31,616 nt of DNA from a virus: positions 1 to 31,616 of the IMG/VR virus record IMGVR_UViG_3300032435_000050. One strand, written 5' to 3'. The translations under genes were made by a program, and so were the position numbers. The notes below the pieces were generated by a model, which saw only the letters and a list, made by a program, of their open reading frames with translations, was not told where the DNA came from and ran no database searches. Positions 1 to 31,616 of this stretch are shown piece by piece (position 1 is the first letter of the stretch; every line of letters starts with the position of its first letter).

Positions 1-73
1 GCATTGCGGGGATCAATTCGTGCTGGATGACGTTCCAGCGATGCATGATCATTTCGGCTTTGGTATTATTCAT
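1..73 (-). CDS. Start of a leftward gene, possibly a transposase (partial)
   Basis: On the reverse strand an ATG at 73-71 opens a frame that stays open to the window edge (24 codons, beginning MNNTKAEMIMHRWNVIQHEL). The composition looks like real protein, and from memory it resembles the N-terminus of DUF772/IS5- or IS1182-type transposases, which often begin with a Met-rich stretch followed by HRWxxIQxEL. Only 24 residues are visible, so family and reading direction are inference. No clear ribosome site precedes the ATG. It is the only leftward coding candidate I accept here. If correct, an insertion sequence sits at or next to this end of the phage sequence. It could also be a spurious short frame. 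Confidence 0.35.
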   Translation of the reverse strand, partial: MNNTKAEMIMHRWNVIQHELIPAM

Positions 74-176
74 GGCGCAGGCGTTACGGTGTCGTTTTGG
101 TTGACTCCATCGTGCCAGAGATGGCCGACTGTTTCTCTTTTTTTGCACCGCTTTGCAAAATAAATCAGCTCGAATT

Positions 177-195
177 TGGGGTTTTGCAAGAGGCT
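177..195 (-). mobile_element. Possible terminal repeat of an insertion sequence
   Basis: Read on the reverse strand this stretch is GAGCCTCTTGCAAAACCCC, which looks like an IS terminal inverted repeat and lies about 100 bases outside the putative transposase start. The other end of the element is not in the window, so the match cannot be tested internally. A related TTTGCAAAA word occurs at 152-160. Low confidence. Confidence 0.2.
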
Positions 196-220
196 CATTG
201 TACACTACTATGTACAATGA
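195..220. promoter_or_regulatory. 10-bp perfect inverted repeat
   Basis: TCATTGTACA and its exact reverse complement TGTACAATGA are separated by 6 bases (CTACTA). The symmetry is that of a dimeric repressor operator, and TACAAT at 214-218 also resembles a -10 box. It lies about 100 bases upstream of the primase-helicase gene and directly beside the putative IS end. It could be an operator for the replication gene, an RNA hairpin, or an IS target palindrome. There is no T-tract, so it is not an intrinsic terminator. Confidence 0.45.
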
Positions 221-231
221 TTTCGGGCTTG

Positions 232-252
232 AGAAAAAGTAGCTCTTTTTCT
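232..252. promoter_or_regulatory. 8-bp perfect inverted repeat, A/T-rich
   Basis: AGAAAAAG and CTTTTTCT flank the 5-base spacer TAGCT, about 70 bases upstream of the primase-helicase start. The stem is weak in RNA (A/T-rich), so a DNA-binding site or a leader hairpin is more likely than a terminator. Function unknown. Confidence 0.3.
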
Positions 253-319
253 GACAAGACAGACACCGAGCACTGGCTGTTGCCCAACTTTTTTCAGTGC
301 GCTTTACTCGGAGTTCCCA

Positions 320-2773
320 TTGACAAATAAAAATATGGCTGTGCGGCCGACGGTTCTGTCTGTTAAACACGAACTCATTCCTCAGAGCCTTCGCACTGTG
401 AACAGATGGCTAGTTTGGAAGCTAGTCGAAAAGGGGCCGGGTAAAAAGTGGGCCAAAGTTCCTTGTGATCTCAAAGGCCGGCCAACGGACCAGACGAGCT
501 CAAAGTCATGGCTACTCTATCAAGATGCGTTGAGTGCTTATGGTTTAGGTAGCTTTGATGGCATTGGCTTTGTGTTTGATGGCTCTGATGGAATTCATGG
601 CATAGACATTGATGACTGTGTTGATGAGTTGGGAAGCTTAAACGATGCGGCTAGAGAACTGCTTGAACGTACGGAAGGCTATGCCGAGACTTCGCCTTCG
701 GGTACAGGCATCAAGCTCTTTACTAGATCGAACATTGTTGCTAGCGCAGTAAAGAAACCAGTTGAAATTTATCGGGATGGCCGATACTTTACTGTTACAG
801 GCCACGCACTCAATGGTCATGCAGATTTGCCTGATTCGATACAAGATGTTGGTTGGTTTGTTGACAAGCATATTGGCGTAGGTGTGGGCGTAGGTGTGGG
901 CGTAGGTGCGGGGTCTCATAAGGACTTTGATGCTTTAGCTCTTTACAAACCACCGCTCAATGACTGGGATTTAGACCGGGTTGAAAGTGAATTGCTTCAA
1001 TACATTAAGGCCGACTCAGTAGAGACCTACGAGGGTTGGGTCAAAGTTGGCATGATCTTGCACCATCAAGGCTCAGGCGATGGTGCCTGGATGGAATTGT
1101 GGGACAAGATTAGTAGGGATACTGCTTCGTACGATCGAGTTGAATTGATCGCTAAGTGGGGTTCGTTTAGCAAGCAAAGGACTAAGGGCTCCGGCGCTTT
1201 GACCCTGGCTTCTCTGATCAAGGAGGTTGGTGAGGCCAAGACGGAGGAAAACCGGGTGGCTATTGATAGCTACAAGGACAAAATTTTAGCTGTGACTAAT
1301 ACTGATGAGTTAAAGGAAAAAGTTTGTGTTGACATCCAGGCAGACCGAGGCATTGACCGCTTTAATAGGGACGTTCTAGCCCAGATTGTCAAGACTAGAT
1401 TCAAAGCTTTGGGTGTTAGTGTTGGCATTGCCGAGGTCAAGAGGTTGTTAAAGCCTAAGTCAGACGGTCATTCGCCCGGGTGGCTAGAAGATTGGGTCTA
1501 TGTGACTCATGAGGATAAATTCTTCAACGCTATCACAAAACGCAAAGTCAGTGAGAGAGGGTTCAATGCTATGTACAACCGTGAGGTTGGAGGTATGGAC
1601 AGTGACACCAAGGCTTCGGCTATGGCTATGGACCTTTGGTGTGTTGACACACCAGACAAAATAATCTATCTACCTAGTGCCGGTGAATTTTTTGATCTGA
1701 ATGGCATGCCATGTGTTAATGGCTACGACCCTGGGAGCCCTCCGGACATTGTGGCTGTGTACACCAAGGCTGACTTAGCAGCCATTGAAATAGTCAAGGC
1801 TCATTTAGAATTGATCCTGACAGAGCCAGAAGGTGTTGGTGTAATGTTGGCTTGGATTGCACACAATGTGCAATTTCCAGGTAAAAAGATTAGATGGGCC
1901 CCTTTAATTAAAGGCATTGAGGGCGATGGCAAGACAGTGATTGGCAAGCTGCTTAGTTCGGTGATGGGTATGGTCAATGTTGGCAATGTGTCTATAGCTG
2001 TGTTGAGCACTGCCTTTACAAGCTGGGCAGATGGTAGGTGTGTCAACATTTTAGAAGAAATTCGGATGGTTGGTCACAATCGGTATGACATTTTGAACAT
2101 GATCAAACCATACATCACAAACGATGCCATCACAGTCCATCCGAAGGGAGTCAATGAATACGTAGCGCCAAACACGGTGAATTACATTGCCTTCACTAAC
2201 CATCAGGACGCTCTCCCATTAGAAGAGACTGACCGACGATGGTGGGTTCAATTCACACCTTTTACTGGTCAAGAACAACTAAAAGCTGCCGCCGGGCCTG
2301 AGTATTTTGTGAGGCTTCATGGAGCTATAGAAGGCCACTCAGGCGCTCTTCGTAAGTGGTTGCTAGAGTACCAGATACCGGACTCGTTTGAACCTAATGG
2401 GCAAGCCCCGAAGTCTTCAGCCAAAGACAGCATGATTAGTTTAAATACATCTAACACAGAAGATTTGATCAAAGAGTTGATTGAAAGAGGTTCTCCTGGT
2501 GTGTGTTCAAACGTAATTTCAACCTCACATCTTGGCAAAGCTATGTCTTTTGAGGAGGGTTTTGATGATGACGAAATCCCCAAGACCTCCGCATTGACCA
2601 AAATTTTGATGAAGTTAGGGTTTACAAAAATGAAGAAACCGATCAAATGGCAGGGAAATACAGCTAGAATTTGGATTTTAGGGGTGAAATTTGGCAAATT
2701 ATCGGAAACTGAATGCAACGAAAAAATTCGTGAAATTTTAGACCAGACCCTAATGGATCCTCTTTTGGATTGA
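320..2773 (+). CDS. Primase-polymerase / SF3 helicase fusion protein
   Basis: Replication protein expected to prime DNA and unwind the template. The N-terminal 200 residues look like an archaeo-eukaryotic Prim-Pol domain: the metal-binding motif GIDIDDC at about 95-100 (D96, D98), then SPSGTGIK near 128 and an RDGRYFTVTGH segment. A PriCT_2-like linker follows (about 218-284). The C-terminal half is an SF3/DUF5906 helicase with Walker A GIEGDGKT (532-539), Walker B VNILEE (575-580) and a sensor segment with FTN (625-627), then ETDRRW. Length is normal for phage and plasmid primase-helicases of the NrS-1/P4 type. The start chosen is TTG 320, because CGGAG at 309-313 is spaced 6 bases from it; ATG 335 has no such site. 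A Gly-Val tract at about 186-196 links the domains. It heads the replication module with the VRR-NUC gene. Confidence 0.88.
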   Translation: MTNKNMAVRPTVLSVKHELIPQSLRTVNRWLVWKLVEKGPGKKWAKVPCDLKGRPTDQTSSKSWLLYQDALSAYGLGSFDGIGFVFDGSDGIHGIDIDDCVDELGSLNDAARELLERTEGYAETSPSGTGIKLFTRSNIVASAVKKPVEIYRDGRYFTVTGHALNGHADLPDSIQDVGWFVDKHIGVGVGVGVGVGAGSHKDFDALALYKPPLNDWDLDRVESELLQYIKADSVETYEGWVKVGMILHHQGSGDGAWMELWDKISRDTASYDRVELIAKWGSFSKQRTKGSGALTLASLIKEVGEAKTEENRVAIDSYKDKILAVTNTDELKEKVCVDIQADRGIDRFNRDVLAQIVKTRFKALGVSVGIAEVKRLLKPKSDGHSPGWLEDWVYVTHEDKFFNAITKRKVSERGFNAMYNREVGGMDSDTKASAMAMDLWCVDTPDKIIYLPSAGEFFDLNGMPCVNGYDPGSPPDIVAVYTKADLAAIEIVKAHLELILTEPEGVGVMLAWIAHNVQFPGKKIRWAPLIKGIEGDGKTVIGKLLSSVMGMVNVGNVSIAVLSTAFTSWADGRCVNILEEIRMVGHNRYDILNMIKPYITNDAITVHPKGVNEYVAPNTVNYIAFTNHQDALPLEETDRRWWVQFTPFTGQEQLKAAAGPEYFVRLHGAIEGHSGALRKWLLEYQIPDSFEPNGQAPKSSAKDSMISLNTSNTEDLIKELIERGSPGVCSNVISTSHLGKAMSFEEGFDDDEIPKTSALTKILMKLGFTKMKKPIKWQGNTARIWILGVKFGKLSETECNEKIREILDQTLMDPLLD
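875..910 (+). repeat. 12-bp repeat, three copies, coding a Gly-Val tract
   Basis: GGCGTAGGTGTG is repeated three times (one base differs in the last copy), encoding alternating Gly-Val in the linker after the Prim-Pol domain. The period is a multiple of three, so copy changes keep frame. Confidence 0.85.
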
Positions 2774-2797
2774 AAAAATGGATTTTTAGCATTTTAC

Positions 2798-3071
2798 TTG
2801 TAACTTTTGCTACTTGTAACCTAGACTTGTAACCTCGTTAAAGTGTTACCAACCCTAGCTTTTTATATATTTAGGTTACAAGTTACAAATATTAGGAAGT
2901 TGATGGGTAGGAGAAAATAAAAAAGGGGATATATAAATAGGGTGTTTTTATTGGGATTGTGGTTGGAATGCAAAAATCTTGTAACCTCTGAACTTTTTTG
3001 ACAAAAAACTCTGGAAAAGCTAGGGATACCAACGCTATAACGAGCGGTTACAAGGGGAGCAAGCTTGTAAC
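2798..3071. repeat. Cluster of TTGTAAC elements (iteron-like)
   Basis: The 7-base word TTGTAAC occurs on the + strand at 2798, 2814, 2827, 2979 and 3065, and inverted as GTTACAA at 2875, 2882 and 3047. Most copies extend to ACTTGTAACCT. Eight copies in 274 bases is far above chance for a 7-mer. A ninth copy is at 3467-3473 near the end of the VRR-NUC gene. Spacing is irregular (16 and 13 bases between the first three; the inverted pair at 2875/2882 abuts), which fits protein-binding boxes better than a regular array. Confidence 0.8.
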
Positions 3072-3091
3072 TTTAGGGGTTTGCAACTATT

Positions 3092-3125
3092 AATTGTCAT
3101 CCAAGCCCTTATGAGGATGACAATT
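3092..3125. promoter_or_regulatory. 11-bp perfect inverted repeat before the nuclease gene
   Basis: AATTGTCATCC and GGATGACAATT are perfectly complementary with a 12-base loop. No T-tract follows, so it is not a standard terminator. It lies 36 bases upstream of the VRR-NUC start and at the end of the TTGTAAC cluster. It could be an operator, an mRNA leader hairpin or part of an origin. Confidence 0.6.
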
Positions 3126-3161
3126 GAATAAAACTTGACCTATTTCTATGTAAGCTAGTCA

Positions 3162-3524
3162 ATGAACAAATCTGGAGTTAGAAGTGAGTCAACCGAGCAA
3201 ATTATCTTCATTGCAAGGGTTAGGCAGTTCCATCCTGGGATAATTGCCTTTGCGATTCCGAACGGAGGGAAGAGAGACCCAAGGGAAGCAGCGCGCATGA
3301 AGCGCGAAGGAGTCCTGGCCGGGGTACCAGATGTTTTTGTTGCTTTGAAGAAAGAGCCGTACGGCGGTTTGTTCATAGAGATGAAGAACCAGCTAGGAGG
3401 TAGCGTTAGCGAGTCCCAGAAGCGCATCCAAGCGGCCCTGATAGGCTCTGGGTACAAGGTTGTGACTTGTAACGGAGCCAACGAGGCTTATAGGGTTTTT
3501 TTGGACTATCTTGGGTTGGTTTGA
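3162..3524 (+). CDS. VRR-NUC domain nuclease
   Basis: Small single-domain nuclease of the VRR-NUC (PD-(D/E)XK) fold, 120 residues, the usual size for stand-alone phage copies. Visible motifs in order: acidic E12; the conserved IPNGG (32-36); GVPD with metal ligand D57; FIEMK with E73 and K75; and Q86 in the following helix. All expected catalytic positions are present. Such proteins are thought to cut branched DNA during replication or recombination in phages; the exact substrate is not readable here. ATG 3162 is the first start and the only one that keeps E12; no strong ribosome site precedes it. It sits after the origin-like gap and before the 20-bp array, so it belongs with the replication/packaging module. 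Confidence 0.85.
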   Translation: MNKSGVRSESTEQIIFIARVRQFHPGIIAFAIPNGGKRDPREAARMKREGVLAGVPDVFVALKKEPYGGLFIEMKNQLGGSVSESQKRIQAALIGSGYKVVTCNGANEAYRVFLDYLGLV

Positions 3525-3525
3525 A

Positions 3526-3660
3526 TAAGTTTGATTGTTGGGGTCTAAGTTTGATTGTTTGGGTCTAAGTTTGATTGTTTGGGTCTAAGTTTGATTGTTT
3601 GGGTCTAAGTTTGATTGTTTGGGTCTAAGTTTGATTGTTTGGGTCTAAGTTTAATCAAAT
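3526..3660 (+). repeat. 20-bp tandem array, six copies plus a partial
   Basis: TAAGTTTGATTGTTTGGGTC is repeated head to tail at 3526, 3546, 3566, 3586, 3606 and 3626, with a degenerate seventh at 3646. Copies 2 to 6 are identical and copy 1 differs by one base. There are no spacers, so it is not a CRISPR array. It begins two bases after the nuclease stop codon and ends about 35 bases before terS. A period near two helical turns puts every copy on the same face of the DNA. Candidate roles: terminase recognition (pac/cos) site or replication iterons. Confidence 0.95.
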
Positions 3661-3669
3661 TTTTTGATT
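3653..3669. promoter_or_regulatory. 7-bp inverted repeat at the end of the 20-bp array
   Basis: AATCAAA and TTTGATT flank three T residues, overlapping the degenerate last unit of the array and lying 24 bases before the terS start. A/T-rich; a DNA-binding site is more likely than an RNA terminator. Confidence 0.35.
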
Positions 3670-3692
3670 GATTTCTTAAGATTTGAGATAGA

Positions 3693-4331
3693 ATGCGAAA
3701 AATGGACAAACCTGAAGTGTTGTTAAAGAATCGTGGCGGCAGACGTGTTGGCTCTGGTAGACCAAGAGGTGAAAGTGTGTACGACCTTCCAGAACCTGAA
3801 GTGTTGTTAAAGAATCGTGGAGGCAGACGTGTTGGCTCTGGTAGACCAAGAGGTGAAAGTGTGTACGACCTTCCAGAACCTAAGCCGTTGAAGAACCCGA
3901 AAAAACCTCCAAGTGTCAACCCTAACAGGTTTCCTGGAACACTACTCCCGACGACGACTAGACGCACAGTTGTTGATGCAATGGTGCGCTACGTAGCAGG
4001 CATCAACATCTCACCAATGATTGTGATGCTCAACGACATGAAAATCAGGCACGATGCTGCGTGTAGGTCAATGGAACTCTACGAGGCTGAAACTGATGTA
4101 GACGAGAAAAAAAAGCACCTCAATCAAGCAATGTTTGAAAGCGGCTCAGCGGCAGAGTCAGCACTGCGTGTTGCACCTTACGTTCATTCAAAACTTGCCA
4201 CAGTGGTGCTTAAAGGCGATGCGGACAATCCTTTACAGCTCAACTTTGCATCGCTACGAGGTCTAACTAACGATGAGCTAGATCAGATGAACAGACTGAT
4301 TGTGAAGTCTGCCAACACAATTGATGTTTGA
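3693..4331 (+). CDS. terS: Terminase small subunit (TerS)
   Basis: Predicted DNA-recognition subunit of the packaging motor, called mainly from its place directly before TerL (the TerS stop TGA abuts the TerL ATG) and from the GGRRxGxGRPRG motif near the N-terminus, a signature often seen at the start of phage small terminases and similar to an AT-hook. The motif occurs twice because residues 7-34 are duplicated as 35-62, nearly identical in DNA. A Pro/Lys linker follows (63-75). The rest (about 80-212) has helical, charged segments without a recognisable domain. Either ATG 3693 or ATG 3702 could start it; GAGATAGA precedes the first. At 212 residues with the duplication it is within the normal TerS range. 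It lies beside the 20-bp array, a plausible binding target. Confidence 0.75.
   Translation: MRKMDKPEVLLKNRGGRRVGSGRPRGESVYDLPEPEVLLKNRGGRRVGSGRPRGESVYDLPEPKPLKNPKKPPSVNPNRFPGTLLPTTTRRTVVDAMVRYVAGINISPMIVMLNDMKIRHDAACRSMELYEAETDVDEKKKHLNQAMFESGSAAESALRVAPYVHSKLATVVLKGDADNPLQLNFASLRGLTNDELDQMNRLIVKSANTIDV
3711..3878 (+). repeat. 84-bp in-frame duplication in terS
   Basis: Bases 3711-3794 and 3795-3878 are direct repeats that differ at one third-codon position (GGC against GGA). Each encodes 28 residues including GGRRVGSGRPRGE. The near-identity at DNA level shows a recent duplication. Confidence 0.95.
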
Positions 4332-5939
4332 ATGAACGCACCCATATCGCCTTCCGTCCTGATGGACATGATTGCCCAGGAGCAGGCAAGGCGACGGGCC
4401 TCTGTGTCACTCTACGAGTTTGTGAAGCAATCTTGGGACACGGTAGAGCCGGGAGTGCCTTTCATAGGGTCTTGGCACATTGAGACCATTTGTGAGCATT
4501 TAGAGGCTGTGACTCGCGGGGACATTCGCAGGTTACTCATCAACATCCCTCCTCGGCATAGTAAGTCCACCATCGTCTCGGTCATGTGGCCGATGTGGGA
4601 GTGGACGACGATGCCAAACCAAAAATTTCTTTGCGCCTCTTACTCCGGCACGCTGAGTGTTAGGGACAATTTGAAGGCCCGCCGGCTCATTCAATCCAAC
4701 TGGTATCAGGACAGATGGGGGCATGTGTTTCAATTTGCAGGAGATCAGAATGCGAAACAAAGGTTCGAAAACGACAAAACCGGCTACAGGATCGCAACTA
4801 GTGTTGGAGGCACTGCTACGGGCGAAGGCGGTTCGCGCCTCATCCTTGACGATCCTCACGGCGCGCAAGATGCTCAGTCCGATGCCCTTAGAGACAACGC
4901 TCTTGAATGGTTCGACAAAGTCTGGAGTACCCGACTAAACAACCCCAAGGAAGATCCGATGGTGGTGGTGATGCAGAGGCTGCATGAGCAGGACATCAGC
5001 GGCCACATCCTGACGGACATTCGTGGATGGGAACACATCTGCATACCTGCAGAGTGGGACGGCGAGAAGCGCAAGACGGTGTTGGGCTTCTACGACCCTC
5101 GGAAGGTTAAGGGTGAATTGATTTGTGAGGAGAGGTTTGGGCAAGCAGAGATCACGTCTCTTAAACAACTCCTCGGTGAGTATGGAACGGCCGGTCAGTT
5201 GCAGCAGAACCCGGAGCCTGCTGGCGGAGGTATGCTCAAGACCTATCACTTCCAGAAGTGGCCGCATGATAAGGCACTACCGCAACTACTGTTTGTACTG
5301 CAGAGTTATGACTGCGCCTTTGTAGAGCATAACATGGGCGACCCCACAGCCTTCACCTGCTGGGGCGTTTTTGCCCATGCGGAGAAAGACTCGTTGGGCA
5401 GGCAGGTAACGCGCAAGCACTTGATGTTGCTCGACGCGTGGGACGAATACTTGTCCTACCCGGAACTTAGGAAGAAGGCGATAGAGGAGTGGGCGGCTGA
5501 GTACGGAGCGCAGACGATGCAGACCTATGCTGGCTACCCGACTCGGGCCAGGCGTCCGGACAAGGTGTTGGTGGAAGCAAAAGCAAGCGGTCAAAGTTTA
5601 TTACAAGATTTAAGATTAGCAAAAGTGCCAGCAATGGGATATAATCCGGGAAATGCGGATAAACTAGCTCGCGCTCATCAAGCAGCACCTACTCTTGAAA
5701 TGGACATCATATGGATACCAGAGAGCAAGAAGAACCCGGGCCAGTACATCAGCTGGGCCCAGCCCTTCATCAATCAGTTGAGCAAGTTTCCGTTGGCGAA
5801 GCACGATGACTACGTCGACACGTTCACCCAAGCAATCATCTACCTGCGCAATGAGCGCTGGTTCGACTTGCCTGTGGCAAAGGATCCCGACCATGAGCCT
5901 ATCAAGCAGCGTGAAAAGGTCAACCCCTATGGAGCGTGA
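4332..5939 (+). CDS. terL: Terminase large subunit (TerL)
   Basis: ATPase and nuclease that drives DNA into the prohead and cuts the concatemer. N-terminal ATPase: an unusual Walker A PPRHSKS (73-79), normal for this TerL group, and Walker B LILDD (170-174) followed by PH. C-terminal RNase H-like nuclease: D327 in SYDCAF, an EAKASG segment near 417, and the DDYVD acidic cluster (492-496). Length (535) is typical for the Terminase_6 / TIGR01630-like group. ATG 4332 follows the TerS stop with no gap, indicating translational coupling. Codons in 5575-5700 are visibly more A/T-rich than on either side. Confidence 0.95.
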   Translation: MNAPISPSVLMDMIAQEQARRRASVSLYEFVKQSWDTVEPGVPFIGSWHIETICEHLEAVTRGDIRRLLINIPPRHSKSTIVSVMWPMWEWTTMPNQKFLCASYSGTLSVRDNLKARRLIQSNWYQDRWGHVFQFAGDQNAKQRFENDKTGYRIATSVGGTATGEGGSRLILDDPHGAQDAQSDALRDNALEWFDKVWSTRLNNPKEDPMVVVMQRLHEQDISGHILTDIRGWEHICIPAEWDGEKRKTVLGFYDPRKVKGELICEERFGQAEITSLKQLLGEYGTAGQLQQNPEPAGGGMLKTYHFQKWPHDKALPQLLFVLQSYDCAFVEHNMGDPTAFTCWGVFAHAEKDSLGRQVTRKHLMLLDAWDEYLSYPELRKKAIEEWAAEYGAQTMQTYAGYPTRARRPDKVLVEAKASGQSLLQDLRLAKVPAMGYNPGNADKLARAHQAAPTLEMDIIWIPESKKNPGQYISWAQPFINQLSKFPLAKHDDYVDTFTQAIIYLRNERWFDLPVAKDPDHEPIKQREKVNPYGA

Positions 5940-5942
5940 TCT

Positions 5943-8711
5943 ATGGGTAAGTTTAACTCACTAGGTAAGATAGTAGATGGCTTGACGGCGCTCAAGGCAA
6001 AGTACGCCGTCAAGCCGGTGAATATCCCCTTACCCAATGCTGTGAGTGCCCGCAATTCAGGACTTGGCGCACGTGGCACAGCGCGCGAAGCAATTCAACA
6101 ACACCGTACTCTCAGAGAAGCCATTGACGAAAAGAATTCAATGGTTGATGTGGACGATGTGGAAATTTTACGCGGTGGTGTTGGGTATGCTGAAGGCGGC
6201 CTCGTTAGCCTGGCACAGAAATACGCCAACGGCGGCGAAGTCGATCTCAGCAAGCCATTCATTGGTTATCCTAACCTGCCACAGCCTCGTCAGCCTCGTC
6301 AGCCTCGTGCTTCAATTGATACCATCAAGGCCTCCCCACAGAGCCCTTTGTTCGGTTCTGTTGCAAGAGGGCTCAGGTCTTTGCAAGAGATGGCGAGCAA
6401 GTATGAGGTTAATCCCCGCATTCCTTTGCTCGGCGGCACCGGTGTAGATGAACTACTAGCTCTGCCTGGTGCAGCTTCATTGATGGAAGACATTTCTTAC
6501 CAAGGTCCTCGAGCATTAATTAGAGGCGGCAATGCTGCAACCGGTGGATTAGGCACATTTAAACTTGACCCTAGAACAACAGATTTGCTTGACGTAGGGG
6601 CAACAGCAGCAGGCGTTGGCCAACTAGGAGTTCTCGCAGGCCGAGGCGTTAACAAAGCAGCAATGGCTGCAGGTCAAGCAGGTGCTCGCTATGCCGACAG
6701 AGTCGTGCCTCAAATAATGGATCGTGGCGGCTACGGATCTGAAATCTTGCAAGGCTTAGCTCAAGGTTCAAGGTCTAACATCGTCAAGGAGCCGGGAGGT
6801 CAATGGCTCAAAGGCTCCGTTGAAGATGCGGTGAGGGGGTTGAAGGCTCCTTTACATCCGGGACGCGCCTTTGGCCATGACGCAAATGCAATAGGGCAGG
6901 CTTATGGATTGGATCCGGGTGAGGTTATTAGAAGCGCAAACCCTAGAACCGTGGCACTAAACACCTGGATCGACAAGAACCTCACCAACTACATCAAGAA
7001 AGAGATGGCCACACCAACTGACCCAGTGCGTCTCGGTATCGAGCGCCGGGTAGCCGCCGCCGATAAGACCCGTGCACTTGCTGAGAAAGAAGCTGTCAGG
7101 CAAGAGGCATGGGCTACCAAGTTACTGGCCGATGGCCCGAAACCCGGCATGGCTGCCGGCATCTTCGACAACGAAGTAGCCGCTGCAGGCCGCAGAGCAG
7201 CTCGCACCCGTGCCGCGGCGGATGATGCCTACGAGGCACAGGTTGCCGGGGCGATGCACATGAATGTGCCTGACCGACCCACCGTCGGGTCAAGGGTGGT
7301 GGCTAGCAGGATGAAAGAGGGGTTCCCACAGATGGGGGTCTCCTCGTCCAAATCAGCCCAGGAGTGGGAGAACTTGGCAGATTCTGCCGTAACCCCTTAT
7401 CGGCCAGAGTACACCTCCAAGGTGCTAGCTGATAATCCATGGCTAGCAACTGTGGCCCCTGAAACAAAAGTTTTCAACGTCGATTGGGCTAACAACCGGA
7501 TGAATGACTTCGGCTTCCCCCACCTCGCCGACGAGATGCGAATCGCCCTCAGCCCAAACAGTCCATTCCCACAAGACCTTCGCCTCAAGTACCTTGACCT
7601 GCCGAACCTAAGTGTGGACGCAGCGGTTGCCAAGGTAGGTCAAATCAATGCGTGGCGTGCCGCTCAGAAAGCAGAGCTAAACATGGGCAAGGCCAACAAC
7701 CCAGCCACCGTGCTCTACAAAGAATACCCGGATGACCCGAGAGGGCTGCGGTGGATGGAGTTGAAGGCTCCTGAAAAGACCGGCAAAAACGTGACAGTGA
7801 ACCAGACGCTTGAGGATCCTATGTTTGAGATCCCTATGGCTCAGCAAAACAGGTTCAATGAACAAGCCCACCGAGAAGCCACTCGCCAGGGAATTGTAGA
7901 CGAGGATGACCTCATGGACTTTGTTACGACGAGGCAGGATGAGTTATCACAAATGTGGGCTAAAGCTAATCCAACAAAAAAACAAGCAGACGAATCAGAA
8001 AAAGCTCTCCTCGAAGCCATGCAGTACGAAGGCGACACGATGAAGCACTGCATCGCTGGTGACGAGTACTGCGAGAAGGCCCTCAGCGGCGATTACAAGT
8101 ACTACAGCCTGCGCGACGCCAAGGGCGAGCCGCATGCGACGATTGAGGTGGGTAAGGGTCGGCCCATGGTTAGAAATCCTGAGCAGTTTAAGCGTTTTTC
8201 TGAGCTATCACCTGAACAACATTCGCGGTTTGAAGAGTATTCAAGACAGATGGGCAACGCTCCTGGACTTTCAAAGCTAGAGGATACCCATTTATTTAAC
8301 CCTAAATCGGGTACTATTTTCCGAACGGAAGAGGTTTTTCCACTTGAGCAAATCCTCCAAATCAAAGGCAAGCTCGACAAAAAGCCCGTCGACAAGTACA
8401 TCCCCTACGTCCAGGACTTTGTTCGTAGTGGCAAGTGGGGCGATGTGGGGGATTTGGAGCATACAGATTTAACATATCTAGGGCCAAAGAGCGGTTTCGG
8501 GCAAAAGGCGGCGTCAGACTTTGGTGTTGAGCCCGGCTACTTCACCGCCAAAGAATTTAATGATCTACAGAAGAAGGTCATTGACGCTCTGCCACCTGAA
8601 GGCTTCGCCGCAGGCGGTCTAGTCAGTGACAACGAGTACAACTCCGACACCGTAGACGACATTGTCTCCCAATTCAAAATTGACCAGCTAGTAGAGGAAA
8701 TGTATGGCTAA
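5943..8711 (+). CDS. Large virion-region protein with a PcfJ-like motif
   Basis: A 922-residue protein between TerL and portal. I do not recognise the whole protein. The clearest segment is at about 695-740: a TMKHC motif (C703), C710, then YYSLRDAKGEPHATIEV, which matches the PcfJ-like domain (MxHCVGGY...SLRD...PHxTIEV) found in phages and conjugative elements; its molecular role is not established. Two Gly-rich peptides, YAEGGLV (about 82) and FAAGGLV (about 890), resemble peptides in other proteins of this phage. Residues 190-260 are Ala/Gly-rich. QPR is repeated three times near 114. GGAG at 5930-5934 supports ATG 5943, and the stop overlaps the portal start by 8 bases. Possibly a head-associated or ejected protein; function unknown. 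Confidence 0.85.
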   Translation: MGKFNSLGKIVDGLTALKAKYAVKPVNIPLPNAVSARNSGLGARGTAREAIQQHRTLREAIDEKNSMVDVDDVEILRGGVGYAEGGLVSLAQKYANGGEVDLSKPFIGYPNLPQPRQPRQPRASIDTIKASPQSPLFGSVARGLRSLQEMASKYEVNPRIPLLGGTGVDELLALPGAASLMEDISYQGPRALIRGGNAATGGLGTFKLDPRTTDLLDVGATAAGVGQLGVLAGRGVNKAAMAAGQAGARYADRVVPQIMDRGGYGSEILQGLAQGSRSNIVKEPGGQWLKGSVEDAVRGLKAPLHPGRAFGHDANAIGQAYGLDPGEVIRSANPRTVALNTWIDKNLTNYIKKEMATPTDPVRLGIERRVAAADKTRALAEKEAVRQEAWATKLLADGPKPGMAAGIFDNEVAAAGRRAARTRAAADDAYEAQVAGAMHMNVPDRPTVGSRVVASRMKEGFPQMGVSSSKSAQEWENLADSAVTPYRPEYTSKVLADNPWLATVAPETKVFNVDWANNRMNDFGFPHLADEMRIALSPNSPFPQDLRLKYLDLPNLSVDAAVAKVGQINAWRAAQKAELNMGKANNPATVLYKEYPDDPRGLRWMELKAPEKTGKNVTVNQTLEDPMFEIPMAQQNRFNEQAHREATRQGIVDEDDLMDFVTTRQDELSQMWAKANPTKKQADESEKALLEAMQYEGDTMKHCIAGDEYCEKALSGDYKYYSLRDAKGEPHATIEVGKGRPMVRNPEQFKRFSELSPEQHSRFEEYSRQMGNAPGLSKLEDTHLFNPKSGTIFRTEEVFPLEQILQIKGKLDKKPVDKYIPYVQDFVRSGKWGDVGDLEHTDLTYLGPKSGFGQKAASDFGVEPGYFTAKEFNDLQKKVIDALPPEGFAAGGLVSDNEYNSDTVDDIVSQFKIDQLVEEMYG
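6282..6308 (+). repeat. 9-bp repeat, three copies (QPR)
   Basis: CAGCCTCGT occurs three times in a row without any change, encoding QPRQPRQPR. In frame. Confidence 0.9.
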
Positions 8712-11370
8712 GAAGAAACTACCAGTTGAGGTCATCGAGCTAGATGATGAAGACAAGCCTGGCAAAGAAGACAAGCCTGGCAAAGAAGACAAGCCTGGCA
8801 AAGAAGACAAGCGCGAACTCGTCGACATCAGCGAGCTAGACAAAGACGCCAAAGCCGGGGATGCCCGTGACACCGACGACGGCGGGGCGATGGTCTCTAT
8901 GGAGGAGACGAAAGAGGCGCGCATCAACTTGAAACACTTCGAGAACATCGTCGATGACGTGGACAAGAGCATGCTAGCCACCGCTGTCAGCGACCTAGTC
9001 ACCAAGATTGAGCGTGACAAGGAGGCCCGCAGCAAGCGTGACAAACTCTACGAGGAAGGTCTCCGCCGTACTGGCATGGGCGACGACGCTCCGGGAGGTG
9101 CTGCTTTCTCAGGCGCCACCAAGGTTGTGCACCCAATGCTCATCGAGGCTTGTGTCGACTTCTCCGCTCGGGCCATGAAGGAAATCTTTCCGCCCGCTGG
9201 CCCAGTCAAGAGCAAGGTCATAGGGCCACAGAACAAGGAAAAGCTCGCCAAGGCCGAACGCAAAGCCACCTACATGAACTGGCAAGCGACCGAACAGATG
9301 CCGGAGTTCCGGGGCGAACTGGAGCAACTCACCACTCAGCTGCCCCTCGGCGGTGGTCAGTACGTCAAGGTCAACTACAACAAACAGCGCAAGCGTCCTC
9401 GTCTGGAGTTTGTGCCCATTGACGATGTGCTGTTGCCCTTCGCCGCTACCAACTTCTACAGCGCTGAGCGGAAGACCCACGTCCAGTATATAACCCAGAT
9501 GGAGTACGACCGCAGGGTCAAGGCGGGCATGTACGCGGACGTCGACTTGCCGTCAGCGCCAATGCCGGACTTCACCAAGGCGTCGATTGCTAACGACAAG
9601 ATTGAAGGACGCAAGAGCGATTCCTACAACGAGGATGGGCTGCGTACCGTATTTGAAATCTACACTTGGTTGGAGATTGAAGACGAACTTTGCCCCTACA
9701 TCCTGACGGTTGACAAGAGCACTGAGAAAGCGCTCGCCCTCTACCGCAACTGGGACGAGGATGACGAGAATTGTGATGAGCTGGAGTGGATGGTGGAGTT
9801 CGGCTTTGTGCCTTGGCGGGGAGCTTACCCCATCGGCCTGACCCACATGATTGGAGGGCTGTCTGGAGCTGCCACAGGCGCTCTGCGCGCTCTGCTGGAC
9901 TCGGCACATATACAGAACGTGCCTACGATGCTGAAGCTCAAAGGCGGCCCATCTGGCCAGACCATCACCATGCAGCCCACTGAGGTTGTGGAGATAGAAG
10001 GCGGGGTCATGGTCGACGACATCCGCAAACTGGCCATGCCCATACCGTTTAACCCGCCGTCGCCTACGCTCTTCCAGTTGCTGGGATTCTGCGTTGAGGC
10101 CGGCAAGGGAGTTGTGCAGACGAGCTTTGAAAAGCTCTCCGACCAGAATGCCAACCAGCCTGTTGGCACGACGATGGCCCTAATCGAGCAGGGCATGGTG
10201 GTGTTTTCCAGCATTCATTCTCGTCTGCACTCCTCCATGGGCCGGGTGTTCAAGATCCTGGCCCGCATTAACAGTGCCTATTTGACGCCTGAAGATGTCA
10301 AGGCGCAAGGCTCGGGCCTGGAGATTGACCCTGAAGACTTCGACGACCCGATGGATGTGGTTCCGGTATCCGACCCACAGATCTTCAGCGAGACACAGCG
10401 CTTCGCCCAGATGCAAGCACTACTTCAGCGCAGCGCGCAGGTGCCGGGCATGTATGACCAGCGCAAGGTCGAGGAGATGTTCCTGCGGGCCATGAAGGTG
10501 CCGGACGACCTGTTGACGCCGAAGCCAGGCGAAGACGACGTCGACCCTGTTAGCGAGAATGTGGCGGCGACCATGCGTCAGCCCGTCTACGTCATGCCAT
10601 CGCAAGACCATCTAGGTCACCTGCAAGTGCACATGGCCTTCTTACAATCGCCTTTGTTCGGTCAGAACCCGGCGATTGTCAAAACCTACTTGTACCCGAT
10701 GGTCACCCACCTTAGGGACCACCTCTTGAACTATTACATGCAAGAAACCCACAAGGGTGTTAGGCTAGCAGAGGAGAAGGGTAAGATCAAGGACGACAGT
10801 ACCGAGGAGCAGGTAGCTATCATCCTGCGTGCTCAAGGCTTCATTGAAAAGCAGTTCCAAGGCTTTGCCGAAGCCCTTGCCCAGCTCGACAAGCAAGCCC
10901 AGCAGTATGCCCCTCCCCCTCCTCCGATGCCGCAAGATATGTCGCTTCAGGTCGCCAAGCTCAACGCAGAGCAACGCGCCCAAGGCGATGCCCAGCGGCT
11001 TCAGGCCAGCCAACAAAGCGAGGCACAACGTCTTGGTTTTGAACAGCAGAAGTTGCAAGCCACGCAGCAAAGCGAGGCTATGCGCCTACAAGGTGCCCAG
11101 CAAGCCGCGCAGCAGAAGAGCCAACAAGACGCTGCCATGGCTCAGTTCCAAGCTCAGCAGAAAGCCCAACAAGAGGCGCAACGTGCCCAAGCAGCCTTTG
11201 AGATGGAACAGTTTAGCCAGCAGCAAGAGTCTGCCCGCAAGGTGCAAGAACTTGAAACTCGCGAACGCATGAACACCTCTGACAATGATACGGCCATGTC
11301 CATTGTGGCCAGCGAGATTGCCACTGGCGAGCGTACTAATCTCAGTACCGGAACGGGTATCAATCCGTGA
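8704..11370 (+). CDS. Portal protein
   Basis: Dodecameric portal through which DNA enters and leaves the head. Called from its place after TerL, its size (888 residues) and typical portal segments: an N-terminal helical part with a metal-free PGGAAFSGATKVVHPML region near 123-145, the central LPLGGGQYVKVNY...PIDDVLLP part, and the wing/stem-like segment from YPIGLTHMIGGLSGAATG to LHSSMGRVFKILARI. The C-terminus (about 735-865) is Gln/Ala-rich and probably a long coiled coil or barrel; PPPPPMP precedes it. The first 40 residues are acidic with DKPGKE repeated three times. GAGGAA at 8694-8699 is the ribosome site; the start overlaps the previous gene. Long N- and C-terminal extensions are normal for short-tailed phages. 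Confidence 0.85.
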   Translation: MAKKKLPVEVIELDDEDKPGKEDKPGKEDKPGKEDKRELVDISELDKDAKAGDARDTDDGGAMVSMEETKEARINLKHFENIVDDVDKSMLATAVSDLVTKIERDKEARSKRDKLYEEGLRRTGMGDDAPGGAAFSGATKVVHPMLIEACVDFSARAMKEIFPPAGPVKSKVIGPQNKEKLAKAERKATYMNWQATEQMPEFRGELEQLTTQLPLGGGQYVKVNYNKQRKRPRLEFVPIDDVLLPFAATNFYSAERKTHVQYITQMEYDRRVKAGMYADVDLPSAPMPDFTKASIANDKIEGRKSDSYNEDGLRTVFEIYTWLEIEDELCPYILTVDKSTEKALALYRNWDEDDENCDELEWMVEFGFVPWRGAYPIGLTHMIGGLSGAATGALRALLDSAHIQNVPTMLKLKGGPSGQTITMQPTEVVEIEGGVMVDDIRKLAMPIPFNPPSPTLFQLLGFCVEAGKGVVQTSFEKLSDQNANQPVGTTMALIEQGMVVFSSIHSRLHSSMGRVFKILARINSAYLTPEDVKAQGSGLEIDPEDFDDPMDVVPVSDPQIFSETQRFAQMQALLQRSAQVPGMYDQRKVEEMFLRAMKVPDDLLTPKPGEDDVDPVSENVAATMRQPVYVMPSQDHLGHLQVHMAFLQSPLFGQNPAIVKTYLYPMVTHLRDHLLNYYMQETHKGVRLAEEKGKIKDDSTEEQVAIILRAQGFIEKQFQGFAEALAQLDKQAQQYAPPPPPMPQDMSLQVAKLNAEQRAQGDAQRLQASQQSEAQRLGFEQQKLQATQQSEAMRLQGAQQAAQQKSQQDAAMAQFQAQQKAQQEAQRAQAAFEMEQFSQQQESARKVQELETRERMNTSDNDTAMSIVASEIATGERTNLSTGTGINP
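8752..8811 (+). repeat. 18-bp repeat, three copies (DKPGKE)
   Basis: GACAAGCCTGGCAAAGAA is repeated exactly three times from 8752, followed by a 6-base partial. In frame, in the acidic N-terminus of the portal protein. Confidence 0.95.
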
Positions 11371-11564
11371 GCATAGAAAACAAACTGCTAACCGCCCTCA
11401 AGACCGCTCAAGTGGACTTTGCCACAGGCGCCTTGCGTACCCCATCCAAATGCGATGCCTTTGAATACGGGCAGCGTTGTGGACACATGAATGGCCTTGA
11501 AACCGCCATCAACATTCTTATCAACTTACTAAAGGACGAACAAGACGATGACTCAAAACTCTGA
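11367..11564 (+). CDS. Small conserved-looking phage protein, unknown
   Basis: 65 residues, starting at GTG 11367, which overlaps the portal stop (GTGA). No family recognised with certainty. It has a central EYGQRCGHMNGLETAINIL segment predicted helical, two Cys-adjacent Gly residues and an acidic tail (DEQDDD). Small proteins of this appearance are common between portal and scaffold genes in short-tailed phages. It overlaps the next gene by 17 bases, so all three are probably translated from one message. Function unknown. Confidence 0.75.
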   Translation: MSIENKLLTALKTAQVDFATGALRTPSKCDAFEYGQRCGHMNGLETAINILINLLKDEQDDDSKL

Positions 11565-11955
11565 TAGCGCGTTAGCGGAGGCTTTCCCAGCAGCAGATGC
11601 AGGGGTGCAGCCTTTCGGTTCGCGCGTTCTTGTGCAGATTCGCAGCGCCCGGCAGAAATCAGCCGGTGGGATTATTCTGACGACAGACACTAAGGCCACT
11701 GAGAGTGACAACACTCAGACAGCCAAGGTCATATCAACAGGCGCTTTGGCCTTCCATAGCCGAAACACCCAACAGCCATGGCCCGAAGGCAGCTGGTGTG
11801 TACCTGGTGATTTTGTTCGTGTGCCCAAGTACGGTGGTGACCGTTGGGCCGTTGCCCTGCCTGAAGGCGGCGACGCAATCTTCGTGCTCTTCAATGACCT
11901 CGACCTACTTGGCCGAGTCACCGTGGATCCTCTGCAAGTAAAAGCTTTTGTCTGA
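11548..11955 (+). CDS. GroES-like co-chaperonin
   Basis: 135-residue Cpn10/GroES-like protein. Expected features are visible: the opening beta strand FGSRVLVQI (about 22-31), then KSAGGIIL as in the GroES KTAGGIVL block that leads into the mobile loop, KVISTG, EGSWCVPGDFVRVPKYGG corresponding to the VKVGDxVxF block, and a closing FxxDLDLLGRV strand. Family members cap GroEL and help fold client proteins; phage versions such as T4 gp31 assist the major capsid protein. Its place between portal and scaffold fits that job. The insert PWPEG near 75 and an extra N-terminal 20 residues are longer than the usual ~95-residue host GroES. AAAGGA at about 11532 lies upstream of ATG 11548. Confidence 0.85.
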   Translation: MTQNSDSALAEAFPAADAGVQPFGSRVLVQIRSARQKSAGGIILTTDTKATESDNTQTAKVISTGALAFHSRNTQQPWPEGSWCVPGDFVRVPKYGGDRWAVALPEGGDAIFVLFNDLDLLGRVTVDPLQVKAFV

Positions 11956-11968
11956 AGGAGATAAAATC

Positions 11969-12946
11969 ATGGCCACTAAACCAGATGAAGTAATGACAGG
12001 CGAAGACGATGATGCTCCCCGCACCATTGTGCCACATGAGCGTGTGGAGATAGACCTCACCCCTGAGGAGCTGAAGCTCCATGAGGCTGAGACTAAAGAA
12101 GAAACCCCTGATGAGGAAGATGCCAGGCTAGCAGAAGATGCCTCTGATGCTGAGCGTGACGCTATCCGAGCTCGACGCCGAGACGAGAAGGTTGAGCGCA
12201 AAGACCGCCGCGACAAGGCCATCACCCGAGACAAAACCGAGCTCGACTATCTGCGCAAGCAGAATGACACGCTTGAACGCCGGATGATGGGCATTGAGGC
12301 TCGAGGCCACCAAGCTGACTTGCAGCAAGTTGATGCCCGGCTAAACGCAGCCATAAACGAAGTTAACATGGCGGAGCAGGTTATTGCTAAGGCTGTCAAC
12401 GCCGGTAACGGCGAGGATGTGGCCAAGGCTATGCGCTATCGCGATGAAGCTATTGCTCGTGCGCAGCAATTGAATTCAATCAAGGTGCAAGCCTCTGTCT
12501 CTCCAGCCACTCAACAGCCAACAGGGCCGGACGAGAGGGTGCTAGAACATGCCAAAGGCTTCATGAAGGACAATGCCTGGTACGACCCGCAAGGTCGTGA
12601 CGAAGATTCCTCTATTGTGCTGGCCATTGACCAAGCGCTTGCCAAAGACGGGTATGACCCCAAGGCTGAGGACTATTGGATGGAGTTGCGCAAGCGGGTG
12701 GCCAGGAGATTGCCAGAAAAGGTACCGAAAGCTGAGGCCGGCGCGCGCACCCCGCGAGGAGGTCCTGAGATTGGTTCTGGCAAGGAGCACGCCCCTACTA
12801 GCACTCGCAAGGAAGTGTATCTTAGCCCGGAACGCAAGGCGGCACTAGTAGAGGCAGGGGTATGGGACGACCCTATCCTGCGCATGAAGTATGCCAAGCG
12901 CTACGCTGAATACGACCGCAACAAAGTTGCTGAGTCGCGAGCTTAA
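11969..12946 (+). CDS. Capsid scaffolding protein
   Basis: Predicted scaffold that guides prohead assembly and is then lost. Evidence: its place between portal/GroES-like gene and the capsid genes; an acidic N-terminus; a highly charged helical region with probable coiled coil (about 40-130); a mid-protein segment ending AxxxGYDPxxEDYWxELxxRV, seen in many podoviral scaffolds; and a basic C-terminus (KMKYAKRYAEYDRN-like) that could bind the coat protein. The start is ATG 11969, with GAAGGAG at 11954-11960 spaced 8 bases; an in-frame TTG at 11948 lacks a site. 325 residues, typical length. Confidence 0.8.
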   Translation: MATKPDEVMTGEDDDAPRTIVPHERVEIDLTPEELKLHEAETKEETPDEEDARLAEDASDAERDAIRARRRDEKVERKDRRDKAITRDKTELDYLRKQNDTLERRMMGIEARGHQADLQQVDARLNAAINEVNMAEQVIAKAVNAGNGEDVAKAMRYRDEAIARAQQLNSIKVQASVSPATQQPTGPDERVLEHAKGFMKDNAWYDPQGRDEDSSIVLAIDQALAKDGYDPKAEDYWMELRKRVARRLPEKVPKAEAGARTPRGGPEIGSGKEHAPTSTRKEVYLSPERKAALVEAGVWDDPILRMKYAKRYAEYDRNKVAESRA

Positions 12947-12953
12947 AATAAAT

Positions 12954-12982
12954 TTTAATTTTTAATACTTTGGGACTATAAT
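12954..12982 (+). promoter_or_regulatory. Candidate promoter before the capsid genes
   Basis: A perfect -10 box TATAAT is at 12977-12982. Seventeen bases upstream, TTTAAT at 12954-12959 is a weak -35, but the whole stretch 12943-12972 is A/T-only-like, as in an UP element. The -10 lies inside the symmetric TGGGA-CTATAA-TCCCA (12971-12986 approximately), which could be an operator. It is in a 64-base gap, one of few in this module. Confidence 0.45.
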
Positions 12983-13010
12983 CCCACCAATCGCTGAAAG
13001 GAGCGAGAAT

Positions 13011-13538
13011 ATGTCTGACGAACGCTTAAAGAAATCCGCCGATGTTAGAGAGAGCCGTGAGGCGACTGATAGACCAGTCGTTGAGAACCGGACTGTCTCT
13101 GATGATGAGCGAGTTGAAATGTTTCGACAACAGTTTCACCAGTCTGCACTCCCCGACTTACCGAAAATCTCCGGCTGGCATTCTTGCTGGCTAACGACTT
13201 CGAACCCTAGAGATTCAATCCCTGCTCGTATGCGCCTGGGCTACCAGCCCATCAAGCCAGAAGACATTCCTGGCTGGGAAGTTACGAGCATTAAAACTGG
13301 CGAATGGGCCGGTTTTATTGGAGTGAATGAAATGATTGCGTTCAAGCTGCCGCTCGAACTCTACCAACGGTACATGCAGGAAGCTCACCACGACGCGCCT
13401 TTGCGCGAAGAGGAAAAGCTGGTAAGTTCCGCAGAGTTCATGGCACAACAAGCGCGAACGCAAGGGGCCGCGTTGATCATGGGTGACGGAAATAAGGAAA
13501 TGGGAGTTGACCGGAAAGCCCGGTTTGAACTTGCTTAA
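13011..13538 (+). CDS. Conserved phage head-region protein, unknown
   Basis: 175 residues; an AAAGGAG site ends 7 bases before ATG 13011. The core segment, GWHSCWLTTSNPRDSIPARM followed by RLGYQPIKPEDIPGWE (about 55-92), matches my memory of a conserved phage hypothetical family found next to capsid genes, in which a W-x-T-T-x-N motif and an RLGYEPV motif recur. The N-terminus is charged and likely disordered; the C-terminal third is helical. No enzymatic motif seen. Position between scaffold and decoration gene suggests a structural or assembly role; function is not known. Confidence 0.85.
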   Translation: MSDERLKKSADVRESREATDRPVVENRTVSDDERVEMFRQQFHQSALPDLPKISGWHSCWLTTSNPRDSIPARMRLGYQPIKPEDIPGWEVTSIKTGEWAGFIGVNEMIAFKLPLELYQRYMQEAHHDAPLREEEKLVSSAEFMAQQARTQGAALIMGDGNKEMGVDRKARFELA

Positions 13539-13567
13539 CTCTCTTATCAATCCAAAGGAGGACTCTT

Positions 13568-14164
13568 ATGTCCGCAACTCTTGCAGCCTTTGGCTTTCGG
13601 CCGTCTTTCCACAACAGTGGTCAGATACGTCCAAAAGCCTACACAATCGCGACTGGTTTCGCCGCAAATATCTTTAACGGTGACCCCGTTAAATTGGTAG
13701 ATGCGGGTGTTATCCAGCTCGGCACTTCTGACGGTACGCGAACCGGTACAGTCGATGGCATCTCACTGCTCGGCATCTTTGCCGGCGTTGAGTACACCGA
13801 CAGCACTGGCAAGCCAACGGTTCAGAACTTCTGGCCAACGGGCACTACGGCTACAGCCATCACGGCTTATGTCTATGACGACCCTGAGACGCTGTTTAAC
13901 GTACGCTACAGCAACCCAGGTACTCCTGGCTCCACAACGGTGCAAACCGCTGTTGGTGAAGAATGCGATTGGGCGCCCGCTGAAAGTGGTTCCACCTCTA
14001 CCGGCCTGTCTACTACTAGCCTAACGGTTATTATGGCGACTTCCGGGCAGTTCCAGATCACCGGATTCTCCGGCGATGTGGCCGACTCACTTACTGACGC
14101 TTATGTTACTGCCATTGTTCGTATCAACGAACATCAGTACAAAGCATCAGTTAATTCCATCTAA
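13568..14164 (+). CDS. Probable head decoration / minor capsid protein
   Basis: 198 residues, Ser/Thr/Gly-rich and beta-rich, with a strong AAAGGAGG ribosome site before ATG 13568. The opening AAFGFRPSFHNSG and the following YTIATGFAANIFNGDPVKL resemble a phage structural family (AFGxRPxxxxxG...YxxxIYxGDPV) usually encoded just before the major capsid protein. A YDDPETLF segment lies near the middle. Likely binds the capsid exterior or forms a minor shell component; that role is inferred from position and family resemblance. The next gene follows after 14 bases, so both are probably made in large amounts. Confidence 0.75.
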   Translation: MSATLAAFGFRPSFHNSGQIRPKAYTIATGFAANIFNGDPVKLVDAGVIQLGTSDGTRTGTVDGISLLGIFAGVEYTDSTGKPTVQNFWPTGTTATAITAYVYDDPETLFNVRYSNPGTPGSTTVQTAVGEECDWAPAESGSTSTGLSTTSLTVIMATSGQFQITGFSGDVADSLTDAYVTAIVRINEHQYKASVNSI

Positions 14165-14178
14165 GGAGGACCAGTACC

Positions 14179-15093
14179 ATGGCAACCCCAATGCGTAGTA
14201 CGGACTTCCGCTCCGTAGTTGAGCCCATACTCAACGAAGTGTTTGATGGTGTGTACGACCAGCGTGCAGATGAGTGGAAGCAAGTGTTCAATGAGAGTAA
14301 GGGCATCGCCCGTACTTATCATGAAGAGCCTGTGCTCTACGGCTTCGGCGCTGCGCCTGAGCTGCCTGACGGCATGGCGGTCACTTACCAAAGCGGCGGC
14401 ATTTTGTTCAATCAGCGCTACGTCTACAAGGTCTACGGCCTTGCATTCGCGCTGACCAAAGTGCTCGTCGAGGACGGTGACCACATCCGCATCGGCCAGA
14501 CTTATGCCAAGCACTTGGCCCAGTCGCTGATTGAGACGAAGGAAACGCTAGCCGCCAACATCCTGAATCGGGCCTTCAACGGCTCGTATACAGGCGGTGA
14601 CGGCGTGTCCCTTATCTCAGCCAGCCACCCGCTTGTGTCGGGCACTTTCAGCAACCAACTGACCTCGCCTGCGGCCCTGTCGCAGACGTCGTTGGAACAG
14701 ATGCTGATTCAGCTCCGCAACGCAGTGGACAACAATGGCAAGCGGATTCGGCTAACGCCGAAGAAGATTGTGACAGGCCCGGCCAATGTGTTCCAAGCCG
14801 AACTGCTCATCAACAACCAGTATCGTGTCAGCTCAGCTGACCGTGACATGAACCCCGTCAAATCGATGGGCCTTCTGTCCGGTGGCCAAGCCAACATGAG
14901 CCGGATGACTTCTACAACCGCCTGGTTCGTCCAGACGGATGCTCAAGAAGGCATGAAGTGTTTGATGCGCCGGGCGCTGGACAAGAGCATGGAAGGTGAC
15001 TTTGAAACCGACTCCATGCGCTACAAAGCAACCGAGCGTTACGCGCTGGGTTGGACAGATCCTCGCGCTCTGTTCGGTACTGCTGGCGTCTAA
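14179..15093 (+). CDS. Major capsid protein
   Basis: 304 residues with the features of an HK97-fold coat protein of the Mu gpT-like group: an N-terminal region ending FDGVYDQRADEW, the YHEEPVLYGFG stretch, an IETKETLAANILNRAF helix, the ASHPLVSGTFSN loop (about 154-166), a central KIVTGPANVFQAELLI segment and a C-terminal SDRYALGWTDPRALFG-like end. TAAGGAGG ends a few bases before ATG 14179. Its gene is followed at once by a strong intrinsic terminator, usual for a coat gene that must be highly expressed. Placement after scaffold and decoration-like genes agrees. No N-terminal scaffold domain, consistent with a separate scaffold gene. Confidence 0.93.
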   Translation: MATPMRSTDFRSVVEPILNEVFDGVYDQRADEWKQVFNESKGIARTYHEEPVLYGFGAAPELPDGMAVTYQSGGILFNQRYVYKVYGLAFALTKVLVEDGDHIRIGQTYAKHLAQSLIETKETLAANILNRAFNGSYTGGDGVSLISASHPLVSGTFSNQLTSPAALSQTSLEQMLIQLRNAVDNNGKRIRLTPKKIVTGPANVFQAELLINNQYRVSSADRDMNPVKSMGLLSGGQANMSRMTSTTAWFVQTDAQEGMKCLMRRALDKSMEGDFETDSMRYKATERYALGWTDPRALFGTAGV

Positions 15094-15107
15094 GAAGGCG
15101 TCAACTG

Positions 15108-15137
15108 AAACCCCCTGCTCAAAAGGCAGGGGGTTTT
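15108..15137 (+). terminator. Intrinsic terminator after the major capsid gene
   Basis: AAACCCCCTGC (15108-15118) pairs perfectly with GCAGGGGGTTT (15126-15136) around a 7-base loop, and the stem ends in TTTTGTT. An 11-bp stem with eight G/C pairs and a T-tract is a textbook rho-independent terminator for the + strand. It begins 15 bases after the capsid stop. Confidence 0.93.
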
Positions 15138-15234
15138 GTTGGACATCTTTAACCCCCTCGCGCAGCAGACGGCCCTGTCCTGGCCGACGACATGCAGACG
15201 GTTGCGCGAATCTTGCATGTAAGGAACTTTTATC

Positions 15235-15690
15235 ATGGCTTCAACTACCTTCACAGGCCCAGTCACCTCCACCGCGGGGTTCATAGGCGCTGTTACTGGC
15301 AACGTCACAGGCAACATCGCCAACCCAGTAATCACCCACACGCCAACGGCTATCAACGCTACGGAGACAGCTACAGCAGCTCAAGTCGCTACCGGCTATA
15401 TCAAATCTACGTCTGCTGCGGGCACTACCATCACGCTGCCTACTGGCACGTTGCTGGGCGCGGCTCTTGGCGCGGTGCAGGGATCTGTGTTCAACCTAGT
15501 TATCGACAACACGGCAGGCGCCAGCACTGTGACCATCGCAGTCGCGGTAAACGGTATTCTGTCTGCGCTCGCTGCGGCTGAGGCTGGCGGCGCGGGCCTT
15601 TTGACAGTCCCTTCTGGTGCTACAGGCCAAGCACAATTCACCCTGATGTTCTCCAGCGCTACGGCCTACACCTTCACACGCACAGCGTAA
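15235..15690 (+). CDS. Beta-rich structural protein (fibre- or decoration-like)
   Basis: 151 residues, starting at ATG 15235 after TAAGGAA. The protein is Ala/Thr/Gly/Val-rich, with STTFTGPVTSTAGFIGAVTG at the start, a pattern common in phage fibre and decoration proteins, then a single beta domain (TTITLPTGTLLG...SVFNLVIDNTAG...VTIAVAVNG...FTLMFSSATAYTFTRT). The last part resembles domains in which a signal is read from amplitude-like strands of virion fibres; no binding residues can be named. It stands after the capsid terminator and begins a group of small virion-type genes. Probably a minor capsid or head-fibre protein. Confidence 0.7.
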   Translation: MASTTFTGPVTSTAGFIGAVTGNVTGNIANPVITHTPTAINATETATAAQVATGYIKSTSAAGTTITLPTGTLLGAALGAVQGSVFNLVIDNTAGASTVTIAVAVNGILSALAAAEAGGAGLLTVPSGATGQAQFTLMFSSATAYTFTRTA

Positions 15691-15701
15691 GGAGTACCAC
15701 A

Positions 15702-15965
15702 ATGTACGCAGATAAACTCGGCTACAAGCAGGTCGACAACGCCACTGCCATTATCAAGACCGGCCCGGCCGGCTTCTTTGGGCTTAGTGTTGTCGGCACC
15801 GGCGACGTAGCGGTGTACGATGGACTTAGTGCCAGTGGTACACTGCTCTACACCAAGACGGCCGCAGCAGTGGCGCTAACAGTAGACTTTGGTGGCAACG
15901 GCATCAGCTGCGCCTCAGGGCTTACTGTGGTTACCACAGGCGTCATCAACATTCTTTACACTTAA
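15702..15965 (+). CDS. Small beta-sandwich virion-type protein
   Basis: 87 residues, ATG 15702 preceded by TAAGGAG. Predicted all-beta, Gly/Ala/Thr-rich, with a FFGLSVVGTGDVAVYDG...GTLLYT...VDFGGNGISCASGLTVV pattern that I associate with small phage head-decoration proteins found next to capsid genes. A single Cys. It lies 11 bases after the preceding gene. Structural role is likely, exact site on the virion unknown. Confidence 0.7.
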   Translation: MYADKLGYKQVDNATAIIKTGPAGFFGLSVVGTGDVAVYDGLSASGTLLYTKTAAAVALTVDFGGNGISCASGLTVVTTGVINILYT

Positions 15966-15975
15966 GGGGAGCGTC

Positions 15976-16557
15976 ATGGGTGCAACACTTAGATACGTGA
16001 AAGAGTTTGAGTTCCCTTCCTACGGTAAGGTGAACGTGAAGGGGTATTCTCGTGGCGGTCCGGTTAAGAAGGCTGACGGAGGCTCTGTTAATCCCTCAGA
16101 CAACGAGCGAAAAAGGCTAATCGAAAAGCAACTTGGCATCAATCCCTCAGACAACGAGCGAAAAAGGCTAATGAAAAATCGATTTGGCATCAATCCCTCA
16201 GACAACGAGAGACAAATGCTACAAGCGGAGGCTGATGAAAAAGCGCAAAGATCTTCCACCCCTGACTTGGATGCTATGCGCAAGCGCTTTGGCGCTAATA
16301 TCTCGGACAAAGAGGCAGAAATGCTGCAAGAGGCGATGGATGAAAAGGCGCGCTCTAAAATCAAAGAGATGGGCTATGCAAGAGGCGGCGCAGTTAAGAA
16401 GGGCAAAGACGACTCCGCAAGCTGCCCCGTGCACATGGCAGGTATGAGCATGAAAGCCCGAGGCGGTGTGCCGGTCTCCAGCGGCGCTCCGCTGATAGCC
16501 ATGAAGAGTGGCGGCAAAGCTATGTTCGCCGGCGGTATGGTGAAAACCAAGAAGTAA
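15976..16557 (+). CDS. Repeat-containing Gly/Lys-rich protein, unknown
   Basis: 193 residues from ATG 15976 (AAGGGGAG at 15964-15971 is the ribosome site; an earlier in-frame ATG at 15889 lies inside the previous gene without a site). No known domain. Residues 39-89 hold three 17-residue repeats (NPSDNERKRLxxxxxGI), and a degenerate fourth copy (NISDKEAEML) follows near 109. Basic Gly-Gly peptides flank the repeats: YSRGGPVKKADGG (about 24-36), YARGGAVKK, KARGGVPV and FAGGMVK at the end. It has a C-P-x-H Cys-His pair in SCPVHMAGM. Very basic; possibly a nucleic-acid- or capsid-binding virion protein. Function unknown. Confidence 0.7.
   Translation: MGATLRYVKEFEFPSYGKVNVKGYSRGGPVKKADGGSVNPSDNERKRLIEKQLGINPSDNERKRLMKNRFGINPSDNERQMLQAEADEKAQRSSTPDLDAMRKRFGANISDKEAEMLQEAMDEKARSKIKEMGYARGGAVKKGKDDSASCPVHMAGMSMKARGGVPVSSGAPLIAMKSGGKAMFAGGMVKTKK
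16090..16242 (+). repeat. 51-bp tandem repeat, three copies
   Basis: Units start at 16090, 16141 and 16192. The first 31 bases of units 1 and 2 are identical; unit 3 has diverged after about 18 bases. Encodes the NPSDNER peptides. In frame. Confidence 0.9.
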
Positions 16558-16559
16558 TA

Positions 16560-16565
16560 TATAAT
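16560..16565 (+). promoter_or_regulatory. Candidate -10 box in the gap before the first adaptor gene
   Basis: TATAAT followed by C, in a 71-base gap. No acceptable -35 is seen at the usual distance. It is listed because two other gaps (12977, 23378) also carry TATAATC. Confidence 0.25.
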
Positions 16566-16628
16566 CATCGTCACCGAGGCGGGCTGCAATTAGCCGTGCC
16601 ATCTGACTATCCACTCAAGGATTAGAGC

Positions 16629-17609
16629 ATGACAGTTTCGGGCACAGTCAGTACGACGGTTTTCAACACCAACAGGGTAGTGGACACTGCCTTTCGGCGT
16701 TGTCGTTTGCCTGCGCAGGCCATAACGTCTGAGATGCAGCAGTACGCCCGGGACGCCCTCTACCTCTGGCTTTCCCAACTCGCCAACTCCCGTCCTCCTT
16801 CTTGGTGCATTGAACGCCTCGTGCTACCGATGTATGCCGGCCAGCCGGCGGTTACGCTGCCTATTGGTACGGTAGATGTGCTAAACCTCAATTACCGCGT
16901 GCTGCAGGCCCTCGAGCCCGTAGTGGTAACTACCACCTCTAGCTACACCGCAGACTTCACTGACGAGGCGCCGGTGGTATCTGTAGGAGTTAAGTGGCTG
17001 GCTACTTCTCCAGCCCTAACTTTCTCAGTGTCTGACGACAATATAGCCTGGACAGTAGTTGGCACTCAAGCGGCGGGAACGTTGGCCGGTGAGTGGTCAT
17101 GGACTGATATCTCTCAGGTTAATGCTTACCGATACTTCCGCGTAGTCGCCGCAACCCCCATCAGCTACAGTGAGTTGATACTGGGCAATATGCCCCAAGA
17201 GATACCGATGGGACTGCTTAACAGGGACAGCTTCACCGCTCAGAGCAACAAGACCATGCAGTCCCGGCCTGTGACTTACTGGTACCAGCGTGACCGTGTC
17301 AATCCTATTTTAAATCTCTGGCCTGCGCCTAACCCTGCCGCTGAGGGCCATCAGCTCATCGTCTGGCGTCACAGGCATATCATGGATGTGGGCACGTTGC
17401 AGCAAGAAATTGAAGTGCCACAGCACTGGATGGAGGCGCTGGTTGCGGGCCTAGCTGACAGGCTAGCTCAGGAGACGCCTGCGGTTGACGCGGCCTTGAT
17501 GCCTCTGCTTGCCCAGCGCGGCGCGATGGCGCTGCAAGATGCGTGGACAGGCGACGGAGACGGTTCACCAACATATTATCAGCCGCAGATATCTGCGTAT
17601 ACGGCATGA
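16629..17609 (+). CDS. Head-tail adaptor-like protein with an inserted beta domain
   Basis: 326 residues, AAGGA spaced before ATG 16629. The ends look like a podoviral adaptor/connector: an N-terminal helical part (TNRVVDTAFRRCRLPAQ, then MQQYARDALYLWLSQLAN), a strand-rich part with VTLPIGTVDVLNLNYR, and a C-terminal part with TYWYQRDRVNPILNLWPAPN and helical HWMEALVAGLADRLAQETP. Between about residues 100 and 180 there is a beta-sandwich-like insert (LTFSVSDDNIAWTVVGTQ, then WTDIS...YRYFRVV) that resembles an F5/8 type C or galactose-binding-like domain. No Ca2+ site can be named. Likely joins portal and tail; the insert may be exposed. Its stop codon overlaps the next ATG (ATGA). Confidence 0.7.
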   Translation: MTVSGTVSTTVFNTNRVVDTAFRRCRLPAQAITSEMQQYARDALYLWLSQLANSRPPSWCIERLVLPMYAGQPAVTLPIGTVDVLNLNYRVLQALEPVVVTTTSSYTADFTDEAPVVSVGVKWLATSPALTFSVSDDNIAWTVVGTQAAGTLAGEWSWTDISQVNAYRYFRVVAATPISYSELILGNMPQEIPMGLLNRDSFTAQSNKTMQSRPVTYWYQRDRVNPILNLWPAPNPAAEGHQLIVWRHRHIMDVGTLQQEIEVPQHWMEALVAGLADRLAQETPAVDAALMPLLAQRGAMALQDAWTGDGDGSPTYYQPQISAYTA

Positions 17610-17908
17610 GCCTCTACCTCGACACCACTGGCAATAGCACATACGGCATAGCGCTCTGCGCCAGGTGTTCGCGCAAGTACCCGATGGGTGAGTTGTATTC
17701 AGACCCTAACTCCCCTGCTTTGATGGTATGCAAGGAAGACTTGGATGTGCTAGACCCCTATCGCCTGGCTGCACGCACTGGTGAAAACATCGTGCTGCCT
17801 TTTGTGCGGCCTGATACTAATATCGCTACAAACCCTTCTGGCTTGATGACGCAAGACGATGACAGCTTCATCACAACCGACGACGGTGAAGGATACATCG
17901 TACCATGA
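17606..17908 (+). CDS. Small Cys-motif (zinc-ribbon-like) protein
   Basis: 100 residues from ATG 17606, whose first bases overlap the previous stop (ATGA). An N-terminal CARCSRKYPMGEL (C18, C21) and a later C42 with KEDLD form a CxxC-x20-CxxD pattern, a possible zinc ribbon with Asp as fourth ligand. The C-terminal half is acidic and Thr-rich (DDDSFITTDDGEGYIVP). Such small proteins are often found between adaptor and fibre genes; the job is unknown. ATGA overlap with the fibre gene downstream points to coupled translation. The upstream in-frame extension to 17543 reads from within the adaptor gene and has no site, so I reject it. Confidence 0.7.
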   Translation: MSLYLDTTGNSTYGIALCARCSRKYPMGELYSDPNSPALMVCKEDLDVLDPYRLAARTGENIVLPFVRPDTNIATNPSGLMTQDDDSFITTDDGEGYIVP

Positions 17909-19296
17909 GCATCCCTAGCAACAGCATACCCACCAAGCTTCTGCAACTGCCGGAAGACCCTGCACCATCTACCACCGGGTATTTGATGTATTCTCGGGGC
18001 GGGGTGACCTACAAAGTCCTGACATCAGATTTGATAACTGCTGCCGGCACAATTCCGTCGAGTCGGCAGATCATAGCCGGTACAGGCATGACGGGTGGCG
18101 GTGACCTATCGGCCAATCGCACTCTAAGCATCGCTGCAGGAGGAGTAGGGCCAACCCAACTTGCATCTACCGGGGTTACTCCTGGAGTATACGGCAGCGC
18201 AAGCAACGTGCCACAGGTCACTGTGGATGCTCAGGGTCGGGTTACGTCTGCCAGCAACATACCTTTCTCCGTTACAGGCTTCGTGCCCGACTCCCGGCAA
18301 GTGATTGCAGGCACCGGCTTGACAGGCGGAGGCACTTTATCCGCTGACCGAACCTTCTATGTTGACTTGGCCACCGCCATGCCCTTGTCAGTCAATGACA
18401 CTGGGGTAGTTGGTGTTAGTTCCAAATCGGCGCGTCAAGATCACAGACACCCTGCCATTGAACTGGCGGATGACACTCAGGTCAATGGCCTGCTTGGGCT
18501 GGATAGCGGTGGTACGGCGAAAAGTTTAGTGGCTGCTGCAGGCGCTCCAATCTACTCCGGGGCCGATGGACTCTATGTCGGCACTGCGGGTCTTGTAGGG
18601 CAAGTTGTGGTATCCGGCGGAGCAGGGGCGCCCACATGGGATAATGTGGCGCTGATTGGTGCCCAAAGTGCTAATGTTTTCTACGCAGGGCCATCAACCG
18701 GGCCCGCAGCGCCTGTAAGCTTCCGAACTGTAGTTGCAGCTGACATACCTACCCTTAACCAGGATAGCTCTGGAAGCGCAGGATCGCTGAAGTCTACTGC
18801 TACTACAGGCAAGCTGACGGTAACTGGCCCAGGAGCCGCTGCGACGCGTGCAATGACCGTACCGGATGCGGACTTTACAGTCGCTACGGGCGGAGGTGTT
18901 ATAACAGGCACCTCTAGCGGCACCAACACGGGCGACAATCCAGGCGTCACCTCTGTCACGGGAACCGCACCTATAGCTTCTAGTGGCGGCAACACCCCGG
19001 CTATTAGCTTGAACGACACGGCAGTCACGCCGGGCAGCTGGGGTTCTGCTACCGCGTCGGCGCAAATCACGCTCAACGCCAAAGGGCTTGCAACGGCGGC
19101 ATCTAACGTCACCATCACCCCGGCAGTTGGCAGCATCACAGGGTTAGGGACTAATGTGGCAACAGCGCTTGGTGTTGCGATAGGCTCTGCGGGCGCACCT
19201 GTATTGTTCAACGGCGTGGGTGGAACTCCGTCTTCTTTCACTTTAACTAATGCTACCGGGCAAATTGTGGCCGGAATTTCAGGAGGAACCTTTTAA
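17905..19296 (+). CDS. Tail fibre-like protein, first fibre gene
   Basis: 463 residues, ATG 17905 overlapping the previous stop. Typical of trimeric phage fibres: Gly/Thr/Ser/Ala-rich, no enzyme motifs, and two copies of an IAGTGxTGGGxLSAxRT module (about 57-72 and 132-147) that recurs in many fibre proteins. A KSARQDHRHP segment near 175-182 has the DHxHP His motif seen in fibre shafts and tips; metal binding is possible. The middle is beta-rich and repetitive, the end carries GTPSSFTLTNATG and closes with GGTF just before TAATG of the next gene. It probably forms part of the receptor-binding apparatus. N-terminal LPEDPAPSTTGYLMYSRGG may attach it to the virion. Confidence 0.8.
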   Translation: MSIPSNSIPTKLLQLPEDPAPSTTGYLMYSRGGVTYKVLTSDLITAAGTIPSSRQIIAGTGMTGGGDLSANRTLSIAAGGVGPTQLASTGVTPGVYGSASNVPQVTVDAQGRVTSASNIPFSVTGFVPDSRQVIAGTGLTGGGTLSADRTFYVDLATAMPLSVNDTGVVGVSSKSARQDHRHPAIELADDTQVNGLLGLDSGGTAKSLVAAAGAPIYSGADGLYVGTAGLVGQVVVSGGAGAPTWDNVALIGAQSANVFYAGPSTGPAAPVSFRTVVAADIPTLNQDSSGSAGSLKSTATTGKLTVTGPGAAATRAMTVPDADFTVATGGGVITGTSSGTNTGDNPGVTSVTGTAPIASSGGNTPAISLNDTAVTPGSWGSATASAQITLNAKGLATAASNVTITPAVGSITGLGTNVATALGVAIGSAGAPVLFNGVGGTPSSFTLTNATGQIVAGISGGTF

Positions 19297-21773
19297 TGGC
19301 TGCAACAAATTTCACGCCCATAATTTTATATAACACTGCCACTGCGGCTCTAGAGCCATCAGCGGTTAATTTAGATGATGGCGAATTGGCACTTAATCGA
19401 CTCGACGAGAAGCTTTACTTCAAGAACTCCGCCGGTACGGTCAAACTCCTCGCCCACTCTGCGGCAGCTACAGGCACGGTATCGTCAGTGTCGGTTGTAA
19501 CCGCGAACGGACTTTCGGGTTCGGTAGCTACTGCCACTACTACCCCTGCAATTACGCTGACTGTGGGGGCTATCAATCTAGCTACAGCAACAGCTTACCC
19601 CGGCACATCTGCTCTTGTCACAGTCGGCGCACTAAACGCAGGCAGCATCACCAGCGGCTTCGGCTCGATTGATATTGGAGGGGATGCGCTGACTGCGGGG
19701 GCTGTGACGGCTACTACGGTTACGGCTAGTGGTGCGGCAACAGTGGGCGCAGGCCTAGCAGTCACAGGCACAGTAACCTCCACAACCGACGCAACCCTAT
19801 CAGGCGTGCGAGTAGGAAAAGGCGCTGGAGAAATAGCGTCTAACACAGCTAGCGGCGCAGCCGCACTTCAAAACAACACCACAGGCTACGACAACACAGC
19901 TAGCGGGTTTCAGGCACTTTACTTCAACACCACAGGCAACAGTAATACAGCTAGCGGACGAAACGCACTTCAGAGCAACACCACAGGCTACGACAACACA
20001 GCTAGCGGGAGCGACGCACTCTATAGCAACACCACAGGCAACGACAACACAGCTACCGGGTTTCAGGCACTTTACTTCAACACCACAGGCAACAGTAATA
20101 CAGCTAGCGGGATGAACGCACTCCTGTACAACACTACTGGCAGCACCAACACGGCTAGCGGGGTGAACGCACTCCTGAGCAACACCACAGGCAGCAGCAA
20201 CACAGCTAGCGGGCAGAGCGCACTCCTAAACAATACCACAGGCAACTACAACACAGCCAGCGGGATTAACGCACTCCTGAGCAACACCACAGGCAACGAG
20301 AATACAGCTAGCGGGGTAAACGCACTCTTTAGCAACACCACAGGCACTCAAAACACAGCTAGCGGGGTGAACACACTCTACTACAACACAACAGGTAGCG
20401 GAAACACAGCCAGCGGGCATAGCGCACTCTACAACAACACCACAGGCGGCAGCAATACAGCTAGCGGCGTAAGCGCACTCCAAGCTAACACCACAGGCAC
20501 TCAAAACACAGCTATCGGGTTAAACGCACTCCTCAGCAATACCACAGGCAACTACAACACAGCTAGCGGGGTGAACGCACTCTATAGCAACACCACAGGC
20601 ACTAACAACACAGCTAGCGGGGTAAACGCACTCCAGAACAACACCACAGGCATTCAAAACACAGCTAGCGGGGTAAGCGCACTTCAGAACAACACCACAG
20701 GCAACAACAACACAGCTAGTGGGTATCAAGCACGACTTGGTTCAGCTGCTGCAAGTTCAAGCACGGTAGCTGTGGGTTATCGAGCTATGTATTTACTTAG
20801 CGCAACTACTGCTGATGCCACAGGTTCGGTAGCTGTGGGGGCTAACGCCCTAGCAGCCACCCAATCAACCGTAGCAAATTTGTCGGGTAACACAGCGGTT
20901 GGGCGTAGTGCGCTTGAAATTTACTCCAACACAGTCGGCGCAGTTTCGGATAACGTGGCAATTGGCGATAGCGCCCTAGCTTCTAACTCTGCTACAACTA
21001 GTACTATTCAATTTAACGTCGCAGTCGGTAAAGAGGCGTTGACGGTAAACATAGCTTCAAACAACACAGCAGTAGGCTACCGATCACTTTTTGCCAACAC
21101 CACAGGCAGCGACAACACAGCTAGCGGGTACTTCGCACTCCTGTACAACACCACAGGCATTCAAAACACAGCTAGCGGCGTAAGCGCACTCCAGAACAAC
21201 ACCACAGGTGCCAACAACACAGCTAGCGGGCTGAACGCCCTTGCTAACAACACCACAGCCAGCAACAACACAGCCATCGGGAATTCCGCACTCTACTCCA
21301 ACACCACAGGCAGCGGAAACACAGCGCTCAACCCATTAAATTCAGCAGGCAGTTACGCCCCCGTCTTTAACCCGACCACTCAAAATAATCGGTTCTGCAT
21401 GGGGTCTACGGCTGTCACGGATGCCTACATTCAGGTGGCTTGGACAGTGGTTTCAGATGCTCGGGACAAGACCAACTTTGCGCCTGTACCGCACGGCTTG
21501 GAGTTTGTTAAAGCGTTGCAACCCACGGCGTACCAATTCCGCACTGCACGGGACTCTGAGGAAACCAATGGCCGCGTGCGTTACGGCTTTAAAGCTCAAG
21601 ACGTGCTGGCGCTTGAGGGTTCTAACCCTGTCATCGTTGACAACGAAGACGAAAACAAACTGCGGATGATTGATACCGCTCTGATTCCTGTTTTGGTCAA
21701 GGCTATCCAAGAGCAACAAGCCCTTATTGAATCTCTCACAACCCGCCTCACGGCATTAGAAAGTAACCCATGA
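19296..21773 (+). CDS. Beta-roll tail fibre with S74 self-cleaving chaperone
   Basis: 825-residue trimeric fibre, second fibre gene. Residues 1-193: N-terminal region with VNLDDGELALNRLDEKLYFKN, a common virion-attachment signature. Residues 194-482: seventeen 17-residue repeats of the form NTTGxxNTASGxxALxx, like YadA-type left-handed beta-roll repeats. Then degenerate SVAVGANALA, NTAVGYRSL and VAIGDSALA motifs and four more repeats (601-668). C-terminus: intramolecular chaperone of endosialidase (peptidase S74), with SDARDK at 720-725. S720 and K725 have the same spacing as the Ser911/Lys916 dyad of the K1F endosialidase, so self-cleavage before S720 would free a ~106-residue chaperone. A heptad-like ALIESLTTRLTALES ends it. 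TAATG couples it to the first fibre gene; AGGAGG lies just before. Confidence 0.9.
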   Translation: MAATNFTPIILYNTATAALEPSAVNLDDGELALNRLDEKLYFKNSAGTVKLLAHSAAATGTVSSVSVVTANGLSGSVATATTTPAITLTVGAINLATATAYPGTSALVTVGALNAGSITSGFGSIDIGGDALTAGAVTATTVTASGAATVGAGLAVTGTVTSTTDATLSGVRVGKGAGEIASNTASGAAALQNNTTGYDNTASGFQALYFNTTGNSNTASGRNALQSNTTGYDNTASGSDALYSNTTGNDNTATGFQALYFNTTGNSNTASGMNALLYNTTGSTNTASGVNALLSNTTGSSNTASGQSALLNNTTGNYNTASGINALLSNTTGNENTASGVNALFSNTTGTQNTASGVNTLYYNTTGSGNTASGHSALYNNTTGGSNTASGVSALQANTTGTQNTAIGLNALLSNTTGNYNTASGVNALYSNTTGTNNTASGVNALQNNTTGIQNTASGVSALQNNTTGNNNTASGYQARLGSAAASSSTVAVGYRAMYLLSATTADATGSVAVGANALAATQSTVANLSGNTAVGRSALEIYSNTVGAVSDNVAIGDSALASNSATTSTIQFNVAVGKEALTVNIASNNTAVGYRSLFANTTGSDNTASGYFALLYNTTGIQNTASGVSALQNNTTGANNTASGLNALANNTTASNNTAIGNSALYSNTTGSGNTALNPLNSAGSYAPVFNPTTQNNRFCMGSTAVTDAYIQVAWTVVSDARDKTNFAPVPHGLEFVKALQPTAYQFRTARDSEETNGRVRYGFKAQDVLALEGSNPVIVDNEDENKLRMIDTALIPVLVKAIQEQQALIESLTTRLTALESNP
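19875..20741 (+). repeat. 51-bp tandem repeat, seventeen copies, in the fibre gene
   Basis: Seventeen head-to-tail 51-bp units encode NTTGxxNTASGxxALxx. Codons are strongly conserved (AAC ACC ACA GGC ... AAC ACA GCT AGC GGG), so the copies were spread or corrected recently; variable positions are confined to two to five residues per unit. Confidence 0.95.
21096..21299 (+). repeat. Second block of 51-bp repeats, four copies
   Basis: Four more units of the same 51-bp repeat follow about 350 bases of degenerate, YadA-like motifs, with a partial fifth from 21300. The units are as similar to the main block as the main block is to itself. Confidence 0.93.
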
Positions 21774-21982
21774 TTATTGAAACCACACCTGAGCAAATCG
21801 CAAAGCACTACTCCGCAGCTATGGACAGTGTGAACCTAATTAACGCACTGAAAGCAAAACCTGTTTTGGATGTTGAAGAGACAGGCACAATGGCCCGCAA
21901 CCAAGAACATCTGGTCATTATGCTAGCTAAGGACTATTGGACGGATGAAGACCTAACACCCTTGCAAAACGCCGCTGACTGA
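21770..21982 (+). CDS. Small protein after the fibre gene, unknown
   Basis: 70 residues, ATG 21770 overlapping the fibre stop (ATGA). Two predicted helices: an N-terminal TPEQIAKHYSAAMDSVNLIN and a second EHLVIMLAKDYWTDEDLTPL. No signal peptide or membrane segment. Small helical proteins of this kind after S74 fibres may be fibre assembly factors, but I recognise no family. It precedes the lysis genes by 9 bases. Confidence 0.65.
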   Translation: MIIETTPEQIAKHYSAAMDSVNLINALKAKPVLDVEETGTMARNQEHLVIMLAKDYWTDEDLTPLQNAAD

Positions 21983-21991
21983 GGCAACCCC

Positions 21992-22213
21992 ATGATCGCC
22001 ATCGACAAACAAGCCCACTTCCTCGGCGGGATAAGTCTAGCAGCCCTAGCCATGCCCTTCGGTATCTGGTACGCCATAGCAGCTCCTATCATTGGTGGTG
22101 CAGCAAAGGAGGCATACGACAGCACTGGCAGGGGCAACGTGGAGCTTGCTGACTTCCTCTACACCGTAGCTGGTGGTGCGGTGTTTGTTGGGTGGATACT
22201 GCTTTTGAAATAA
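21992..22213 (+). CDS. Small membrane protein, lysis region
   Basis: 73 residues with two hydrophobic segments (about 11-37 and 55-72) joined by a polar KEAYDSTGRGNVELADF loop. The pattern HFLGG ... GGAAKEAYD resembles YfiM-like or phage small membrane proteins, in which a conserved His, KExYD and a GxxExxD element recur. GAGGCAACCCC precedes ATG 21992. It sits at the head of the lysis cassette, so a holin-related or envelope role is possible; not certain. Confidence 0.65.
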   Translation: MIAIDKQAHFLGGISLAALAMPFGIWYAIAAPIIGGAAKEAYDSTGRGNVELADFLYTVAGGAVFVGWILLLK

Positions 22214-22255
22214 CGACGCTGCGGACGTAGCGCGAGTAACAACGATTGGACTACC

Positions 22256-22504
22256 ATGACCGCAGAAGAACGTGCAGAACTTGTCGCTGACATTATCTCA
22301 GCCATCCACGCAGCCACGCCTCCGATCACAGAGGATGAAACACGCTGGGTACGGCAGGCCATACAGCTACAGTGCGACCGGGCCAAGTTCCGCAAGGCTA
22401 TCATCGAAAAGACACTTGCAGGCTTGATTTGGGCGGCACTTGCAGGACTGGGATATATGTTTATCGACTGGGCAACGTTGCACGGACTTAGGAAATGGTC
22501 ATAA
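22256..22504 (+). CDS. Holin-like protein with one membrane segment
   Basis: 82 residues: a helical, charged N-terminus (MTAEERAELVADIISAI), a short amphipathic stretch ending KFRKAIIEKTL, then one hydrophobic segment (about 53-71, GLIWAALAGLGYMFI) and a basic tail. Such N-out polar proteins with one C-terminal helix occur next to endolysins as holins or antiholins. ATG 22256 lies after a 42-base gap; the stop TAA abuts the GTG of the endolysin. Family not certain. Confidence 0.6.
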   Translation: MTAEERAELVADIISAIHAATPPITEDETRWVRQAIQLQCDRAKFRKAIIEKTLAGLIWAALAGLGYMFIDWATLHGLRKWS

Positions 22505-22849
22505 GTGGCTACGCTACGCACCACCCAGTCCGAATTCGCTGCGCTGATACCGAGCCTGATAAACAAGGCGCTGGAGCTAGGGTACGAGGTTACCTTGGGC
22601 GACGCTTATCGTGATCCAAGGGTGCATGGTGCACTGGGCGTGAAGATGGGGTATGGGCACTCCAGCAGCGGCCACAAGAACCGTCTTGCTATCGACCTCA
22701 ACCTGTTCAAAGACGGGGTGTTCCAGCAAAGCACTGAGGCGCATCAGGGTCTAGGCGAGTGGTGGGAGCTTCAGCATCCCAAGGCACGTTGGGGCGGGCG
22801 CTTCAACGACGGTAATCATTACAGTTTTGAACACGGAGGTATTAAATGA
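22505..22849 (+). CDS. M15 family endolysin (L-alanyl-D-glutamate-type peptidase)
   Basis: 114-residue peptidase that cuts cell-wall peptide bonds. Zinc site motif SGHKNRLAID (S55, H57, D64) matches the M15 SxHxxGxAxD-type motif, with the third ligand probably H105 in DGNHYSFEH. LGDAYRDP (31-38) and WGGRFNDGNH (96-105) are typical of the phage VanY/CwlK-like subfamily. Length is normal for single-domain phage copies; there is no signal peptide or wall-binding domain, so it needs a holin to reach its substrate. Starts at GTG 22505 directly after the previous stop, and overlaps the holin gene by 4 bases (ATGA). Confidence 0.93.
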   Translation: MATLRTTQSEFAALIPSLINKALELGYEVTLGDAYRDPRVHGALGVKMGYGHSSSGHKNRLAIDLNLFKDGVFQQSTEAHQGLGEWWELQHPKARWGGRFNDGNHYSFEHGGIK

Positions 22850-23268
22850 TTCCAGTACCTGTCATTACGGGTTTATTCAGCATTGGCTCGAAGCTGATTG
22901 AAAAGTTTTTTCCAGACCCGGCGGAGAAAGCCAAAGCAGAACTAGAACTTCTACGCATGGTGAGGGATGGTGAGATGCAGGAGATGCAGATCGCCCTTTC
23001 TGCCATCATCGCCGAGGCGAATAGTCCCGATCCGTGGACAAGCCGGGCGAGACCGAGCTTCCTCTACGTCGTCTACATCCTGCTGCTCTGGTCTATCCCA
23101 ATGGGCATACTGACCATCTTCAAACCCGAAGCTGCGGCGGCATTTACAGCGGGCTTTAAGGCATGGATGGACTCGATACCCGAACCAATACTGACACTGT
23201 TCGGCACTGTGATGCTTGGGTATGTACTTGGCCGCAGCTACGAGAAGGTGAAGGGGGCCGCAAAATGA
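22846..23268 (+). CDS. 3TM-type holin
   Basis: 140 residues. N-terminal hydrophobic start (IPVPVITGLFSIGSKLI), then a charged helix with KAKAELELLR and EMQIALSAIIAEANSPDPWTSRARPSF, which is the pattern of the PF11351-type holin of gene transfer agents (EAxSxxxxxxxxRP). Hydrophobic segments at about 72-92 and 114-130. ATG 22846 overlaps the endolysin stop (ATGA). Expected to make pores that let the M15 endolysin act on the wall. Confidence 0.8.
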   Translation: MIPVPVITGLFSIGSKLIEKFFPDPAEKAKAELELLRMVRDGEMQEMQIALSAIIAEANSPDPWTSRARPSFLYVVYILLLWSIPMGILTIFKPEAAAAFTAGFKAWMDSIPEPILTLFGTVMLGYVLGRSYEKVKGAAK

Positions 23269-23348
23269 CAATCTACGCAGCCTTCTTCATCTCGGGACTC
23301 ATCATTGGCGTGATAATTGGCTGGGCGCTGTTTGGGTCAAAGATATGA
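23265..23348 (+). CDS. 27-residue single-membrane-segment protein
   Basis: ATG 23265 overlaps the holin stop (ATGA); the frame runs to TGA 23348. The protein is nearly all one membrane helix (FFISGLIIGVIIGWALFG) with a short N-terminus and an SKI tail. Too short for domain evidence; coupling and composition are the support. It could be an antiholin, a spanin-like peptide or an accessory pore protein. Longer in-frame starts lie inside the holin gene and have no site. Confidence 0.5.
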   Translation: MTIYAAFFISGLIIGVIIGWALFGSKI

Positions 23349-23377
23349 ATTCATTTTCTTTTTCCGTAGTTTTGCCT

Positions 23378-23383
23378 TATAAT
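23378..23383 (+). promoter_or_regulatory. Candidate -10 box before the second adaptor gene
   Basis: TATAAT in the 85-base gap after the lysis genes. The next bases, CCAGACCA, resemble CCCACCAA after the TATAAT at 12977. The -35 at the expected distance (TTTCTT) is poor. This would allow separate expression of the tail module. Confidence 0.4.
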
Positions 23384-23433
23384 CCAGACCACAGGCGCAT
23401 GCTGAATCAGCAGCTTTACTCAACGGAGCAGCA

Positions 23434-24066
23434 ATGGCCTATGTGATGTCTTTTTCCTCCCTACAAGAGGACGCTCGCCGATACCTGGAAAGGGGCTTCA
23501 CCGCTGAGAGTGACCCGCTTGTCTATGAGCAATTGCCCCGGCTGATTAACTTCGCTGAGCGCCGGATTTCCCGCGAGCTTAAAATCCAAGGCTTCATCCG
23601 AGTAATGACAGCGCCTTTGGTACTTGGCACGGCTGTTTATTTGAAGCCTGACCGCTGGCGCGAGACCATCTCCATGACGCTGGCGGGCAAGCCCATATTC
23701 CCTAGATCTGTGGAATATGTGCGGTCATATTGGCCAACTCAATCGGCTACAGGCGAGACGGAATTCTATGCGGACTACGACTATTCTAACTGGCTCTTTG
23801 CACCAACCCCTGATGCGGATGCCACGCTAGAAGTACTCTATTACGAGCTGCCCCCGTTGCTGGATGAAACTAATACCGCGAACTGGCTTACCGCCTACGC
23901 TCCTAATGTACTGCTTTATGCCACCTTGCTGGAATGCACCCCTTTCCTGAAGAACGATGAACGCATAGCCACTTGGCAAGCGATGTATGACCGCGCGGCA
24001 CAGGCACTCAATGGCGAAGACCTAAAGCGCATCATGGACCGCAGTACCTCGCGGCAAGGAGCTTAA
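23434..24066 (+). CDS. Phage adaptor / tail tubular A-like protein
   Basis: 210 residues, CGGAG before ATG 23434. Helix-rich N-terminus with EDARRYLERG and YEQLPRLINFAERRISRELKI, the pattern of T7 gp11-like / P22 gp4-like adaptor proteins that sit between portal and nozzle; a beta-rich middle with VYLKPDRWRETISM and PRSVEYVRSYWP; and a C-terminus with TLLECTPFLKNDERIATW. It is next to the fibre-like tail protein and the nozzle. The first adaptor-like gene (16629) is a distinct sequence, so the two may form successive rings. Confidence 0.8.
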   Translation: MAYVMSFSSLQEDARRYLERGFTAESDPLVYEQLPRLINFAERRISRELKIQGFIRVMTAPLVLGTAVYLKPDRWRETISMTLAGKPIFPRSVEYVRSYWPTQSATGETEFYADYDYSNWLFAPTPDADATLEVLYYELPPLLDETNTANWLTAYAPNVLLYATLLECTPFLKNDERIATWQAMYDRAAQALNGEDLKRIMDRSTSRQGA

Positions 24067-25272
24067 ATGACCACTTATACAGATGCTTTTGGCGGATCGA
24101 CCATATACCCGTCCGAGGTGACTTACCGGGCTGTGGCCCTAGCAGCAGACGTCACACTTCATTGGCCTGAGGAAACTTCAGCATCCGGTGACTTCGTGAC
24201 CAAGATAATGGATGTGACGCCAAGCGCTGGCAGCTTGGTTATGACAATGCCACTGGCCACTGGCACTAGCAATGGCAATACGGTATTATTTAACAACGTA
24301 GGCGCCTTTAACTTCATTGTCAAGGACTCTGCTGGCGTACAGCTTATCTCCATAGCGGCAGGTAGTGTTTGGCAACTTTATCTAACCAATAATACCACAG
24401 ACGCCGGCACATGGAAAGCGCTACAGTACGGCGCAGCGACTAGCTCCGCCAACGCCTCTGCATTGGCAGGCACCGGCATTGAGGCTGTTGGCACACTTCT
24501 AAGCCAGTCAGTGCCGGTGACCTCTTTCAGCATCAGCTATGCCGCATCGGCGGCTGACCGGGCTAAGATGTTCGTATTCACCGGCGCAGGTGGGCAAACC
24601 CTAACCTTGCCAGCCGCGGCTACAGTTGGCAACAACTGGTTCATGCTGCTTCGCAACTCAGGTTCTGATGCCGTAACTGTTGACCCCTCAGGCGGACCTA
24701 CAATTGATGGCAGTGCAACACTGTCAATGCAGCCAACTGAATCGGCCATTATTGTCTGTGATGGTACAAATTACTACACTGTTGGGTTTGGTCAAACAAG
24801 TACCTTTGCGTTCGACTACACCACCATTGCTGTGGCGGGCGCCGTAGGCAACTACACCCTTGCCGGCGCTGAGTTGAACCGAATTGCCTATGCCTTTTCA
24901 GGAGCGCTCACTGGGGACAGGGGCGTCATCGTCCCAGCTACGGTTCAACAATACTGGGTTAGCAATAATACCACGGGGTCTTACACATTCACTGTTAGGA
25001 CAGCGGCTGGTACGGGAGTCATAGTAGCTACTGGCGCAAAAGCAATACTCTATTGTGATGGCGTTAATGTGGTAGACGCTGACACCGCTGGAATTGGGTT
25101 GCCAGTTACTATAGCTCAAGGCGGCACCGGTGCAATAACGGCTGGTGCTGCACTTATCAACCTTGGAGGCACTTCTGTAGGCACGGCTCTATTCACAGCC
25201 GCCACCGCTGCTGCAGCCTATGCTGCACTTGGAGTTGCACCTGCTGGTGTTGTTGATGGCGGAACATTCTAA
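24067..25272 (+). CDS. Tail fibre-like / tail knob protein
   Basis: 401 residues, ATG 24067 right after the adaptor stop. All-beta, Gly/Thr/Ala-rich, of a phage tail family that starts with TYTDAFGGSTIYP and continues with VTLHWPEE, LFNNVGAFNF and VWQLYLTNNTT; four similar beta modules can be seen (near residues 25-120, 150-240, 250-330 and 340-401). The C-terminal IAQGGTGAITAGAALINLGG is the repeat found in fibre shafts. Ends in GGTF followed by TAATG, like the first fibre gene. Likely a structural tail or fibre component; substrate unknown. Confidence 0.75.
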   Translation: MTTYTDAFGGSTIYPSEVTYRAVALAADVTLHWPEETSASGDFVTKIMDVTPSAGSLVMTMPLATGTSNGNTVLFNNVGAFNFIVKDSAGVQLISIAAGSVWQLYLTNNTTDAGTWKALQYGAATSSANASALAGTGIEAVGTLLSQSVPVTSFSISYAASAADRAKMFVFTGAGGQTLTLPAAATVGNNWFMLLRNSGSDAVTVDPSGGPTIDGSATLSMQPTESAIIVCDGTNYYTVGFGQTSTFAFDYTTIAVAGAVGNYTLAGAELNRIAYAFSGALTGDRGVIVPATVQQYWVSNNTTGSYTFTVRTAAGTGVIVATGAKAILYCDGVNVVDADTAGIGLPVTIAQGGTGAITAGAALINLGGTSVGTALFTAATAAAAYAALGVAPAGVVDGGTF

Positions 25273-25310
25273 TGGTTACCGCCCGTAACCACACTCGAGG
25301 TATTGTGTAA
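25272..25310 (+). CDS. 12-residue minigene between tail genes
   Basis: ATG 25272 overlaps the previous stop (TAATG), encodes MVTARNHTRGIV and stops at TAA 25310, whose last base starts the nozzle gene (TAATG). Both junctions are of the coupled type, and CGAGG inside the minigene can serve as the ribosome site for the nozzle gene. Composition cannot prove translation. It may be a translational coupler, or a shrunken gene. Confidence 0.4.
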   Translation: MVTARNHTRGIV

Positions 25311-27145
25311 TGCCCGCAAGCACTGTAGTCCTCCGCTCCCAGCCGGGAATTAAGCGCGACGGCACCAAGTATGACGGTGACTTTTACACTGACGGCCAAT
25401 GGGTGCGGTTTCAGCGTGGACTGCCTAGGAAGATTGGCGGATACCGTTCTATTACCAAATACTTGACCGAGATTAGCCGGGGATTGGCTGCATTCACATC
25501 AATGGATATTGCTTATGCCCACAGCGGCTCTGCCACATTGCTCCAGCGGTTCACCATTGACACAACGCTCAACAGCTCCATAATGACCGATCGAACGCCG
25601 ACAGCTATAGCAGCCATTGGTACTCTGACACTGGCGACTGGAGGCGCAGGATCGGTAGATTCTGTAACTGTGAATGGTGTGACGATTACTTCAGGATCTG
25701 TGGCTTTCAATGTCAGCTTGGGCCAAACAGCAACGGATGTTGCTTCAAATATAACAGCTCATACTTCCGTGCCGAACTACACTGCAGCTGCTGTTGGAAC
25801 CACAATAACTATCACTGCGGTGACTGCGAATGTAGATACCAATGGGTATGTGGTTGCTGCCACACTGACCACAATTACTGTTACGGCCACTCCAATGGCT
25901 GGCGGCAATACGGCGCTAATCCCTTCGGCGAACAACCAATGGATGTTCGACTATATGTACGACCCGACGAGTGCGGTCAATTCAGTCATAGCAAATGTAG
26001 CCCCTAATGGTGATTGTAGTTGTAATAATGAAGGCGGTCAGATATTCTATGGAAATTTAGAGGGTACTGATAGGCTTGTGAATATAAAAATCCCATCCAC
26101 CGTCAATGCTACAGGAGGTATGGTAATTTTGCACCCATACCTTTTCTACTATGGCTCAGATGGGGTTATCGGCTGGTCAATTCCAGGTGACCCAACAGAT
26201 CTTTCCGGCACGGGCTCAGGCTCTGCCCGTGTATGGGGCCAGAAAATTATCAAAGGCCTGCCACTAAGGGCCGGATCTGGCAGTGCGCCGGCTGGACTCT
26301 TCTGGGCGAATGACGCTGTTATCCGTTCAACATTTGTCGGAGGTGCGGCCATTTTCAACTTCGACGTTGTGGCCTCTGATACCTCCATAATGTCTGCTGC
26401 TTGCGTTGTAGATTTCGATGGAGTATTCTACTGGGCCGGGGTTGACCGCTTCCTGATGTTCAACGGCGTTGTTCGTGAAGTTCCTAACCCAATGAATCTT
26501 AACTGGTTCTTTGATAGCATCAATGAGCAGCAGCGAACCAAAGTATTTGCCTTCAAGGTCGCCAGATTTGGAGAGATTTGGTGGTGTTATCCGCGTGGTA
26601 CAGCTACTGAGTGCACTCATGCCGTGATCTACAATGTGCGTGAGAATGCCTGGTATGACACGAAGCTGCCAAACTCAGGCCGTAGTGCTGGTGTATTTGG
26701 CAATTTATTCGCCCGGCCCTTATTGACAGGGGTTGATGTTGAGCCGGAGGGCTATAAAGTTTGGATTCATGAAAGTGGCGTTGACTCCATCTCTGGTCAA
26801 ACGGCCTTGCCTGTGGAAAGTTACTTCGAAACTGCAGACATATCAGCTGTTGCAAAAGGCAACAACAGCGCCTTGCGAATCACGCAGATTGAGCCTGACT
26901 TCATTCAGTCCGGGGATATGACCGTCCAGATAACAGGCCGTGCTAACGCTCGCGCTCCTGAGGTGTACTCCACGCTATTCACCTTTCCAGATAGCGCAAC
27001 ACTGTCTTATCAGCAAATTGTGATGCTCAAAGAGCAAAGGCGTGAACTGCGTGCTAAATTTACCTCTAACACGATAGGCGGCAACTATGAAATGGGGCAA
27101 GTCATTGCCCACATTGATACCGCAGATCATAGGAGTTTGGCATGA
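25310..27145 (+). CDS. Tail nozzle / packaged-DNA stabilisation protein
   Basis: 611 residues. The order and content fit a T7 gp12 / P22 gp10-like nozzle ring: RSQPGIKRDGTKYDGDFYTDGQWVRF start, a long beta-propeller-like run with FYGNLEGTDRLVN, GSDGVIGWSIPGDPTDL, DGVFYWAGVDRFLMFNG, and a C-terminal beta domain with SGDMTVQITGRANAR and LREQRREL-like ending. Between about residues 104 and 204 a Thr/Val/Ala-rich insert (SVTVNGVTITSGSVAFNVS, then ITITAVT) breaks the propeller; this domain type occurs in other phage tail proteins. It closes the head channel and forms the short tail. Stop overlaps the next ATG. Confidence 0.82.
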   Translation: MPASTVVLRSQPGIKRDGTKYDGDFYTDGQWVRFQRGLPRKIGGYRSITKYLTEISRGLAAFTSMDIAYAHSGSATLLQRFTIDTTLNSSIMTDRTPTAIAAIGTLTLATGGAGSVDSVTVNGVTITSGSVAFNVSLGQTATDVASNITAHTSVPNYTAAAVGTTITITAVTANVDTNGYVVAATLTTITVTATPMAGGNTALIPSANNQWMFDYMYDPTSAVNSVIANVAPNGDCSCNNEGGQIFYGNLEGTDRLVNIKIPSTVNATGGMVILHPYLFYYGSDGVIGWSIPGDPTDLSGTGSGSARVWGQKIIKGLPLRAGSGSAPAGLFWANDAVIRSTFVGGAAIFNFDVVASDTSIMSAACVVDFDGVFYWAGVDRFLMFNGVVREVPNPMNLNWFFDSINEQQRTKVFAFKVARFGEIWWCYPRGTATECTHAVIYNVRENAWYDTKLPNSGRSAGVFGNLFARPLLTGVDVEPEGYKVWIHESGVDSISGQTALPVESYFETADISAVAKGNNSALRITQIEPDFIQSGDMTVQITGRANARAPEVYSTLFTFPDSATLSYQQIVMLKEQRRELRAKFTSNTIGGNYEMGQVIAHIDTADHRSLA

Positions 27146-27375
27146 GTGGCTTTATTACTCGTCCTACAGGACTGGACGTCACGGATTGGACGGCGCAGAT
27201 TGTGCTGGATCTAGATGGCTTTGGTGCTATTGGCAGACTCACAGCACCTGAGTTGTGGCAGGATTGGGCAGCGCAGCTTTTGAATACGGCTACTTTGGGG
27301 CGCGCATTACCCGACCCTTATGGATTTGATAATTGGCAAGAATGGGCAGAAAGACTTTGCGGAGCACTAGCATGA
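27142..27375 (+). CDS. Small Trp-rich protein, unknown
   Basis: 77 residues, ATG 27142 overlapping the nozzle stop (ATGA). It carries six Trp, with VTDWTAQIVLDLDGFG, ELWQDWAAQLL and NWQEWAERLCGALA; two similar W-x-x-W segments suggest an internal duplication. No family named. Small proteins of this form lie after nozzle genes in related phages. The ATGA overlap with the next gene points to coupled translation. Confidence 0.7.
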   Translation: MSGFITRPTGLDVTDWTAQIVLDLDGFGAIGRLTAPELWQDWAAQLLNTATLGRALPDPYGFDNWQEWAERLCGALA

Positions 27376-29027
27376 ACATGAACAGACAACAAATAATGGA
27401 AGCAGCACAGAAGCTGCCACAATACCGCCAAGTGGTTCAGTTGCTTCAGCAGCAGTCAGCGCAGATGCCGCTAACAGCAGAGGCGCTGAGCCAGATGATT
27501 CGCATGCTGGAAGGGGCGCTGAAGAATCCGGAGAAATATGCTGAGATTCGTGCAGCAGCTATCCAGGACGGGATTGTGGACGCTGAGGACATGCCGGAGC
27601 AATACAACCCAATTTTGCTCATATCATTGCTGGCAGCATTCTACGGACTAGAAGATGCGGAGAAGGCCAAGGGCTTTGCCCGCGGGGGTCTAGCGACGGC
27701 TTCTAACATGGGTAGAGGCGGCGATACAATGTTAGCCCATATCAACCCAGTGGAGGCCATGCGACTCCGCCAGATGGGAGGTTCTGGGGCTATCAACCCT
27801 GAGACAGGGTTGCCGGAGTATGGGTTTCTGAAGAATTTGTTTAAGGTTGCCCTGCCATTTATTATCAACTATTTTGTACCAGGACTGGGAACAGCTTTTG
27901 GCGCAGCCGCTGGTTCAACAGCTGCAGCCATGACATCGGCGGCTATTACCGGTGGTCTTACTTCAGGACTTACCGGGGGATCCGTACTCAAAGGTGCAGT
28001 CACCGGGGCCGTTATGGGTGGAGCCGGTGACTGGGCTGGCAGTGCCATTGGCAGTCAATTCCCAAGTCTAAGCCCACAAATGGCTGGCTATGCTGGAAAC
28101 GCCTTAGCTGGAGGGGTGGCGGGGGCAGCTAGCGGCCAGGGGTTCGGGCGAGGCGCGGTAATGGGCGCTGCGGGCAAATACCTTGGCAATCAGATTTCAG
28201 GCATGGGCACAAACATGGAGCCTGGCGCCTGGCGCACAGGTGTTGAGACAGCTGGGCAGAACATTGGTAGGGGGTTGACAGCTGGCATGGACCCTAGGGC
28301 TGCGATTGTTGGAGGCGGATTGTCTGCGCTACTAACCGGCGCATTCCCCAAACCGGGCCAAACACCAGCTGAGTTGGCGGTGAATGCGCCGGGCACAGCC
28401 AACGTAGCAGCTGATGATATTTCCAAAGGCATGAGCGCCGATGAGTTTGCAAAATTTGCAGAGGGCCGGACGCCATCCCCACTAGCCCAAATAGGCAAAG
28501 GGTTCAACCTTAGTACTGCACTGCCCCTGCTGGCCTTGGCAGGAATGTCAGGCGCCCCTGCCGAGGTGCAAGCCGCAGTACCTCAAATGTCTCCGGAGCA
28601 GAAAGAGTACTTCAACCGTCCCACGGTCAAGCTCGACTGGCAACGGATGGGGCAAGACGCATCCCGCAGCGGGCAGAGCCTCACCGCCTACATGGCCGGT
28701 AACTGGCCAGCTGTAAGTTCTGGCCGGTACAACGTGCCGGGCATGGCGAGGGGCGGGGCGTTGAATCAAATTGCCCAGATGCAAGGTGAAATTCAAGGAG
28801 ACGGTGATGGCCGCGATGACACGGTGGAGGCGAGGCTGTCTGACGGGGAGTATGTTTTTGACGCGGAGACGGTGGCATTGCTCGGTGACGGCTCCACCTC
28901 TGCTGGCGCCCTTCGGCTAGACCAGATGAGGTCCGCCATTCGCGCACATAAGGGTAAAGTGCTTGCTAAGGGTAAAATAAGCCCGGACGCCTTGTCACCA
29001 CTTGCGTATCTGAAAGGAGTAAAGTAA
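27372..29027 (+). CDS. Internal virion / ejection-type protein, Gly-Ala-rich
   Basis: 551 residues from ATG 27372 (ATGA overlap with the previous stop); an earlier in-frame start at 27333 has no site. N-terminus: helical, Gln-rich (PQYRQVVQLLQQQSAQMP). A GFARGGL peptide lies near 101. Residues about 157-270 are a Gly/Ala-rich hydrophobic stretch (FIINYFVPGLGTAFGAAAG onwards) resembling glycine-zipper membrane segments. A MARGGAL peptide near 458 precedes a C-terminal domain with DDTVEARLSDGEYVFDAETV and LGDGSTSAGALRLDQM, a motif found in many phage internal proteins. Likely enters the host envelope on DNA ejection; inference from composition and position. Confidence 0.72.
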   Translation: MNMNRQQIMEAAQKLPQYRQVVQLLQQQSAQMPLTAEALSQMIRMLEGALKNPEKYAEIRAAAIQDGIVDAEDMPEQYNPILLISLLAAFYGLEDAEKAKGFARGGLATASNMGRGGDTMLAHINPVEAMRLRQMGGSGAINPETGLPEYGFLKNLFKVALPFIINYFVPGLGTAFGAAAGSTAAAMTSAAITGGLTSGLTGGSVLKGAVTGAVMGGAGDWAGSAIGSQFPSLSPQMAGYAGNALAGGVAGAASGQGFGRGAVMGAAGKYLGNQISGMGTNMEPGAWRTGVETAGQNIGRGLTAGMDPRAAIVGGGLSALLTGAFPKPGQTPAELAVNAPGTANVAADDISKGMSADEFAKFAEGRTPSPLAQIGKGFNLSTALPLLALAGMSGAPAEVQAAVPQMSPEQKEYFNRPTVKLDWQRMGQDASRSGQSLTAYMAGNWPAVSSGRYNVPGMARGGALNQIAQMQGEIQGDGDGRDDTVEARLSDGEYVFDAETVALLGDGSTSAGALRLDQMRSAIRAHKGKVLAKGKISPDALSPLAYLKGVK

Positions 29028-29028
29028 A

Positions 29029-30639
29029 ATGGGTTTATTTCAAGGCACTGCCAATAACCAATCTGCGTACGTCACCAAGACGGACGAGACGCCCAAGTGG
29101 ATGCAGGACGCGATCTACAACCAGATCCAGACTGCCACAAACATAGGCAACATCCCTTACCAGGACTACAACCTGCCGACGGTGGCAGAGTTGGGCCCAC
29201 TCCAACAGCAAGCCTATGAGCAGATCCAAGGCCAGCAAGGAGCATGGAAATCCGGTATGACCGGGGCTCAAACAGGAATGCAGGCAGCTTTGAATGCACC
29301 TGGCGGAACGGCTGCTGCGTCGGGGGCTTTGGGGTCTCAGCAAGGTGCCTTGGCCGGCATGAACTACGGGCAAGCTGCAGGTACACTTAGCCCCTATGTG
29401 AGCCAATCGCTGGGTATGAGTGGCGTCAACGCGGCTCAGCCCTATATGGGGCAATCTTCTGGTTGGAACACTCAAGCTGCTGATGCTCAAACAGCTCCTG
29501 GATTTCAGACCGCTCAGAATCAATATCTTAACCGAGGCGCAGGTGGTCAAGGATATTGGGATCAAGCTGGCGCCACTAACGCGCAAAGCATATCTGAGCG
29601 CGCCATGGCGGCTGCCAACCCCTATCTCCAAGCCGCGGGGCAAAGTGCAGCTGGCGGAATACAGGATTACATGAATCCATACACCTCCGGTGTAACTGAC
29701 CGAATTGCTCAACTTGGTGCGCGTAATCTAGGCGAAAATTTGCTGCCGCAGGTCAGTGACCAATTCATCCGTGCAGGCCAGTTCGGCGGATCTCGGATGG
29801 GCGAATTTGGAGCAAGGGCCCTCCGGGACACTCAAGAGTCCGTGCTCGGTCAACAGGCACAGGCCTTACAGCAAGGGTATGGCCAGGCTTTAGGCGCGTC
29901 ACAAGCCGATCTGGCGCGTCAGGCACAACTTGCAGGCACGGCTGGCGGTATCGCCGGTGCTGATTTGTCTAGAGTGCAGCAAGGCGCGGCTCAATATGGC
30001 AATCTTGGCAGTATGCAAACTCAGGCAGGCCAGGCGCAACAGCAGTTCGGCCTGAGCGCAGCAGGGGCTGCACAGCAAGCACAGGCGCAGGATTATTCGC
30101 GCATGCTTCAGGCTTCTCAGCAGCAAGCAGGTATTGGCTCCCAGATGGGCGCGCTGACACAGGCTCAGCAACAGGCCATTTTGCAAGGTGGCAATATGCT
30201 CTCTCAGGCTCAAAGCCAAGCGCTTGGCCAGCAACTGCAAGGCGCAAGCCAGTACGGTCAGATGGCTCAGACACAAGGCGCGCTGACCAATCAAGACCTG
30301 CAGCGCCAGTTGGCTGGCTATCAGCAAATGGCAGACCTCACCAAGCAGCAGCAGGGCATGGGCCTATCCGATTCAGCGGCATTGGAAGCTGCGGGCAGGG
30401 CGCAGCAGGGCCAAGAGCAGGCACAACTGGATGCTGCGTACAGACAGTCACAAGCTCCGCAGGACTATATGCGCAACCAGGCGGATTGGATGAGCACGCA
30501 GATCCGGGGCATGGCACCTTCTGTGCCGGTGTTCTCCACCCAGCAGTCTGGAGGCACGGGCCAAACTTACAGCCCTTCCGGGCTTGCTCAGCTGGCCTCA
30601 GCGTACACGGTTGGCCAAGGTATCAACAAACTAGGCTAA
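29029..30639 (+). CDS. Internal virion / ejection-type protein, Gln-rich
   Basis: 536 residues. AAAGGAG lies just before ATG 29029, which follows the previous stop by one base. Gln/Ala/Gly-rich almost throughout; the N-terminus has TPKWMQDAIYNQIQTATNI and PYQDYNLPTVAELGPLQQQA, a pattern of internal core proteins in short-tailed phages. The middle and C-terminal parts (about 250-480) are long predicted helices rich in Gln. No enzyme motif. Such proteins are packaged in the head and leave with the DNA. Confidence 0.72.
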   Translation: MGLFQGTANNQSAYVTKTDETPKWMQDAIYNQIQTATNIGNIPYQDYNLPTVAELGPLQQQAYEQIQGQQGAWKSGMTGAQTGMQAALNAPGGTAAASGALGSQQGALAGMNYGQAAGTLSPYVSQSLGMSGVNAAQPYMGQSSGWNTQAADAQTAPGFQTAQNQYLNRGAGGQGYWDQAGATNAQSISERAMAAANPYLQAAGQSAAGGIQDYMNPYTSGVTDRIAQLGARNLGENLLPQVSDQFIRAGQFGGSRMGEFGARALRDTQESVLGQQAQALQQGYGQALGASQADLARQAQLAGTAGGIAGADLSRVQQGAAQYGNLGSMQTQAGQAQQQFGLSAAGAAQQAQAQDYSRMLQASQQQAGIGSQMGALTQAQQQAILQGGNMLSQAQSQALGQQLQGASQYGQMAQTQGALTNQDLQRQLAGYQQMADLTKQQQGMGLSDSAALEAAGRAQQGQEQAQLDAAYRQSQAPQDYMRNQADWMSTQIRGMAPSVPVFSTQQSGGTGQTYSPSGLAQLASAYTVGQGINKLG

Positions 30640-30649
30640 GGAGAAAAAA

Positions 30650-31616
30650 ATGGGTTACGAACTTGACAGACTGACGCGCCATTATGGCATCCCGAACGCC
30701 TTGAGTTCCTATGGCGGGTTTATAGCACCCACGGGGGCGACGGCTGAACAGGCCGCCGCAGAGGCCACTGATCGCGCAGCCTACAAAACCTACACAGACC
30801 AGGTATTGGCGCGCATAGGGGCTACCCCTCAGTATGAAAAAAGGCAGTACAACAAAAATGCGCTAGCTAACTACTGGGCAACGGTGCTCCAGGCTCCTAC
30901 TTACAGTGATGCCCCTGCAACGGTAGCCCCGCCTCCTGTAGCAGCCCCGCCTATCCCAGGAGTGCCTGTTCCAGGTAGCGACTATTCCGGAAGCGGAGGA
31001 GGTGGATACGGATATGATGCGGGTACACCTAGCTATGACGGCCCCGGCTTTATGAGCAGTGTTGCTAACGGTCTTGGCTGGGCAGTTGACGCTCTAGATG
31101 CTTACGGGTATGGCAAAAATCCGCCTGGTTATCAGGCGCCGGTAGAGGATAGAATGACGGGCGAGACTATTGCTGCTAATGATGCGTTGTCAAGCTTTCT
31201 TACGGCGAATGATAACTTTGGTACAAGCGCGCCTAGTTACGACAACCCCTATGGTGGAGATGTAGGCTCTACTCCTGCGGGATACGACAACCCTCTTGGC
31301 GGCGACGTGGGGCCTGCTGGCCCAGTAACTGGACCCACCGAGTCGCTTAGCACCAGGGGCTTTACCCCTAGCCCTCTTCAGGACATGGCTTATGATTACG
31401 GAATCACTGATCCGGCATCTACTGGAGGGGTTACTATCGGTGGCCCTATAAGCTCGGGTAATGCTGTGGGCACGCCTCTAGGCCCACTAGGCCCAGTAAC
31501 TGGACCCACCGAGTCGCTTAGCACCAGGGGCTTTACCCCTAGCCCTCTTCAGGACATGGCTTATGATTACGGAATCACTGATCCGGCATCTACTGGAGGG
31601 GTTACTATCGGTGGCC
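30650..31616 (+). CDS. Pro/Gly/Tyr-rich virion-type protein (partial, right edge)
   Basis: Open from ATG 30650 (AAGGAG at 30638-30643) to the window end, at least 322 residues. N-terminus: HYGIPNALSSYGGFIAPTG, then a helical TAEQAAAEATDRAAYKTYTD region. A Pro/Val tract (VAPPPVAAPPIPGVPVPG) and a Gly/Ser/Tyr-rich low-complexity region follow. The last part contains a 57-residue unit (LSTRGFTPSPLQDMAYDYG is its core) repeated at DNA level. Probably another internal virion protein; its true C-terminus is not seen. Confidence 0.7.
   Translation, partial: MGYELDRLTRHYGIPNALSSYGGFIAPTGATAEQAAAEATDRAAYKTYTDQVLARIGATPQYEKRQYNKNALANYWATVLQAPTYSDAPATVAPPPVAAPPIPGVPVPGSDYSGSGGGGYGYDAGTPSYDGPGFMSSVANGLGWAVDALDAYGYGKNPPGYQAPVEDRMTGETIAANDALSSFLTANDNFGTSAPSYDNPYGGDVGSTPAGYDNPLGGDVGPAGPVTGPTESLSTRGFTPSPLQDMAYDYGITDPASTGGVTIGGPISSGNAVGTPLGPLGPVTGPTESLSTRGFTPSPLQDMAYDYGITDPASTGGVTIGG
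31319..31616 (+). repeat. Exact 127-base direct repeat at the right edge
   Basis: Bases 31319-31445 are identical to 31490-31616, offset 171 bases (57 codons, in frame). The first copy starts after T31318, the second after A31489, so the left edge is sharp. The second copy is cut by the window end. It may be the start of a 171-bp tandem array. Confidence 0.95.

Follow-up and report, generated by a model that had tools for sequence, protein, structure and literature searches.

A modular phage tail fibre with a predicted YadA-like repeat array as a probable recombination cassette

Results

The tail fibre gene described here probably encodes a modular receptor-binding fibre in which a YadA-like array of 17-residue coils acts as a recombination cassette. 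Among related contigs, steps in sequence identity with junctions in or beside the array mark recent array exchange, and arrays change mainly by replacement and crossover rather than by growing stepwise. The gene lies on a phage fragment (the window, i.e., the whole analysed stretch of 31,616 nucleotides) that carries primase, terminase, portal, and capsid genes and for which a phage DNA search returned no match. Downstream of the fibre gene are lysis genes (a weak M15 peptidase match at 22505-22849 and a GTA-type holin at 22846-23268), beyond which an SU10-type adaptor was found at 23434-24066. PHROGs 4636 (tail spike), 6002, and 23837 (both virion structural) match strongly across the repeat and C-terminal parts of the fibre. 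The following features were assigned in and next to the gene:

17905-19296 (+): upstream tail-protein-like gene (PHROG 21962 and others), the stop codon of which overlaps the fibre ATG
19296-21773 (+): tail fibre gene, a single ORF of 825 aa (PHROGs tail spike/virion structural, as above)
19296-19526 (+): putative N-terminal virion-attachment module, residues 1-77, about the only part of the fibre matched in most capsid relatives with enough downstream sequence
19527-19841 (+): shaft, ending in STTDATLSGVRVGKGAGEIAS, the conserved lead-in to the array (alignment consensus; pre-array sequences)
19842-20708 (+): block 1, 17 units of 51 bp/17 aa (repeat analysis; 12-unit model)
19893-19943 (+): unit 2, with one mismatch to unit 5 (20046-20096), the only recent-looking internal copy (unit comparison)
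20709-21062 (+): irregular YadA-like coils (xVAVGxxAL) between the blocks (translation; low pLDDT in the full-length model; no Pfam match)
20709-20759 (+): degenerate 18th unit inside the inter-block coils (translation)
21063-21317 (+): block 2, four canonical units (21114-21317) preceded by one looser coil (21063-21113) (translation, unit comparison)
21318-21452 (+): residues 675-719, conserved and preceding the predicted cleavage site (two alignments of relatives)
21453-21770 (+): Peptidase_S74 intramolecular chaperone, residues 720-825 (PF13884; PDB profile matches; predicted C-terminal helix)
21453-21455 and 21468-21470 (+): codons of S720 and K725, the dyad of the S74 domain

The canonical unit is 17 residues long (NTASGxxALxxNTTGxx). 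As the initial annotation had proposed, 21 units of 51 bp (17 + 4) are present in two blocks, the count varying between 20 and 22 with the motif used, and looser coils also flank and separate the two canonical blocks. The periodicity is real and non-random: the self-match of block 1 DNA at lag 51 was 0.772, compared with 0.334 ± 0.017 (maximum 0.393) in 1000 codon shuffles. While N1, T2, A3, G5, L9, N12, T13, and T14 are invariant in 21/21 units, the variable residues occupy fixed positions of the unit (6, 7, 10, 11, 16, and 17), again in line with the first description.

The fold of the array was modelled for 12 units from a register-perfect, gap-free alignment of 53 twelve-unit stretches. 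The predicted structure (pLDDT 83, pTM 0.80) has two short strands per coil and forms a left-handed roll like that of YadA-like heads. Trimeric autotransporter adhesin heads have 14 residues per coil, whereas the regular period here is 17 residues. The top Foldseek rows for this model were the adhesin heads BpaC and CbpF, with E values of only 0.13 and 0.28, and no match reached E 0.001. Realignment gave Z values (VIA) of 16.7 for CbpF, 13.7 for BpaC, 12.8 for AtaA, and 12.5 for BoaA. We call the array YadA-like in its predicted fold because these superpositions show 20-35% identity (BpaC 35% over 169 residues, BoaA 27%), while left-handed helical acyltransferases, which superpose at similar Z, reach only ~7-14%. 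No Pfam YadA model matched the full-length fibre at E values up to 1, the middle coils at up to 10, or any of 17 relatives at 0.01, and no C-terminal membrane anchor family was found, the fibre ending in the S74 domain. The earlier designation as a YadA-like roll is thus upheld by the predicted fold but not by the sequence models, and the array is best filed as YadA-like in predicted fold with a 17-residue coil, belonging neither to the YadA Pfam family nor to the autotransporters. A full-length model computed with 18 relatives (pLDDT 58) showed the array as a wider solenoid, was poor outside the arrays, and superposed best on beta-helical proteins such as tailspikes (Z up to 23.6; best Foldseek E 0.16); it was set aside because the 12-unit model has the higher confidence. 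Sequence searches of the PDB gave no match, whether the query was the whole fibre or its alignment.

The only Pfam match in the fibre is Peptidase_S74 at residues 720-772 (E 1.5e-9; 38.5 bits versus a gathering score of 22), which is also matched in 18/18 relatives. Neither S720 nor K725 varies among 18 close relatives or among 20 wider ones, and S720, D721, R723, D724, K725, and the motif GFxAQ (here GFKAQ) are invariant in 20 relatives. The S74 profile further matches the solved structures PDB 8jov, 3gud, 6f45, and 7dc3, which comprise phage chaperone domains and MYRF, and a C-terminal helix is predicted at residues 796-823. In MYRF, the dyad S578/K583 is equivalent to the endosialidase dyad (PMC3742443), and the spacing S720-x4-K725 equals that of S578/K583. 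These data bear out the assignment of an S74 chaperone with an S-x4-K dyad. If cleavage occurs, the conserved residues 675-719 would form the tip of the mature fibre.

The fibre is modular among its relatives. Phages with 83-87% identical capsid proteins, as far as they had enough downstream sequence for the comparison, usually share only the first ~50-77, at most ~150, residues of the fibre (most commonly residues 1-57 or 1-77); the match in L173 spans residues 1-460 at 39%. In turn, N-termini differ among phages whose S74 regions are 82-93% identical (amino acids), two being Mtd_N, and these phages always carry 17-residue units where upstream sequence is present. Relatives keep the lead-in ATLSGVRVGKGAG and the C-terminus, whereas the sequence in between is not conserved. 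Unit number is not fixed: it ranges from 3 to 24 in the S74 relatives. Together with one clean 51-bp difference and differing arrays on near-identical backbones, this supports the in-frame copy-number variation that had been anticipated.

We then compared array alleles, all of which stem from assembled metagenomes, in which repeats are prone to collapse or chimera formation. Over 4.7 kb, contigs L011 and L012 differ only by one SNP and a perfect tandem copy of 51 bp, and L015 agrees with L012. Four array alleles were found in one phage population gathered with a downstream gene, the contigs of which share 5-13 kb at mostly 97-100% (93-95% for L320): L004 has 17 units, L099 has 9, L332 at least 13 (its array is truncated in the contig), and L325 has 19 or more. 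Between L099 and L332, ~99.9% identity sets in within a unit and then holds across the last 7 units, the C-terminus, and ~6.4 kb beyond; upstream of this junction, their units are unrelated. The arrays of L004 and L099 are about 72% identical, compared with ~100% from the C-terminus onward, and L325 has its backbone and N-terminus in common with L099 but carries another array and C-terminus. Similar steps were observed for L088/L101 and L102/L103 (arrays 76-83%, downstream sequence mostly 95-100%) and for L082/L106 (upstream genes mostly 95-100%, array 69-79%). A scan of the L088 population added little.

An alternative is that the array is a static structural shaft, i.e., an old fibre spacer whose alleles differ only through occasional whole-gene transfer. 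Most near-identical contig pairs indeed keep an equal unit number (e.g., L089-L092, L008/L009, and the window with L002), and N-terminal modules swap too. Yet the junction between L099 and L332 lies inside a unit of otherwise 99.9% identical contigs, L011 and L012 differ by a one-unit indel, and variation at six codons of each unit exceeds that at synonymous sites of the framework. We consider a static shaft unlikely. The pairs L007/L020, L013/L014, and L042/L043, initially candidates for unit-number variants, were rejected as their unit counts are equal.

The array had also been described as a recent expansion of near-identical units, and neither part of this description found support in the window. 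Mean identity among its units is only 76% for DNA and 69% for protein, and the divergence among them is almost as large as that from units of other phages (codon identity 0.78 within the gene versus 0.67 between genes). A single pair, units 2 and 5, is nearly the same, differing at 1/51 bases. An origin of this pair in a three-unit block duplication was rejected, since 10 bases differ between units 1 and 4 and 14 between units 3 and 6. Because the units diverge to this extent and only one pair is almost the same, the window array looks mostly old and already shuffled, with a single recent patch. Tandem expansion, in which the array would have grown lately from one unit by slippage, would fit the 51-bp period, the common position-specific codons, the near-identity of units 2 and 5, and the perfect one-unit copy in L011, and the array of L107 is really young (0 fourfold differences). 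Against it stand the average DNA divergence of 24% among the window units, the finding that neighbouring units are no more alike than distant ones (lag-1 p 0.28), the codon identities within and between genes, and the recurrence of the same framework codons in unrelated backbones. A young expansion of the whole window array was rejected on the unit divergence within and between genes and on the lag-1 test, and recent slippage is a distinctly improbable account overall. Just one near-identical contig spans the fibre, L002 (11,370 bp, one mismatch at 20923), and its array is that of the window; no second array allele of the window's own phage was found among the capsid relatives (L159-L238) and the relatives gathered with the downstream gene (L240-L319). 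As the sole allele recovered is the identical one, array change was observed in relatives rather than in the window's own phage.

Slightly less probable still is that the differences in unit number and array sequence are assembly artefacts, that is, collapsed or chimeric contigs. The contigs come from metagenomes and several arrays lie at contig ends (L011, L012, and the truncated L332), but arrays on the same backbone differ by ~20-28% along their length, which a collapse does not account for; alleles are found again in further records (L012/L015), and most arrays have no exact internal repeat of at least 55 nt.

Finally, the codons of the array were compared. In the window array, framework fourfold sites differ in 0.177 of comparisons (17.7%), while positions 1 + 2 of codons 6, 7, 10, 11, 16, and 17 differ in 0.588 (58.8%), a ratio of 3.3 (bootstrap 2.4-6.4) that would be inflated if the framework fourfold sites are not neutral. 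The ratio exceeds 1 in 19/21 arrays, the exceptions being L089 and L095. Framework codons are position-specific (Thr13 ACC versus Thr14 ACA; Gly5 GGG versus Gly15 GGC; GGG makes up 13% of the window's Gly codons), recur in unrelated phage backbones, and differ less at fourfold sites than the S74 region in 23/26 comparisons. In the framework (e.g., AAC ACC ACA GGC), the two adjacent threonines use different codons, as do the two glycines of the unit. Diversifying selection together with exchange between units and genomes explains the codon pattern best, with a possible contribution from constraint on the DNA of the framework. Mutagenesis by a diversity-generating retroelement is a very unlikely source of the variable codons: many of these are NNC and derivable from AAC (positions 7, 11, and 16), and two relatives have an Mtd N-terminal domain, but CAG, CAA, GGA, and GTA at variable positions are not A-to-N changes of AAC, no RVT_1 reverse transcriptase is present in the window or in 12 relatives, and no template-like copy lies outside the fibre gene; the records searched may be fragments.

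Discussion

Our results suggest a modular, probably trimeric, receptor-binding fibre in which residues 1-77 would anchor the protein to the virion and a beta-rich shaft would lead into 17-residue coils folded like a YadA head. The fixed framework NTASG..AL..NTTG would carry six variable residues per coil, which may contact the receptor, and the S74 domain would chaperone assembly and then cut itself off before S720. Tandem units would allow single-unit gain or loss in frame as well as crossovers between units in different register, and the whole array could be replaced between the common lead-in and the common C-terminus. Fibre length and lateral surface would thereby change, while ends and frame are kept, and a host-range change through such array change is plausible. 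It is possible, although we hold this only tentatively, that the array is an evolved shuffling cassette. In that case, continual exchange between units and genomes would keep framework DNA (e.g., AAC ACC ACA GGC) alike across unrelated phages, and hypervariable coils would be recombined in frame from a common pool, an alternative to retroelement diversification that relies on recombination alone.

Environmental phages commonly carry repetitive adhesin-like fibres, for which we found hundreds of matching stretches, yet these fibres are usually annotated as structural only. This is also true of PHROGs 4636, 6002, and 23837, where repeat variation is undescribed. If the array is the unit of exchange, recombination junctions can be read straight from contigs, the six host-touching residues per coil become predictable, and fibre length and surface become testable as host-range determinants. 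A chaperone-tipped fibre can change its whole body while keeping its ability to fold or attach.

Papers retrieved on tail-fibre repeat number or hypervariable recombination were mostly unrelated; YadA-domain virion proteins of marine phages are already known. In cyanophage S-TIM4, a YadA-domain fibre gene (ORF108) is a selection target, and its clustered changes during host adaptation were explained by internal-repeat recombination (PMC6224464). In a pelagiphage, the YadA region of the tail fibre under-recruits reads, and YadA-like and S74 regions both appear among the fibre domains named in a figure legend (PMC3909814). Like S-TIM4 ORF108 and further marine-phage proteins with a YadA domain (PMC6224464, PMC9146016, PMC3909814), the present fibre is a virion protein with YadA-like repeats that are a hot spot of change; here, a regular 17-residue array stands directly before the S74 domain. 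While recombination in S-TIM4 was inferred in experimental evolution, the allele swaps reported here occurred on near-identical natural backbones. The adhesin heads BpaC (7o23), BoaA (3s6l), AtaA (3wp8), and CbpF (9gh4) share two-strand coils (predicted for the fibre) and an xVAxGxxA-type motif with the present fibre, but the fibre differs from trimeric autotransporter adhesin heads in its longer coil, the lack of a Pfam YadA match and of a membrane anchor, and its occurrence in a phage. With S74 fibres and related proteins (endosialidases, the neck appendage protein 3gud, the long tail fibre 6f45, and MYRF 7dc3), it shares the C-terminal S-x4-K dyad domain, the SDxRxK and GFxAQ motifs, and the terminal helix; the domain matured here, however, would be a predicted YadA-like roll and not a beta-helical enzyme. 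The novel elements are the coupling of a regular 17-residue array to S74, natural swaps of alleles whose junctions lie in the array, and the contrast between framework and variable codons.

Repeats and a co-chaperonin gene elsewhere in the window

Outside the fibre gene, five short in-frame tandem duplications were found in several genes of the window, with copies 90-100% alike:

875-912, 12-bp unit
3709-3881, 84-bp unit
6282-6308, 9-bp unit
8749-8812, 18-bp unit
16090-16221, 51-bp unit

It is these duplications, rather than the fibre array, that seem to have expanded recently in this phage. A 20-bp tandem repeat (TAAGTTTGATTGTTTGGGTC; 6 copies, 99% alike) occupies window positions 3526-3652, where it separates the VRR-NUC gene from the ORF that precedes the terminase; it is a possible packaging or regulatory site. 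The phage also encodes a GroES-like co-chaperonin (window 11548-11955; PHROG 3188, E 9e-9), located between the portal and capsid genes.

Fibre variants in related contigs

Several related metagenome contigs carry variants of the fibre:

L107:750-2750 and L108:1324-3576, fibre relatives whose arrays are younger
L325:3266-6037, fibre with backbone and N-terminus as in L099
L360:463-1572, additional ORF with YadA-like coils, adjacent to the fibre gene position on its downstream side
L082:2921-4453, fibre uniting an Mtd N-terminal domain (E 1.7e-12) with the 17-residue array and S74

Between the L107 units, the variable codons are 42% different, while no fourfold differences were observed; this array is the cleanest case for diversifying selection. 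In L325, the array is followed by longer YadA-like coils and then by a C-terminus unlike that of L099, and L360 is a relative of the L088 backbone. The Mtd N-terminal domain is known as an anchor of a fibre diversified by a retroelement; in L082 it sits on a fibre diversified by repeats.
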